This document shows, one piece after another, positions 1-64,000 of a stretch of 64,000 nucleotides of DNA. Positions within the stretch are counted from its first letter, which is position 1. Every line of letters starts with the position of its first letter. Position numbers and translations under genes: made by a program. The notes beneath the pieces are model-generated. The model had not been told where the DNA came from. It saw nothing but the letters and a program-made list of their open reading frames with translations, and made no database searches. Source of the stretch: Shewanella polaris (GTDB lineage: Bacteria; Pseudomonadota; Gammaproteobacteria; Enterobacterales; Shewanellaceae); the NCBI RefSeq assembly GCF_006385555.1, contig NZ_CP041036.1:1860001-1924000 (forward strand). The letters run 5' to 3'.

Positions 1-421
1 ATGCACTCTTGTATAAAGAGTCTTCAACGGCCTCAAGTCCAGAGTTGAATCATACCTGTTGAAAGTAAAGTATTTAACTTATTGATGCTCCAAAGTGAGT
101 TTGGGATATGGCCTGTGGCCACTAACGTCGTGGCGCTTCACCCACACCAGACCAAGAGGAAATCAACGGCTATTCCCTCTTGGATCTCCCTGCCGCCCCG
201 CAACCTTTTCAAAAAGCGAAAAGTCGCAATGGGGATTGATCCAGCTTTTAACTTCATTTCAATCCTGCTTCGGCCTTATTCGAAAATGCTAACGCTTCCG
301 ATAGGCCATCCCTGGCCAACGAAAGCTAGCCTGACGTCCTGTCAGGCTCACGCTATTTTCTTCAACGTGCTCAATCCAGAGTTGAATCACACCCTTTGAA
401 AGTAAAGTATTTAACTCATTT
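1..421 (+). repeat. Dispersed palindromic repeat, copy A, with a duplicated flank
   Basis: Copy A shares long stretches with the opposite strand of 4917-5213 and, over its first part, with 6594-6715. It holds two hairpins: GGCCA/TGGCC (304-308/313-317) and AGCCTGAC/GTCAGGCT (328-335/341-348). A flank of about 62 bp, 22-83, recurs with few changes at 360-420 (both contain GAGTTGAATCA and AAAGTAAAGTATTTAACT), so the core is bracketed by direct repeats. Short reading frames inside have no ribosome site and match only the other repeat copies, so I treat the stretch as non-coding. Confidence 0.75.
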
Positions 422-566
422 CTTCCCCATAACGAGTTAGAAAAATATATCTGGGGAAAAGTAATAATTGGTCAATGTAAAGGATGAAACACGATGAAAC
501 CTACCTTAAAAGGTGTAATCAGAACAGTCAATTAGCCGAAAACTGTACAAAAAACAACTACCGTTA

Positions 567-685
567 AAAAGCAAATTCCTATAACATAAAACATACCGAT
601 TGATATGGATGTGGCTCCTGCCAAGTCCAACAAGCGGTTTATGCCATGCAAACAACGCAACACATAAATACTAAAACGTTATAAC
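567..685 (+). repeat. Duplicated leader, copy 1 (pairs with 7145-7263)
   Basis: About 119 bp lying directly upstream of the gene at 703. It aligns without obvious gaps to 7145-7263, which lies directly upstream of the lipoprotein gene at 7281. Shared blocks include CATAAAA, ATACC, GTCCAACAAG and AAAACGTTATAA. Both copies end about 17 bp before a start codon. It may be a mobile promoter/leader or the remains of an integron recombination site (GTCCAAC fits the RYYYAAC form), but the partner half-site is poor. Confidence 0.6.
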
Positions 686-702
686 CTACAAGGTAACAAT
701 TA

Positions 703-1440
703 ATGTTTTCACTACCATCAAGTCAGATTTCTGAGCTCTGCCGGTTTGCATACATATCTGATAAAGAAACTCGGAGTGATTTGTCTGGGGGTTATATATC
801 AAGTGAAAATGATTACACGTCAAACTTCACTGGCGCACTAAGACGCATAATTAATGCAAATAGCCAGACAGGATTGGTAGCAACATCATATTTATTACAG
901 CCACCAGAAGAAAGGCTTATGGGTTGTGATGCAACAATAATCATTACGTGTAATGGTTATTACAAGATTGCTACATTTGAGGCAAAATATCCCCGCTTAT
1001 CTCAGACATATTACTCTTGGGACTACGAACAAACATCGTCAGGGATATCGCATTTTTCTGACCAACTTGAACGCCAAAAAAGCTTTGCTGGTCAACATGC
1101 TATATTTGAAATGTTTTACTGTGAAATACCCTTTGGGAAGCAACCATCCTATATGCAAAAAGAGACCTCATCATGCGTATGGCATGAAAATGCTGTAATG
1201 TTCGATAATTCACGGACAAGTCCGCAAAAAGTATGGGAGCGTAGTGATTTAGAGAATCTACTAAAAAAAGGTAATGAGTCAATAGCAACAATAATGAAGG
1301 CTATATGTGAATGTTCTAAAGGAAAGCCAAATCAAAGCTTTGGCTCAATCCCAACAATAGCCAAAGAGTTCTCATTGTTTGGCAATGTACTTCATATAGC
1401 GAGCAATGAACAAAAGACAGATACTATTGACTCAAAATAA
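703..1440 (+). CDS. PD-(D/E)xK nuclease-like protein, probable defence gene
   Basis: A 245-residue protein of unrecognised family. The sequence shows a plausible restriction-endonuclease-like core: an N-terminal acidic segment ENDYTSNFTGALRR (35-48), then D76 in GCDATIII and E93-A-K95 in TFEAKYPR, giving D-x16-E-x-K on two predicted beta strands. There is no signal peptide or membrane segment, so it should be cytoplasmic. The start is supported by AAGGT eight bases upstream. The gene sits downstream of the duplicated leader, and after its stop comes an attC-like hairpin and then a P-loop ATPase gene. I infer a nucleic-acid-cutting effector in phage defence. The nuclease motif is a by-eye call and the family is unassigned. 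Confidence 0.6.
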   Translation: MFSLPSSQISELCRFAYISDKETRSDLSGGYISSENDYTSNFTGALRRIINANSQTGLVATSYLLQPPEERLMGCDATIIITCNGYYKIATFEAKYPRLSQTYYSWDYEQTSSGISHFSDQLERQKSFAGQHAIFEMFYCEIPFGKQPSYMQKETSSCVWHENAVMFDNSRTSPQKVWERSDLENLLKKGNESIATIMKAICECSKGKPNQSFGSIPTIAKEFSLFGNVLHIASNEQKTDTIDSK

Positions 1441-1443
1441 CCG

Positions 1444-1515
1444 TTATAACAAGTTACTGCATCGGAAAAACTACTCGCTAGCGCTCGCATTTTTCCGCTG
1501 AGCAAGGTGTTAGAA
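1444..1515 (+). other. attC-like integron recombination site (candidate)
   Basis: A 72-bp imperfect palindrome between two genes. The left arm TTATAAC (1444-1450) pairs with the right arm GTTAGAA (1509-1515). Inside these, AGTTACTGCATCGGAAAAA pairs with TTTTTCCGCTGAGCAAGGT with a few mismatches and one extra base in the left arm. Paired outer boxes, an unpaired spacer, an inner stem and an extrahelical base are the architecture of attC sites; TTATAAC and GTTAGAA are near, but not exact, fits to the RYYYAAC/GTTRRRY consensus. A plain transcription terminator is the alternative, but no T-run follows. Confidence 0.5.
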
Positions 1516-1560
1516 ATTCATCAATTTTGAGGCTGTTGTCGAAGCTCTGGGAAATAAACA

Positions 1561-3483
1561 ATGAATGGACAAGAAAAACAAAAGTTAAGAAGCGCTTTCG
1601 ACTCAATATTGAGAGCGGATTACATTACTTTGGACAATTTAAGTGAACTTGGTGATTTAGAAGAATACTTTATTGATTTTTTCGGGATACTACAAAGCTT
1701 GCTTCAAAAGCAAGACAACTTTGTTAGTGGCAGAAGAGGAACTGGTAAGACTACAAACCTTCTTAGAGGTTATTACGAATGTTTAAAGTCAATAGCTCCT
1801 AAGTTAAAAGATAGAAATAGTTTAATGTCACAAAATAAAGTACTTCCTATCTATATAGATTTAAGTACTTGTAATGATCTTTTTGATTCGAATAATGAAC
1901 TAAATTTAATAGAAATTCATTTTATTCGTCAAATTATTGATTCGCTTAAAAAACAGCTTAATTTGATGTTTGAAGAAAAATTCCTAGCTGTTTTCTCTAA
2001 AGAAAATCCAGCTTTGGATGATTTAGACTTTATTGAAAAAGTTTTGGTTGAAGGGATTACGCTTTCTACATCGAAGCAAGTTAGCTTAACAAGCGCAAAA
2101 AAAGCGGGGGAGAACTCTGAAGTATCAGTCGAAATATCAAACGCTAAAGCAAAAGTCGCTGGCAAACAAAATGAATCTTATGAACTTGCTCAAAGTAAAA
2201 CAGTAGAGCAGATTAAAGGTCTTAATGTACAAGAGTTTCTTAATAAAATAAGCGATATAAAGAAAAAAGCAGGTATCGATTCTATTTACGTGTTTGTAGA
2301 CGAATATTCAGATCTGAGTCCTAAAGCACAAGCAACTTTTAGTGCTCTTCTGAAGTCATTTTTAGGCTCGAAAATTGGTATGTTTTTTAAAGTAGGTGTT
2401 ATTACTGATCGTTATGACTTTGGTGAAAAAATTATTGTCGGGCGAGATATATTTCCTATTCCTCTCGATTTTAACGAATACGCTGATAGATACGATGGAA
2501 CAATTGCTGCTATTAATAAAACTCAAACATTTGTTGAGACTTTAATAACCAAACGAATATTGAAATTTTGTCCAAATTTAAAAGTGACTGATGTATTTAA
2601 ATCTAACTTTGCTGAGATGATCTATAGGATTACTAGAGAGACATTAGGTGTATCAAGGACTATAGGGATTATTCTGCAAAACGCTTTTATTCAAGCAAGC
2701 TCTAACTCTGATGCTAGGATCGGTTTGGCTGAAATTAACTATGGAATTAGCAGTGCAAGAAAAACATACCAAAAACAGTTTACTGGAAGCGTTAAAAAAA
2801 GGCTTGTTCCAGGTTTTAATTTAGATATGTGGGCTGCAATATTAGCCAAGGCTGTAGAGGAGAAAAATAAATTTCCTGATAGGCCTGCAAGTCACTTTAT
2901 GGCTGATCCTATTAGAAAAGATTATTTGAGTGTTCTATGTGAGAATTTTCTAATTCATTTTATGTCTGAAAATGTAACATCTAAACATGGTGGGAAATAT
3001 AATCTCTATTCAATAGATTATGATGTTTGTAGTGAATACAATATTAAGTATGCTGATAAAAAAGATGAATACACTCCCATTAGGTTCATCTATGATTCTG
3101 TTCTTTCGGAATTTGATCCCTATTTTTTAGAATCTAAACAAAAGAGTTATAAGTGTCCTGAATGTGAAAAAATTTACGCTGAAGCAGATGTTAAACATGC
3201 AAAAGTTAAACGTTGCTTTGAAGATGATGAAAAATTAATAGAAATTATCCATCAAGAGGCGCCTGTTACAAGTGGTAACTTTGCCGAAGTTGAAATAAGA
3301 ATACTAGGTTTAATATCAGAGCTATTACCCAATGAGGCATTGACCGCAAGGGAAGTTGCAGACTCGGTTGGTTGCACAGTCCAGAAAGTTTCAGCATGGG
3401 CAGGAAAGGTTTTAGGTAAAAAAGGTGAAATTAGTATAGATAAATTACATAGCCCTTATAAGTATTATACGGCTGAAACATAA
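1561..3483 (+). CDS. P-loop ATPase with zinc ribbon and C-terminal HTH-like region
   Basis: A 640-residue cytoplasmic protein. A Walker A motif GRRGTGKTT lies at 57-65, with Walker B in IYVFVDEYSDL (242-252, D247/E248) and a sensor-like strand at 278-287. A lysine-rich insertion at about 170-220 separates the two Walker motifs. Near the C terminus are Cys532, Cys535 and Cys552 with His546, a possible zinc-binding knot, and residues 575-640 look like a winged helix. The layout recalls ORC/CDC6-like and Sll1717-type ATPases found in defence islands; this is resemblance, not a proven assignment. The gene follows a nuclease-like gene across an attC-like site and precedes an AbiGi-like gene. The ribosome site is weak (GGGA ten bases upstream). 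I infer an NTP-driven sensor or regulator of a phage-defence module. Confidence 0.65.
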   Translation: MNGQEKQKLRSAFDSILRADYITLDNLSELGDLEEYFIDFFGILQSLLQKQDNFVSGRRGTGKTTNLLRGYYECLKSIAPKLKDRNSLMSQNKVLPIYIDLSTCNDLFDSNNELNLIEIHFIRQIIDSLKKQLNLMFEEKFLAVFSKENPALDDLDFIEKVLVEGITLSTSKQVSLTSAKKAGENSEVSVEISNAKAKVAGKQNESYELAQSKTVEQIKGLNVQEFLNKISDIKKKAGIDSIYVFVDEYSDLSPKAQATFSALLKSFLGSKIGMFFKVGVITDRYDFGEKIIVGRDIFPIPLDFNEYADRYDGTIAAINKTQTFVETLITKRILKFCPNLKVTDVFKSNFAEMIYRITRETLGVSRTIGIILQNAFIQASSNSDARIGLAEINYGISSARKTYQKQFTGSVKKRLVPGFNLDMWAAILAKAVEEKNKFPDRPASHFMADPIRKDYLSVLCENFLIHFMSENVTSKHGGKYNLYSIDYDVCSEYNIKYADKKDEYTPIRFIYDSVLSEFDPYFLESKQKSYKCPECEKIYAEADVKHAKVKRCFEDDEKLIEIIHQEAPVTSGNFAEVEIRILGLISELLPNEALTAREVADSVGCTVQKVSAWAGKVLGKKGEISIDKLHSPYKYYTAET

Positions 3484-3487
3484 AAAT

Positions 3488-3614
3488 TTCTAACTAATAA
3501 GAATAGGCCGCGCGAAACCGTGTTCTTATCCTAAGTTCAACATGGCCTCCCTCGATTTCTGGCTAACACGCTATTATAGCCATCCATTTTTAGCCGCTTA
3601 GCAAAGCGTTATGT
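3488..3614 (+). other. Second, weaker attC-like site
   Basis: The ATPase stop codon is followed by TTCTAAC (3488-3494), and 27 bp before the next start lies GTTATGT (3608-3614), preceded by CTTAGCAAAGC. The span of 127 bp is close to the length of Vibrio-type repeats and is rich in partial palindromes, for example TAAGAA/TTCTTA at 3498-3530. Pairing of the inner arms is poorer than at 1444-1515, so this is a candidate only. Confidence 0.3.
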
Positions 3615-3641
3615 GGCACTTCAGATTAGTAGTATAGAATT

Positions 3642-4415
3642 ATGAGTAAAGATAAGAGTTTATACCCAGAAATATTGTTCCATTTTTGTAATAAAGACGG
3701 AATGTTTGGAATACTGAAAAGCACATTTAGAGTATCTTACGCGCGAGAGAAGATCATCGGTCAAGAGCGTTCTCGTGAAATTGGCGTTCCGATGGTTTCT
3801 TTTTGTGATTTGAAGTTATCGGAAGTAAGTTCTCATATGAGTAAATATGGTCACTATGGAATAGGTTTGACGAAAGAATGGGCTAATAAAAATGGTCTTA
3901 ACCCCGTATTATATATCAGCCAATACTCCCCTTTTACTGATGGGCTTATTCAAGGGTTAGACGGTATTCACGCTCATCGTCGAAAACTAGAACAAAGTAG
4001 CGATTCTAATGAACTGTCGACTGACTATATGAATATCTTTAATACTTATCGGTATGTAAAAAACTACGAAGCCCCACTTCACAGGAAGAACCATGAGAAA
4101 ATTGAGAAGTATCGATTTGCAGATGAACGTGAATGGAGGTATGTGCCACCCTTGAATACCGAAGGGCTAGCCCCGTTTGTGCCGATCACTACGATAAAAA
4201 CAGAAAAACAAAAAGCAGAATTAAATGAGTCTATTCGTCATATAGGCCTTCAATTTGAACCTGAAGATATTCGCTATCTAGTGGTTGAACGAGATCAAGA
4301 AATAGCAGAGCTCATAAATCATTTAGAGCTTGTAAAAGAACGTTTTAGTTGGGAAACCCTCGAACGATTAAAAAGCCGTATATTAACGGCTGAACAAATC
4401 AATGTAGATATATAA
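3642..4415 (+). CDS. AbiGi-like abortive infection protein
   Basis: A 257-residue protein that I recognise as AbiGi-like from the N-terminal LFHFCNKDG (12-20), then GVPMVSFCDLKLSEVSSHM (48-66) and HYGIGLTKEWANKNGLNPV (71-89). In the lactococcal AbiG system, AbiGi is one of two genes and is described as the antitoxin-like partner of AbiGii. No AbiGii-like gene adjoins it here, so it is either an orphan antitoxin or a stand-alone defence protein. There is no signal peptide. The Shine-Dalgarno site is poor, as is common for cassette genes. It lies just after the second attC-like candidate and before a dispersed repeat, consistent with an accessory, mobile position. Confidence 0.7.
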   Translation: MSKDKSLYPEILFHFCNKDGMFGILKSTFRVSYAREKIIGQERSREIGVPMVSFCDLKLSEVSSHMSKYGHYGIGLTKEWANKNGLNPVLYISQYSPFTDGLIQGLDGIHAHRRKLEQSSDSNELSTDYMNIFNTYRYVKNYEAPLHRKNHEKIEKYRFADEREWRYVPPLNTEGLAPFVPITTIKTEKQKAELNESIRHIGLQFEPEDIRYLVVERDQEIAELINHLELVKERFSWETLERLKSRILTAEQINVDI

Positions 4416-4916
4416 ACCATGTAACATGGCCATATATGGACGCTCCCGGTGAGTCAAGATAATACTCTGCTTACCCAAAGCTTTTTGGCCTTAGTTTTCT
4501 ATTCTATTGCTTCACACTTTTCATTGCTTTAATGCGGCTCATTTACCGCTAGAAGCGGTTTTACTGCCATATATACGGGCTTAACAGTCAAGCTGGGCCC
4601 CTAATGAAATCCGTACCACTACGCCTTTAATTGTAAAACACCCATTCGGATTAGGTTTACCCTATCCTTGGCCTATTCGGGCTAGCACTGGTTGGACTGA
4701 GCCATCTCTTCATCGTTAACAACAACCTTGGTGAATGTTTAATGTGCTATCTTGCGGCTCTTATCACCCAGTCGGGTTAACTACCTTTGGTCAGCTCGAG
4801 CTCTTCAAGAATTTAGTGGAGTCAGTGTAAACTTTATAATTTAGTGGGGTCAGCATTGCACTAAACCCGAAGCACTAATACACTTCTGTCCATAAATGAG
4901 TCAGAAGCCATGATTG
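4416..4916. other. Non-coding stretch after the AbiGi gene
   Basis: No convincing gene. It contains a CCATATATGG palindrome (near 4430), a CCGCTAGAAGCGG hairpin (near 4550) and two 14-bp direct repeats TTTAGTGGAGTCAG / TTTAGTGGGGTCAG at 4812-4853. The last pair resembles sequence seen at the ends of IS200-like or REP-associated elements, but no transposase is present. Confidence 0.5.
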
Positions 4917-5213
4917 AAAATGGATAAATTCAACTCTGAACTTGAGGCCGTTGAAGAAAATAGCGTGAGCCTGACAGGACGTCAGGCTAGCTTTCGAGGT
5001 ACAGGATGTACCACCGAAAGCGTTAGCATTTTCGAATAAGGCCGAAGAACACCAAAACGAAGTCAAAAGCTGTATTCAACCACGTCGCGAAATTATCGCT
5101 TTTCAGATAATTTTGATGTGGCGGCTGGGAGTTCCAAGAGGGAACAGCCGTAGGTTTCCTCTTGGTCTGGTGTGGGCGAAGCGCCACGACGTTAGTGGCC
5201 GCAGGCCATAAGT
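4917..5213 (-). repeat. Dispersed palindromic repeat, copy B
   Basis: Inverted relative to copy A. Hairpins are AGCCTGAC/GTCAGGCT (4968-4975/4981-4988) and GGTACA/TGTACC around GGA (4998-5012). At the second hairpin the bases differ from copy A but pairing is kept, which suggests selection on, or spread of, a structured element. The right end (CCTCTTGGTCTGGTGT through GTTAGTGGCCGCAGGCC) is nearly identical in copies A, B and C. Confidence 0.75.
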
Positions 5214-5391
5214 ACATAAGTACAAAACAAAAAAACACCTGGATCCTGGCTCAAAAGCATTACCGGGACGACGTGAGAGTTGGGACGACGAGAAGGCTGT
5301 TAGCAATCATCTATTCATATATGAGCATAAGCTAAGTCTAATCAAGTTGTGTAACGGTAACGTTATTTGGATCAGGCGAAATTAAATATGA

Positions 5392-6408
5392 TTACAATCC
5401 CGAAACCTTGGTCTTGGTACATGTATCAACGTTCTCTGGTGTGCAAAATGTGATAGGTGTGTAAATTGTTTTGTCATATTTTTGGTCTGTTACAATTTTA
5501 TACAGTGTCAAAATGGCTTGTCTTCCCATTTCATATGGGGCTTGACCAATATTGATATGAACAAGATGATCTTCCAACATCGTTAATTGTTCAGAGGATG
5601 TATCCGTAATAATAATGATGACCTTGTTGTTATTAATTTTTGCCTGGTACGGGGCAATCATTTTACGGTAAAGTGCTTGGTCATTTTGCGGCCAACCACC
5701 AACAGCAATAAAAGAGTCTGCTTTTACAGGCTTACCTTTCATTACAGACTCCATTTGATTAACAGATTGAGCTAGTTGATCAAAATTAAAGAAAGGCTCT
5801 CTAACTTCAGTCCATCCCAAATCGTTATTAAGCAATTCTCCAGGAGGTTCATTGTATTTTTTTCCCGATAATGCGGAACGGACCCCCATCAGTCTTAAAT
5901 TCAGATTAGGAGAATCTGGTCGCCCAGATTGCATGATTAGCGTTCCCCCATTGGGCCGAAGTTTTTTTAACTCTTCACCTAATGACTTACCCAATTCAAA
6001 ATTGTCAGTGCCTATATAGGCTAGGCGTAAACTATTAGGGTCTTCGTTGATTGAAGCATCAATATCAGAGTCATAGGTAATAATCGGGATACCGGCTTCT
6101 TTAGCTCTCTTAAGACTATTTTGAACGAGATATTTAGATTGTGTAACGGCTACAGCGATACCATCTATACCTTCATCAATCAGTTGATTTATTACCTGAT
6201 CTTGCATCCTGACATTACTTATATCTGGTCCCCGATATATGCATTCCACGCCTTTTATTTGAGCAGCAGCATCTATACAGCCAGCCTTGCTTTGATCAAA
6301 AAAAACACTATTAAATTTAGGTACCACGGCAAGTTTCAATTCTTTTCCATAGACAGAAGGTATGATTAGTAGACTAAAGGCCGCAAGCAATACAAGTGAT
6401 CTCACCAC
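5392..6408 (-). CDS. Periplasmic sugar-type substrate-binding protein
   Basis: About 338 residues with a Sec signal peptide (hydrophobic LVLLAAFSLLII, cleavage after SVYG near residue 21). The mature part reads as a type-1 periplasmic binding protein of the ribose/xylose kind: KLAVVPKFNSVFFDQSKAGC, then IDGIAVAVTQ, GIPIITYDSDID, LAYIGTDNFELGKSLGEEL, and the C-terminal INIGQAPYEMGRQAI. Residues QAPYEMG are typical of the hinge end of these proteins. No permease, ATPase or sensor kinase gene is adjacent, so it is an orphan. It may feed a distant transporter or act as a receptor. The start is GTG; the in-frame GTG three bases further (6405) has better spacing to GGAGG, so the protein may begin one residue later. 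It is flanked by repeat copies B and C. Confidence 0.75.
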   Translation of the reverse strand: MVRSLVLLAAFSLLIIPSVYGKELKLAVVPKFNSVFFDQSKAGCIDAAAQIKGVECIYRGPDISNVRMQDQVINQLIDEGIDGIAVAVTQSKYLVQNSLKRAKEAGIPIITYDSDIDASINEDPNSLRLAYIGTDNFELGKSLGEELKKLRPNGGTLIMQSGRPDSPNLNLRLMGVRSALSGKKYNEPPGELLNNDLGWTEVREPFFNFDQLAQSVNQMESVMKGKPVKADSFIAVGGWPQNDQALYRKMIAPYQAKINNNKVIIIITDTSSEQLTMLEDHLVHINIGQAPYEMGRQAILTLYKIVTDQKYDKTIYTPITFCTPENVDTCTKTKVSGL

Positions 6409-6593
6409 ACTCCCTCCTGAAATAAATTATTGTGCGACTCTGCTTATACTAGCATATAGCAAAGAAATTCATTTAAAGATGCGAGCTGAAACGTATTCCT
6501 GAACATATCAGTGTGAGCTAATCGATATTGTTGTGTTTTGAACGCCCCCATGACGACCTTTTCGCAGTTATTGTTTTAAGTCAATAGAGAAAA

Positions 6594-6715
6594 TATTGCG
6601 GGGCGGCAGGGCCAATTTTTTTAAAGAGTTATAAGAGTTAAGAAGGGACAGCCGTTGATTTCCTCTTGGTCTGGTGTAGGCGAAGCACCACGACGTTAGT
6701 GGCCGCAGGCCATAT
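6594..6715 (-). repeat. Dispersed palindromic repeat, copy C (partial)
   Basis: Matches only the end of copies A and B that carries CCTCTTGGTCTGGTGT and GTTAGTGGCCGCAGGCC. The GGGGCGGCAGGG part is followed by about 25 bp of unrelated A/T-rich sequence before the match resumes, so this copy is rearranged and lacks the two hairpins. Confidence 0.65.
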
Positions 6716-7144
6716 CTAAAAAAGACCCTTTATCCGTAAGTGGGTTAACCAAACTGGACCTTAGCGTCTTTATAGCCGTCATTACTTATAGATAACGGCT
6801 TAATAAAAAAGCAGATACCATTATCGACATCTATTTTTAATACGATGATAATCAATCGGTTAATAAATCGCTACTTTTGAGCCTTAACTATTCCTTTGAT
6901 GAGTAATTATGTACTTTTCAACTGTAGCGCGTTTATAATTATCGAAATGGGGATATTTTTATTGGTATTGCTGCTCGGAGCAAAATGAAGACTCAATCGG
7001 GTATATTATCCTTATTGAATCAGTTAGACTTAAAAATGTGATGGAACACAATAATAACAATGACAAGGGAATCTTAATGATACACGTACAAATTAAGCCA
7101 CATAATCAATTCGAAACTACACTACAGACCAGATCTAGCATCAA
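6716..7144. other. Intergenic stretch without a gene
   Basis: I see no coding region. At 6804-6838 there is a decayed relative of the hairpin at 8714-8749 (both share AAAAAAGCAGATACCAT); here the right arm no longer pairs well. The rest is A/T-rich with no recognisable feature. Confidence 0.4.
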
Positions 7145-7263
7145 CAAAAGTAAATCCTTTTAGCATAAAAAATACCAATTAATCTGGATTAGGCATCGGC
7201 CTCGTCCAACAAGGGCTTGTGGTATCCAAACTGCATAACGCACAAATATTAAAACGTTATAAA
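7145..7263 (+). repeat. Duplicated leader, copy 2 (pairs with 567-685)
   Basis: Same block order as copy 1: CATAAAA, ATACC, GTCCAACAAG, AAAACGTTATAA. It ends 17 bp before the lipoprotein start at 7281. In this copy ACAAGGGCTTGT forms a small hairpin. A shared leader in front of unrelated genes 6.6 kb apart suggests a mobile or cassette-like unit. Confidence 0.6.
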
Positions 7264-7280
7264 TTTAAAGGGAGTTTTAC

Positions 7281-7754
7281 ATGAAAAGTGGTATTTTGGT
7301 AACGGTGGTATTTAGCTTTATTTTAGCAGGATGTGCAAATCCATTATTGCATACGATTAATAACAGTAATGAAAGCTTTGAAAAAAATAAATTTCCATTT
7401 CGTTATATAGAAACAGAAAAAGATAAAACTCATACGACTTTTCAGCTTGAGCCTGCCGGCATACCTCAACAAACTATAGCTTCATCGAGTGAGTTGTTGC
7501 TTAAAGATATTTTTAAAGGTTTAAAAGAGAAATGTAATTTTAAAAAAGAAGATATGGTTGAAACAAGAAAAGTCAGTTCTGACATTCCTTATTATTATGA
7601 AGTTTGGGTATTTAACGATGAGTTATCTAAAAGGTCTGATAAAAGATCTTCAATCTCTATAGTATTAAAGCAATACCCAAATGGTGGAGGTGTCGATATC
7701 TTTCTATTGGGTGAGTGTCATTCTGTACCAAAGCAATTCACTTTCGGAAATTAA
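7281..7754 (+). CDS. Lipoprotein of unknown function
   Basis: A 157-residue protein with a clear lipoprotein signal: a charged start, a hydrophobic run, and lipobox LAGC with the lipidated cysteine at residue 18. The mature part has no motif I recognise; it is mixed alpha/beta with two further cysteines. AAAGGGAG upstream fixes the ATG. It follows leader copy 2 and precedes a second small lipoprotein gene by about 100 bp, so the two may be co-expressed. Position in the accessory region suggests acquired DNA. Confidence 0.7.
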   Translation: MKSGILVTVVFSFILAGCANPLLHTINNSNESFEKNKFPFRYIETEKDKTHTTFQLEPAGIPQQTIASSSELLLKDIFKGLKEKCNFKKEDMVETRKVSSDIPYYYEVWVFNDELSKRSDKRSSISIVLKQYPNGGGVDIFLLGECHSVPKQFTFGN

Positions 7755-7852
7755 ACTTATAAATTCGTTTAAATAGAATCAATATAGTTGGTTTTGTTTA
7801 TGGCTAGCCATAAATATAATTTTTAATTATTTATCATTAACAAGGAATGAAA

Positions 7853-8422
7853 ATGAAAAAAATTTACTTAGTTCTCTTAATCTTTGCAATAGCTGGCTGT
7901 GCGAGCAAATCTAATAAAACTTATATGGGACATGACGTAATAAGTATGCCTTTTAATATTGCTGGAGGTAATGTTGTTCATTTACCGGTTACTGATGCAG
8001 GTGTGATTCCTGCTGAAGATAATGGATTCATGATGAAAGTTGCAGGCTTTAGTGTAGCCGAGAGCAAAGCCCATAAAAGAGAAGCTGAATTAGTGTGGAA
8101 TTTTGCATTTAGCTCTACAAACACTGAAAAAGTACAAAGTATTATTATTGAAGAGTTAGCGCCTACAAAAGTGATTAAACAGTTACTTAAAGTAGAGAAT
8201 CCTAAAATTGTTGATGGTCTCTGGATATCTAATCTTGAACCTATAAATGCAAATAAAGAAAACACTCCGTGGATTTTTAAAAATAAAGCTAGCATTTACG
8301 TATTTAAAATCACAATCAATTTAAAGTCTGGAGAGCAAACTACTCTTACTCAGGCCGCATGGTTTTCTAAGCCCGTGTTAGCAACTTATGCCAAACAAAT
8401 ATCATTAATTGAAAATGGCTAG
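7853..8422 (+). CDS. Lipoprotein of unknown function
   Basis: A 189-residue protein starting MKKIYLVLLIFAIAGC, with lipobox IAGC and the lipidated cysteine at residue 16. I chose the ATG at 7853 rather than 7847 because AAGGA ends at 7846, leaving no spacing for the earlier ATG and six bases for the later one. The mature domain begins with KTYMGHDVISMPFNI and is rich in beta strands; I recognise no family. It is the second of two lipoprotein genes in a row. A large hairpin of GAGGCTC/GAGCCTC follows at 8518-8562. Confidence 0.7.
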   Translation: MKKIYLVLLIFAIAGCASKSNKTYMGHDVISMPFNIAGGNVVHLPVTDAGVIPAEDNGFMMKVAGFSVAESKAHKREAELVWNFAFSSTNTEKVQSIIIEELAPTKVIKQLLKVENPKIVDGLWISNLEPINANKENTPWIFKNKASIYVFKITINLKSGEQTTLTQAAWFSKPVLATYAKQISLIENG

Positions 8423-8517
8423 TAAGGTATTTTTATTTACTAAAACAGTTGGTTGAATTCCAATTCACTACGCATTATTGTTTATGAAAGTGGCTAATCT
8501 TTTGTATATGTTTTTAT

Positions 8518-8562
8518 GAGGCTCAAATCCAATAATATTGGTGTTGCTATTGATTCGAGCCT
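8518..8562. terminator. Large hairpin after the lipoprotein genes
   Basis: GAGGCTCAAATCCAATA pairs with TATTGATTCGAGCCTC with one bulge. There is no T-run directly after it, so termination is not certain. A second stem, TTAATTAGTT/AACTAATTA, follows at once (8564-8590). Confidence 0.4.
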
Positions 8563-8713
8563 CTTAATTAGTTCTTTAGCAAACTAATTATTGCTTTGGC
8601 TTAGCTATCCCGCAAACTGATGGTTAGCAGCTTCGTTGGAGTAATTATCTTAATGGCACCTGTTTAACAATAATGTTTACAATACCTTGTTGTGTCTATG
8701 ACGAATCAGTAAA

Positions 8714-8749
8714 TAAAAAAGCAGATACCATCATCAGTATCTGCTTTTT
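8714..8749. terminator. Bidirectional terminator
   Basis: GCAGATAC/GTATCTGC stem with an eight-base loop, preceded by a run of A and followed by a run of T. It would end the oxidoreductase gene on the minus strand. A short 8-bp tandem (TCAATCAC three times) lies just beyond, near 8758-8782. Confidence 0.8.
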
Positions 8750-8809
8750 CATACGTTTCAATCACTCAATCACTCAATCACTTAAGCGGTTATAAGCTTT
8801 GAGGATTAA

Positions 8810-9937
8810 TTACTTTTGCGGTGTAATTAAATACTTCTCACCAGTAGCTTGTTTAGAATAACCCGCCATTGATTTTAATTGTAATACCTCAGCCAATGAC
8901 ACTTCATGGGTGTAGTGGCTTGCAAACGTGGTGGTGATTTCATCTGCAACACGTTTACGCATCGCCATAACTGTTTTAGTGCCTAATTTACCGAGCGCAT
9001 TGAATAATAAGAAGCCATTAACACCCCATGCAAAACCAAAGTTACGATTTAGGGTAATAGGGCCACGATCTAATGCGCCATAAATATAAGCTTGCTTGAA
9101 AGTGTCGGAGCCATAAACGCTGTGTTCTTTCATATCACGCGCTGCAGCCACTTCCATACAGTTAAGAATGTCACTGGTTAATTTACCGCCGCCAATAGGG
9201 TCAAACGCAATCGTTGCACCTGTTTCAATAATCGCCGCGGTTAAGTCAGCAAGAAAAGTATCACTGCTTGAGTTAACAACATATTTAGCGCCCATATCAC
9301 GTAGTAGTGTTTCTTGTTCCGCTTTACGGACGATGTTAATTAAATCGACACCATCGGCAATACAAATACGGTTTAACATTTGGCCAAGGTTAGATGCCGC
9401 CGCCGCATGAATAATGGCTTTATGACCTTCAGCACGCATTGTTTCAACCATTGCTAAAGCGGTGAGTGGATTAACAAATGAAGATGCGCCTTCTTTAGCT
9501 GTAGTGCCTTGCTTTAATTCTAGGCAGCTTTGCACATTGGCACAGAGGTATTGACGATACGTTCCACCGCCAATCACAGCAACGGTTTTGCCCATAAGTG
9601 CTTTTGCCGCAGGCGATGAGCCTGTTGCGACAACGGTTCCTGCACCTTCATTACCAACAGGAATGGCTTTACCCACACGGGTTTTAACCGCTGGCATAAA
9701 CTTAGCTGGAACATCAGCTGTAATGACGGGGCTTTGTTCAGTGCCTGATTGTTTCGCAGTTGACATATCAGCAGCGCTGAACAGAACCGCTAAATCAGAC
9801 GGATTTAATGGTGCTGCTTCAATGCGAATAACCACTTCATCGGCACCAGGTTGTGGTATGTCGATGTTTTTTAACGCGAGTGTTAATTTATTGTCTTCGC
9901 TGATGGTCGAAGTTAGTTGGATATTAGTATCTGTCAT
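8810..9937 (-). CDS. Medium-chain dehydrogenase/quinone reductase-like oxidoreductase
   Basis: 375 residues of the MDR superfamily. The N-terminal GroES-like fold has AAPLNPSDLAVLF (41-53) and VGNEGAGTV (94-102); the Rossmann part has HAAAASNLGQML (177-188) in place of the usual glycine-rich loop. The cysteine ligands of the structural zinc are absent, so it is probably a zinc-independent NADPH-dependent reductase. I chose the ATG at 9937 because AGGAG lies nine bases before it; an upstream in-frame TTG would place the ribosome site inside the gene. The next gene on the same strand is a GST, followed by a divergent LysR gene, so a LysR-controlled detoxification unit is likely. Confidence 0.85.
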   Translation of the reverse strand: MTDTNIQLTSTISEDNKLTLALKNIDIPQPGADEVVIRIEAAPLNPSDLAVLFSAADMSTAKQSGTEQSPVITADVPAKFMPAVKTRVGKAIPVGNEGAGTVVATGSSPAAKALMGKTVAVIGGGTYRQYLCANVQSCLELKQGTTAKEGASSFVNPLTALAMVETMRAEGHKAIIHAAAASNLGQMLNRICIADGVDLINIVRKAEQETLLRDMGAKYVVNSSSDTFLADLTAAIIETGATIAFDPIGGGKLTSDILNCMEVAAARDMKEHSVYGSDTFKQAYIYGALDRGPITLNRNFGFAWGVNGFLLFNALGKLGTKTVMAMRKRVADEITTTFASHYTHEVSLAEVLQLKSMAGYSKQATGEKYLITPQK

Positions 9938-10077
9938 TTGGATTTTCTCCTGCAAAATAATTAATTCTTTGAGCCAATCACTTTATTGTATTGGCTGTGT
10001 TCTGTTTGTAATTGAATTTAAGTCAAACGTCAGTCTTGAGTGTTTTTATTGCTAACATTTATTATTCCGCGTTCAGC

Positions 10078-10755
10078 TTATGTAGCTTTCGCCGCTTGGA
10101 TTTGAGCTTTCACTTTTTGCATAAACTCTGGCATGTTTGCTAAGCGATCTGCCTCCACTTTTTTGGCAATAACAGATTGGCTCATGGACTCGTTCCACTG
10201 TTTCATTCCGGGTATTTCTGCCAGTACATCCCAGTCCAGTTGGCTAGAGCCAAACGCGCTGACAATGGTGTTGACATAATAAACGTAAATGTCAGCCATG
10301 GTGAATCGTTCACCTGCTATCCAAGGTGAAAACTGACACAAACGACTTAAGCCGGTAATGCCACGAGTTAATACCTGGCGTACTTCAGCTTTAACCGATT
10401 CTGGAACTTCAGTGCCTGAAAATGCATAAGGTATAAGTCGTCTGCTTGGCAGTTCGAAATAAAGCTCTGCCATTTTCATAATTTGACGCACAACTGCACG
10501 CTCACCAGCATTTTCTGGGTATAGCGGTATTGCAGGGTAAGTTTCTTCGATAAAGTCACAAATGACACTCGACTCTGAAATATTCAGTCCTTCAGCCGTT
10601 GTTATGGCAGGTACTTTGCCAGCAGGACTGACTTTTAGTAACTCGTCACTACCACCGTAAATAAGGTGTTCTTGAAATGGCAGTTGTTTATATAGAAGTA
10701 CATGTTTCACTAGGTTGTAATAGTTGCTAGCAGCAAAACCGTGCAAAGTAATCAT
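10078..10755 (-). CDS. Glutathione S-transferase family protein
   Basis: 225 residues. The N-terminal thioredoxin-like domain has KVPAITT (47-53) and the glutathione-binding ES pair E61-S62 in NISESSVICDFIEE. The C-terminal helical domain includes FSPWIAGERFTMADIYVYY, the conserved N-capping and hydrophobic-staple region of GSTs. It is cytosolic. It is transcribed away from the LysR gene at 10977 and lies upstream of the MDR oxidoreductase gene with 140 bp between, so the two may share control. The substrate is not predictable. Confidence 0.88.
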   Translation of the reverse strand: MITLHGFAASNYYNLVKHVLLYKQLPFQEHLIYGGSDELLKVSPAGKVPAITTAEGLNISESSVICDFIEETYPAIPLYPENAGERAVVRQIMKMAELYFELPSRRLIPYAFSGTEVPESVKAEVRQVLTRGITGLSRLCQFSPWIAGERFTMADIYVYYVNTIVSAFGSSQLDWDVLAEIPGMKQWNESMSQSVIAKKVEADRLANMPEFMQKVKAQIQAAKAT

Positions 10756-10976
10756 AAGTCAGTGTCCATCATTTACGTGTAGGTAGGTGTTAATTGCCGA
10801 AAAATGCAATTAACACCTGTATTTTTAACACGCGGCAACAGGGTTAAGGTTGCAATGTTTAAGTTAACTGTATTATTACCTATTTTAATTTGGTTATATA
10901 TAAGGGAAAATGCTAATCACTATTGCTTTTAAGACAACAATAAAGCCAAGACACTCAGATTTTATGGAGAAGTAAG

Positions 10977-11879
10977 TTGGATCAACTACGTGCAATGCGG
11001 TATTTCAGTAAAGTGGTCGAAACGGGCAGTTTTACCAAAGCGGCGAGTGTGTTTAATGTACCACCATCATCGCTGTCGAGACGCGTTGCTGATTTAGAAA
11101 AGAGTTTGGGGGCGACCTTGTTAAAGCGTTCGACCCGAATCGTTAAACTAACCGAAGTAGGGCAAATTTATTATAACGATGTACAGCAAATATTGAATCA
11201 ACTAGCGCAAAGCAATGAGACGGTTCGTAGTTACCAAACAACGCCAATGGGACGTTTGCGGATAAGTTCGATGGTGGGTTTTGGCGAAAAGATATTACTG
11301 CCATTGTTACATGAATTCAGTGAGTTATATCCTCAAATTGTTTTAGATGTCAGTTTAAGCGACGAGTTATCAACACTTGGACGTGACGATGTCGATATTG
11401 CTATTCGCGGTGGTTACGCGCCAAATGAACGCGTGTTAGCGATAAGATTAATGGACAATGGTTTCATTCCTGTGGCATCACCAAGTTACATAGAAAAACA
11501 CGGTATTCCAAATAATGCGATGGAATTAACGCAACATAATGGCCTGTATTTTAAAGCGCCAACAGGGCCAACGCCTTGGTTATGTCATATGAACGGTCAA
11601 TGGCATGATGTTTCAGGTCCCGCTGTGGCTATTTCAAATAATGGCCCTTGGTTGGCGAAAAAGGCTTGTGACGGTGAAGGCATTTTAATGTCAACTCGAT
11701 GGGCATTAGCGTCTTACCTTGAGTCTGGAAAATTGGTAGAACTTAAGTTTGAGCACGAGTTAGCTATCACTCAACATTCTGATATGGCCGTTTATTTGTT
11801 GTATCAAAAACAACGCTATTTAGTGCCAAAAGTAAAAGCGGCAGTCGATTTTTTAGTTGAAAGAATAAAAGTGAAATGA
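10977..11879 (+). CDS. LysR-family transcriptional regulator
   Basis: 300 residues. The winged HTH covers about 1-60, with GSFTKAASVFNVPPSSLSRR (17-36), followed by the LysR substrate-binding domain with VDIAIRGGYAPNERV. The start codon is TTG: GGAGAAG sits at 10966-10972, and the only nearby ATG (10964) runs into a stop after two codons. MDQLRAMRYF is a typical LysR start. It is divergent from the GST gene, and LysR proteins usually regulate the divergent neighbour, so I infer that it controls the GST and the MDR oxidoreductase. Confidence 0.9.
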   Translation: MDQLRAMRYFSKVVETGSFTKAASVFNVPPSSLSRRVADLEKSLGATLLKRSTRIVKLTEVGQIYYNDVQQILNQLAQSNETVRSYQTTPMGRLRISSMVGFGEKILLPLLHEFSELYPQIVLDVSLSDELSTLGRDDVDIAIRGGYAPNERVLAIRLMDNGFIPVASPSYIEKHGIPNNAMELTQHNGLYFKAPTGPTPWLCHMNGQWHDVSGPAVAISNNGPWLAKKACDGEGILMSTRWALASYLESGKLVELKFEHELAITQHSDMAVYLLYQKQRYLVPKVKAAVDFLVERIKVK

Positions 11880-12354
11880 GGGTTAAAGAAGCCAATAAAA
11901 CCCTACGGAAGAATTTGTGAAGCAACTAATCTCTCTATTGATTGAAATCACTTTACGGGTATTAACCATTTTTATAGTCATTTTAGCATTAGAAAAATAG
12001 GCATTAATGCTAATGCATTGATGTCATCAGTGGATCAGAGTCTTTAGCCATTAATCCCAATTTGGTGATTGCACTCATTCAATGAACTTGCACCTTATTG
12101 TCCTACAAATGGTCATTTATGCCCTGCATACAACTCTTTAGTGCGAACAGTCTTAAATAATATGATATAAAGTGATATTTCATCGAAGCTAAAACTCACC
12201 TTGTGTAGACGTGGCAATTTCAGCCTAACTATCCGCGTGATGAATGTGGTAATTCGATTTATTCATTTGATTAATGTTAGGCGTATTTTTATTCTGTCGT
12301 CCTATGTTGGGCGCACTCCCTTATCGTTTTTTAGCATCACCGGAGACAAAACTC
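11880..12354. other. Intergenic region upstream of aguA
   Basis: 475 bp, A/T-rich, without a gene I can support. Short frames here lack ribosome sites. It should contain the aguA promoter, but no single -35/-10 pair stands out. Confidence 0.4.
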
Positions 12355-13467
12355 ATGACAAACATGAATGTGGATGCCACGCAGTTAACGACTAAACCAT
12401 CCCAAGATGGTTTTTGCATGCCAGCCGAATGGGTCCCGCAGCAAGCTGTGTGGATGATTTGGCCATATCGTCCTGATAACTGGCGCTCTGCTGGGGCTTA
12501 TGCTCAGGCGACGTTTGCTAAAGTGGCAGATGCCATTGGTGCTGTTACCCCTGTTTATATGGGGGTACCCAAGGAGTTTTTGGCACAAGCCAAGACGGTC
12601 ATGCCTTCTCACGTTACCTTAGTCGAAATAGATAGCAATGATTGCTGGGCTCGCGATACCGGGCCTACAGTTGTGGTGAATGCCAAGGGCGAATGCCGTG
12701 GTGTTGATTGGGGCTTTAATGCCTGGGGTGGCAATAACGGTGGTTTGTACTTTCCATGGGATAAGGACGAACAAGTCGCACAACAAATGCTGACCCAGCA
12801 TGGATTTGAGCGTTATCAGGCTCCGCTTATTCTTGAAGGTGGTTCTATTCATGTCGACGGTGAAGGCACCTGCATGACCACGGCTGAATGTTTGCTTAAC
12901 AGTAACCGCAATCCAGATTTAACTCGTGAACAGATAGAAGCATTACTGGCTGAATATTTAAATGTTAAGCAGTTTATCTGGTTACCAGAAGGCGTGTACA
13001 TGGATGAGACTGACGGACATATTGATAATATATGCTGTTTTGCTCGCCCAGGCGAAGTGGTTTTACACTGGACTGATGATCAAACCGATCCGCAGTATCC
13101 TCGTTCAAAAGCCGCTTTGGATATTTTGCAAAATACTGTTGATGCACAGGGGCGTAAGTTAAAAGTCCATTTACTACCACAGCCTGGTCCTTTGTATTGC
13201 ACAGAAGAAGAAGCGCAAGGCGTAGTAGAGGGGACTGGTGTTCCACGCACGGCGGGCGAGCGTTTAGCGGGTTCTTATGCGAACTTTTTAATTACCAACA
13301 ATCGTATTGTTTTTCCGTTACTCGACCCCGCAACTGATGATATTGCAACGCAGAAATTGCAAGAGATTTTTCCCGAGTATGAGATTGTCGGTGTGCCTGC
13401 CCGTGAGATCCTATTAGGTGGTGGTAATATCCATTGTATTACCCAACAGATCCCCTCTGGAAAATAA
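12355..13467 (+). CDS. aguA: Agmatine deiminase
   Basis: 370 residues. It hydrolyses agmatine to N-carbamoylputrescine and ammonia in the cytoplasm. Family hallmarks are present: [10 protein letters not shown] early, [36 protein letters not shown] (acid and histidine of the guanidine pocket), and the C-terminal GGGNIHCIT with the nucleophile Cys361. The length matches the usual 365-370 residues. The ATG at 12355 is supported by CGGAGA nine bases upstream; a longer in-frame extension lacks a ribosome site. The next gene, 78 bp on, is an amidase, not the usual nitrilase-type aguB. Since the speB gene at 55429 is broken, this enzyme probably carries agmatine flux to putrescine. Confidence 0.95.
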
Positions 13468-13545
13468 GTAAACTTAAGCAGAACACAGTGACCATTTATG
13501 TCACTGTTGTTTCAACACAATTGGCTTTTAAGAAGAGGTCGTAAC

Positions 13546-15255
13546 ATGTTCGAAGTCACTGAGGTTCCCATTGCCGAGCTGCGTACAGCTCTCGAATCCG
13601 GTCGCACCACAGCAGTTGAACTGGTGAAGTCTTATCTAACACGGATTGATGCTTACGACGGCCCAGCGACACAGACCAAGCTGAATGCGCTAGTGGTTCG
13701 CAACCCAGATGCGTTAAAGGAAGCGGAAGCTTCTGATGCACGCCGAGCTCGTGGTGAAACACTGAGTCCACTGGACGGTGTTCCCTATACAGTCAAAGAC
13801 AGCTACCTAGTTAAGGGGCTTACTGCGGCTTCTGGTAGCCCAGCGTTTAAGGACTTGGTTGCTCAATACGATGCCTTTGCCGTCGAACGTCTGCGCGATG
13901 CAGGTGCTATTTGTTTGGGTAAAACCAATATGCCACCTATGGCTAATGGTGGTATGCAGCGCGGTCACTACGGTCGCGCCGAAAGCCCATACAATGCTAA
14001 TTATCTTACCGCTCCGTTCGCCTCTGGTTCTTCAAATGGTGCAGGTACTGGTACCGCTGCAAGTTATTCTGCTTTTGGTCTAGCTGAAGAGACATGGTCG
14101 AGCGGTCGTGGGCCAGCATCTAACAACGGTTTGTGTGCTTATACTCCATCACGTGGGGTGATTTCTGTGCGTGGTAACTGGCCGTTGACACCGACTATGG
14201 ATGTTGTGGTGCCTTATACTCGTACTATGGCAGATATGCTTGAAGTGCTGGACGTTATCGTTGCAGACGACCCTATTACTCGTGGTGATTTATGGCGTCT
14301 ACAACCTTGGGTTGAAATCCCAAAAGCATCAACCGTCCGTCCAAAATCTTATCTGGATCTTGCTGCTCAAGCCGACACGCTTAAAGGTAAGCGTTTTGGC
14401 GTACCGCGCATGTACATCAATAAAGATGAATTGGCTGGCACCAGCGAAAACCCTGGCATTGGCGGCCCGACTGGCCAGCGCATCCATACTCGTGCGTCTG
14501 TTATCGATTTATGGGAAGCTGCACGCTCAGCGCTGGAATCTGCCGGAGCTGAAGTCATTGAAGTGGACTTTCCGCTGGTTTCTAACTGTGAAGGTGATCG
14601 CCCTGGTGCGCCGACTGTGTTCAATCGTGGCATGGTCACCCCTGAGTTTCTCGACGATGAGCTATGGGCGCTATCGGGTTGGGCTTTAGATGAATTCTTG
14701 CGTGCTAATAATGATCCTAAATTGAACAAACTGGAAGACGTCAACGGCCATTTGATTTTCCCACATGATCTTGGCACCTTGCCTAACCGTGAGGGTGACC
14801 TCGCCGCAGGCATGGATGAATACGTCAACATGGCCAAAAGAGGCCTTAAGTCGTATAACCAAATCGACAGCATACCGGATGGGCTGCGTGGCTTAGAGAA
14901 GACACGCAAGTTGGATCTTGAAGATTGGATGGACGAACTCAAACTTGATGCTGTGTTGTTCCCAACTATGGCTGATGTAGGCCCAGCAGATGCACAGGTT
15001 AATCCAGCTTCTGCGGACATTGCGTGGAGTAATGGTGTGTGGGTTGCCAACGGTAACCTTGCTATTCGCCACTTAGGTGTACCGACAGTGACTGTGCCAA
15101 TGGGCGTAATGGCCGACATTGGCATGCCAGTAGGTTTGACTTTTGCAGGTCGTGCTTATGATGACAATGATTTGCTTCGTTTTGCGGGGGCATTTGAGGC
15201 GACTGGCAGCAAGCGCGTTATTCCTCCACGTACGCCAGTGCTAAGCAATAAGTAA
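13546..15255 (+). CDS. Amidase-signature hydrolase, possible N-carbamoylputrescine amidase substitute
   Basis: 569 residues of the amidase-signature family. The catalytic triad can be placed: Lys84 (YTVKDSY), cis-Ser162 (FASGSSNG) and nucleophile Ser186 (ETWSSGRGPAS). The 24-residue gap between the serines equals that of mammalian FAAH. The loop around Ser186 departs from the common DTGGSIR form. The ATG at 13546 has AAGAGG seven bases before it; the 16-residue longer version has no such site. There is no signal peptide. It follows aguA on the same strand and ends at a strong terminator, so the two form a likely operon. The context suggests that it hydrolyses N-carbamoylputrescine or a related amide; this is inference only, because family members act on many amides. 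Confidence 0.85.
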   Translation: MFEVTEVPIAELRTALESGRTTAVELVKSYLTRIDAYDGPATQTKLNALVVRNPDALKEAEASDARRARGETLSPLDGVPYTVKDSYLVKGLTAASGSPAFKDLVAQYDAFAVERLRDAGAICLGKTNMPPMANGGMQRGHYGRAESPYNANYLTAPFASGSSNGAGTGTAASYSAFGLAEETWSSGRGPASNNGLCAYTPSRGVISVRGNWPLTPTMDVVVPYTRTMADMLEVLDVIVADDPITRGDLWRLQPWVEIPKASTVRPKSYLDLAAQADTLKGKRFGVPRMYINKDELAGTSENPGIGGPTGQRIHTRASVIDLWEAARSALESAGAEVIEVDFPLVSNCEGDRPGAPTVFNRGMVTPEFLDDELWALSGWALDEFLRANNDPKLNKLEDVNGHLIFPHDLGTLPNREGDLAAGMDEYVNMAKRGLKSYNQIDSIPDGLRGLEKTRKLDLEDWMDELKLDAVLFPTMADVGPADAQVNPASADIAWSNGVWVANGNLAIRHLGVPTVTVPMGVMADIGMPVGLTFAGRAYDDNDLLRFAGAFEATGSKRVIPPRTPVLSNK

Positions 15256-15278
15256 CAAACACTAAGCATTAAAAACTC

Positions 15279-15317
15279 AAAACGGGATTGGCTCCAGCAT
15301 GCCAATCCCGTTTTTTT
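15279..15317 (+). terminator. Rho-independent terminator of aguA-amidase
   Basis: AAAACGGGATTGGC pairs perfectly with GCCAATCCCGTTTT (14 bp, eight-base loop), followed by a T-run. Confidence 0.95.
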
Positions 15318-15428
15318 ATTTCAACGTAAATACATGCTTAACATCAACATGATGCAGTGATATCGCTGATAACAAATGGCGTTGGTGTTTTGAATAACAA
15401 GTCTAATCATCCTGTGCTAAGTACCTTA

Positions 15429-15567
15429 TAACGGCCAGTGATGATGTAACGATAAAACAAGGTGCGCTTTTAGGTAGGCAAAGTGAGTCGTTTCAACATT
15501 GTTTACACCGTTTTCTCTTAAGGCTCATTGACTTCATATCGGTGTACAGTTTCATTAAGTCACAATA
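15429..15567 (+). repeat. 139-bp direct repeat, copy 1, upstream of the fadD-like gene
   Basis: Matches 17771-17909 at all but about nine positions. Most differences leave the same reading frame open, and translation of both copies gives IKQGALLGRQSES and LIDFxSVYSFIKSQY. The repeat may thus be a piece of a gene duplicated on either side of the fadD-like gene. I do not recognise the encoded peptide. The surrounding 15318-15792 holds no other gene. Confidence 0.7.
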
Positions 15568-15792
15568 CACAGTAGAAACTGTCATGATAATGCAGTAGCT
15601 GAATGCTTTTTTCATTGTTGAAGAACGATAAAGTTAACCGGAAAAGCGATAAAAGTAGGGACGAGTCACACTCCGAGAAATTTGCTACTGCTAACCCCCT
15701 AGAACAGTAGTTAATTCATTGGATTAAGCCTATTATTTTTATACTAATTAGGTAAATTAATTTACAATAGTGGTGTTTAAACAACAACATTA

Positions 15793-17469
15793 ATGATGGC
15801 TATAATGACAAATGATAAACCGTGGTTAAAACAATATCCTGAGGATGTGCCCACAAAAATAGACTCAAGTATGTATAATAATATCAATGATTTATTTAAA
15901 GAGTCTTTTAGTGCGCATGCTAAAAAAGCAGCATATATTAATATGGGACATAGCTTATCCTACCAAGATCTCGAAAGTAAAAGTAACGCTTTTGCTGCTT
16001 ATCTACAATCTGAACTAAAAATGAAAAAAGGTGAGCGAATCGCCTTGATGATGCCTAATTTATTGCAATATCCCATTACTATTTTAGGAGCATTAAAAGC
16101 AGGACTCATTATTGTCAATGTTAATCCACTTTATACCCCTCGAGAGCTAAAACATCAATTAAGAGATTCGGGGTCCAGTGCTATTGTTGCCGTAACAAAT
16201 TTTGGTAATAACCTTCAGCAAATACTGCATGAGACTAATATTAAGCATGTTATTTTAACCAAAATCGGCGATGAGTTAGCGATTCATAAGCGTACATTGG
16301 TTAACTTTCTTATCAAACATGTCAAAAAAATAGTGCCTAAATATCATATTCCCGACGCTATTTCATTGCGTAGAGCGTTAACCGAAGGCAAGAAACTTCC
16401 CTTTATTGATCCCCAAATAACAGTAGATGATTTAGCATACCTCCAATATACAGGTGGAACGACGGGTCCTTCGAAAGGGGCAATGCTTACTCATAGTAAT
16501 ATTATTTCTAACGTTCTACAGGTTCATGCTCATTTTAGCCCAAGAACCTTATATGATAAGGAATATGCAGTAACCCCACTTCCGCTTTATCATATTTTTG
16601 CTAACTCAGTGAGTATGATGTTTATGCTCTTTCTCGGTGCAACGAATTTACTCATTACCAACCCAAGAGATATAGACGGTTTCGTAGCAGATTTAAGTAA
16701 ATATCCATTCACAATGGTTTTTGGTTTAAATACACTTTTTAATGGTCTAAACAATCATGCTGGTTTTCAAAAATTAGATTTTAGTCACGCTCGTTTTACT
16801 ATTGCAGGTGGAATGCCGACGCAGAAACATATTGCTGATCGTTGGCAAGAGCTCACTGGAATGCCAGTAATAGAAGGTTATGGCTTAACTGAATGTTCCC
16901 CAGTGGTCGCTGCAGGTACTCATCAACAACAATCATTTATTTCTTCAATTGGTGTCCCTTTACCCAGCACTGAACTCCGTATCGTTAATGAAAAAAATGA
17001 ACCTTTAGGTCCCAACCAAATTGGTGAAATCCAAATTAGAGGGCCCCAAGTGATGAAAGGCTATTGGCAACAAGAAGCCGAAACCAATATTGTAATGCAT
17101 CCAGGAGGTTGGTTAAGCTCTGGCGATATTGGAAGAATGGATGACGATGGGATTTTTTATATTGAAGACCGTAAAAAAGATATGATTCTAGTTTCGGGAT
17201 TTAATGTTTTTCCAACTGAAATTGAAGAAGTTGCAACACTTCACCCTCACATCATCGAAGCTGCGGCCATTGGCATTCCTGATGACGCTACAGGAGAAAA
17301 AGTTAAATTATTTATTGTACGCAAAGGTAATGTGACCGTTGATGAAATAAAAAAACATTGTAGAAAATATCTTACCGGTTATAAAAACCCAAGGATAATC
17401 GAATTTAGAGATGAATTGCCAAAATCAAATGTAGGAAAGATCTTACGTCGAGAATTGCGAGATTCATAA
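15793..17469 (+). CDS. Long-chain acyl-CoA synthetase (FadD-like)
   Basis: 558 residues of the AMP-forming acyl-CoA synthetase family. It activates fatty acids with ATP and CoA for beta-oxidation or lipid use. Motifs in order: P-loop YTGGTTGPSKGAML, GYGLTECSPVV, WLSSGDIGRMDDDG, DRKKDMILVSGFNVFPTEIE, and the C-terminal catalytic lysine in PKSNVGKILRRELRD. Its length and N-terminal ADVPT-like segment (PEDVPTKID) fit FadD. Three in-frame ATGs lie within the first six codons and none has a good ribosome site; the third (15808) gives the more usual MTNDKPWL start. The gene is bracketed by 139-bp direct repeats and followed by a TetR remnant, so it probably arrived or moved as a unit and may be a second fadD copy. 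Confidence 0.9.
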   Translation: MMAIMTNDKPWLKQYPEDVPTKIDSSMYNNINDLFKESFSAHAKKAAYINMGHSLSYQDLESKSNAFAAYLQSELKMKKGERIALMMPNLLQYPITILGALKAGLIIVNVNPLYTPRELKHQLRDSGSSAIVAVTNFGNNLQQILHETNIKHVILTKIGDELAIHKRTLVNFLIKHVKKIVPKYHIPDAISLRRALTEGKKLPFIDPQITVDDLAYLQYTGGTTGPSKGAMLTHSNIISNVLQVHAHFSPRTLYDKEYAVTPLPLYHIFANSVSMMFMLFLGATNLLITNPRDIDGFVADLSKYPFTMVFGLNTLFNGLNNHAGFQKLDFSHARFTIAGGMPTQKHIADRWQELTGMPVIEGYGLTECSPVVAAGTHQQQSFISSIGVPLPSTELRIVNEKNEPLGPNQIGEIQIRGPQVMKGYWQQEAETNIVMHPGGWLSSGDIGRMDDDGIFYIEDRKKDMILVSGFNVFPTEIEEVATLHPHIIEAAAIGIPDDATGEKVKLFIVRKGNVTVDEIKKHCRKYLTGYKNPRIIEFRDELPKSNVGKILRRELRDS

Positions 17470-17541
17470 GAGCTATTATTGAGGTCCTAAGGAGAACCAC
17501 TATATTTGGCATAGATATGAGGCGCAGCCGAACAAATCCGA

Positions 17542-17712
17542 CTAAACCTCATTCACATGTTGACAGAGGATCCCGTCAACGACCATTTCAGAAATTTGGT
17601 GCAACTCGTCTTTAGTTTCTTTAGTTGCTCCCTCTGCCGCATGTAACGACATCCCTTTAAATAACATTATAATCAGTCGTGCCAACGCTTCAGGTTGGCA
17701 ACTGTCATTGTT
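17542..17712 (-). pseudogene. TetR-family regulator remnant (C-terminal end only)
   Basis: On the minus strand, 17542-17706 translates without stops into about 55 residues containing PEALARLIIMLFKGMSLHAA and EGATKETKDELHQISEMVVD, then a stop. This is the usual C-terminal end of TetR regulators. Upstream of it the frame hits a stop at once and the N-terminal HTH is missing. It lies next to the fadD-like gene, as TetR regulators of fatty-acid genes often do, and is cut off just before direct-repeat copy 2. Confidence 0.7.
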
Positions 17713-17770
17713 TTACAATGGCTGGCTTGATTTATTTGCCTGATTTATTTATTTCTGATTTATTTTGTTG

Positions 17771-17909
17771 TAACGGCCAGTGATGATGTAATGATAAAAC
17801 AAGGTGCGCTTTTAGGTAGGCAAAGTGAGTCGTTACAACACTTTTTATACTATTTTTTCTTAAGGCTCATTGACTTCATGTCGGTGTACAGTTTCATTAA
17901 GTCACAATA
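17771..17909 (+). repeat. 139-bp direct repeat, copy 2, downstream of the fadD-like gene
   Basis: Partner of 15429-15567. In this copy an ATG replaces ACG at the position that would start an 85-residue frame ending at 18048, but there is no ribosome site and the frame is an extension of the repeat, so I do not call a gene. Confidence 0.7.
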
Positions 17910-18051
17910 TTGCACTAGTCATCCTTCAGAAATACGAAGCTTGCTAATTAAAGCCAGAAGTCACCTTGGTGAGGAAACCAAACATAAAGCGCTATTGCTC
18001 ACAGAGCAGATGAGAAAGGATTTAAATATGTCGTTCGCTGTAATATAACTA

Positions 18052-18364
18052 ATACCAATCCGCATTAGAATTTGCTCTTTTAGCGAAAATTATCAGTGAG
18101 GTATTCGAGGCAGCCTTTTGAAGACATAGTCGTTCTCGGCAACTGCTCCTGCGTTGCTCTACCTCCTGCATCCATGCAGTCGTACGTTAAGAAAGGCTAA
18201 CAAAGAAGACCACTCTGATAAATTCGCCCTTCGGGGCAGTGTCACAACCCCCATTACTGCTTCAAATGACTTTGATGTAGAAGACTACACCTACAGTCAT
18301 TTTCATTGTACTGGGCCTAGTGACGCAGCCTAAAATAGATCATATTCTAATAAGGATTGGTATA
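18052..18364 (+). mobile_element. MITE-like element, copy 1
   Basis: About 313 bp with imperfect terminal inverted repeats: ATACCAATCCGCATTAGAAT at the left and the complement of ATACCAATCCTTATTAGAAT at the right, with TA at the borders. A second copy lies inverted at 59138-59404. Copy 1 has about 47 extra bases (near 18138-18185) that contain CTGCATCCATGCAG, a small palindrome. It has no coding capacity and would depend on a transposase elsewhere. Confidence 0.85.
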
Positions 18365-18486
18365 AAGGTTCTGAACAATATCACTTCATGTCAAAAGATT
18401 CGTAATCAGCATTGAATTTCTTCTACACATTACGCCAAAGGCGGAATATCGAAGGATAAATTTGAACACATGAAAGGAGTCTTTTT

Positions 18487-19167
18487 GTGACAAATAGAAA
18501 AATTGTAAACACGAATTTGGATGTAGAACATCTAAACAAGCAAGAACAACACTGGGAAAGTATATTTTCCGGTAAACCCAATATGTTTGGAGAATTCCCA
18601 AGTGATGCGGCTGTAAAAGCTGTAGAAATATTTAAAAAAGAAGGTAAAACTAATGTCCTTGAAATTGGCGGTGGTCAGGGGCGAGATACCATGTTCTTTG
18701 CCGAAAATGGTATTTGTGTTCAGGTGCTAGATTATTGCCAGTCAGGTGTGCATGCTATAACAAAAAAAGCAGAAAATAATGCGCTTTCTCAACTGGTCAC
18801 CGCGAGATGTCATGATATTAGAAATCCACTTCCTTATGAAAATGACTCATTTGATGCTTGTTTTTCCCATATGCTTTATTGCATGGCATTAACTACCAAT
18901 GAGCTTGAGTTTCTCTCAAGCGAGATAAAACGAGTGTTAAAGCCGAGCGGGCTTAACATATACACAGTAAGGCATACTGGAGATTCTGATTATGGAACAG
19001 GAACCTGTATAGGAGAGGATATGTATGAAGTTGGCGGCTTTATTGTACATTTTTTCTCAAAAGAAAAGGTAACACAATTAGCTAAAGGGTATAAATTGGT
19101 TTCCGTTGATGAATTCGAAGAAGGTTCGTTACCAAGAAAGTTATTTCGTGTAACGTTGAGGAAGTAA
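18487..19167 (+). CDS. Class I SAM-dependent methyltransferase
   Basis: 226 residues with the Rossmann methyltransferase motifs: VLEIGGGQGRDTMFFAENG (motif I), VQVLDYC (acidic strand replaced by D-Y), ARCHDIRNPLPYENDSFDAC (motifs II/III) and a C-terminal strand LFRVTLRK. The start is GTG at 18487 with AAAGGAG seven bases upstream. It is cytoplasmic. The substrate is unknown; the small size and lack of extra domains suggest a small-molecule substrate. It stands alone between a MITE and the lysR/mdaB wreck. Confidence 0.8.
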   Translation: MTNRKIVNTNLDVEHLNKQEQHWESIFSGKPNMFGEFPSDAAVKAVEIFKKEGKTNVLEIGGGQGRDTMFFAENGICVQVLDYCQSGVHAITKKAENNALSQLVTARCHDIRNPLPYENDSFDACFSHMLYCMALTTNELEFLSSEIKRVLKPSGLNIYTVRHTGDSDYGTGTCIGEDMYEVGGFIVHFFSKEKVTQLAKGYKLVSVDEFEEGSLPRKLFRVTLRK

Positions 19168-19294
19168 TAGTGGATGAAAGTTACCTAACGACTTAATAGT
19201 AAAAATCAGCATGTCGGTATTAATGACCATTAGCAAAATACCTATTAGCAAAAATATCCCCAATATTCCCTCAACATAATAATTGAATCGTTTT

Positions 19295-19830
19295 TTAGGA
19301 TTTGACCGCTTGTTTCATGAGCTCAATAAACGAGCTGACCCTCTTTGACAGCTCTTTATTTCGGTAATAAACAATATTTATAGGTTGTTCAATTTTGAGT
19401 GTAGTAGTCGTGAATAACTGCACCAAGGGTCCTACTTTAATATCTTGTTGTGTAAAGTCTGATAAGCACACAATTCCCGTACCGCACAACGCGAGTTGCC
19501 TTAAGGTTTCTCCACTGTCGGCTTTAATATTGGTTTGAATATGCAACAGGTTATTAAATGCATCGTAAATCGGCCAATGATTTAACTTTTCTAACGAGCT
19601 GAAACCTAATAACTGATGTTGCGTTAAATCTTCGACGGTTGTTGGTGTACCGTGTTTAGCTAAGTAGTCAGGGCTAGCTAAGATCCTAATTTGACTTAAC
19701 CCCAGTGGAGATGCTGTTAACGTCGAGTCTTTAAGTTCACCTATTCGAATGGCAATATCGGTTCGCTGCTCTAATAAATCGATGAGATTTTCATTTTTTA
19801 CTAACTCAATTTGTGAGCTTACGGCAGCAT
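19295..19830 (-). pseudogene. LysR-family regulator, C-terminal part only
   Basis: The minus strand encodes the substrate-binding domain of a LysR regulator: QIELVKNENLIDLLEQRTDI, then AIRIGELKDSTLTASPL, and an intact C terminus. The whole DNA-binding domain is missing. The reading frame continues past about 19831 only into antisense of the mdaB remnant. One deletion thus removed the start of this gene, the shared promoter region and the start of mdaB. Confidence 0.85.
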
Positions 19831-20227
19831 AGTTCAACAAACACCTGCTTGGTGGATGGGCGCACCGTGGATTGTTAAAAAATATATTGATGAAGTATTT
19901 ACCATTGGCCATGGTCGTCTGTATCAAAGTGACGGACGCACCCGTAAAAATGCCGAGCACAAATATGGCTCTGATGGGCTAATACAAGGCAAACAATACA
20001 TGCTTAGCGTTACGTGGAACGCGCCTGCAGAAGCCTTTACCGATCCGAACCAGTTCTTTGAAGGTGTTGGTGTTGATGGGGTTTATTTGGCTATGCATAA
20101 AGCGCATCAGTTTTTAGGTATGTCACAACTTGAAACCTTTATGAGTAATGATGTGATTAAGAATCCAGATATTGAAAGCGATACGAGCCGTTATAAAGCT
20201 CATTTAACTCGCTTATTTGCTTCGTAA
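19831..20227 (+). pseudogene. mdaB: mdaB-type NAD(P)H quinone reductase, C-terminal part only
   Basis: From about 19831 the plus strand reads QQTPAWWMGAPWIVKKYID, then EVFTIGHGRLYQSDGRTRKN, YMLSVTWNAPAEAF and GVGVDGVYLAMHKAHQFLGM to an intact end. This matches the C-terminal two thirds of MdaB (normally about 195 residues; some 130 remain). The N-terminal flavodoxin strand and start are gone, joined directly to a truncated, oppositely oriented lysR. Expression is unlikely without a promoter, although an in-frame ATG exists at 19856. Confidence 0.85.
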
Positions 20228-20452
20228 TGTAACGATAGCATTAGTCTGCACATACCTACGCTCTGATGGAACCAATGGTCTAAATCGACGCTATTTCTAG
20301 TATGTTTAGCTCAACCTATAAAGTCTGCGACAGAGATTAGTATTATTGAAAAATAGGATTTTTATTAATAACTTGCTATTGTTCTGTAGGGGTTAAAAGT
20401 ACCTTTATCACTAATGTTAAAGGTACGCTTTTAAAGAAGATGTGGATATTAA

Positions 20453-21307
20453 ATGATTGATGCTGTTTGTACTTATGGTGGTGAAAGGCACACTTTTTCA
20501 ATTTTGAAATTTCAGATGTTACCTGAAACTGAAATTGAAAAATTTAGGCAGTTTTTACAATGCCCTGAGTGCGAAGGAAAAGCTTACTATCGTAAGAGAA
20601 GCTCAGACGGTAAAGTAGCGTGTTTTGGCTCTCGATATCATGTTGCAGGATGCGATGAAGGTCATCCTTCAACTCAACGAGACCGAGAGACTCGGCATAG
20701 TGTAGAAGTGAATAAAGTCATTTCTGATGCTGATATTATTAGCATTGATTTCATGTTAGCAAACACCAAAAAGCCAGTCATAGAGGAGCAAGCTGTAGTC
20801 CCTACATCAACCCCAACGCCCCCCACAAAAAACGCTAATACAAGTGGCAAACACACTCGCAATATTGAACAAAGCAAAGTCAAAGTATTAGGGCTAGAGA
20901 AAATCCTCAATAGCTTGATGCGTGGCAGCGATTTAGCTGAATCAAGTACCTTGATTGAGCTTGATACGGGCTACAAATTTAAAGCCAAGAATTTATTTGT
21001 TAACTTTGCCGAGGCTGAGCCAAGTGCTAATGCCAAAGAAGCAAAGCCTAAAATGTATTGGGGTACGATTTCACATCTAGATAAAGAACTTGATTGGTTA
21101 AACCCATCTGATTGTAATGATGTTGGCATTCCTATCTCTAAATATAAATCGATAATATTGGAACGTTTTAATGTATCGGAAGGGCGTCAGTTAGAAGGTG
21201 CGGGGATTATTCTGTTTGGGAAATGTTTTTGGAACTCAAAGAAGACCCGCAAGATAATTGAATTGTGGAATTCAGACAGAATTTTTATCTCAGTATTAGA
21301 AGACTAA
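20453..21307 (+). CDS. Hypothetical protein with an N-terminal zinc-ribbon-like motif
   Basis: 284 residues, no family recognised. Near the N terminus Cys37-x2-Cys40 and His63-x3-Cys67 (plus Cys57) could bind zinc. Residues 115-145 are a low-complexity proline/threonine/asparagine linker. The C-terminal half (about 145-284) looks like a compact domain with WGTISHLDKELDWLNPSDCN. There is no signal peptide. GATG upstream gives only a fair start. It stands alone, flanked by non-coding DNA and, on the other strand, a small gene of unknown function. Nucleic-acid binding is possible but unproven. Confidence 0.65.
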   Translation: MIDAVCTYGGERHTFSILKFQMLPETEIEKFRQFLQCPECEGKAYYRKRSSDGKVACFGSRYHVAGCDEGHPSTQRDRETRHSVEVNKVISDADIISIDFMLANTKKPVIEEQAVVPTSTPTPPTKNANTSGKHTRNIEQSKVKVLGLEKILNSLMRGSDLAESSTLIELDTGYKFKAKNLFVNFAEAEPSANAKEAKPKMYWGTISHLDKELDWLNPSDCNDVGIPISKYKSIILERFNVSEGRQLEGAGIILFGKCFWNSKKTRKIIELWNSDRIFISVLED

Positions 21308-21345
21308 TCTGCAATAAGCCGTTTAGTCATTAAAGATATATTGGC

Positions 21346-21618
21346 TTATATCACAATGTGTTGCTTACAAAATTGAAGCAGCTTTTTGATGAATGGCATG
21401 TTTTGATTTCGAGTCGTGTTTGATGTACTTGCTGCATTTTTGCTATTGGATTGACCTTTGAGTCGATCTTCTCTTATTTTACGCCGTTCATCGGCAAGGT
21501 TCGCAACTTCGGCGAACTGTTGTCGTTGAGCCAATGTCATGCTGGCCATAAAGCTCCGAAAAGGAACTTTGGGTGTGGCAGCGGCTAGATTGGTTTTTGG
21601 TGTGCTACACATAGTCAT
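21346..21618 (-). CDS. Small hypothetical protein
   Basis: 90 residues. The centre, MTLAQRQQFAEVANLADERR followed by KIREDRLKG, is a charged amphipathic helix of the kind found in short DNA- or protein-binding adaptors. The tail is rich in Ser/Asn/Thr and ends with a basic helix. No clear ribosome site is seen and no family is recognised. It is convergent with the zinc-ribbon gene, 38 bp away. Confidence 0.4.
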   Translation of the reverse strand: MTMCSTPKTNLAAATPKVPFRSFMASMTLAQRQQFAEVANLADERRKIREDRLKGQSNSKNAASTSNTTRNQNMPFIKKLLQFCKQHIVI

Positions 21619-21756
21619 ATTCTAGTTGGCAAATAGTGGTGTACTTAATAAGACCGACAAGAGTGAGATAACATTTCATTTGTGGCGTAATTTAAATTGG
21701 GCGGGCGATATCATCAAGTAAGTTTAGCCATTGTATAAATTATCATTATTGATAAC

Positions 21757-21795
21757 AAAAAGCCCTGAGGCGATAACGGCTCAGGGCTTAGATTG
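21757..21795 (-). terminator. Rho-independent terminator
   Basis: AAGCCCTGAG pairs with CTCAGGGCTT across a ten-base loop. The A-run on the left gives a U-run on the minus strand, so it ends the membrane-protein gene at 21859. Confidence 0.85.
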
Positions 21796-21858
21796 TTTGT
21801 TATCTTAACTAGCAAGATATGTTCAACTTGCTTTTTTTGCGCTCAAATTCGGACTTTT

Positions 21859-22284
21859 TTAAATACGAGCCATACGTTTAAGCAGCAACAACCACAGTAT
21901 AGGGAGCAACAAGATATAGAAAAACAACACTTTTGCACCGATATCCCCGTAGAACAAAGTGTTGTTTACAAATCTCACAATGCCCATAGGATCCCATGGC
22001 ATGAAATGAATATTGCCGTGCAATAACATCGCACCTAAAATCACAATCGTAATGGCTATCCATTGTCTTGCTGGCTCGTAGCTTTTCACTAGAAACGCAG
22101 GAATAAACGCGGCTAAACCGATACCAATAAAGTTCTGCGCAAGGTGAGCCAGTAATGGATATTCACTGCTATTTAATCGCCACAATAAGTTGCCGGCAGC
22201 AGACTGGCCGATTGCCATGATGCTTAATGCATAATAACCAATGCTAATGCACAGGCTGAGTAAGACTAATTTGATGATATTCAT
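21859..22284 (-). CDS. Small integral membrane protein
   Basis: 141 residues with four predicted membrane helices (about 3-25, 45-65, 72-92 and 118-137). The first helix could be read as a signal, but the spacing fits a four-helix inner-membrane protein. Notable is HGNIHFMPWDPMGIVRFVNN between helices 3 and 4. No family is recognised. It is upstream of a clear terminator and downstream of the metC-type gene on the same strand, with 80 bp between. Confidence 0.7.
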   Translation of the reverse strand: MNIIKLVLLSLCISIGYYALSIMAIGQSAAGNLLWRLNSSEYPLLAHLAQNFIGIGLAAFIPAFLVKSYEPARQWIAITIVILGAMLLHGNIHFMPWDPMGIVRFVNNTLFYGDIGAKVLFFYILLLPILWLLLLKRMARI

Positions 22285-22364
22285 TTATTTCCTTTTAATG
22301 TGAATATTCCATAAACGTTTTTTCGAAACAGTGTACAGATTTTACCGTCAATAGTGAGTAATGG

Positions 22365-23555
22365 TTATTTCTGTAATATTGCATTATATCGGCTAAATGC
22401 AGCATCGAGATCGGCAATTAAATCGTCGGCATCTTCAAGTCCAATGTGTAAGCGTATTAATGGTTTACTGCTGTCCCATTGGGTCGCAGTACGGATATTG
22501 TTAATACCAAATACCCCTAAAATTAAGCTTTCGAAACCGCCCCATGAAAAGCCCATTTTAAAATGGTCCATGTTTTCAACAAAAGCAGTGACAGACGCTA
22601 AGTCGCCTTGCTTAAGTACAAACGAAAATAAGCCATTACCGCTGCTAAAGTCGCGTTTGAAAAATTCGTGACCAGGGCAAGTATCAAACGCAGGATGACG
22701 GATATGGTCCACTTCTGGACGAGTCGCTAACCAATTAGCCACTTTTAAGGCATTTTTATTATGTTGTGCCATACGTACCCCTAAGGTTCGTAAGCCTCGC
22801 GCAGCTAAATAGACGTCATCCGGCGAAGTCGTTTGGCCCATTAAGTAACTGTTTTCGCGCAGTTGTTCCCAATGTTTTTCATTGGCAGTTGCCGTACCCA
22901 TCATGACATCTGAATGGCCGACAATGTACTTGGTGGCGGCTTGAATAGAGATGTCGATACCCATATCGAATGGACGAGAATTAATGGGAGATGCCCAGGT
23001 ATTATCCAGCATTACAATGACATCATGTTCGTGAGCGATACGGCTAAGCGTCGGTACATCTTGCACTTCCATGGTGATAGAACCTGGTGATTCTAAAAAT
23101 AATACCTTGGTGTTAGGACGAATTAACTCACGAATACCTGCGCCAATCATTGGGTCGTAATAGGTGGTTTCGATGCCAAAACCTGCCAGCATTTTATTGC
23201 ATAAATCGCGCGTTGGTTCATAGGCTGTGTCGACCATTAATAAATGGTCGCCACTTTTTAAAAATGATAACAAAGCGCTGCTGATTGCGCCCGCACCAGA
23301 AGGGTATAACGCAGTGCCAGCACCGCCTTCAAGTTCACATATGGCCTGTTGAAATGAAAAATGGGTTGGGGTGCCGCGACGACCATAAAACATTTCACCG
23401 TTGGTTTTATTTTTAATCGCAAAGCGCATCTCATCCATGGTGTCGAACACCACTGTCGATGCTCTGAATACTGGCGGATTAATAATGCCTTTAGTGAACT
23501 TTTTTTCGCGGCCAACGCTAACAATTTGGGTGGCTAACTTATCGTCTTTGCTCAT
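22365..23555 (-). CDS. metC: Cystathionine beta-lyase
   Basis: 396 residues of the Cys/Met-metabolism PLP enzyme family. It cleaves cystathionine to homocysteine in methionine synthesis. Seen: FYGRRGTPTHFSFQQAICEL, YPSGAGAISSALLSFL (phosphate binding), VMLDNTWASPI (the aspartate that holds the pyridine ring) and AATKYIVGHSDVMMG with the PLP lysine. GRRGTPT near the N terminus is typical of the MetC branch rather than MetB. The ATG at 23555 has GGAAG seven bases before it; a ten-residue longer frame lacks a site. It is monocistronic or co-read with the small membrane protein gene. Confidence 0.92.
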   Translation of the reverse strand: MSKDDKLATQIVSVGREKKFTKGIINPPVFRASTVVFDTMDEMRFAIKNKTNGEMFYGRRGTPTHFSFQQAICELEGGAGTALYPSGAGAISSALLSFLKSGDHLLMVDTAYEPTRDLCNKMLAGFGIETTYYDPMIGAGIRELIRPNTKVLFLESPGSITMEVQDVPTLSRIAHEHDVIVMLDNTWASPINSRPFDMGIDISIQAATKYIVGHSDVMMGTATANEKHWEQLRENSYLMGQTTSPDDVYLAARGLRTLGVRMAQHNKNALKVANWLATRPEVDHIRHPAFDTCPGHEFFKRDFSSGNGLFSFVLKQGDLASVTAFVENMDHFKMGFSWGGFESLILGVFGINNIRTATQWDSSKPLIRLHIGLEDADDLIADLDAAFSRYNAILQK

Positions 23556-23719
23556 GTTGTTACTTCCATTATGTGTAGAGTCCACGGTTTACGTTTTAGC
23601 TAATGTTTATTAGCAAAATATCAATGATATGGATAAATGCGCTACGGTGAGTGATCTACTGATGTTCATTATCCTAGCACCAACAAACGTAAATAAAACC
23701 GCCTAATTGACAAGCTTGA

Positions 23720-25891
23720 CTATTTTTCATCACTTAGCGGTAAACTGAGGCTCATTTCAACTCCTTCTACCCCATTTTTTGTCATGTTAGTCGCTTTAAT
23801 GGTGCCATGATGAAAATCACTGACTAGTCTCGCAATATACAAGCCTAATCCTAGATGGGGCTTGCCATTAATGCCTTGAGGCCTGATTGACACCATAGAT
23901 TCAAAAATCTGGCTGTTCATGTCTTTTGGCAGTAAAGGACCAATGTTACTGACGGTTAATATCGCTTGTTTTTGATATTGGGTCAGGCTGACGGTGATGG
24001 CGCTGTCGGGCTGATGAAACTCAATTGCGTTGTTGATTAACTTATCCATTAATTGGGCGATGTATTCTGGTACACCGTCGCAATACATGGCTTTATCTTC
24101 AATGTGGATGCTAAAGAGCTGATCTGGATAAGTCATTTGATAGCCTTGCATGCAACCGCTAATCACTTTCTTTAATGAAAAACGACAGCTTTCAGCTTGG
24201 GTCAAACTGGCTTCGAGACGAGTTGCTTCGCTTAAGTTATTTAAAATAAGGTGCAAGCGACTCACACCTTCTTGGGCGCGACTGACGTACTTTTGTGATT
24301 GATCGTCCAGTTGTTGTAAGCCTAAATGTTCAAGTGAGCTACGTACCACGGCTACAGGGGTACGGAGTTCGTGCGATAAACGTGACGACATGTTTTCTAA
24401 ATAATGAGTATATTGTCCTAAACGACTGACAATGCTAGAAAAGCTGCGAGACAAATCACCGATTTCATCTCGGTTTTTGGAAGCGACAATTTGCTGTCTG
24501 ACTCGGCCTTGGCTGTCGATGGCGAGTTCGGCCTGATCACGCAAACGGCGGATGCGGCTTGAAATACTCGAGGCAAAAATAAACAAGGCTAATGTGCCCA
24601 TACTCATAATGGTCAAAATAACGTTAAACAGTTTTTCTAAGGCGCGGTTGCGCAAACTGCGAATGCCGTGAGTGGTTTCTTCTGCAATAACCACCCCCAT
24701 GACTTTATCGTCAATCCATATTGGGCTTGCAGCGGCTAATACCACGGCTTTGTTGTCTGGCGTTAAGCGCCATGTAGAGCCTTGTTTGCCACTTAAGGCT
24801 TTTTCAATATGGCTGCCAGTCAGTTCGGTTGAGTCTTGCAGCGAATCGATAAAGTCTTGTGGTGGACGGGTCAATATTTTGTAATACAACGGCAGAATAT
24901 ATTGCTGCTTAAAGTGCAGCCAAAATGAGTCTGGTTGATTGACCTCAATATCATCTGCCCAGGTGTTGGACGATGAACGAATATCACCAGATTTGGCCAG
25001 TACGCGGCCATGATTATCGACGACCCAAATTCGTGAACTATTGTGGCTCATGCCTTTAATGATATTTTCAATTTCAGGCGAGGGCACTAATACTGTGCCT
25101 AAACTGGCTACTGAGTCGGTGGCCGATGTACCGATGACATTCACTAATTGCCGTGTTTTGCTATCGTTAACATTATGAATCGCAAAACCTAATTTGCTGC
25201 CTACCATTTCGAGCGGCAGCCTGAATTCAATATTGTATCCCTTATCTGTTTTTAACCACTGGCCTTGAATACGTGACTCAGGCGTAACGGGCATTGATTG
25301 GCTGGGGTCGGCGGGTAGTTCAAATGCACTGAGCCAACCACTTTTGGTATTGGCAACAATATAACGTCTGAACTGACCGTCTGGTGATTGAGTTGCCATG
25401 ACTAAGTGATCGTTTCTATCAATTCGTAAGCTTTTACGGTTACGAAAAATTAGGCTTGGATCATTGACCTTAAAAAAACCGTATAAATAGCCGCCGTATT
25501 TGCCCACCATATGGCTAAAGCTGATATTGGCAGGGTCGGATTTATTACGTTGATAAATAACATGTTCGTCAGAATAGTTAAGGGTGCGATGTCGGTATAA
25601 GTCCCAGTCACTCAGTTTACCGTCCAGTTGAATAGGCCCTGCTAGGGGGTAGGCGTATAAGTCGCGGCCTTTTTCTACTTGCTTTAAAAAACTGGCTTGG
25701 TTGTCAAATAACTTAGGCCGTTCATGCAAGGCCGTCGCAAGGGCTTGGGTGGTGCCTTCAAGGGTTTTCTCTTGGCCATAACGTAAGTACTTTTCCATTT
25801 CCCACACATATTCATACCCCAGCCAAGGTAGACAGAGTAAAAACAGCGACAAAATGACGACTTTGGCTCGTAGTCCTATCGGTAAATTCAT
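23720..25891 (-). CDS. Dedicated sortase system histidine kinase
   Basis: 723 residues. A membrane helix lies at about 8-27, a large periplasmic region at 30-420, a second helix at 421-442, a HAMP-like linker follows, then HisKA with SSRLSHELRTPVAVV (phospho-acceptor His507), and an ATPase domain with LINNAIEF (N box) and GLGLYIARL (G box). The periplasmic part begins with a carbohydrate-binding-like beta domain (GKLSDWDLYR). The length and the neighbourhood match the kinase of the proteobacterial dedicated sortase system. It is three bases downstream of its response regulator, so the two are translated together. Confidence 0.92.
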   Translation of the reverse strand: MNLPIGLRAKVVILSLFLLCLPWLGYEYVWEMEKYLRYGQEKTLEGTTQALATALHERPKLFDNQASFLKQVEKGRDLYAYPLAGPIQLDGKLSDWDLYRHRTLNYSDEHVIYQRNKSDPANISFSHMVGKYGGYLYGFFKVNDPSLIFRNRKSLRIDRNDHLVMATQSPDGQFRRYIVANTKSGWLSAFELPADPSQSMPVTPESRIQGQWLKTDKGYNIEFRLPLEMVGSKLGFAIHNVNDSKTRQLVNVIGTSATDSVASLGTVLVPSPEIENIIKGMSHNSSRIWVVDNHGRVLAKSGDIRSSSNTWADDIEVNQPDSFWLHFKQQYILPLYYKILTRPPQDFIDSLQDSTELTGSHIEKALSGKQGSTWRLTPDNKAVVLAAASPIWIDDKVMGVVIAEETTHGIRSLRNRALEKLFNVILTIMSMGTLALFIFASSISSRIRRLRDQAELAIDSQGRVRQQIVASKNRDEIGDLSRSFSSIVSRLGQYTHYLENMSSRLSHELRTPVAVVRSSLEHLGLQQLDDQSQKYVSRAQEGVSRLHLILNNLSEATRLEASLTQAESCRFSLKKVISGCMQGYQMTYPDQLFSIHIEDKAMYCDGVPEYIAQLMDKLINNAIEFHQPDSAITVSLTQYQKQAILTVSNIGPLLPKDMNSQIFESMVSIRPQGINGKPHLGLGLYIARLVSDFHHGTIKATNMTKNGVEGVEMSLSLPLSDEK

Positions 25892-25894
25892 CTG

Positions 25895-26584
25895 TTAGAT
25901 ATTGTCCCAGCGGTAGCCCATGCCATAAACGGTATCGATACAGTCAAACTCAGTGTCGATGGCGATAAATTTTTTACGAATGCGTTTTACGTGTGAAGTA
26001 ATCGTGCTGTCGTCGACGTAAATTTTAGCTTCTTGCATTAAATCTTGTCGACTGCGTACATGTCCTGGGTGTTTTGCCATGGCATGTACCATCCAAAATT
26101 CGGTGACGGTGAGTTCTATTGGGAGCGATTTCCAATACACCTGAATACGGTTGCCATCAATAGTGAGGTGACCGCGCTCGAGTAAGTTGTCTTCAATGGC
26201 ACTTGAACCGATTAATTCAGAGCGGCGAAATAAGGCTGCAATACGGGCCATTAGGTGAGGAAAGCTGACATCTTTAGTTAAGTAGTCGTCGGCACCTAAA
26301 CGTAGGCCGCACACTGTGTCAAAGTCGCTGTCTCTGGCGGTTAGAAAAATAATAGGTAAGCCGCTCGACATCGCCCTAAGTGCTTGGCATAGGGTAAATC
26401 CGCCGTCAATTTCATGCTCTAAGCCAATATCAATAATGGCTAAGTCAGGTAAGCGGGCATTAAAGGCGAGCATGGCTGCTGGGCGGTTGGCATAGGCTTG
26501 GACACTATAACCATGCTGTTGCAGGACATCTTTGTAGTTTTCGCGGATAGCGGTTTCGTCTTCAACAATGGCAATTCGTTTCAT
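25895..26584 (-). CDS. Dedicated sortase system response regulator
   Basis: 229 residues of the OmpR/PhoB class. The receiver domain carries acidic pocket E8-D9, phospho-acceptor Asp52 (LAIIDIGLE) and the lysine in YLTKDVSF; the C-terminal winged helix contains HVRSRQDLMQEAKIYVDDST and SHVKRIRKKF. It pairs with the kinase downstream. The 248 bp between this gene and the divergent OmpA-like gene is the obvious place for its binding sites, so it probably controls both arms of the locus. Confidence 0.92.
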   Translation of the reverse strand: MKRIAIVEDETAIRENYKDVLQQHGYSVQAYANRPAAMLAFNARLPDLAIIDIGLEHEIDGGFTLCQALRAMSSGLPIIFLTARDSDFDTVCGLRLGADDYLTKDVSFPHLMARIAALFRRSELIGSSAIEDNLLERGHLTIDGNRIQVYWKSLPIELTVTEFWMVHAMAKHPGHVRSRQDLMQEAKIYVDDSTITSHVKRIRKKFIAIDTEFDCIDTVYGMGYRWDNI

Positions 26585-26832
26585 GGGATAATTTCAATTA
26601 ATAAGCTGATAAATGAGTACATGGCTGACTATACAGGATTTTATGGTCCAAAAAAGCCGTTGAGGGCAATTGCCATATTGTTGCCACATTTGATCGCCAC
26701 ATTGCCATTTTTGCTCCCCAATAAAGCCACCAATGAGGTGTTTAATAGCGACATAGAGTTAATCAGCAACGCATTAACTCATGTATTGATGATAACTATC
26801 ATTTTTTAACTCACCGCTAAACGGGACTTTTT

Positions 26833-27594
26833 ATGAAAAAGCAACTTATCGCAGCAACAATTATTTCTACCATGATGATTTCAAACGTCAGCTGGGCCAA
26901 TGACACTGACGTGCCCGAAGAACGTGAACATACTGAAGAGCTAGTGGGTTTGAGCTCGGGCATTTTACTTGGCGCAGTCATTGCTGGGCCTGTTGGTGCC
27001 ATTATTGGTGCATTTACGGGCACCTTTATTGGTAAATCAGTTGGTGATGAAGCAGAGCTCACCGTCCAGAAACAACAATTGGTGGAGCAAGAACAACAAT
27101 TAACTCAAACCAACGAGCAATTAATGGCTCTGACCACTAAGCAGCAGTCATTGGAGCAGGTGTCGGATAAATATTATCAATTACAGTCTAGCTTGGCAGA
27201 ACAAAATGCGAATCAACAACAAATACTTAATGAATTAACCATTGGGATGAATGTACAGTTTAAAACCGGATCGAGTCATATTGAGCCGTTATTTGAACAA
27301 CAGTTAGATAATGTGGCTTACATGATGAGTTTGTCACCAGAATTGACCATTGATTTAACGGGCTATGCCGATCGCCGTGGTGATAATGCTTTCAACCAAG
27401 CGTTGTCTGAACAGCGTTTAGCTGAAGTGACCCAATACTTAGCGGCACAAGGTATTGCTCGTGAGCGTTTGCATGGACAGGCTTATGGTTCAACGTTGCC
27501 AATGCATCAAGAACAAAATTTTGAAAACGACTTTTTTGACCGTCGCGTGACGCTCAAGTTATTGGCACCCGGTGCTGAACTTGCTGCTAACTAA
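26833..27594 (+). CDS. Sortase-associated OmpA-like protein (PdsO type)
   Basis: 253 residues. A Sec signal (cleavage after SWA, about residue 22) is followed by a glycine-zipper membrane segment GAVIAGPVGAIIGAFTG, a glutamine-rich coiled coil (about 76-130), and an OmpA-like peptidoglycan-binding domain with LTGYADRRGDNAFNQALS and RRVTLKLL. This architecture is that of the OmpA-like partner in proteobacterial dedicated sortase loci. It likely sits in the envelope and ties the system to peptidoglycan. It is the first gene of the plus-strand operon that also carries the target and the sortase. Confidence 0.9.
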   Translation: MKKQLIAATIISTMMISNVSWANDTDVPEEREHTEELVGLSSGILLGAVIAGPVGAIIGAFTGTFIGKSVGDEAELTVQKQQLVEQEQQLTQTNEQLMALTTKQQSLEQVSDKYYQLQSSLAEQNANQQQILNELTIGMNVQFKTGSSHIEPLFEQQLDNVAYMMSLSPELTIDLTGYADRRGDNAFNQALSEQRLAEVTQYLAAQGIARERLHGQAYGSTLPMHQEQNFENDFFDRRVTLKLLAPGAELAAN

Positions 27595-27682
27595 ATCTAC
27601 ACGTGGATTTTCCTTTTTGTTTTGATATTACTCATCTAGGCGCAAACATTGATGTTGTAGCCTAAATGGGTAAGGAGCGAGT

Positions 27683-29848
27683 ATGCGCCCGTTGTTTTTG
27701 ATCTCACGTTTGTCTGTTAATTATATTGGTAAATTGTTGTGTTTCGGTTTGTTGTTTGTCGTTTATGCCAGTATCACAACGGCATTTGCATCTCCGTCTG
27801 GCTATCAAGATGACGATATCACCCAAGGCACGTTAGAGTATTTTCAACAAAATCAAGTGATACAAGCTTTTGCGCTAGATACACAAGTGAGCATGGATGT
27901 GTCGGGATTACTCAATCGGGTCACGGTTAAGCAAGTGTTTATCAATGACTCCGATCAATGGGTTAATGGACGATACTTATTTCCGTTACCGGAAACGGCT
28001 GCGGTCGATAGTATGAAATTACGCATTGGCGACAAAGTTATCGCCGGACAAATTCAACCTAAAAAACAAGCATTACAAACGTTTGAAACCGCCAAAAAAC
28101 AAGGTAAACAAGCGAGTTTGTTACAGCAACAACGACGCAACTTGTTTACCTCTGACGTGGCCAATTTAGGGCCACATGAACAACTCGTGGTGGAAATCAG
28201 TTATCAACAAAAGGTTGAGTATCGTGATGGGGTATTTAGCTTACGTTTTCCATTAGCGATAACACCGCGTTATAACCCGCAAGCTGAGAGCACTACCGAG
28301 CAGCCGCAATTGGCCATGCCATCGAGCGCTAATACGACGACTGTTAAACACGTCAGGCCAGAACTAGATGTGAAGATGCAGGTGAATATTGATGCTGGTT
28401 TTGAACTAACCTCATTAGACAGTCTTTATCATCCGATTAAGCAATCTAATGTAGGCAATCATTACAGTGTGAACTTTGCCAGCAAACAAATTGCCGACCG
28501 TGATTTTGTACTGCAATGGCAAGCTAATGTTGGCGCAGTACCACAAGCGGCGACGTTTTATCAAACCGGTAAAACCCATGTGAAAAACAATAGTATTGAA
28601 CGTGAACAGACTGCACTACGACAGCCTAACCCCGTTGATAATAATATGTACTCACTCTTGATGTTAATGCCGCCGAGTGTGGAAGTCAGCGAGCAACACC
28701 TTATTGCCCGCGAGCTAATTTTAGTCATCGATACCTCTGGTTCTATGTCTGGACAGTCAATCACTCAAGCTAAGCAAGCATTGCAATTTGCCCTTGCAGG
28801 ACTGCGTGACATCGACAGCTTTAATATTATTGAATTTAATAGTGACGTAACCCTTTTATCTGCAACGCCATTGCCTGCTAATAGCCGTAATATTGGTAAA
28901 GCAAACCGATTTATTCAGTCATTAGAGGCCGACGGCGGCACCGAAATGCGCAGTGCATTACAAACTGCGCTGGTGGATAGCGTACAGCAAGATTCAGATC
29001 AAACCGATACACGCAGTGATATGTTGCGCCAAGTGATTTTTATGACAGACGGTGCCGTTGGCAATGAACATGAGTTGTATCAGCTTATTAACGATCAGTT
29101 GGGTGCCAGCCGATTATTCACGGTCGGTATTGGCTCTGCGCCTAACTCAGATTTTATGCGTCGGGCGGCAACAATGGGGCGAGGGACATTTACCTACATT
29201 GGCAATGAGTCTGAAGTGCAGCAAAAAATTGAACAATTACTTAATAAAATTGAACAACCCGTGTTGACCAATATTGGCTTGTATTATCTTGATGGCAGCG
29301 TACCGGATTATTGGCCGACGACTATTAGCGATTTATACCAAAATGAACCACTTTGGGTAAGCATTAAATCGGCGTCACACCAACAACAGCCCATCATAGT
29401 GTCTGGCAATATTAATGGTCAATATTGGCAGCAACAACTTGATTTTGAAGAAAATCAGGCTGCTAAGGGCATCGATTTATTATGGGCAAATGCACAAATA
29501 ACATCACTTGAGCTTTATAAAGACAATGCCAGCCGAGATCGCGTCAATAAGCAAGTTGAAGCATTAGGCTTGTTGTATCACTTAGTGACCAGCCAAACCA
29601 GTTTAGTTGCTGTGGATGTCACTCCGGTTAATCCATTGATTGATAATCCTATAGATGTGCAGTTACAACCGCATATGCCCCATGGTTTAAATGCTGCTCA
29701 GTCGTCGCAAGTATTGCCACAAACCGGTACAGCTAGTCGATTATGGTTATTAATTGGTTTTAGTTTGCTTGGCTTAGGTTTGTTGCATTATTTATGGTTA
29801 AGACAACGCTTACCTGGCCAATTGTTAGTGATTGAATCACATGATTAA
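27683..29848 (+). CDS. Sortase target: VIT/vWA protein with LPQTG sorting signal
   Basis: 721 residues. A signal peptide (about 1-38) is followed by a VIT domain (QVSMDVSGLLNRVTVKQVF onward), a von Willebrand A domain with MIDAS motif DTSGSMSG near residue 350, and a C-terminal sorting signal: LPQTG at 678-682, a hydrophobic helix and a basic tail. LPXTG sorting is a Gram-positive feature; in marine gammaproteobacteria this protein is the single dedicated substrate of the neighbouring sortase. It should be cleaved between Thr and Gly and attached to an unknown acceptor. The sortase gene follows 14 bp later. Confidence 0.95.
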   Translation: MRPLFLISRLSVNYIGKLLCFGLLFVVYASITTAFASPSGYQDDDITQGTLEYFQQNQVIQAFALDTQVSMDVSGLLNRVTVKQVFINDSDQWVNGRYLFPLPETAAVDSMKLRIGDKVIAGQIQPKKQALQTFETAKKQGKQASLLQQQRRNLFTSDVANLGPHEQLVVEISYQQKVEYRDGVFSLRFPLAITPRYNPQAESTTEQPQLAMPSSANTTTVKHVRPELDVKMQVNIDAGFELTSLDSLYHPIKQSNVGNHYSVNFASKQIADRDFVLQWQANVGAVPQAATFYQTGKTHVKNNSIEREQTALRQPNPVDNNMYSLLMLMPPSVEVSEQHLIARELILVIDTSGSMSGQSITQAKQALQFALAGLRDIDSFNIIEFNSDVTLLSATPLPANSRNIGKANRFIQSLEADGGTEMRSALQTALVDSVQQDSDQTDTRSDMLRQVIFMTDGAVGNEHELYQLINDQLGASRLFTVGIGSAPNSDFMRRAATMGRGTFTYIGNESEVQQKIEQLLNKIEQPVLTNIGLYYLDGSVPDYWPTTISDLYQNEPLWVSIKSASHQQQPIIVSGNINGQYWQQQLDFEENQAAKGIDLLWANAQITSLELYKDNASRDRVNKQVEALGLLYHLVTSQTSLVAVDVTPVNPLIDNPIDVQLQPHMPHGLNAAQSSQVLPQTGTASRLWLLIGFSLLGLGLLHYLWLRQRLPGQLLVIESHD

Positions 29849-29862
29849 ACAGGAGCGTAAAT

Positions 29863-30489
29863 ATGTCGCAAACAATATCACCGACCAAACATTGGATTGT
29901 GATTGCGCTGATAAGCGTAGTGGGATGCGCACTATTATTACAGGGAGGTTATATGCAAGCTAAAGCCCATTTTGCCCAATTTTTAATTGAACGTGCTTTT
30001 GAAAAAACCTTGGTAGATAGCCAACCTCATAAACCCTGGTCTTGGGCCGACACTCATCCGGTGGCTAAGATGCGTGTGTTGCAACAACACAATGATAGCT
30101 TGCAACCTTTAGGCAGTGACTTGTACGTATTAGCAGGGGCATCTGGGCGCAATTTAGCGTTTGGACCTGGGTTGATGTTAGCGGGAGCTTCGTTGGGTGA
30201 GCAGGGCAATATGATTATTGCTGGCCATCGAGACAGTCATTTTATGCGTTTACAGTACGTTAAGGTCGGCGACATGATTGAACTGTATAGCACTGCAGGG
30301 GAGCGAGTGTTATATCAAATTACTACCACCCATGTAGTGCATGAAACCGACTTAGATGTGCTGGCACCTACAGCCGAAAGTCACTTAACCTTGATAACTT
30401 GTTATCCATTCGACCAATTGAGTGGTAATGCCGAATACCGCTATATTGTTGAAGCTAAGCCAGTAGTGAGCAACCCTTTATACAGTTAA
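29863..30489 (+). CDS. Class GN (proteobacterial dedicated) sortase
   Basis: 208 residues. An N-terminal membrane anchor (about 10-28) is followed by the sortase beta barrel with catalytic His in IIAGHRDSHF, catalytic Cys in LTLITCYPF (the TLxTC motif) and Arg in AEYRYIVEA. All three catalytic residues are present. It is 14 bp after its LPQTG substrate and preceded by AGGAG. One sortase with one substrate plus a private two-component system is the known layout of this family. Confidence 0.95.
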   Translation: MSQTISPTKHWIVIALISVVGCALLLQGGYMQAKAHFAQFLIERAFEKTLVDSQPHKPWSWADTHPVAKMRVLQQHNDSLQPLGSDLYVLAGASGRNLAFGPGLMLAGASLGEQGNMIIAGHRDSHFMRLQYVKVGDMIELYSTAGERVLYQITTTHVVHETDLDVLAPTAESHLTLITCYPFDQLSGNAEYRYIVEAKPVVSNPLYS

Positions 30490-30662
30490 CTCCAGTTATA
30501 CAGTTAACCATAATTGCGATACCCAAGACTTGATAAATCTGTGGCTAATAAATATGTGTATTTTAAATATTGAGTCGTTTGAGATAATGACAAATGGAAG
30601 GAAAAGTAAAACCTAAGGTCAGGCGGCTAATGTTTATAAGGTGTTTCGCTTAAATGGGTAAT

Positions 30663-30696
30663 AAAAAAGCAGAGCGCTAATGGGCTCTGCTTTTTT
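30663..30696. terminator. Bidirectional terminator between sortase gene and ilvH
   Basis: AAAAAAGCAGAGC pairs with GCTCTGCTTTTTT across an eight-base loop. The A-run and T-run on the two sides serve both convergent genes. Confidence 0.92.
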
Positions 30697-30734
30697 GATA
30701 TCAGAAAGCGACAACTACGCTTTCGTTATTGATA

Positions 30735-31229
30735 TTAAGCTTTCATTGATTTTTCACCGCGAGCTAACCCCACTACACCAGAACGTGATATTTCAATCAC
30801 CTTGGTTGAATCGCCAATAGCATGGATAAACGCATCAATTTTATCACTGGTTCCCACCATTTGGATGGTATACAGGCTTGCTGTTACATCGACAATTTGA
30901 CCACGGAATATATCTGCTGTGCGCTTAACTTCTTCGCGCTGTTCGCCTTGAGCTTTGACTTTAATTAAGGCTATTTCACGTTCAATATAAGCCGACTCAG
31001 TAATGTTAGCCACTTTCAAAATATCGATAAGTTTGTGCAATTGTTTTTCAATTTGCTCAAGGATATTTTCATTGGCAATCACAGTAATATTTAAGCGTGA
31101 CAAGGTCACATCTTCAGTCGGCGCAACGGTTAAGCTTTCGATGTTGTAGCCACGTTGAGAAAATAATCCCACGACTCGTGACAATGCGCCTGGTTGGTTT
31201 TCAAGTAATACAGAAATAATACGACGCAT
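30735..31229 (-). CDS. ilvH: Acetolactate synthase small (regulatory) subunit
   Basis: 164 residues. The N-terminal ACT domain begins [20 protein letters not shown] and binds valine for feedback control; the C-terminal domain is typical of IlvH/IlvN. The start overlaps the ilvI stop by one base (TAATG), with CGGAG just upstream, so I chose 31229 over a nine-residue longer version inside ilvI. It forms the holoenzyme with IlvI in the first common step of branched-chain amino acid synthesis. Confidence 0.96.
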   Translation of the reverse strand: MRRIISVLLENQPGALSRVVGLFSQRGYNIESLTVAPTEDVTLSRLNITVIANENILEQIEKQLHKLIDILKVANITESAYIEREIALIKVKAQGEQREEVKRTADIFRGQIVDVTASLYTIQMVGTSDKIDAFIHAIGDSTKVIEISRSGVVGLARGEKSMKA

Positions 31230-32947
31230 TAGCTTTTCTCCGTTTTGCTTAGCCACATTTCGTTCATTGCACCGCCGCGAATGAGCATTGGATAGACGTG
31301 TTCAGTTTCGTCTACGCTGATATCAACGAATACTAACTTGTCTTTCATTGCCAACGCTTCAGCTAACTTAGATTCAAGTTCATCTGGGTGATCAATGTTC
31401 ATTCCTACATGGCCATAAGCTTCTGCGATTTTTGCAAAATTAGGTACTGAGTCCATGTAAGATTGTGAATGACGACCTGAGTAAATCATGTCTTGCCATT
31501 GTTTCACCATACCAAGGAAGCGATTGTTTAAATTGATGATTTTAACCGGAGTATCGTATTGCAGCGCAGTAGAAAGCTCTTGAATATTCATTTGAATAGA
31601 ACCGTCACCAGTGACACAAACAACCGTAGCGTCAGGGTACGCCATTTTAACGCCCATCGCCGCAGGTAAACCAAAGCCCATGGTGCCTAGTCCACCAGAG
31701 TTAATCCATCGGCGAGGCTTATCAAACGGGTAATATAAGGCGGCAAACATTTGGTGCTGGCCGACATCTGAAGCCACGTAAGCATCACCATTGGTGAGTT
31801 TATACAAGGTCTCAATCACTTGCTGTGGTTTGATTCTATCTGTTGTGCGATCAAACTCTAAACTCTTGCGTGAGCGCCAAATTTCAATATCGTTCCACCA
31901 TGCAGCCATAGCGTCAGCATCATTGGTTTTATTGGTTTCATCAAGCAGCGCTAACATGCTGTCTAGAATATTGTCTGCTGAACCAACAATCGGAATATCG
32001 ACTCTAATGGTTTTTGAAATAGACGATGGATCAATATCGATGTGCAAAATAGTCGCATTAGGACAATACTTTTCAACATTGTTTGTTGTACGGTCGTCGA
32101 AACGGACTCCAATACCAAAAATTAAATCGGTGTTGTGCATTGCCATGTTAGCTTCGTATAACCCATGCATCCCTAGCATGCCTAAACTCTGCTTATGAGT
32201 GCCAGGAAACGCGCCTAAGCCCATTAAGGTACTCACTACGGGGATGTTTAAGCGTTCAGCAAGGGCAAGAATCTGTGCATCACAACCAGAAATAACCGCG
32301 CCACCACCAACGTATAATACCGGTTTTTTAGCAGCTAACAGAGCTTGTAAACCTCGGCGAATTTGACCTTTATGGCCTACCGTTGTTGGATTATATGAGC
32401 GCATTTTAACGCTGTCTGGGTAAACATAATCATGCAGTATATCTGGGCTTAAACAGTCTTTTGGTAAATCGATGACCACAGGGCCTGGGCGACCTGTTGC
32501 GGCAATGAAAAAAGCTTTTTTAACTGTTTCAGGTATGTCTTTAGCATCGGTGACTAAAAAGCTGTGCTTTACGATAGGGCGAGAAATACCAATCATGTCG
32601 CATTCTTGGAAGGCATCATTACCAATTAAATTACTCGGTACTTGACCTGATAACACCACTAATGGGATTGAATCCATGTAAGCGGTAGCAATACCTGTAA
32701 TGGCGTTGGTAGCACCGGGGCCTGAAGTCACTAACACAACTCCAACTTTACCTGTAGCGCGGGCATAGCCATCAGCCATATGTACGGCTGCTTGTTCATG
32801 ACGAACTAGGATGTGTTCGATACCGGATATTTTATGCAGAGAATCGTAGATGTCTAACACCGAACCGCCGGGATAACCGAAGATATGGCTGACACCTTCA
32901 TCTATTAATGAGCGCACGATCATACTCGCGCCAGAAAGCTTTTCCAT
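31229..32947 (-). CDS. ilvI: Acetolactate synthase large subunit
   Basis: 572 residues of the ThDP-dependent family. It condenses two pyruvate molecules, or pyruvate with 2-oxobutyrate. Seen: [13 protein letters not shown] with the catalytic glutamate nearby in [29 protein letters not shown], and the ThDP/Mg motif [23 protein letters not shown] sits nine bases upstream of the ATG. It is translationally coupled to ilvH. No leader peptide rich in branched-chain residues is visible upstream, so control is probably at initiation, not by attenuation. Confidence 0.96.
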
Positions 32948-33113
32948 GAAATGAGTCCTTTTAAGTTACCGTATGGTAAACAGTATCTTGTATACAACGA
33001 CGGTAATCGCTTTAAAAAATAAGTTTGAAGGGTAATTCAAACTCGTAGATTGAAGTTGCCATCGCAATATTCAATAGTGGGTTTCATTGCTACTTACTAA
33101 GTAACTAGCCTCC

Positions 33114-33141
33114 ATCTTATGTAAATTTAAATTTACTGCAA
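33114..33141 (-). promoter_or_regulatory. Possible ilvIH promoter with palindrome in the spacer
   Basis: On the minus strand TTGCAG (33141-33136) and TAAGAT (33119-33114) are 16 bp apart. The spacer is almost wholly the perfect 16-bp palindrome GTAAATTTAAATTTAC (33121-33136). A dimeric regulator such as Lrp could bind here; that is inference. The remaining 32948-33308 holds nothing else I recognise. Confidence 0.35.
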
Positions 33142-33308
33142 CCACTTTAGTTAATTATTTTTAAAGGTTGAAATAGTTTCATGTTTATGATTTTTTTGGT
33201 AGGAGTGTTATGGCCAACGAAAGGCAATGACTGTACCTAATTGGATTGTGTTGTATTAACGTCTATAAATTACCTTATACGTTATATGCTTAAGACTGAA
33301 AACGTTTA

Positions 33309-33354
33309 ACCACACATAAAAAGACCACTAAATAGTGGTCTTTTTATGTGTGGT
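33309..33354. terminator. Terminator with a perfect 22-bp stem
   Basis: ACCACACATAAAAAGACCACTA pairs without mismatch to its complement across a two-base loop; an internal A5/T5 pair makes it work in both directions. It ends the MFS transporter gene on the minus strand. Confidence 0.85.
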
Positions 33355-33392
33355 TATTATTGGTAATGTGGTGAGTATTTAAATGATTAGCG

Positions 33393-34694
33393 TTAATCTA
33401 GTTGAGGTGATTTTGGCAGTGTGCTTTGAAAAAACTGACATACCCCGACTAATACTACTGCGCCAAGCATTAACGCTGAAAAAGGTACTGCGCTGCCGTC
33501 ATAAAAATATGCTAGCAAGGGCCCTGCAACGGCGCCAAATCCAAATCTGAGGGTGCCAATGACGGCCGTTGCGGTACCGGTTTCTTTCTGGAATTTCATT
33601 AACACAATGGCATCGGCATTAACCGACATAATCCCTAGAGAACCCATTAATGGGATCAGCATTGCCACCGTAAAATGATAACTTAATTCAAATACATTAA
33701 CCGCTAACAAGCCTGTTGCCGATAGGATGCCGAAAAATGTTGCTACATGTAACATCCGTTTTGAGCCGAATTGGGTCACTACTTTAGAGTTCACAATATT
33801 GGCGAGCATTAGGGCTCCCACGTTGGTGCTAAATAATATAGCAAACAATGACTTATCTAACTTAAAAACTTCCATGTAGATAAATGGTGAAGCGGTTAAG
33901 TAGCAGAAAAATGCAAATGAAGTTAATACGCCGCTAGATAAATTAAGTTTAACGCCGCTACGGGCAAACACTGTGTAATAGCCCCCTAAAAATGATTTTT
34001 GACTGCGACCACCTAGGTCTTTATCGCTGGGCATTTTAAGTTTAAACAATATTAACGCCAATAAGGTTATGGCATAACAGCTTTGGCTTAAAAAGATCAT
34101 ATGCCAATCGCCAACTTCCATGATTAAGCTGCCCAATGTTGGGGCAAGTAATGGTGCTAACATCATAATTAAGCTGACATAAGACATGCCTTTTGCGGTA
34201 TTTTGACCATAAATTTCTTTAATATAACCCGGAACCACAACCGTGGCAGCAGCACCTATGAGTGCTTGAGCAAAACGTAATACTAAAAATTGTTCAATAC
34301 TGGTACTGAGTGAAATTAACAAACTGATTAGGGTGAAGCCTAATAATCCAAATATGACCAGTGGTCTACGACCAATTTTATCGGCTAAAGGACCAAAAAC
34401 CAGCATACCTAATGCATAACCCGCCAGGTAAATACTGAGAGACTGTTGTACTGTGGTGACATCAGTGTCGAAGCCCAATGCCAAAACCGACATTGCTGGT
34501 AAATACATGTCGATAGCTAATGGCGTTATTGCAACAATGGCGGCAAGCATAGGAATTAGCATTGCTAAATGAGGTATACCAACAGGAATTGAAGAATTGG
34601 ACTTTAATGGCGATACCAAGTGAACCTCGTGTGCTTTGTCGTTACGGCAGAAATTTCGGTTTGTCAGGCGATAGTTTAACATGATAAATAACAT
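33393..34694 (-). CDS. Bcr/CflA-type MFS drug efflux transporter
   Basis: About 433 residues with 12 predicted membrane helices. The first transmembrane block has ITPLAIDMYLPAM, the signature of the Bcr/CflA subfamily, followed by GPLADKIGRRPLVIFG (MFS loop 2-3 motif) and an acid-rich central loop. It should export drugs or small metabolites using the proton gradient. The N terminus up to about residue 35 is not hydrophobic; a second ATG (34682) is possible and neither has a good ribosome site. It is divergent from the SulP gene at 34951. Confidence 0.88.
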   Translation of the reverse strand: MLFIMLNYRLTNRNFCRNDKAHEVHLVSPLKSNSSIPVGIPHLAMLIPMLAAIVAITPLAIDMYLPAMSVLALGFDTDVTTVQQSLSIYLAGYALGMLVFGPLADKIGRRPLVIFGLLGFTLISLLISLSTSIEQFLVLRFAQALIGAAATVVVPGYIKEIYGQNTAKGMSYVSLIMMLAPLLAPTLGSLIMEVGDWHMIFLSQSCYAITLLALILFKLKMPSDKDLGGRSQKSFLGGYYTVFARSGVKLNLSSGVLTSFAFFCYLTASPFIYMEVFKLDKSLFAILFSTNVGALMLANIVNSKVVTQFGSKRMLHVATFFGILSATGLLAVNVFELSYHFTVAMLIPLMGSLGIMSVNADAIVLMKFQKETGTATAVIGTLRFGFGAVAGPLLAYFYDGSAVPFSALMLGAVVLVGVCQFFQSTLPKSPQLD

Positions 34695-34950
34695 TTATTG
34701 ATGTTGATTCTGTAATGAATAATGTTGAAATGTGGTGTCTTTATATGTATTGACTGTGGATATTTACGGCACATAAATACCCATTTTTTAATTAATACTC
34801 TCCGTTAACTGACTTAGTGATTGAACCTAAAGTTAAGCCTAATTACGCTTAATATTCTATTTTTAATACAATATGATGTAATCACTCGTGAATATGTCGT
34901 AATTAATTTGAAATAAAACTATGATTACTGTCTAAATTATTATCATTGAG

Positions 34951-36723
34951 GTGGTTGTGATACTGAGTCGGTTGTATGGTGTTATGCCTGGGTTAGAGAC
35001 CTTTTCTCGTTACGAGCGAAGCTGGCTTAAAGATGATGTTCGCGCAGGTTTGTCTGTTGCCGCTGTCGCTTTGCCTGTGGCCATTGCTTATGCGCAATTA
35101 ACGGGTGTTAATGCTGCGGTGGGTTTGTATTCCTGTGTATTGCCGATGATAATTTATGCTTTATTTGGCACCTCAAGACAACTTATCGTTGGCCCTGATG
35201 CTGCAACGTGTGCAGTTATAGCGGCTGTTGTTACACCTCTAGCAGCCGGAGACAGCCTTAAACATTGGCAATTAGTGATGACCATGACCGTGATGACGGG
35301 GTTTTGGTGCTTAATTGCCAGCCGGTTTAAATTAGGTGTTTTAGCTGACTTTCTGTCTAAGCCGATTTTAATGGGGCTTCTTAACGGTGTGGCTATTACT
35401 ATTATAGTAGGGCAGTTTTCTAAAATTTTCGGTTTTACCTTTGATGAAAAATACTTACTTGAACGTTTAAGTGGTGCGCCAAGCTATTTATCGCAAACTC
35501 ATATACCAACACTATTAATGGCGATTCTTACTGTCATTGTTTATTTTGTGATGAAGCGCTTAAAGCCTAATTGGCCTGCGTCCATGTTTGCTATTACAGC
35601 GGGCGCAGGACTCGTGTGGGCTTTCCATTTAACGGATTATGATATTGCGGTTATTGGCAGTGTAGCGGCTGGTTTGCCCACCTTCCAAGCGCCGGTATTT
35701 AATATTGGTATTGCGCGTGAACTGGTGATGCCAGCACTTAACTTAGCTATGGTTAGTTTTGTGAGTATGATGCTGACAGCCCGTAGTTTTGCCGCTAAAA
35801 ATGGTTACGAAATTGATGCCGACAAAGAGTTTAAAGCATTAGGGTTAGCGAATATAGCCTCTGCTTTATCGCAAGGTTTTGCGGTGAGTGGTGCAGATTC
35901 TCGCACCGCGGTGAATGATGAAAATGGTGGTAAAACCCAATTGGTCTCGGTAATAGCTGCAGTGTTGATTGCCTTTGTGGCAATATTTTTAACTGCGCCA
36001 TTAGAGTTTATTCCCAGCGCAGCCTTAGGGGTTGTATTGGTGATTGCGTCCATACATTTAATTGATTTGAAATCTCTCTGGGGATTACGTTTACGCGACC
36101 GCCAAGCATTTTATCTCGCATTAACGACTTTCTTTGCCGTACTGTTTATCGGCGTTATTCCAGGTATTACCTTAGCCGTTTTATTGGGTTTATTTCAATT
36201 TCTTAGAACCGTAATGCGCCCAACAGACCAAGTACTTGGGCTTGATGCCAAAGGAATTATTCGCAGTATCGACAGCAGTGACAAAGCCGCTCCGATCCCT
36301 GGAATATTTATTTACCGGTTTAATTCTCCGCTAACCTATTTTAATGCGACTTACTTTAAACGACGTTTACTTGAACGTTTTGCAAGGCAAAATCAGTTGG
36401 AAAGCATCGATTGTGTGATTATTGATGCAGTACCCTGTTTTACTCATTTAGATTTAAGTGTAATGGCGATGCTGGGTGATATAGACGTGTTACTGCGAAA
36501 GCGCGGTGTCAGTTTAGTATTGGCTGGGCGAAAGCGTCAGTTGATTAGCTGGTTTGAGCAAACTGATATGGTATCTGGGGACGAGGGGATTACCATTCGT
36601 TCTGACTTATATTTAGCATTAAAACTTCACCAAAGTCATATTGCTGCAACCGAAGCGCTGGAATTAAAGAAGGCTTCGGATAATGAATCTACCGAGTCGG
36701 TATTGACTCATAGTCAGATTTAA
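34951..36723 (+). CDS. SulP-family anion transporter with STAS domain
   Basis: About 590 residues. Ten or more membrane helices begin after SWLKDDVRAGLSVAAVALPV; the SulP core motif is seen in VGLYSCVLPMIIYALFGTSR and the NSD/SAD region in GFAVSGADSRTAVNDENGGK. The C-terminal cytoplasmic STAS domain (about 465-560) includes VIIDAVPCFTHLDLSVMAML. Such proteins exchange sulfate, bicarbonate or dicarboxylates; the substrate is not readable from sequence. The start is GTG; a second GTG at 34957 sits better behind GAGGTGG, so the first two residues are uncertain. Confidence 0.9.
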   Translation: MVVILSRLYGVMPGLETFSRYERSWLKDDVRAGLSVAAVALPVAIAYAQLTGVNAAVGLYSCVLPMIIYALFGTSRQLIVGPDAATCAVIAAVVTPLAAGDSLKHWQLVMTMTVMTGFWCLIASRFKLGVLADFLSKPILMGLLNGVAITIIVGQFSKIFGFTFDEKYLLERLSGAPSYLSQTHIPTLLMAILTVIVYFVMKRLKPNWPASMFAITAGAGLVWAFHLTDYDIAVIGSVAAGLPTFQAPVFNIGIARELVMPALNLAMVSFVSMMLTARSFAAKNGYEIDADKEFKALGLANIASALSQGFAVSGADSRTAVNDENGGKTQLVSVIAAVLIAFVAIFLTAPLEFIPSAALGVVLVIASIHLIDLKSLWGLRLRDRQAFYLALTTFFAVLFIGVIPGITLAVLLGLFQFLRTVMRPTDQVLGLDAKGIIRSIDSSDKAAPIPGIFIYRFNSPLTYFNATYFKRRLLERFARQNQLESIDCVIIDAVPCFTHLDLSVMAMLGDIDVLLRKRGVSLVLAGRKRQLISWFEQTDMVSGDEGITIRSDLYLALKLHQSHIAATEALELKKASDNESTESVLTHSQI

Positions 36724-36930
36724 CTGTTTGATATTAAATATTTTGTTTTAAACTTCTGAATTTTAAAGTTTTTTATATGTGTTGTCGCAGGTGGCTTTAT
36801 TCTATACACTCGCTGCAAACGATCTGAGTATGGCAATCATACTGAGTTATGACGCCCCCTCGAAAATCAGGCCCTTGATGTCCTTTCTGAGCCCTTGAGT
36901 ACAGTAAAAAGCGTAGTCTATTTATTGGAT

Positions 36931-37563
36931 ATGGCATGTATGGTTTCGCAAGTAAGTGAAGCAATGCTGGATGTGATCGCAGATGCGTTAGTCGAAAAGG
37001 GTTACATCCTTTTATCTGACATCATTCCTGAGTATGTAAGCTCAGCTTTGCTTGTAAAAATGCATGCTGAACAAGACATAAATTTTAAAAAAGCCGCTAT
37101 CGGACGTGGTGTTGAACAACAAATCAACAGTGACATTCGTTCGGATAAAATCAGTTGGTTAGAAGAACAAGATCATGTTGACCGTGAATATTTAGCGATT
37201 ATGAGCCAATTGAAAGATGGTTTAAACCGACGTCTATTTATGGGGTTATTTGATTTTGAAAGTCATTATGCTGTTTATGAACCGGGTGGTTTTTATAAAA
37301 AACACGTCGATGCACTTAGTGGTAGCCAAAATCGTATTTTATCAACAGTATTTTTTTTGAATCCTGATTGGCACAACAATGACGGCGGTGAATTGATTAT
37401 TTATGATGAAGCCGATTTCCCCTTAGAAGTGATTAATCCGCAAATGGGCACTTTGGTGCTGTTTTTAAGTGAACGATTCCCACATGAAGTTAGGCCGACA
37501 ATGAAAACCCGCAATAGTATTGCTGGTTGGTTTAGAGTGAGTCACGCCAATCACGGTTTTTGA
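36931..37563 (+). CDS. 2-oxoglutarate/Fe(II) dioxygenase family protein
   Basis: About 210 residues. The iron ligands are HVD in FYKKHVDALSG and the later His in ERFPHEVRP, with the 2-oxoglutarate arginine in KTRNSIAGWFR. This is the prolyl-hydroxylase-like branch (YEPGGFYKKHVD). Hydroxylation of a protein residue or small molecule is expected. The ribosome site is weak and the start uncertain: ATG at 36931, 36940 or 36964 are all possible, and a TTG at 36895 would add 12 residues. It stands alone after the SulP gene. Confidence 0.85.
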   Translation: MACMVSQVSEAMLDVIADALVEKGYILLSDIIPEYVSSALLVKMHAEQDINFKKAAIGRGVEQQINSDIRSDKISWLEEQDHVDREYLAIMSQLKDGLNRRLFMGLFDFESHYAVYEPGGFYKKHVDALSGSQNRILSTVFFLNPDWHNNDGGELIIYDEADFPLEVINPQMGTLVLFLSERFPHEVRPTMKTRNSIAGWFRVSHANHGF

Positions 37564-37736
37564 TCAAGCGATTACGTGCTTCTCGATACCTATTTGGCAA
37601 TCGCTATTTATTAATAGCATTTAATCTTACGATAAGAATACTGTTTTACACTATTGATGAAAAACATTGCTGTTACTAGCTGTAAATCTATATGCAGTTA
37701 AGGTAATGTAACCTTTTACATTAGAGGAACGTTAAT

Positions 37737-38357
37737 TTGAGCTGGATTAATAGACTAGATTGCTTGATAGGCGAACATGTGATTTTAGAGCCGCTGTCAT
37801 TAGATCACGTTCCTGGTTTAACTCTAGCTGCCAGCGATGGTGAGTTATGGAAGCTGTGGTTTACACAAATTCCCAATGCCGAAGGCATGAAAGCGTATGT
37901 TGAATATGCTTTAACCTGCGAAAATAATGGTGAAGCGGTTGCGTTTGCAGTACGTGATAAAGTCTCTGGAAATATCATCGGTTGTACTCGCATTTGCCAC
38001 TGGGACCAACCGAATCGCAGACTCGAAATTGGCTACACTTGGTATGCGAAATCCTATCAACGCAGTGCCATTAATACTGAATCCAAATTATTGTTACTCC
38101 GTTATGCATTTAACACTTTAGATGCAATTGCCGTTGAGTTCAGAACGCATTGGTGCAATCACGCCTCTCGAAATGCTATTGAGCGTTTGGGGGCAAAGCA
38201 AGATGGCATATTACGCAATCATAAAATTCAAGCAGACGGGACTATTCGTGACACGGTGATATTTTCGATTATTGAAACCGAATGGCCTCAAGTTGAACAT
38301 TTTTTAACATCTCGTTTAGCGCATTATCAATTGTTAACATTATCTACTACTTTCTAA
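37737..38357 (+). CDS. GNAT-family N-acetyltransferase (RimJ/RimL-like)
   Basis: 206 residues of the Acetyltransf_3 type. Seen: LEPLSLDHVPGL at the N terminus, VSGNIIGCTRICHWDQPNRR, LEIGYTWYAKSYQRSAINTE (acetyl-CoA loop region), and CNHASRNAIERLGAKQDGIL, the conserved SRNAIERLGAK block. It should acetylate a protein N terminus or a small amine with acetyl-CoA. The start codon is TTG, preceded by GAGGAA eight bases upstream, a strong site. A small secreted-protein gene follows 19 bp later and may be co-transcribed. Confidence 0.9.
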   Translation: MSWINRLDCLIGEHVILEPLSLDHVPGLTLAASDGELWKLWFTQIPNAEGMKAYVEYALTCENNGEAVAFAVRDKVSGNIIGCTRICHWDQPNRRLEIGYTWYAKSYQRSAINTESKLLLLRYAFNTLDAIAVEFRTHWCNHASRNAIERLGAKQDGILRNHKIQADGTIRDTVIFSIIETEWPQVEHFLTSRLAHYQLLTLSTTF

Positions 38358-38376
38358 AAGACGAAGGGAAACAACC

Positions 38377-38781
38377 ATGAACAAACCTGCTATGTGGATT
38401 TTTACGGTATCGGCTATGTGTGTGAGTATCACTGCACAAGCGGAAAGTGCAGCAGAAAAAGCATTTACTGATGAGTTACTTGAATGTGCAGCATATTATC
38501 AAATTAGTTCAGAAGCGATAGGCGCGATGAATGCTCCACAAATGAAAGCTGTGGGAGAGCGTTTAAAAACCTCTGCAGTTGATGCCGTGAAGATTGCTGG
38601 TAAGTATCGTGACCCTGCACAAGTTGATAAAGATGTAGTAACAGCTAAACAAAAACAAATTGCTCAACTAGGTGGGTCTAATAACTTAGGCGGCTTGATG
38701 TCAAAATACAAAGATTCTTGTAAATCGATAGTGACTGACCCACAAAAACGTTTAGATTATTGGACTATGGCAACAATGTAA
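38377..38781 (+). CDS. Secreted protein of unknown function
   Basis: 134 residues with a Sec signal peptide (cleavage after AQA, about residue 22). The mature domain is helical with two cysteines (ELLECAAYY and YKDSCKSIV) that could form a disulfide, placing it in the periplasm. The pattern of an early Cys in a helix with AAYY recalls small periplasmic proteins common in marine gammaproteobacteria, but I cannot name the family. GAAGGG upstream supports the start. A terminator follows. Confidence 0.7.
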   Translation: MNKPAMWIFTVSAMCVSITAQAESAAEKAFTDELLECAAYYQISSEAIGAMNAPQMKAVGERLKTSAVDAVKIAGKYRDPAQVDKDVVTAKQKQIAQLGGSNNLGGLMSKYKDSCKSIVTDPQKRLDYWTMATM

Positions 38782-38800
38782 TGGGTTACTAAGTCTTTAG

Positions 38801-38840
38801 AAAATAACCACATTGAAGTTATTCAAGTGGTTATTTTTTT
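38801..38840. terminator. Bidirectional terminator
   Basis: AAAATAACCACATTGAA pairs with TTCAAGTGGTTATTTT with one bulged base, followed by a T-run. It lies between convergent genes and overlaps the last codons of ydbL. Confidence 0.88.
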
Positions 38841-39163
38841 ATCCATTCGCCTTGTTTTGTTTGGATCATATGTCCTGGTTCTGCTGCTTCAATGGCCTTT
38901 TGTGCTGCAAGTGCAGCAACATTATTAAGGCTAAGACCATTTCGATTAGCGATGATTTGATAATAGTATTTTCGTTTGCTATTGACGCTTAATACCAGCT
39001 GTTTCGCTTCTGGTGAGTCGACAACAATGCCTAAGTAACCATTAGGTTGCTCACCCACGATTCTCGCATTCTTAGCGTCTTGTAATGTCATAGCCCATGC
39101 ATTGGCACACCAGAAGATACTCGCGAAACATATGGCGGTTATTAAAGTGAATGATGATTTCAT
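38831..39163 (-). CDS. ydbL: YdbL family protein (DUF1318)
   Basis: 110 residues. A Sec signal peptide (cleavage after AWA, about residue 24) precedes the DUF1318 domain with LQDAKNARIVGEQPNGYLGI and AAQKAIEAAEPG. It is periplasmic. It is the last gene of a ydbH-ynbE-ydbL set, 14 bp after ynbE. In Enterobacteria YdbL acts with YdbH and YnbE in lipid transport between the two membranes. Confidence 0.9.
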   Translation of the reverse strand: MKSSFTLITAICFASIFWCANAWAMTLQDAKNARIVGEQPNGYLGIVVDSPEAKQLVLSVNSKRKYYYQIIANRNGLSLNNVAALAAQKAIEAAEPGHMIQTKQGEWIKK

Positions 39164-39177
39164 TTAAGAAACTCCCG

Positions 39178-39378
39178 TTAAAATAACTCTTCATTACCAA
39201 GTAGATTCTCGAGATCTTTTTCCACTCTGATTTTAATTTCGTGTTCAATTTTAACGTTTAAATTGATCACAATAGGTTTATCCGGTGGTTCTATTTTTAC
39301 CGTGGGCGTACAGGCGGTTAGCCACAACAATGCCATTGCGGTGGTGCAACTGAGTAAAATTATTGATGAGTATTTCAC
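39178..39378 (-). CDS. ynbE: YnbE-like outer-membrane lipoprotein
   Basis: 66 residues. A signal with lipobox LTAC (cysteine about residue 23) is followed by TPTVKIEPPDKPIVINLNVK, the conserved YnbE segment, and a charged helix. It is expected to be lipid-anchored in the outer membrane and to extend the beta-groove of YdbH there. It lies 21 bp after ydbH. Confidence 0.9.
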   Translation of the reverse strand: MKYSSIILLSCTTAMALLWLTACTPTVKIEPPDKPIVINLNVKIEHEIKIRVEKDLENLLGNEELF

Positions 39379-39399
39379 GTGGGCTATCCTTTTATGCTG

Positions 39400-42300
39400 C
39401 TATTGAACTTTGATTTCAATTTGGTTCTGTATCTTATTGCCAACTTGCGTGCTTCGGTACAACTGAATTAAGTTTTCTTGGTGGGTGTAATTAAGATGAA
39501 CAGGGCGTTCAACCCCACGACTGTTTCCTTTTACACCAATGTTGATCACTGCATCCCCGTTGGGCGTCATATCAAACGTGCTTGCTAGTTCACTGTAGTT
39601 TAAATGCTCAAGGGCGGTAAAGACCAATTCAAGATAAGGCTGAGATAATTCTAGTCGATCAATTGCAGGGTTTCCGGCAACTTCAATTAATCCACCTGGT
39701 GCTCGTGCTGCGAGTTTCCCGCCTGCAATAGTGACTTTACCATCAACCAGTTCAGCAGGTAATACTCCATCAAATAAACCATTTGCTTTAACGCCTACCT
39801 GAGGTTGCTCTTGTAAAAATTTCTCTAAACTTAAGCCTTGTAACAATAGGTATCCATAGGATTTATCTTGCAGCTTGAGTACAAATTCAGGTAATAAAAA
39901 ACGTCCATCTAACATATCACCACTGGCGGTAAGACTGACATTCGTTTCACTTAATCCAGTAACTTGTTGTAACCAGTTGGTCGGGGTTTTGTTTCCGTCT
40001 TTATTGAGTTCTATATCAGCATTTAAATTCAGGTTTGTCAGCGACAATCCCAACTTGGCTTGCTGTAAACTGATTGCTGTCTGTGGGCAAACTAATTGAC
40101 TGTGAGCAAAGTGTTTTTCGGCTGCAGGAGTATTGGGACCATCGTGAATTTGCTGCCAATTAAATTGGCATTGGGCAAATACGTCACCGCCATTAAATGA
40201 CTTATCTTGCCATTGTCCTGACAAGGATGATAACTGTTGTTGAATTTTCATTTCAAACTGGCTGGTGTTGTCTATTTCACTCAGTGCAAAACCAGCCACG
40301 AGTTTACTGTGACCCTGAATTGTAAAATCATTGGGTAAAGGTTGGACTTTTTGCAATGTTTTTAGTGCGGTTTCAATGTCGGTATCAAAGGTCCATTGGC
40401 CTGCGAGTGATAACGGACTTTTACTATCTGCAAATTTCAATAAGTGATAACTGCTTAAGTTAAGCGTATCTAATTGCCACTGCTCACTTCCCACTAACAA
40501 TCCTTTGGACAAATTGAGCTGCTGAGTGACTTTTATATTATTAAGAGCAAGCAGTGGTTGACGGCGGTTTTTTCCCTGTTGCTTAGTGATATCGAGTTTG
40601 CTGATACGCCAAGTTATGTCATTAGTTGTAGGTTTTTGTAACCAACGTTCTAGCGACTTTTCGATGGATTCATCCAGATGTATTGCTAGCGCTATGCCTT
40701 GATTGATAGCTATATCGGTTTTATTAACCGAGGCTAATATGGTCGACAGTTTACTTTTGTCCGTTTGGGTTGTTTGCTGGACAATAAGTTGGCCAACTTG
40801 CAGCGTAAACGGAGACAGATTCAGTTGAGTATTTTTTTGTTTGAATGCCATGGTCGAAGTGTCATTAAGAACAAGTAAGAATGACCCCAATTGTGCAGAC
40901 GTTTTTTTGGTCTGTTTGTTATGTTGTTCATTATCACTGGTCATACTGCTAAAGATACTCGTGTTATTCACGGCTACGTTGGAGCTTGGCAGTAATGACA
41001 GTTCGAGTAGATGTTGTTGTCGCTGGAATATTTTACCAACTAAATTGACCTTCGCATCTGACAAGGATAACTGTTCAAAAGGGATCTCAGGAAATAAAGT
41101 TTTAATATCAATAGTAATTGGAGTCACTAGAGATGCCGATACGGGAGTATTTTCACTAACGGTTACGGTAGTGTCGTTTTTGCTGAGAGTTTGAACTAGT
41201 GGTTGTTCTGGCTTGTCTGTTGTTTCAAGGGGCGACAATGTCATACCCCAGTCGAAATCACTGCTAAATTGTTGGTGGCTGTTGAATATAGTGTGCGCCA
41301 GTTTCAATTTGCTTTGGAGTAATAACCCTTTAATGCTAACGCTCAAGTCAGGGATTGATGCTTGTATTGGTAGATCATCATTTTGTAGCGGGATTACGAC
41401 TTCAATAGGATAAGCCATAGCTACATCGATGCTGGCTAACTGAGAAGTTGATTTTGGGGTTAACTTATCAATGATATGAACTATTTGATTAGCGTTTTCA
41501 TCGGCTAATAATGAAATTAACTTATTTCTGTCTTCTTGTGAGGGCGATAGTTGATAGTTTAGCGGGGCAATATCAAGCTTTATCGCGAACGCATCAGTGG
41601 TTTTACTCTTATCTAAAGAGGCTGCTACAGGGTAGTTACCTAAATTAAGCATCGCTTTAACCGGTTGTTGCGGCGTAAAATAAACACTGGGCCACAGTGG
41701 TGAGTGCAGGGATAATCCATCTATTGATTGTTGACTGCTCATCTCGCCGCTGATTAAGTCAATTTTACTGTTGGCAGTCCATTGACCTTCAATGGTCACT
41801 TGCTGTTGATGAATGGGTTGCAGTATTTTTGAAAGCTGTTTGTGCAAACCATAAAGCATATTATTGCTTTGTGGACCCTGTGAGTTTTGCTTACTGCTTA
41901 ATAGATTTAAATATTGTTCTAATGACTCAAGCCCTTGATAACTTAAACCTAAATCAACAAGTGTATTAAATTGCCAAGCTTGTTTACCTAAGCTGGCATC
42001 GAGACTGAATAGCGGAAAATCGTTAAAACGCCATAACGTATCGAGCTGGCCATTTTGGGTCAACGTTAATTTATCCATCTTTAAAGTATGTTGCTGTGTT
42101 TTATCTTTATCTAATGCAGGTAACTTAATGGTAATCGCGCCTAGATCTATCATGGGTAATTTGGCGAGGTTAAGTTGTAATGTGGCAGGGGATTCTTCTG
42201 TTTGTTGTGATTGACGAATAAAAAAGCTATCACCTAAATCAACATAGACACTTTGGGTTTTGATGCTGACAATATCTTCGGCATTGATTTGTTGATTTTT

Positions 42301-42570
42301 AAGGACTTCGAGACTGTCTCGTAATTCAAGATTAAATTCTTGGATGGCAATATGGCTGTCTTCGACTTTTAGAATGAGTCGAGGAATGTGAATATGATCT
42401 AATGACACATATTCAGCATCGAAATTGAGCACTTCAATATGATTTTCGGCTAATAAGTTGTTGAGTATTTTAACCGTAAGTGGTTTGGCATTTTCAATAA
42501 TGACCCACACTAAAGCGACTGTGCAAAACAGGATAAAGAGTAAAATCTTGTTAAGGGTAAATATGCGCAA
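39400..42570 (-). CDS. ydbH: YdbH family intermembrane phospholipid transport protein
   Basis: 1056 residues, longer than the roughly 880-residue E. coli protein. An N-terminal membrane helix (about 8-24) is followed by a very long beta-strand-rich periplasmic region and, at the C terminus, the conserved block VDGKVTIAGGKLAARAPGG, LEHLNYSELASTFDMTPNGD and INIGVKGNSRG. This is the AsmA-like/TamB-like bridge class. With TamB and YhdP, YdbH moves phospholipids to the outer membrane. Several Ser/Gln-rich loops (about 450-600) account for the extra length. It heads the three-gene operon. Confidence 0.9.
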   Translation of the reverse strand: MRIFTLNKILLFILFCTVALVWVIIENAKPLTVKILNNLLAENHIEVLNFDAEYVSLDHIHIPRLILKVEDSHIAIQEFNLELRDSLEVLKNQQINAEDIVSIKTQSVYVDLGDSFFIRQSQQTEESPATLQLNLAKLPMIDLGAITIKLPALDKDKTQQHTLKMDKLTLTQNGQLDTLWRFNDFPLFSLDASLGKQAWQFNTLVDLGLSYQGLESLEQYLNLLSSKQNSQGPQSNNMLYGLHKQLSKILQPIHQQQVTIEGQWTANSKIDLISGEMSSQQSIDGLSLHSPLWPSVYFTPQQPVKAMLNLGNYPVAASLDKSKTTDAFAIKLDIAPLNYQLSPSQEDRNKLISLLADENANQIVHIIDKLTPKSTSQLASIDVAMAYPIEVVIPLQNDDLPIQASIPDLSVSIKGLLLQSKLKLAHTIFNSHQQFSSDFDWGMTLSPLETTDKPEQPLVQTLSKNDTTVTVSENTPVSASLVTPITIDIKTLFPEIPFEQLSLSDAKVNLVGKIFQRQQHLLELSLLPSSNVAVNNTSIFSSMTSDNEQHNKQTKKTSAQLGSFLLVLNDTSTMAFKQKNTQLNLSPFTLQVGQLIVQQTTQTDKSKLSTILASVNKTDIAINQGIALAIHLDESIEKSLERWLQKPTTNDITWRISKLDITKQQGKNRRQPLLALNNIKVTQQLNLSKGLLVGSEQWQLDTLNLSSYHLLKFADSKSPLSLAGQWTFDTDIETALKTLQKVQPLPNDFTIQGHSKLVAGFALSEIDNTSQFEMKIQQQLSSLSGQWQDKSFNGGDVFAQCQFNWQQIHDGPNTPAAEKHFAHSQLVCPQTAISLQQAKLGLSLTNLNLNADIELNKDGNKTPTNWLQQVTGLSETNVSLTASGDMLDGRFLLPEFVLKLQDKSYGYLLLQGLSLEKFLQEQPQVGVKANGLFDGVLPAELVDGKVTIAGGKLAARAPGGLIEVAGNPAIDRLELSQPYLELVFTALEHLNYSELASTFDMTPNGDAVINIGVKGNSRGVERPVHLNYTHQENLIQLYRSTQVGNKIQNQIEIKVQ

Positions 42571-42905
42571 TAGTGACTCGCTTTACATTTTCTTGTTCAT
42601 TGATAACGATGTGCTCGTCAATAATATTGTTGTTATATAAGATTGATTAACATCTCTCATGTTAACAATTCTAGTCGTTATCTGATTATTAAACGAAATA
42701 AATTATCCATATGCGGTTGTTGATTAAACCGCTTTTGTAAATGCGATATTATTGGCTAGTGAATAATTCAATTCAACTAATAAACAGTTAGTTGTCTAAT
42801 ATTATGACCATTAAAAACATTCATTAGCTTAGCATGGTATTAGCAACATATTGCAAAATATAATACATTATTAATTTAGGTTAAATGTAGTGTTAATCCA
42901 AATAA
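42571..42905. other. Intergenic region between ydbH and cdd
   Basis: 335 bp, A/T-rich, without a gene. It carries the ydbH promoter region on the minus strand; no specific operator is evident. Confidence 0.4.
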
Positions 42906-42929
42906 AAAAGGCGCTGATTAGCGCCTTTA
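42906..42929. terminator. Rho-independent terminator of cdd
   Basis: AAAGGCGC pairs with GCGCCTTT across six bases, with A- and T-runs at the two sides. Confidence 0.85.
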
Positions 42930-42980
42930 GTTTGTCGGAATTAAGGAGGGTACTCTTTTAGATAACGAGCTTGCAGTTAT

Positions 42981-43877
42981 TTATTCTTGCAATGGCTCTA
43001 CAACAACATGTTGCAGTTCAACGGGTGCGATTGCATGCAAGGCATCCATTGCTGCACCGACTAAACTGATTTTTCCAACAGATGATTCTACTAATACAGC
43101 ACGCTTTATTTCGCAGTATTGGCGGTTATGGCGGATTAAATTGGATAATGCCATTTGCATCGGTTGCATTGATGGGTTAAATGCCGCATTTTCGGCATAG
43201 CGGCCGCAAAAAGTGGCTCCATCGCTGGTCTCTAATACCACTGCTGCATTGCAATTGGTATAGGGAGCATAACTGAGTCCCATCTGGTCAATGGCTTCTA
43301 TGATCATTGGGTCATCAGAATCGCAGCAGAATTCTTGTTCACGTTTGCATAATAGTGGCACGGTCACGTCTAAATCGGCAGGTCCAAAGGCATAGGGTAA
43401 GTAATGTGCCAAGGTTTGAGTTTCTTGTTGTGGTAGATGAATGTTAATTTTACTGCCGTTAACAAGTTCATTCATAAATTGACGACAGTGACCGCAGGGA
43501 CTGAAATTAATAATAATATCTACAATTTCTGTCTCACCACCTAACCAAGCATGGCTGATGGCACTTTGTTCAGCATGTACTGAGTGGAATAATGCTTCAC
43601 CGGGTAATTCTAGATTCGCCCCCATGTAAAAGTCGCCACTGGCACCTTTTACAATAGCGCCAACATAAAATTCACTTATAGGTGGATTGGCCAGTGCAGC
43701 AGCAATAGGTAATAACGCCATGAGTACTTGTTGCTCTGTTTGACCACTGGCGTTAACCAAAATCGCAAATTGTTCTTTAGCAATATGACCGCAAAATTGG
43801 TCATTCAATAATGGCACTAGCGCAGTGGCCAAAGGCTTGTCTAGTTGAGTAATGCTGTCTAAAAATCTATTTTGCAT
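42981..43877 (-). CDS. cdd: Cytidine deaminase
   Basis: 298 residues, the long E. coli-type dimeric enzyme. It deaminates cytidine and deoxycytidine for pyrimidine salvage. The zinc and catalytic residues are in [13 protein letters not shown] (His and proton-shuttle Glu) and [13 protein letters not shown] (two Cys). The C-terminal half is the degenerate second deaminase domain ([16 protein letters not shown] onward). AAGGA eight bases upstream supports the start. It is followed by its own terminator; sbcB lies 45 bp upstream on the same strand. Confidence 0.95.
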
Positions 43878-43922
43878 TCCCTTAATCCTTAGATGAAATA
43901 AATCGGGTAAAGTGAAAGTTCA

Positions 43923-45338
43923 CTATAATGACTGTAAGTATTGATATAGGGCTTTTAATAGCTTTTGTTTATGTTCATTCTCGCTGGTTTCTTCGACCAA
44001 GTTCTCGAGTTTTATCACATAATCAGGATCTGATAATCGTTGTTGGCAGAATTCACGCCATTTGCGTGCCTCATTGTCGCTTAATGTTTCTGGGTAGTTA
44101 CGAGCCCGGAAACGAAACAACATTTCATTGATCCGCGGATCATCGAATTGTAATGCTAATGCCGCTAAATTGTGTGGTGCCGTGTGGCAAATAATATCCA
44201 TTTTAGCTTTATCGGCATGGCTGAAAAATCCCCCGCTATAAAGCATTAAATCTGGATCCGTAATGGGTTTACGATCTGATTCAAGTTCAAACACTTGGTT
44301 AAGCTTTTCACGCAATTCGGGATGGTTTTTTAAGCGTTTATATTGTTCACGCGCAAATGCTTTATCAAACTGTAATTTTACAGCCACTTCGTCGTCAAGT
44401 AATTTTGGCGAACCAATGAATGGACATTTATTGAGATGGATTTGTTTTAATGGAATAGCAAGTTCGTTTTCGGCTAAGTTTTGACGAGACGTGTACATGC
44501 GGTCGCTTATTTCTTGAGCTGACAATTCCAACAATGGCGAGATATCCATGGCCAAATTAACGCAAATAACCGCGTTTTTATTAGTCGGATGGTATGCAAC
44601 AGGCGCGATTAACGTAGTACAACCTTGTAATGCACTAATTTTTGAGCTGACATGAACCAAGGGTTGCATTTTTAATACATCAATATGGTCCGCAACCGCT
44701 TGTTTACGTCTTAAATTGAAATAGTATTCGTATAGTTTGGGTTGTTTTTGCTTTATCAATTTAGCCATAGCAATGGTTGCATATACATCTGACATCGCAT
44801 CATGGGCTTTTTCATGACTTAAACCATTCGCTTGGGTCAATAATTCCAATTTAAAACTGGGTGAACCATCTTCTTTTAATGGCCAATTAATCCCGTCTGG
44901 ACGAAATGCATAACAAGCTCTAACCAAATCGATAATATCCCAACGTGAATTACCGTTTTGCCATTCTCGAGCGTAAGGATCAATAAAATTACGGTAAAAG
45001 CCGTAACGACTCACTTCATCATCAAAACGTAATGAGTTATAGCCGACTACGCAGGTATTGGGTTGGCTGAATAACGTATTGATACGTTTCATGAACTCAG
45101 CCTCTGGCACGCCTTTAAGATTCGCCAGTTGCGGGGTAATACCGGTAATTAAAATAGCTTCAGGAGACGGTAAGTAGTCGGGTGCGAGTTTGCAATAAAA
45201 GGTTTCAGGTTCGCCGAGAATATTAAGTTCAAGATCGGTTCGAATACCCGCAAACTGTGATGGACGATCTTTACTTGGAATTGCCCCAAATGTTTCGTAA
45301 TCGTGCCAAAATAATGTTGGTTGAATTGCGTTAGTCAT
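43923..45338 (-). CDS. sbcB: Exodeoxyribonuclease I
   Basis: 471 residues of the DEDDh 3'-5' exonuclease family, which degrades single-stranded DNA during repair and recombination. Active-site motifs: FWHDYETFGAIP (Asp and Glu), VVGYNSLRFDDEVSRYGFYR, and AHDAMSDVYATIAMA (His and Asp). The SH3-like and C-terminal domains are present at normal length. I chose the ATG at 45338; an upstream TTG would add two residues, and AAGGATC fits either. It is probably co-transcribed with cdd. Confidence 0.95.
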   Translation of the reverse strand: MTNAIQPTLFWHDYETFGAIPSKDRPSQFAGIRTDLELNILGEPETFYCKLAPDYLPSPEAILITGITPQLANLKGVPEAEFMKRINTLFSQPNTCVVGYNSLRFDDEVSRYGFYRNFIDPYAREWQNGNSRWDIIDLVRACYAFRPDGINWPLKEDGSPSFKLELLTQANGLSHEKAHDAMSDVYATIAMAKLIKQKQPKLYEYYFNLRRKQAVADHIDVLKMQPLVHVSSKISALQGCTTLIAPVAYHPTNKNAVICVNLAMDISPLLELSAQEISDRMYTSRQNLAENELAIPLKQIHLNKCPFIGSPKLLDDEVAVKLQFDKAFAREQYKRLKNHPELREKLNQVFELESDRKPITDPDLMLYSGGFFSHADKAKMDIICHTAPHNLAALALQFDDPRINEMLFRFRARNYPETLSDNEARKWREFCQQRLSDPDYVIKLENLVEETSENEHKQKLLKALYQYLQSL

Positions 45339-45502
45339 AGTCAATATAAGATCCTTTTCGCGATTAAAACCATGTTAACATTTCTCAACATAAAAATGAT
45401 AATGAGATAATGATCAATACAATGTTTCTTGATAGCTTTATATATTGATGACAAATGACGCTCTACTCGTTACAGTTTGGTTAAGTAATAAAGGAATTTC
45501 CA

Positions 45503-46309
45503 ATGCATCATCATGTATATACTCAACCGTGCGTTATTGAAATCACTCAACCGACAGCGTTGACACTTTGCTTACCCGACAGTGTGAGTGATTTATTGGT
45601 ATTATCATCTATGGGCAATCCTTTGGTTGAGTTTGTCGTTAGCCAAGTTAATCACACTCAAGCAACATTAATTATTCGTTTTCAACCGTTCTTAACATCT
45701 ATTTTTGAACATTCGCAGTCATTCGTTGACACGCGTAAACAGCAACGGTGTATAGGGCAAGCGATCAAGTTATACCCTTCAATGGGAATAGCACCTAGAG
45801 TGTGTATTGAACAGCTCAGGAAGGGTTTGACTATTAATATTCACGCTGATGAAAATGTGTATTTTAATTTACCTGCCGACGCTCGTTTTGAATTAGTGAC
45901 ACTAGAAAATGACTTACGATTACTGAGCGAGCCTCAAGCACTCGTGATGGCCAAAGCAATATTAGGGCGTAAGTTTGACTATGATGAGCCATCTAACATG
46001 CTGGCTGTTCATATCAGTGAGTTAGAACAAGTTCGTCGAGATTTACGTGATTATCTTAGTGGCGAATCGGGTAAAATCCATCCTGGAGTGTCAACGGAAC
46101 TATTAAAACTCGATCATTTATTGCAAAATAAGCATCAATGGTTGTTACATACTTATCATCAATCGCTGGAACGTCCCAATTTGGGACGCCCATCGAATGA
46201 ACAACTTTACAATATTGAACAACTACAACGTAAATTAGATTGTTTTGAGCTATTAGCCCCTAAAGATTTGTCGGATATGGTCAATCAACTATGCGATGAC
46301 GATTTTTAA
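45503..46309 (+). CDS. Hypothetical protein
   Basis: 268 residues, no family recognised. The N-terminal third is beta-rich (EITQPTALTLCLPDSVSDLL); the C-terminal half is helical with heptad-like leucines (ISELEQVRRDLRDYLSG, LYNIEQLQRKLDCFELL). There is no signal peptide or membrane segment. AAAGGAA gives a good ribosome site. It is upstream of rlmA by 24 bp and may form an operon with it. Confidence 0.7.
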   Translation: MHHHVYTQPCVIEITQPTALTLCLPDSVSDLLVLSSMGNPLVEFVVSQVNHTQATLIIRFQPFLTSIFEHSQSFVDTRKQQRCIGQAIKLYPSMGIAPRVCIEQLRKGLTINIHADENVYFNLPADARFELVTLENDLRLLSEPQALVMAKAILGRKFDYDEPSNMLAVHISELEQVRRDLRDYLSGESGKIHPGVSTELLKLDHLLQNKHQWLLHTYHQSLERPNLGRPSNEQLYNIEQLQRKLDCFELLAPKDLSDMVNQLCDDDF

Positions 46310-46333
46310 TTTTGAGTAACCTTAGAGTCCTCC

Positions 46334-47155
46334 ATGTCTTATATTTGCCCTATTTGTAACGCCCCATTAGCACAAAAACAGAACACTTGGCAATGTGAAC
46401 AGCGCCATCAATTTGATTGTGCTAAAGAAGGTTACGTTAATTTATTGCCTGTACAAAAAAAGAAAACTAAAGATCCCGGCGATAACAAAGAAATGATGCT
46501 CGCCAGACGAGAGTTTCTTAATCAAGGCTTTTATCAACCCTTAAGCGATAAAGTTAATCAGTTAGCGCTTGAGTACACGAGTGGTGCACAAAAAATACTC
46601 GATATCGGTTGTGGCGAAGGATATTACAGCCATCGATTATTCGAAACGCTACACTCGGTGGTAAAACCCAATTGTGAGCTTTATGGACTTGATATTTCTA
46701 AGTCTGCAATTCGTTATGCGGCTAAGCGCTACTCAGCATTACATTTTTGTGTGGCGAGTGCTTTTGAAATGCCTTTCGCTGATGATAGTTTTGATTTAGC
46801 CATCCGTATTTATGCGCCGTCTAAAATTGAAGAGTTACAGCGTGTAATCAAACCGGGTGGAATACTCATTACTGTTTCTCCTGGACCGATGCATCACTAT
46901 GCTTTAAAACAAAAAATTTATAGTGAACCTAAATTGCACCCACAAGAACCTATGGTGTTAGATGGTTTTACTTACTTAGCTCACCAAGCGTTAGCCTATC
47001 CATTAACATTAACTCGTGCGGAAGATATTGATCACTTTCTTAATATGACTCCCTACGCTTGGAAGTTAAGTGACTCACAGAAGGCACAGATAATAGAGCA
47101 AGGACTCGAGTGTGAGATAGATTTCAAAATTGAAATTCATCAACGCGAACAATAA
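46334..47155 (+). CDS. rlmA: 23S rRNA (guanine-N1)-methyltransferase RlmA
   Basis: 273 residues. The N-terminal zinc finger uses Cys5-x2-Cys8 and Cys21/His25 (SYICPICNAP, CEQRHQFD), then AKEGYVNLLPVQ, a highly conserved RlmA segment. The methyltransferase domain has ILDIGCGEGYYSHRL (SAM loop) and CVASAFEMPFADDSFDLAI. RlmA/RrmA methylates G745 (or G748 in Gram-positives) in hairpin 35 of 23S rRNA. The length is standard. The ribosome site is modest (GAGTCC). Confidence 0.93.
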   Translation: MSYICPICNAPLAQKQNTWQCEQRHQFDCAKEGYVNLLPVQKKKTKDPGDNKEMMLARREFLNQGFYQPLSDKVNQLALEYTSGAQKILDIGCGEGYYSHRLFETLHSVVKPNCELYGLDISKSAIRYAAKRYSALHFCVASAFEMPFADDSFDLAIRIYAPSKIEELQRVIKPGGILITVSPGPMHHYALKQKIYSEPKLHPQEPMVLDGFTYLAHQALAYPLTLTRAEDIDHFLNMTPYAWKLSDSQKAQIIEQGLECEIDFKIEIHQREQ

Positions 47156-47412
47156 ACAATCAGATGATTGATATAAATAACTATTTGATGCTCAAAGATA
47201 AACCATTTTTTCAAGTCACTAAATAAATGCCATTGTTTTGTGGATGTTTGTTGACTTATCCTAAAAATGGTTTATAGTTTACTCAGCTTGAAGGTTGGGC
47301 TTATATTTATCAATACGATCAGTTTCGTCCTGTAAACATAAGTAATACCGGCATTTTCCAGCTTTACTGCCGTTAAGGCTTTAACTATTTTTTTTTACAG
47401 GATTTATATATT
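47156..47412 (+). promoter_or_regulatory. Long leader region of the cold shock gene
   Basis: 257 bp separate rlmA and the cold shock gene. Cold-shock mRNAs of this class often carry long structured leaders, and the A/T-rich ACAGGATTTATATATT just before the ATG fits a low-temperature translation region. No exact cold-box sequence is identified. Confidence 0.35.
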
Positions 47413-47619
47413 ATGTCTCAAGTTACTGGTGTTGTTAAGTGGTTTAACTCTGATAAAGGTTTCGGATTTATTGAGCAAGAGTCTGGTCCAGACGTATTCG
47501 TTCACTTCCGTGCTATCAACTCAGACGGTTTTAAAACTCTTGACGAAGGTCAGAAAGTTTCTTTCACTGTGACTCAAGGTCAGAAAGGTCCTCAAGCTGA
47601 GAACGTTTCAATCGTTTAG
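47413..47619 (+). CDS. CspA-family cold shock protein
   Basis: 68 residues: a single OB fold with RNP1 KGFGFIEQ and RNP2 VFVHF, and the usual [16 protein letters not shown] start. It binds single-stranded RNA and DNA as an RNA chaperone. Which paralogue it is (CspA/C/D/E-like) cannot be told. ACAGGA lies upstream. The codon use is that of a highly expressed gene. It is monocistronic, with its own leader and a terminator 32 bp after the stop. Confidence 0.96.
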
Positions 47620-47650
47620 TATTTAGCTTCTGCTAAGTGTTAAAGATTTA

Positions 47651-47683
47651 AAACTGTAGCAATTTATTGCTGCAGTTTTTTTT
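47651..47683 (+). terminator. Rho-independent terminator of the cold shock gene
   Basis: AAACTGTAGCAAT pairs with ATTGCTGCAGTTT (one mismatch) followed by eight T. Confidence 0.92.
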
Positions 47684-47710
47684 GTGTTTTTAATATGTAT
47701 TGTCATCATG

Positions 47711-47758
47711 CTAATCGTCTAATCGTCTAATCGTCTAATCGTCTAATCGTCTAATCGT
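47711..47758 (+). repeat. Tandem repeat: CTAATCGT six times
   Basis: Six perfect, uninterrupted copies of the 8-mer CTAATCGT (48 bp). It is outside any gene, after the cold shock terminator. Perfect short repeats of this length are prone to slippage. Confidence 0.97.
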
Positions 47759-48218
47759 TTGTTGTACCTCATTTTATAATCTATTCATCTTATCGTTCGC
47801 CCAAATAATTGTTGTAGCACATTGGTAACTGATCGTTTCAAAAACACTCAAGTTCCTCGTTCAAAAATGGTAAATATAGTTCAGTTGCTTTGGGAGCAAG
47901 CAGGGCAGACCTTTACATCCCTAGCTCCAGTGCCTTTGTTTAATGTTCTGATAAAATAAGGTCTTGTTCAACATTAAGCTTGCTGGTATGAATGGGGTTG
48001 GGTTAATTTCATAGCATTGAGTCAGCTTATGAGGCTTCTCGTCATTCAGATTACTTTGTCTATGAGCTATAGTGTGATGTTAAGGGTAGAATATTTATTT
48101 TTTACTATAGGTACTGAGGGATAGAACACTTTATTGCACTTTTTAGACGCCTTATTGAGTATTAGTTTTCGGCGTTTAAGGGGTAATCATATTGACTAGA
48201 TACGTCAGTAATAAACAA
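47759..48218. other. Intergenic region without a gene
   Basis: About 460 bp. No reading frame with start, ribosome site and sensible composition. On the minus strand around 47900 a short stretch reads like decayed protein sequence, but it is broken by stops and I cannot name it. Confidence 0.4.
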
Positions 48219-48220
48219 AA

Positions 48221-48273
48221 AATGCCATTGTTTATTAATTTGGTGAGTTTCACTTATTAATAAACAATGGCAT
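48221..48273 (-). terminator. Hairpin terminator of the ABC transporter operon
   Basis: AATGCCATTGTTTATTAA pairs perfectly (18 bp) with TTAATAAACAATGGCATT across 17 bases. On the minus strand it is followed by a U-run. Confidence 0.75.
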
Positions 48274-48365
48274 TAGATACTGATGCTTATGACGTTTTTG
48301 TTAGGCCTTTTTACGCAAACTTATTTTAACCAATACAAATACGTGGTTTTACATTTGATGATGAG

Positions 48366-49265
48366 TTAAGAAAACAAGGTTTCTTCTAATGTCCGGCCTT
48401 TAAGTAATGCTTTATATTGCCAATGGTGAGCTGTAAACAGCTCAAACAACTGCATTTCAATAGCAAAGCCAGATTGTTTTTGGTATTCGATAACATACTG
48501 CTCATCACCGATGCGCCTTACTTCAATAATATCATTAAGGCCTAATAACTGCTGATGGAGGCTGTCCATGTCACATTGTTTCATTGTTAGTGTGATGAAG
48601 TCAGTCGCTTGACTTGCTTTAATTGATACCGATTGCTGCAACTTACCACGTTCAAGGTAGACAACTTGATCACATAGTTTTTCAAGTTCATCAAGGTTAT
48701 GTGAACTGATCACAAAGGTTGTATGGTCAGATAAGTCTTTCACAATTTGACGAATTTTTTTAGCATTCGCCGGATCAAGTCCAGCGGTCGGTTCATCGAG
48801 CAAAACAATCTTAGGTGAACCTATTAGTGCTTGCGCAATAGAGACTCGTTTACTCATCCCATGACTTAAACTTTTAGGTTTAGCCTCAGCGGATTCACTA
48901 AGGTCGACAAGTGCGAGAACTCTTAATGCTTCTTGCTTTGCTGCCGATGCGGTCATGCCTTGTAATTGTGCAAAAAACTGTAGTTGCGACACAATACTAA
49001 AATTGGGATCTAGTGCTGCATCTTGTGGTAATGCCGACAATAGCCCTTGTAATGCTTTGCTACCGGGCTTATGACCTAAAATACTAATACTACCGTTGGT
49101 GGGTTGAATATAACCACAGAGTAAACTAAATAGCGTAGTTTTACCTGCTCCATTTGGGCCCACTAATGCAATAGGGGCACCTTCGGTAAGAGTTAACGAT
49201 ACGGTGTCGAGCGCAAGTTTATTGCTATATTGTTTAGAAAGGTTGTCACATTGAATAATACTCAT
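48366..49265 (-). CDS. ABC transporter ATP-binding protein
   Basis: 299 residues. Walker A is GPNGAGKTT, the signature is LSHGMSKRVSIAQAL (a Gly-Met-Ser variant of LSGGQ), Walker B is KIVLLDEPTAGLD, and the H-loop is in VISSHNLDEL. A C-terminal extension of about 80 residues follows the core. It overlaps the permease gene by four bases, so the two make one exporter of the ABC-2/Nos type. The substrate is unknown. Confidence 0.92.
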   Translation of the reverse strand: MSIIQCDNLSKQYSNKLALDTVSLTLTEGAPIALVGPNGAGKTTLFSLLCGYIQPTNGSISILGHKPGSKALQGLLSALPQDAALDPNFSIVSQLQFFAQLQGMTASAAKQEALRVLALVDLSESAEAKPKSLSHGMSKRVSIAQALIGSPKIVLLDEPTAGLDPANAKKIRQIVKDLSDHTTFVISSHNLDELEKLCDQVVYLERGKLQQSVSIKASQATDFITLTMKQCDMDSLHQQLLGLNDIIEVRRIGDEQYVIEYQKQSGFAIEMQLFELFTAHHWQYKALLKGRTLEETLFS

Positions 49266-50095
49266 AGCGCACTCCGGCTCATTAATACTTTACCAATAAA
49301 TAAAATAACCGCAGTTTGCAGTAAGGGAATGGGGGCAAGTGCTAAAGAGCTTAACCCTTGAGTATTGATCAAACTCGAAATTTGTGAACCTGGGAGTATC
49401 CAGTTTAACCAGCTTAGTTGTGGGAAATTCATATTAATTATGGCAATAACAATCGATACTACAGCCCATAAAATAATCGCAAATATACTCGCCTGTCTCG
49501 CAGAGTTTGCATATAACGACAATACCGCCATGGCTGCAGTATAAGGTAGTAACACAATCACAAGATTAATCATGACTAATAAACTGGTGGTTATTGAAGG
49601 TACTAACAAGGACATGTCACGGGTTAAGGCCAATGCAATGGTGGCTAACAATGTTAAAACAATAAGCATTAATTGGATAAACATTTGACCTAAAAAACGA
49701 CCAAAGAACAAACTGGTACGACTTACTCTTAAGGTTAAAAACCGCAAGCTACCACGTTGTTTATCTGAGCTAAATTGATCTGCGGCGATAAAAATACTGA
49801 ACATTGGAAACAAGTAGAGTGCCGCTAGCCAGAATACCGCAAATTCAGCAACTGGCCATTCGAACAGATGCTGTAAGCTTCCTGTTCCAAAGAGAGCTTC
49901 TGTAAAGTCTTTAAAGTTCGGCTGCATGATAAATTCAGAGGCACTTTTAATTGGATAAATAAGTAAAATAGCCCAAATTAACATGAAAGCAATTAATGCG
50001 ACCATACCGCTTTTATTGGTAAAACGTTTGGTTAGCTCATATTTAGCTAATAACCAAATATGAGTAAGTGTCGATGGTGGGGCGGTACGATCCAT
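49262..50095 (-). CDS. ABC-2 type transporter permease
   Basis: 277 residues with six membrane helices. The first helix is preceded by WLLAKYELTKRFTNKSG, and FIAADQFSSDKQRGSLRFLT is the conserved cytoplasmic coupling segment of ABC-2 permeases. RTSLFFGRFLGQMFIQ follows it, again typical. The gene is upstream of and overlaps the ATPase gene. YceH is the next gene upstream on the same strand, 35 bp away. Confidence 0.9.
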   Translation of the reverse strand: MDRTAPPSTLTHIWLLAKYELTKRFTNKSGMVALIAFMLIWAILLIYPIKSASEFIMQPNFKDFTEALFGTGSLQHLFEWPVAEFAVFWLAALYLFPMFSIFIAADQFSSDKQRGSLRFLTLRVSRTSLFFGRFLGQMFIQLMLIVLTLLATIALALTRDMSLLVPSITTSLLVMINLVIVLLPYTAAMAVLSLYANSARQASIFAIILWAVVSIVIAIINMNFPQLSWLNWILPGSQISSLINTQGLSSLALAPIPLLQTAVILFIGKVLMSRSAL

Positions 50096-50130
50096 AATGT
50101 TTTCCTTGACTGTTTAACGGAAAGCGTAAA

Positions 50131-50784
50131 TTAGTTTAATAAGCTTTCTAGTTTTTCGAGTTTCTGTTCAAGTAATTCAACTCTTTGTTCTAGTTCTACA
50201 ATCCGAGAATCTTGCTGTAAAGTTTGTTGAGTGTGAGTTGACACTACAATGGCATCACTGCTGTTCACTTGATAGTCTTCAACGTTACCACTAAAGCACT
50301 CAAGGAAGCGGCAATCACGTTTATTGGCTTCTCTAGCAAGTTGAATCACTAACGGTTTTTCTCGTTGGCTTAATGCCAGTAATGCTGTTTCAACCTGTGA
50401 CATATCAATGAAGTCGTGGAGACGATTAGTGCGAGTTTTGAGCTCTCCAGGTGTTTGTGCTCCACGCAACAGTAAGACACAAATTAATGCAACTTCAGCA
50501 CTGTTTAATTGCAACTCACTGAACTCGGTATTACAAAAACGATGTTTATATTTTACCACTCGGCTGCCAAAACCTGATTGCTCACTGATCAGGCGTTTTT
50601 TTGTAAGGTCATCTATCACTGTTTGCACTTGGGATTCGCTAAGTGACATAACAGGTTCACGACTGCTTTTTTGGTTACATGCTAAAGTGAGTGAATTTAA
50701 TGACAGAGGATATTGATCTGGAGTAGTGAGTTCTTTTTCGAGTAAGCAACCGATAACTCTAGCTTCTAGTTGGGTTAATTCCAT
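50131..50784 (-). CDS. yceH: YceH family protein (DUF480)
   Basis: 217 residues. Two winged-helix-like modules: [20 protein letters not shown] then [18 protein letters not shown], and later [20 protein letters not shown]. The C terminus is a coiled coil ([20 protein letters not shown]). The length is that of the family. Its exact function is not established. It lies upstream of the ABC permease, same strand. Confidence 0.92.
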
Positions 50785-50891
50785 ACACAGTATCCTTTTA
50801 TATAGAAAAGCATGATTCTATTACTTTTATAACAGAGCCATGCTTTTTCTCAAAGGATTGGACTAGTTTAGCAAGGTTAATCGATTATTGT

Positions 50892-51725
50892 TCACACAGT
50901 TAACCGAATACCGTCACTTTCGATAGTAATTTCACCTGCTTTAAATAAGCCACCAATTGATTTTTTAAACGCTTTTTTACTCATACCGAGTTTGTCATAA
51001 ATAACATCTGCATCGGTTTTATCGTGCAGTGGCAGAAAACCATTTGCACTACGCAGTTTATTAATAATTAAACGGGCATTTTTGTCTAGCTCGTCTTTGT
51101 CGCCTTTTTGAAGCACAAGATCAATTTTACCGTCACTGCGGATGGTTTTAATATAGCCAGTCACCTTCTGACCAAAACGAAGTTTTTGAAATACTTCATT
51201 AGCATAAATGACACCCCAATGCTCATTATTGATAATGGCTTTATAACCTAAATCTGTGGTGCCACCGATGATCAAGTTAACTTGTTCACCTTCTGTATAG
51301 TGAGCTTCAGTTTTGTCGACAAACTTATCCAGTTTAGAAGAGGCCATAATGCGCTCATCGGCATGGTTAGCATGAACATAGACTAAGTATGAATGACCTT
51401 CTTCAGCAGGTTTGTGTTGCTCACCAAAGGGAAGTAACAAATCTTTGTCTAAGCCCCAATCTAAAAAGGCACCAAATGGTCCAGTGGCAATCACTTTTAA
51501 ATAAGCATATTCACCTACTTGGGCTAATGATTTTTGGGTGGTAGCAATCACAATGTCTTCAGAGTCTAGGTAAAGAAATACATCTACCATATCCCCGACA
51601 TTACATCCGGTAGGGACAAATTTATTAGGAAGCAAGACTTGTCCAAGCTCTTGAGCATTTAGATAAACCCCAAAATTGACTTGTTTAATGACTTCCAATG
51701 AATAACGTTTACCGATTTGTATCAT
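50892..51725 (-). CDS. S1/CvfB-like RNA-binding protein
   Basis: 277 residues. Successive S1-like OB folds can be seen: VNFGVYLNAQELGQVLLPN, LKVIATGPFGAFLDWGLDKD, and TGYIKTIRSDGKIDLVLQ, followed by a winged helix (YDKLGMSKKAFKKSIGGLFK). This is the CvfB/YitL family architecture. CvfB in Staphylococcus affects virulence gene expression by RNA binding; the role in gammaproteobacteria is not known. It stands alone. Confidence 0.9.
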   Translation of the reverse strand: MIQIGKRYSLEVIKQVNFGVYLNAQELGQVLLPNKFVPTGCNVGDMVDVFLYLDSEDIVIATTQKSLAQVGEYAYLKVIATGPFGAFLDWGLDKDLLLPFGEQHKPAEEGHSYLVYVHANHADERIMASSKLDKFVDKTEAHYTEGEQVNLIIGGTTDLGYKAIINNEHWGVIYANEVFQKLRFGQKVTGYIKTIRSDGKIDLVLQKGDKDELDKNARLIINKLRSANGFLPLHDKTDADVIYDKLGMSKKAFKKSIGGLFKAGEITIESDGIRLTV

Positions 51726-52310
51726 GAATGACTCTACTTTAGTTAAAAATGAAAAGATGATCGCAGCAAAAACACGTAATTATACACGTAAATTTAGATC
51801 GCGTTGTGTCAATTATTCACTACCTAAAATCATTTGTGGTTATCTGCATCTTGGTTGATGTTTATGACAACGATTGTAGATGAATTTTTCTGATGATTAA
51901 CGTGGTAATTTGCTTGCAATACACCTCATTGCAGGTTTTAATTGCGCCGTTTTTATAAAGGCGATACGGTGACTCGTTTTCTATTGTAAAGTGAACTAAG
52001 CATGAGCTTAATCAGTAAAATACTTGTTACTGCCTTAATCTGATGTTCAGTTAGCCAAATTTGCATGCTTTGTGAATATCTGCGTAAGATGCTCTATGTA
52101 AGAAGATGCCAAAGATGATAGAAAAGATCATATGAGATTAGGCAATAACATTGCGCCTTTGTTTTTTCTATCACAGGTTTTTCAGTCATAATCACAATGC
52201 TGAATAAACTATTTTTTTCTAAGGTAGCCTTTTGGGTTATCTGGATTTTTAACAAGTAGCCGCCACCAATTAAGGCGCTGCTAACTTTGATACAAATACG
52301 GAAAATAATT
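51726..52310. other. Intergenic region between cvfB-like gene and speA
   Basis: 585 bp between divergent genes; holds both promoters. There is a GCGCC/GGCG hairpin near 51944-51965 and a GCCGCCACC...GGCGC stretch just before speA. No gene and no recognised riboswitch. Confidence 0.4.
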
Positions 52311-54221
52311 ATGTCTGATTGGTCTATCGAAGATGCTCGCTCGGGTTATAACGTGACTCACTGGAGCCAAGGTTTTTATGGTATTCGTGAAGATGGTGAA
52401 GTGACAGTGTCACCTAACCCACAAAATCCAGATCATAAAGTTGGCTTAAATGAATTAGCCAAAAGTATGGTTGAAGCAGGTGTTTCGTTACCGGTATTAG
52501 TCCGTTTCCCGCAAATCTTACACCATAGAGTGGAAAGTTTATGCGAAGCATTTAATGATGCAATTAAGAAGTACGATTATCAAAATGATTACTTGCTGGT
52601 TTACCCGATTAAAGTAAACCAACAAAAAACGGTGGTTGAAGAAATTTTAGCCAGCCAAAAATCGAAAGAAGTAAAACAGTTAGGACTTGAAGCTGGCAGT
52701 AAGCCAGAATTAATGGCTGTACTTGCGATGGCACAAAAAGCCAGCTCAGTAATTGTATGTAACGGTTACAAAGATAAAGAATATATTCGCTTAGCATTAA
52801 TTGGCGAAAAGCTTGGCCATAAGGTTTATATCGTTCTGGAAAAAATGTCAGAACTAAAAATGGTATTAGCTGAAGCTAAAAATCTCGGTATCACACCACG
52901 TTTAGGTTTACGTGTACGTTTGGCTTTCCAAGGCAAAGGTAAGTGGCAAGCCAGTGGTGGCGAAAAGTCTAAGTTTGGCCTGTCTGCTGCACAAGTATTG
53001 AAAGTGGTTGCCGAACTGAAAAGCGTTAATATGCTTGATTCTTTACAGTTATCACATTTTCACTTAGGTTCGCAAATTGCCAATATCCGCGACATTCGCC
53101 AAGGTGTGAGTGAGGCTGGTCGTTTTTACTGTGAATTACGCCAACTTGGTGCCAGCATTGATTGTTTCGATGTCGGCGGCGGGTTAGCGGTTGACTACGA
53201 TGGTACCCGAAGCCAAAGCAATAACTCAATGAACTATGGCTTGAATGAGTATGCCAACAATATCGTCAATGTATTAACGGATTTATGTAATGAATACGAG
53301 CAACCAATGCCTCGTATTATTTCAGAATCTGGTCGTCATTTAACCGCGCACCATGCGGTGTTGATTACTGATGTGATTGGAACTGAAACCTATATACCTG
53401 AAGAGATTAAGCAACCAAATGAAGACTCACCACAATTGCTTCATAACATGTGGCAATCTTGGTTAGAAATCTGCAGTGGTTCTGATCAGCGTGCAATCAT
53501 TGAAATTTATCATGACAGTCAGAGTGATATTTCTGAAGCTCACTCTCTGTTTGCCGTGGGCCAATTGAGTTTAGCGGATCGCGCTTGGGCCGAGCAAACT
53601 AACTTACGTGTTTGCCATGAAGTGAAGGGGTTATTAAGTAACAATAACCGTTATCATCGCCCAGTGATCGATGAATTAAATGAAAAGTTAGCCGATAAGT
53701 TTTTCGTTAACTTCTCATTATTCCAATCATTACCGGATGCATGGGGTATTGATCAAGTGTTCCCAGTGTTGCCGTTATCGGGTTTAGATAAGGCACCAGA
53801 GAGGCGTGCGGTTATGTTAGATATTACCTGTGACTCTGACGGTATTGTTGATCAATATGTTGATGGTCAAGGCATCGAAACTACCTTGCCAGTGCCAGCA
53901 TGGAGCGCAGACAGCCCATATTTGATTGGTTTCTTCATGGTGGGTGCATACCAAGAAATTTTGGGCGATATGCATAACTTGTTTGGTGATACCAACTCTG
54001 CGGTTGTGCGTATTGATGAGCGGGGATTAAGCCAGATCGAATCTGTTTTAGAAGGCGATACAGTAGCTGACGTTTTACGTTATGTAAACTTAGATGCGGT
54101 TGACTTTATGCGCACATATGAAGAGCTTGTGAATCAACATATTGTTGAAGAAGAGCGTGCCAGCATCCTAGAAGAGTTACAGTTAGGTCTTAAGGGTTAC
54201 ACTTACTTAGAAGATTTTTAA
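52311..54221 (+). CDS. speA: Biosynthetic arginine decarboxylase
   Basis: 636 residues. A PLP enzyme that converts arginine to agmatine. Seen: [20 protein letters not shown] at the N terminus, the PLP lysine in [48 protein letters not shown] (phosphate-binding glycines) and the C-terminal [16 protein letters not shown] with the active-site Cys. I chose the ATG at 52311; an eight-residue longer version has no better site. It is followed by speD and a broken speB, so the natural agmatinase partner is lost; see aguA at 12355. Confidence 0.96.
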
Positions 54222-54252
54222 TCTTATCGACTAAGTGATGTTAACTTGTGAT

Positions 54253-54288
54253 TAAAAAAGCCTAGTGACCTCAGGTTGCTAGGCTTTT
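54253..54288 (+). terminator. Rho-independent terminator of speA
   Basis: AAAAAGCCTAG pairs with CTAGGCTTTT, with an inner ACCT/AGGT stem, followed by T. Confidence 0.88.
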
Positions 54289-54467
54289 AAGTTGCTAAGA
54301 TGTTTGTAACGACTCAGATAGCTATCACTTATGTCTATTTCATCGTTGAGAAATGCTCATTTGAACCACTAAACTAGGTTTTTTACCTTGAACTAAGTTA
54401 GCGTAAGTATTTACATTGCATCTTAATACAAACATCTTTAATTAGAATCGGTACTGAGTAGTTACAA

Positions 54468-55397
54468 ATGTTTTTTGAAGGTTCAGAAAAAAAATTAGAG
54501 ATTATTGTTAATGCATCCGCGCCTAAATTACGATCTTTAGATCAAGCATTTTGGCTGGAGCTTGTTGCTGCCTCAAATGCAGATATTTTATCTAGTATAA
54601 GTAATGAATATTGTGATGCTTATTTACTGAGTGAATCGAGTTTATTTGTATGGGATGATCATATCGTTATGCTCACTTGTGGGGCTAGCACCTTGGTCGA
54701 ATCGGCTTGTTACTGCATTGAAAGTCTAGGTGAGCAAGCTATTGCGTATGTGTGTTATCAACGCAAAAATGAATATTATGCCCATTTACAAGCAAGTTCT
54801 TTTGGTGATGATGTACTTAGGTTAAGGCATTTTATCGCCGGACAAGCCTATCGAATGGGTCATTTAGATAGCCATCATCACTATATTTTTACCACCGATA
54901 AAAACTATCAAGCCAGCCAGCTCGATACCACCAATGAACTGCTGATGTATCATATTTCTGGTACGGTAGCGGACTATTTACGTGGCGATCAACAATCAAT
55001 TGTTCAGATTAGTCAGATGCTACAGCTGAACCAATTATTTGATGGTTTTAGTATTGATCAGCATTTATTCAGTCCGTTAGGTTATTCGATCAACGGTATT
55101 CGTGGTTCTGAATATTTTACAATACACATTACACCCCAAGAAAACAGTTCTTATGTGAGTGTTGAAACTAACATTGATATGAACTCAACTCAGGTTAATA
55201 TTTTTGCTGAACTGGTAACATTATTGCAGCCTAACAGCTGCGACCTTATTGGCTTTAATAGTAATATTGCCGATAAGCCCTTTTTGAATTACTTGTGTTT
55301 AAGCCATTGCGCGATGACAATTAAACAAGGCTACAACATACATTTCAGCCATTATCAGCAAGATAGCTTAGAAGTACTAATACCCACATTATTGTAA
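54468..55397 (+). CDS. speD: S-adenosylmethionine decarboxylase, eukaryotic-type proenzyme
   Basis: 309 residues, resembling human/yeast AdoMetDC rather than the small bacterial SpeD. It provides the aminopropyl donor for spermidine. Matches: FFEGSEKKLEI (Glu4 and Glu7, like human Glu8/Glu11), AYLLSESSLFVW with the self-cleavage site Glu56-Ser57 that forms the pyruvoyl group, CGAST with Cys71 (human Cys82), FSPLGYSINGI with Ser207, and FTIHITPQENSSYVSVETN with His220 (human Ser229/His243). All processing and catalytic residues are therefore present. It is between speA and a broken speB. Confidence 0.95.
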   Translation: MFFEGSEKKLEIIVNASAPKLRSLDQAFWLELVAASNADILSSISNEYCDAYLLSESSLFVWDDHIVMLTCGASTLVESACYCIESLGEQAIAYVCYQRKNEYYAHLQASSFGDDVLRLRHFIAGQAYRMGHLDSHHHYIFTTDKNYQASQLDTTNELLMYHISGTVADYLRGDQQSIVQISQMLQLNQLFDGFSIDQHLFSPLGYSINGIRGSEYFTIHITPQENSSYVSVETNIDMNSTQVNIFAELVTLLQPNSCDLIGFNSNIADKPFLNYLCLSHCAMTIKQGYNIHFSHYQQDSLEVLIPTLL

Positions 55398-55428
55398 TTA
55401 TCGGCATTTACCATGTTTGGGATAGTCT

Positions 55429-55778
55429 ATGACGACCTGCGCAGAAAAAGCTGATTATTCGCTTTATTCAAACGCATTTGGCTGTTTACGCCAATAATTT
55501 AATTTTAAACCATAGAATCTGACGCAGATGTTGTGGTCGTTGTTTTACCTTTTGACATGGCAACATCAGGTTGTTCTGGTGGTCGAATGATGGTTCAACC
55601 AGTGATAAAACGATGAAAAATCATTCGTGGATGACCTGGGTTGAATATTGTGGGTATGAATGTGGTTGAAGTTACCCCAGCTTATAACTCAGCTAATATT
55701 ACTGCATTCGCAGAGGCCACTCTGGGACTTGAAATGCTGCACGTTTGGGTAGAAGGTAAAGGCTTAATTAAAAAGTGA
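55429..55778 (+). pseudogene. speB: Agmatinase, internally deleted and frameshifted
   Basis: The ATG at 55429 starts MTTCAEKADYSLYSNAFGCL, followed by stops; then 55515-55585 reads SDADVVVVVLPFDMATSGCS GGR in another frame. This equals the SpeB N terminus (E. coli has SNAFGFLRL and SDADWVITGVPFDMATSG). The text jumps at about 55585 straight to TSDKTMK, and after a frameshift near 55612 to [20 protein letters not shown], then [14 protein letters not shown], the SpeB C terminus. About 190 residues with all manganese ligands are missing. GGTGG occurs at the joint and may have been the deletion repeat. Intact SpeB is about 306 residues. Confidence 0.92.
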
Positions 55779-55802
55779 TTTAAACTTTGCCATTAAGTTA
55801 AT

Positions 55803-55830
55803 AAGCCAACCTGTAGACGTTGGCTTTTTT
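55803..55830 (+). terminator. Rho-independent terminator after the speB remnant
   Basis: AAGCCAAC pairs with GTTGGCTT across eight bases and is followed by six T. It is probably the original spe operon terminator. Confidence 0.9.
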
Positions 55831-55880
55831 GTGTATCCTCAGCGTAGAATAGGTCATACAAGGTTTAATAAGGAACCAAG

Positions 55881-56519
55881 ATGAGTGATTTAAGTGATAT
55901 TCGCCGTGAATATAGCCAAGGTGGATTGAGGCGTAGTGATTTACCCGTCAATCCAATGGATTTATTTGAAAAGTGGATGCTACAAGCCAAAGACGCTGAA
56001 TTAACTGACCCAACTGCAATGTGTGTGGCGACGGTTGATGAAGATGGTCAGCCATTTCAGCGTATTGTGTTACTCAAAAAATTTGATGATAACGGTTTTG
56101 TGTTTTTTACTAATTTAGAAAGTCGCAAAGCAAAACAGATAGCTATTAACAGCAAAATTAGTTTATTGTTTCCTTGGCATCCACTTGAGCGCCAAGTGGC
56201 TGTACTTGGCCAGGCTGAGCCATTGTCTATGTTAGATGTAGCAAAATATTTTATGTCCAGACCCAAAGACAGTCAAATTGCGGCATGGGTATCTAAACAA
56301 TCCAGTAAAATTTCAGCCAGACAAGCCCTAGAAGGGAAGTTTGCCGAAATGAAAGCCAAGTTCGCCCAAGGTGATGTGCCATTACCGAAATTTTGGGGGG
56401 GATATTTGGTGCGTCCAACCAGTATTGAGTTTTGGCAAGGCGGTGAACATCGGTTACATGACCGATTTATTTACACTAAAAATGATGCTGATTGGAATAT
56501 AGATCGGTTGGCACCTTAA
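55881..56519 (+). CDS. pdxH: Pyridoxamine 5'-phosphate oxidase
   Basis: 212 residues. FMN enzyme that oxidises pyridoxine/pyridoxamine phosphate to PLP. Seen: [20 protein letters not shown] at the N terminus, [37 protein letters not shown] and the C-terminal [15 protein letters not shown] with the PLP-contacting Arg/His. Full length. AAGGAAC is upstream. The stop overlaps the next gene (TAATG). Confidence 0.95.
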
Positions 56520-57016
56520 TGAGTGTTAATGAAGTGGAGCAATTAGCTGTGATAACCAATAAAATCTGGGTTGATGCTGATGCTTGTCCCAATCCAGTTA
56601 AAGAAATGCTATTTAGGGCATCTGAGCGTAAGTCGGTACGATTAGTGTTAGTAGCTAATCAAATGATTAAAGTTCCTATATCACCATTAGTTAGTATGAT
56701 ACGAGTGAGTTCGGGTTTTGATGAAGCTGATAACTACATTGTGGAACAAGTAGTGAAAGGGGATTTAGTTATTACAGCTGACATTCCTCTTGCATCAGAT
56801 GCTGTTGATAAAGGCGCACTAGTATTAAACCCTCGAGGTACTGTGTATACAGTTGAAAATATTAAACAGATTCTGACTATGCGTGATTTTATGGAAGAGA
56901 TGCGCAGTAGTGGTATACATACAGGCGGTCCGAATAGTTTTTCGCAAACGGATAAACATGCGTTTGCACAAGCGTTAGACAAATGGCTGGCTAGATTGAT
57001 CCCCAGCAAGTTATAA
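56519..57016 (+). CDS. yaiI: YaiI/YqxD family protein (UPF0178)
   Basis: 165 residues. [20 protein letters not shown] is the family hallmark, with later [20 protein letters not shown] and [16 protein letters not shown]. The fold is PIN-like by family knowledge, with conserved acids, but the activity is unknown. The ATG overlaps the pdxH stop by one base, indicating coupling; a GTG at about 56549 behind GGAGC is an alternative that matches the shorter E. coli start. Confidence 0.92.
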
Positions 57017-57063
57017 CCAAAGATTAAACTATACTTAATCTTACTTTCAATACAAAGGACTTT

Positions 57064-57642
57064 ATGATGAAAAAATGGTTACCTTTTCTCGCTGCGAGTT
57101 TGCTGAGTACATCTGTGATGGCTGGCGACTGGCAAATCAATCAAGATCATTCTCGGGTGAGCTTTATTTCTATAAAGAAAGCTGATATTGCCGAAGTGAA
57201 TCATTTTAAACAAATTGCTGGGTCATTAACGGATGCGGGGGCTTTTTCGTTATCCATTGATTTAAGCAGTGTTGATACTGGAGTTGAAATTAGAGATCAG
57301 CGATTACAGACAGTATTATTTGAAGTTGCTCAGTATCCAAAGTTAACCTTGGACGCAATAGTAAATCCCAAATTGTTAGCCGGATTAAAAGTCGGTGACA
57401 CCTTAACCACTCAAATTGAAGCTACCATTAATTTTCATGGTCAGAAACAACAGAAGAGTTTTGAAGTGTTAGTGGCTAAATTGTCGGATAAAAAAATGGT
57501 AGTGACAAGTTTAGCGCCAGTGATTGTTCAGGCAAATGAATTTGGTTTAGTGTCCGGTGTCGAAAAACTCAAAGAAATGGCAGGATTGCCAAGCATCAGC
57601 TTGGCAGTGCCAGTGTCATTTGTGCTAACCTTAGCGCAATAG
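57064..57642 (+). CDS. YceI-like periplasmic protein
   Basis: 192 residues. Signal peptide with cleavage after VMA (about residue 20), then the YceI lipocalin-like barrel: DWQINQDHSRVSFISIKK, DLSSVDTGVEIRDQRLQTVL and TINFHGQKQQ. The family binds isoprenoid or other hydrophobic ligands in the periplasm. Two adjacent ATGs (57064 and 57067) are possible with AAAGGA upstream. It has its own terminator. Confidence 0.9.
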   Translation: MMKKWLPFLAASLLSTSVMAGDWQINQDHSRVSFISIKKADIAEVNHFKQIAGSLTDAGAFSLSIDLSSVDTGVEIRDQRLQTVLFEVAQYPKLTLDAIVNPKLLAGLKVGDTLTTQIEATINFHGQKQQKSFEVLVAKLSDKKMVVTSLAPVIVQANEFGLVSGVEKLKEMAGLPSISLAVPVSFVLTLAQ

Positions 57643-57657
57643 TCATTTGTGATTAAG

Positions 57658-57692
57658 AATGGCTTTCAATCATAAAGATTGAGAGCCATTTT
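57658..57692 (+). terminator. Rho-independent terminator of the YceI-like gene
   Basis: AATGGCTTTCAATC pairs with GATTGAGAGCCATT (one mismatch) across five bases. Confidence 0.85.
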
Positions 57693-57724
57693 CAGTTAAG
57701 TTGTATTAAAAAAGGTGGGATAAA

Positions 57725-58075
57725 ATGGTTACCGACAAAGAAGGGTATATGCATTTAGTTCAGTATTTAACTGAACATTTAGGGCTTTTTGAGGCGTCTG
57801 AGAATAATGCGGCTACAACTGAAACTGTTATGGAACTGTTTGAAGAGCAATTGTCTGCTCAGATCATTATGGTATGTGGTCAAAATCCACAATTATCATT
57901 TGCGCAGCGTAATATGGTGATTCGAGAAGTTGATGCAATAGTATACGATCTGGAAGAGATTTTAGCCTCTGTCGCTAATCAGCAAGCCACAGCTGAACAA
58001 AGTATCTTTATTACTGAGTTTTCTGGCTTGATTAAAAATTTATTTGATCAAGAAGTTGATCATTTGTCGCGATAA
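57725..58075 (+). CDS. DUF3802 family protein
   Basis: 116 residues, all-helical and acidic, with YLTEHLGLFEASENN and ELFEEQLSAQIIMVCGQNP. I recognise it as DUF3802, a family of unknown function found mainly in Shewanella and relatives. There is no signal peptide. AAGGTGGGA upstream is a strong ribosome site. It precedes the double retropepsin gene by 53 bp. Confidence 0.8.
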   Translation: MVTDKEGYMHLVQYLTEHLGLFEASENNAATTETVMELFEEQLSAQIIMVCGQNPQLSFAQRNMVIREVDAIVYDLEEILASVANQQATAEQSIFITEFSGLIKNLFDQEVDHLSR

Positions 58076-58128
58076 ACGCACATAAACTGACCGCTATTGA
58101 GGCGGTTTGTGGATTTTTGGGATTGATC

Positions 58129-59016
58129 ATGTTTAAAAAAATTGTGATTTCTGCTGTGTTGTGTTTGCTGTCTATGTCGGTGTTTGCAAGCAATAAAACG
58201 ACCATTGTTGGTCAAGTTGAAATGATGACAGTGGCAAAATCTGGATTAATGTTTCAAGCCCGTATGGATACTGGTGCAGTGAATACCTCTTTGCATGCTG
58301 TCGATTTAAAAATTATTGGTGGCACATCAAAAAAGATGAAAAACAATATTGGTAAAGTTATTGAATTCACGACTGAAAATGAAAAAGGTGAAAAACAACG
58401 AATGCAGGCTGAGATTGTCAGCACCTCTTCGGTTAAAAACTCCCAAGGTACTGAAACTCGTTATATGGTGAAATTAGATGTTGGCTTTGTCGGAAAGCAA
58501 CACAATGTCCATGTCAATTTGCGTGATCGTAGCCACATGAATTACAAATTACTCATTGGACGAAACTTCTTAAGGCGCGGTTATGTTGTCGATGTATCTC
58601 ATAAAAAGCTCATAGGTCCGATTGCTGATCTAAGCGTTAAACAAACAGGTTTGATGTTCAATACGCGTATCGACACCGGAGCGGTTGAAAATTCATTGCA
58701 CGCCGTTAATATTCATGTTGAAAAAGAAAACAAAACAGACATGGGAAACAACATCGGCAAAATGATCACTTTTACCACCGAAAATGAAAAAGGTGAAAAA
58801 GTGGAGGTGCGCACAAAAGTTCGAGGTACTTCACTTATCCGTAATGCTCAAGGAACAGAAGCTCGTTACATGGTGCGATTGAGTGTTGGTGAACCGGGTA
58901 AGGAATTTCTAGTCGACGTTAATTTAAAGGACCGCTCTAAAATGGGCTATAAATTATTGATCGGCCGTAACTGGTTACAAGGTCATTACTTGGTAGATGT
59001 GTCGAAGAAACATTAA
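58129..59016 (+). CDS. Secreted tandem retropepsin-like aspartic protease (two RimK-associated-type domains)
   Basis: 295 residues. A signal peptide (cleavage after VFA, residue 20) is followed by two copies of one domain, about 24-160 and 163-293. Each has the aspartic motif (MDTGAVNTSLHAVDL with Asp47; IDTGAVENSLHAVNI with Asp182), then NNIGK, FTTENEKGEK, SxxxNxQGTExRYMV, VNLxDRSxMxYKLLIGRN and a closing VDVS. The domain is that of the RimK-associated, so-called ATP-dependent zinc protease family, normally single. Retropepsins work as dimers with one Asp from each chain, so the fusion could be a built-in dimer. GGGA precedes the ATG at 58129; a TTG four codons earlier is less likely. Confidence 0.85.
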   Translation: MFKKIVISAVLCLLSMSVFASNKTTIVGQVEMMTVAKSGLMFQARMDTGAVNTSLHAVDLKIIGGTSKKMKNNIGKVIEFTTENEKGEKQRMQAEIVSTSSVKNSQGTETRYMVKLDVGFVGKQHNVHVNLRDRSHMNYKLLIGRNFLRRGYVVDVSHKKLIGPIADLSVKQTGLMFNTRIDTGAVENSLHAVNIHVEKENKTDMGNNIGKMITFTTENEKGEKVEVRTKVRGTSLIRNAQGTEARYMVRLSVGEPGKEFLVDVNLKDRSKMGYKLLIGRNWLQGHYLVDVSKKH

Positions 59017-59040
59017 TTTTTAAGATAACGGATCCCAACA

Positions 59041-59069
59041 ATACCGCTCACACAGAGCGGTATTTTTTT
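59041..59069 (+). terminator. Rho-independent terminator of the double retropepsin gene
   Basis: ATACCGCTC pairs with GAGCGGTAT across ACACA, followed by a T-run. Confidence 0.92.
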
Positions 59070-59137
59070 ATCTTCTTACCCATTTCTGCGAGTTAATGGT
59101 CATCGGCTATAGATTTAGTCAGCCTCGGTTTATCAAT

Positions 59138-59404
59138 AATACCAATCCTTATTCGAATATGATCTATTTTAGGCTGCGTCACTAGGCCCAGTATAATGAA
59201 AATGACTGTAGGAGTAATCTTCTACACCAAAGTCATTTGAAGCAGTAATGGGGGTTGTGACACAGCCCCGAAGGGCGAATTTATCAGAGTGGTCTTCTTT
59301 GTTAGCCTTTCTTAACGTAGAACGACTATGTCTTCAAAAGCCTGCCTCGAATACCGCACTGATAATTTTCGCTAAAAGAGCAAATTCTAATGCGGATTGG
59401 TATA
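59138..59404 (-). mobile_element. MITE-like element, copy 2
   Basis: About 267 bp, inverted relative to copy 1 (18052-18364) and very similar along its length. The ends are ATACCAATCCTTATTCGAAT and the complement of ATACCAATCCGCATTAGAAT. It lacks the 47-bp insert of copy 1. It has no gene. Confidence 0.85.
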
Positions 59405-60864
<1,460 letters not shown>

Positions 60865-60879
60865 CGGAGCAAAAATTAG

Positions 60880-63267
60880 ATGAAATTCAGTGAATCTTGG
60901 CTTCGTGAGTGGGTTAACCCATCAGTAAGTCGTGACGAATTATCACACCAAATTACCATGGCCGGTCTTGAAGTCGACGGTATCGAATCAGTGGCTGCTG
61001 ACTTTAGCGGTGTGATCATCGGCGAAGTGGTTGAATGTGGCCAACACCCAGATGCAGACAAATTACGGGTCACCAAAATTAATGTCGGCAGCGATGAGCT
61101 TATCGATATCGTTTGTGGCGCACCAAACTGCCGTTTAGGCTTAAAAGTTGCTGTAGCAATGGTTGGCGCTGTGTTACCTGGCGATTTTAAAATTAAAAAA
61201 GCTAAGTTGCGTGGTCAACCGTCAATGGGCATGTTGTGCTCATACGGCGAGTTAGGTATGGACATCGAAAGCGATGGCATTATTGAGCTACCTCAAGATG
61301 CACCAATCGGTGTCAATGTTCGTGAATTCTTGCAATTAGATGATGCCATTATTGATGTTGATTTAACCGCTAACCGTGCTGATTGTTTAGGCATGGCAGG
61401 TCTTGCTCGTGAAGTTGGTGTATTAAATCGCCAAGCAGTGACTGAGCCTTCTTGGGAAGCAGTAACGGCCACCATTGACGCGCCATTTAGCATTAATGTT
61501 GTTGCGCCAGATTTATGCCCACGTTACTTAGGTCGTGTGGTTAAAAATATCAATGTTAAGGCTGCTACACCATTATGGATGCAAGAAAAATTGCGTCGCA
61601 GTGGTATTCGTTCAATTGATCCAATCGTTGATATCACCAATTATGTGTTGATCGAATATGGTCAGCCAATGCATGCGTTTGACTTAAATACCTTAAACGG
61701 CGGAATTACCGTGCGTTTAGCTGACGGTGTTCAAAAGCTAACCTTGCTTGACGGCAACGAAATTACCGTACCTAGCGATACCTTAGTGATTGCTGATGAT
61801 AAACAACCTGTAGCGCTTGCGGGTGTGTTTGGTGGCGAAAGTACTGGCGTGAATGAAAACACTCAAGACATTCTTTTAGAGTGTGCATTCTTTGCACCAT
61901 TAGCCATCATGGGTAAATCTCGTCGTTTAGGCTTACACACAGACGCGTCACACCGTTTTGAACGTGGTGTAGACCCTGAGTTGCAACACAAGGTGATGGA
62001 CCGCGCCACTCGCCTTGTATTGGATATCTGTGGTGGTGAAGCAGGGCAAGTGATTGAGACTGTATCTGCCGAGCACTTACCACAAGTAGCTAACATCACT
62101 TTACGTCGTAGCAAGTTAGATAAAACCTTAGGTCACTTTATTCCTGATTCTGACGTGGTTGAAATTTTAGAGCGTTTAGGTTTTAGCGTACAAACCACCG
62201 GTGATGTATGGAATGTAACAACGGCTACTTACCGTTTTGATATGGCGATTGAAGAAGATTTAATCGAAGAAGTTGCCCGTATTTATGGCTACAACAATAT
62301 TCCTAATACCGCTCCCCAAGCGGCGTTAAGCATGCCAGAACACAATGAAGCGGATATTTCGTTAAAGCGTGTGCGCAGTATTTTTGTCGCTCGAGGTTTC
62401 CAAGAAGCGGTTACCTACAGCTTTGTTGATCCTAAAATGCAGAATATTGTTCACCCAGGCGAAGAAGCCATGGTGTTGCCAAACCCGATTTCTATCGAAA
62501 TGTCAGCAATGCGTTTATCAATGTTTACTGGATTATTGACTGCAGTTGGCTATAACCAGAGTCGTCAGCAAAATAGAGTACGTTTATTTGAGACTGGTTT
62601 ACGCTTTGTTCCTGATGTACAAGCAGATTCTGGTGTTCGTCAACAAGCTATGCTGGGCGCGGTTATTTCTGGTGTTCAAAACGAAGAACATTGGTCAATG
62701 GAATCGAAAACTGTCGACTTCTTTGATTTAAAAGGTGATTTAGAAGCAATAATCGGCTTGACAGTTGCCTCAACAGAATTTAGTTTTAAAGGGGCAACAC
62801 ATCCTGCGCTGCATCCAGGTCAATGTGCTGAAATATTAAGAGATAATCGAGTCATTGGTTACATCGGCGCTGTCCACCCTAGTTTGGAAAAGCCGTTTGG
62901 ACTCAATGGAAAAACAATTGTTTTTGAGTTAGAACTGGATGCATTATTGCACGCCCGTTTGCCGCTAGCCCAAGCTGTATCTAAGTTTCCTGCTAATCGT
63001 CGCGACATTGCGTTAGTAGTAGATGAAGCAGTTTCTGCCACTGATGTTATGAATTTGATAAGAAAAGTTGGCGAAAATCAGTTGGTTGGCTTAAACTTGT
63101 TCGATGTATACCAAGGTAAAGGTGTTGAGGCTGGCAAAAAGAGCCTCGCTATCGCACTTACATTACAAGACACTACTCGTACACTTGAAGATAAAGATAT
63201 TACTGAAACTATGGATTCAGTTGTATCGGCTCTAAAGACCGAGTTCAACGCATCGTTGAGGGATTAA
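60880..63267 (+). CDS. pheT: Phenylalanyl-tRNA synthetase beta subunit
   Basis: 795 residues. Domains in order: EMAP/OB-type tRNA-binding fold ([20 protein letters not shown]), B3/B4 editing domain (about 205-380), B5 domain, catalytic-like core ([20 protein letters not shown]) and the C-terminal anticodon-binding FDX-ACB domain ([19 protein letters not shown]). Forms the alpha2-beta2 enzyme with PheS. CGGAGC upstream. ihfA begins three bases after its stop. Confidence 0.97.
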
Positions 63268-63270
63268 AGT

Positions 63271-63570
63271 ATGGCACTTACCAAAGCCGAAATGGCAGAA
63301 CATCTTTTTGAAACATTAGGCATTAACAAACGTGTGGCTAAAGAGATGGTCGAGTCTTTTTTTGAAGAAATTCGTGAAGCACTCGAAAGTGGTGAGCAGG
63401 TCAAGTTATCTGGCTTTGGCAACTTCGACCTTAGGGACAAGAATCAAAGACCGGGAAGGAACCCGAAAACTGGTGAAGATATACCTATTTCTGCACGTCG
63501 TGTTGTTACCTTCCGTCCTGGACAGAAGTTAAAAGCACGAGTTGAAGCAGCAAACTTGGGTAAAAAATAA
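63271..63570 (+). CDS. ihfA: Integration host factor alpha subunit
   Basis: 99 residues of the HU/IHF fold. [14 protein letters not shown] start, [20 protein letters not shown] helix pair, [20 protein letters not shown] with the DNA-bending beta arm and proline, then a basic tail. With IhfB it bends DNA at specific sites. Located three bases after pheT, as in many Gammaproteobacteria, so it is read from the pheST message, perhaps with an internal promoter in pheT. Confidence 0.97.
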
Positions 63571-63613
63571 CTCATTAGTTAAGTATGCCAATCCAATTTG
63601 GATCTGTATCACG

Positions 63614-63649
63614 AAGAGCCACTCTTAATTGAGTGGCTCTTTTGTTTTT
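63614..63649 (+). terminator. Rho-independent terminator of pheST-ihfA
   Basis: AAGAGCCACTC pairs perfectly with GAGTGGCTCTT across TTAATT, followed by T-rich sequence. The remaining 240 bp to 63889 contain TATAAT-like boxes near 63830 and 63840 that may serve the next gene. Confidence 0.93.
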
Positions 63650-63889
63650 GAATTTCATTAGCTTCAATCTATTGTTTTATAGCAATTAGTTTGGTCAGAT
63701 TGTCATTACTCGGTAGAAAAATCGTTCAGAAACGGTTTTATAAATATGAAAACGCCTACTATGCGATGTTGATGTTTTGATGTCGTTTAGGATAATTTCT
63801 ATTTCACACATATTAATCCCTAGTATAATGACATTGTTATAATATTATTTTTTTACCGTGGTTCACGGTCAGTTTATTCGGAGTTTCTT

Positions 63890-64000
63890 TTGGCACGACA
63901 AGCAAAACATTTTGATACTCGTTTTAATAAATCATTATTACATCCTCGTTATTGGGGATCATGGTTAGCCATTGGCGTGCTATTTTTCTTTGGCGCACTT
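63890..64000 (+). CDS. Lipid A acyltransferase (LpxL/LpxM family), 5' end only
   Basis: The frame runs off the window after 37 codons. It starts with TTG behind CGGAG (six bases): MARQAKHFDTRFNKSLLHPR, then YWGSWLAIGVLFFFGAL. This HPRYW-x2-W-x-IG start with a membrane helix is typical of the late Kdo2-lipid IVA acyltransferases. The paralogue cannot be decided from so short a piece. Confidence 0.75.
   Translation, partial: MARQAKHFDTRFNKSLLHPRYWGSWLAIGVLFFFGAL

Follow-up and report, generated by a model that had tools for sequence, protein, structure and literature searches.

A decayed agmatinase gene at its native site in Shewanella polaris and the AguA-AguY pair that very probably displaced it

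RESULTS

Remains of speB between speD and pdxH

The window analysed here is a stretch of 64,000 nucleotides from Shewanella polaris (contig NZ_CP041036.1, positions 1,860,001 to 1,924,000 of the forward strand). Towards its end intact speA and speD are followed by the remains of speB, the agmatinase gene, and by pdxH:

52311..54221, + strand: speA, biosynthetic arginine decarboxylase, 636 aa, intact (TIGR01273 867 bits, cut-off 624; NF003763 899 bits, cut-off 369)
54468..55397, + strand: speD, eukaryotic-type (class 2) S-adenosylmethionine decarboxylase, 309 aa, intact (PF01536 189.7 bits)
55429..55512, + strand: speB relic, N-terminal block, codons 1-28 with TAA at codon 23
55515..55589, + strand: speB relic, PFDMATSG block, in a shifted frame downstream of a 1-bp deletion
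55590..55778, + strand: speB relic, C-terminal block, 3′ of a 583-bp deletion and carrying a second stop as well as a 1-bp insertion (PF00491 23.1 bits)
55805..55830, + strand: terminator-like hairpin and T-run 3′ of the relic, read by eye
55881..56519, + strand: pdxH, downstream neighbour

The relic runs from an ATG at 55429 to a last stop, TGA, at 55776-55778. With 19 full-length intact SpeB proteins as tblastn queries, two blocks in different frames were recovered, 55429-55512, which corresponds to SpeB residues 1-28 (82%, 49.7 bits, E 3e-18), and 55617-55775, which corresponds to residues 258-310 (77%, 86.3 bits, E 2e-25); these E-values are apparently summed over linked pieces, and the bit scores are the safer figures. 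When the 486-bp gap was shuffled 60 times by mononucleotide, no tblastn score exceeded 22.3 bits. Compared with intact speB, the relic carries TAA at codon 23, the 1-bp deletion, the 583-bp deletion (about 194 codons), the 1-bp insertion and a stop at codon 263, with one -1 and one +1 change of frame and both stops in register. The motifs GGDH, DAHTD and DIDCLDP, which we take to form the binuclear Mn site of SpeB, are present in an intact SpeB (L003) and in the alignment all fall within the deleted stretch. A functional SpeB would have an open frame of about 310 codons, which is absent here; what the syntenic site does show is homology to intact speB. The interval 55429-55778 is a dead speB, a pseudogene without the metal site.

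A sequence-only reading of this DNA had described a deleted and frameshifted speB beside intact speA and speD, with the PFDMATSG block in a shifted frame, a C-terminus reached through a further frameshift and about 190 residues lost together with the metal site; its coordinates were exact, and the alignment with intact Shewanella speB, homologous in both blocks, agrees with it on every one of these points. Its proposal that GGTGG at the joint marks a short-repeat deletion does not fit the alignment: in the relic GGTGG and about 8 further bases of the left flank precede the right flank, so the crossover was not there, and the overlap at the joint, as read by eye, is 2-3 bases. A search for another agmatinase had also been suggested. 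Across the single contig of 4,648,537 bases that makes up the genome, the PF00491 profile matched the relic and nothing else at E≤0.001, which speaks against a second, hidden agmatinase of this family.

The speA-speD-speB-pdxH clusters of S. morhuae and S. gaetbuli have the same gene order at the same site, with a full-length speB in place of the relic. The name pdxH follows from the gene's position in the cluster, which is that seen in relatives with intact speB, and from PMC12283126; by tblastn all 38 named Shewanella loci that were taken from a set of 80 have it downstream of speD. The hairpin stem is, by eye, conserved in four related genomes (G031, G071, G089 and G122) and changed by a single base in G051, and speA-speD transcripts may include the relic towards their 3′ end. 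Over five genome pairs, differences at first and second codon positions are 0.06-0.08 in speD versus 0.13-0.24 in the relic; in the six genomes compared, the speD beside the relic is under constraint.

An agmatine deiminase gene and its amidase neighbour in the same window

About 40,000 bases from the relic, the window contains the following genes:

10977..11879, + strand: LysR-type regulator upstream of aguA (PF00126, PF03466)
12274..13467, + strand: aguA, agmatine deiminase (TIGR03380 576 bits, cut-off 382; PF04371 404 bits)
13498..15255, + strand: aguY, amidase-signature protein, probable N-carbamoylputrescine amidohydrolase (NF005127/PRK06565 'amidase' 1151.8 bits, cut-off 575; PF01425)

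The aguA assignment rests on a score above the TIGR03380 equivalog cut-off; the true start may lie inside the open reading frame given, and a genome search with PF04371 returned this one match. The next frame begins 30 bp past that of aguA. Family NF005127 alone is insufficient to tell AguY from Tse8, a descendant of AguY with 85% identity to it (PMC12283126), and position beside aguA is what separates the two. The protein encoded at 13498-15255 is probably AguY, judging from its place adjoining aguA, its family, its size in the range of about 570-585 aa, and its identity of 92.5-92.6% to the aguA-adjacent proteins of four relatives (G054, G113, G083 and G082); to the characterised AguY of S. 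oneidensis (WP_011071177) it is likened by its place after aguA and by similar size.

In S. oneidensis the purified AguY, an amidase encoded beside aguA, converts N-carbamoylputrescine to putrescine (Li et al. 2025, PMC12283126). The same paper describes that species as having arginine decarboxylase and as lacking agmatinase and AguB; deletion of aguA-aguY depletes putrebactin, although according to its authors the loss of aguA alone could suffice. S. polaris resembles S. oneidensis in having arginine decarboxylase and adjacent aguA-aguY, and in having neither agmatinase nor a canonical AguB. As in the canonical AguA-AguB route, agmatine would pass through N-carbamoylputrescine to putrescine; there the second enzyme is the nitrilase-type AguB, which we found in speB-less and speB-bearing Shewanella (see below) and not here, the best TIGR03381 score in the genome being 83.8 bits against a cut-off of 410. 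The sequence-only reading had inferred that, with speA still making agmatine, the pathway must have been rewired, and had left the manner open. The inference stands, with aguA and the aguY-type amidase at 12274-15255 of the same window; the matter was less open than supposed, the AguA-AguY route having been characterised in S. oneidensis.

The genome has no OKR-type ornithine decarboxylase over cut-off. An alanine-racemase-fold protein (L413, G000:C1:4043944-4044645) has lysine/ornithine decarboxylases as its best PDB matches and scores over no NCBIfam cut-off; this decarboxylase-like protein could be a direct source of putrescine by the ornithine route.

SpeB and AguA across the genus

Among 129 Shewanella genomes, full-length SpeB (taken as a PF00491 score of at least 292 bits) was found in 77 and AguA in 65, two of these split; 62 genomes have SpeB only, 15 have both, 50 have AguA only and two have neither. 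AguA is thus present in 50 of the 52 genomes without SpeB, and the remaining two (G093 and G111) are exactly those without the SpeA domain PF17810. That domain occurs in all 127 genomes with SpeB or AguA; in the 129 genomes searched it was never seen without one of them. For the complementarity of SpeB and AguA, Fisher's test gives p 1e-19, a value that ignores shared ancestry. Genome G111 is 52% complete. G093 is rated 100% complete and has no SpeA domain, full-length SpeB, AguA or SpeD match, a partial strong SpeE being all that was seen.

Some PF00491 match exists in 124 of the 129 genomes; the weaker ones, of about 59-73 bits and, among the matches listed, mostly in proteins of about 340-380 aa, were not counted, and we take them to be formiminoglutamase-like. 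Extra PF00491 copies of 211 to 316 bits occur in G055, G073, G091, G094 and G110, genomes that were counted anyway. Matches to PF04371 below 125 bits (G072, G073, G114, G118 and G120) were left out of the AguA count.

The second enzyme varies. Among the 50 AguA-only genomes 45 have AguY (in pieces in G004, G067 and G122) and five have AguB (partial in G025), while the 15 genomes with both SpeB and AguA divide into four with AguY, nine with AguB and two with neither. The split AguY, with a TAG stop in G004 and overlapping frames in G122, reflects either decay or assembly error. Two genomes, G092 and G099, have SpeB and a shorter AguA-type match (984 bp), with no AguY or AguB over cut-off.

Relics of speB in related genomes

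The stretch after speD was compared with intact SpeB in 49 of the 50 AguA-only genomes, the other one, G097, having no SpeD match. Remnants of speB were detected with E<1e-8 at 10 of the 49 loci (the window included) and weakly at four; the other 35 showed nothing at E≤0.01. The gene pdxH follows speD within 2.5 kb in 45 of the 49 gaps; in G021, G023, G065 and G126, all among the 35, it is not within 2.5 kb and that whole stretch was searched.

The five genomes nearest to S. polaris by SpeD (86-90%), G031 (taken as S. frigidimarina KCTC 23109), G071, G051, G089 and G122, all have speB relics, whose deletions and shifts differ from those in the window and among themselves. The state of decay is uneven, as seen from the invariant codons kept out of those covered: 121 of 131 in G071, 68 of 84 in S. 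polaris (G000), 71 of 98 in G031, 92 of 144 in G051, 98 of 132 in G089 and 48 of 79 in G122; the G051 relic has eight in-register stops. The clade defined by PheT (93-96%) also includes G097, G006, G079, G121, G013, G045, G060 and G067, with weak remnants in G006, G079 and G121 and none in G013, G045, G060 and G067.

No single inactivating lesion shared by the six relics was seen. The PheT tree makes sisters of G071 and G051 (0.94), and their relics have decayed unequally, so their speB genes were probably inactivated at different times; the sister relation rests on PheT, G051 standing apart from G071 in the AguA tree. One stretch of about 180 bp is missing from all six relics, and a nested shared deletion is possible.

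Losses of speB and movement of aguA

Parsimony on a species tree built from one gene, PheT, and rooted on G011, G025, G030, G053 and G127, which lack SpeB and stand outside the Dollo counts, gave six Dollo losses of speB when S. morhuae and its sister are left out and 12 when both are included, and eight Fitch changes. Genomes G111 (for its completeness) and G093 (for its missing SpeA domain) were omitted from these counts, and G084 is absent from the tree, having no PheT match. The range of 6 to 12 arises because both retention and regain of speB are possible in S. morhuae (G061) and its sister G036. Regain by transfer is hinted at by the SpeB DNA tree, which covers 37 of the 77 genomes; a similar affinity of the S. 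hafniensis/oncorhynchi/profunda/morhuae group appears in SpeD (0.92), not in SpeA or PdxH, and the SpeB protein tree is weak at the S. morhuae group (0.67). On this one-gene tree the exchange of speB for AguA seems to have been repeated within the genus.

Read by eye, the AguA tree (55 of the 65 genomes) mixes the frigidimarina clade with the aestuarii/holmiensis/subflava clade (G003, G042 and G119, with G035, G105 and G004), and the mixed sequences nest beside sequences like those of S. hafniensis and S. morhuae, an arrangement at odds with the PheT tree. Because of this conflict, we read the aguA-aguY module as probably moving horizontally within the genus.

SpeD without a strong SpeE

The SpeD of the window reaches 126 bits against TIGR00535, short of the equivalog cut-off of 233. 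It matches PDB chain 1msv, an S-adenosylmethionine decarboxylase proenzyme that we take to be the human one, with E 4e-27, and its residues 2-256 align with AdoMet decarboxylases of known structure, including the self-cleavage region, where the residue roles are those that we assume for such enzymes. Matches of this eukaryotic type occur in 126 of the 129 Shewanella genomes, in pieces or with stops in G015, G025, G067, G104, G115 and G123. Relatives of class-2 SpeD were also seen in Ferrimonas, Grimontia, Marinomonas, Endozoicomonas, Colwellia and some Bdellovibrio and Myxococcales contigs.

In 99 of the 126 SpeD genomes, S. polaris included, nothing scored above 200 bits as a spermidine synthase (PF01564). 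A strong SpeE match lies near speA in 26 genomes, to which G091 (206 bits) and G093 (179 bits, partial, no SpeD) may be added. Some PF01564 match exists in all genomes except G111; where none is strong, the top-scoring protein is usually one of about 570-625 aa (587 aa here) and might stand in for SpeE. In class-1 SpeD the same anomaly was the mark of proteins that had become ornithine or arginine decarboxylases (PMC10407285). It is conceivable, although we hold the idea tentatively, that SpeD has taken on a new role, decarboxylating a different substrate or supplying dcAdoMet for a product other than spermidine, and that the speA-speD-(speB) cluster serves a new end. The retention of SpeD without a strong SpeE is a less ordinary feature than the relic beside it.

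DISCUSSION

We consider it very likely that speB was lost through non-orthologous gene displacement followed by decay. The ancestral cluster would have been speA-speD-speB-pdxH, with SpeB converting agmatine directly to putrescine and urea. The lineage would then have gained the aguA-aguY pair, probably mobile among species, AguA turning agmatine into N-carbamoylputrescine and AguY turning that into putrescine. With two routes in one cell speB would have become redundant, acquired the stop, the frameshifts and the 583-bp deletion, and would be still eroding; speA would remain useful because AguA-AguY takes over the agmatine. We infer that aguA-aguY arrived first and made speB dispensable, and that the pair carries the flux in this strain of S. 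polaris. Observations that count against the displacement reading include the 15 genomes that keep both SpeB and AguA and the AguY in pieces in three genomes that lack speB (G004, G067 and G122).

Other explanations of the relic were weighed against the same data. Putrescine might come from ornithine by way of the alanine-racemase-fold decarboxylase, which would have let speB go and left AguA-AguY to catabolise imported agmatine only. The lysine/ornithine decarboxylase-like frame in the genome is in line with this account, as is the catabolic role that PMC12283126 proposes for AguA-AguY or AguA-AguB when they coexist with SpeB, and speF was essential for putrescine in S. oneidensis in a study cited in PMC8891985. 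The latter paper nevertheless sides with the SpeA-Agu route as the main source of putrescine in S. oneidensis, its ornithine decarboxylases mainly giving cadaverine. Moreover, speA is intact here, the SpeA domain accompanies SpeB or AguA throughout the 127 genomes, and it is with AguA that SpeB is complementary; we regard the ornithine account as improbable.

Much less probable still is that the relic is retained for a separate function, such as that of a small RNA or a regulatory 3′ UTR belonging to the speA-speD transcript. It does sit between speD and a terminator-like hairpin, with some sequence kept; yet the parts kept vary among relatives, the relic has diverged at first and second positions far more than the adjoining speD, and 35 of the 49 loci have no detectable remnant. 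That speB is really intact and was broken by sequencing or assembly error, which the sequence-only reading had named as a possible refutation, has a negligible chance, given a 583-bp deletion plus several separate lesions and the distinct speB lesions seen in each of the five genomes nearest by SpeD.

Variation of Shewanella species in SpeB, AguB and AguY content is already reported in PMC12283126. The account given there is one of presence and absence among species, and a term search of its main text does not find the word 'pseudogene'; here, a recognisable speB relic lies at the native site. Our searches of the open-access literature showed no report of a speB relic in Shewanella. The route and the patchwork were known; the part for which those searches gave no precedent is the series of relics, together with the rule that speA always occurs with SpeB or AguA. 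If displacement is the right reading, a metabolic gene replacement has been caught in the act in this small clade, where speB is seen at several stages of decay with the replacing pair present, and the patchwork already in print becomes a series of natural trials.
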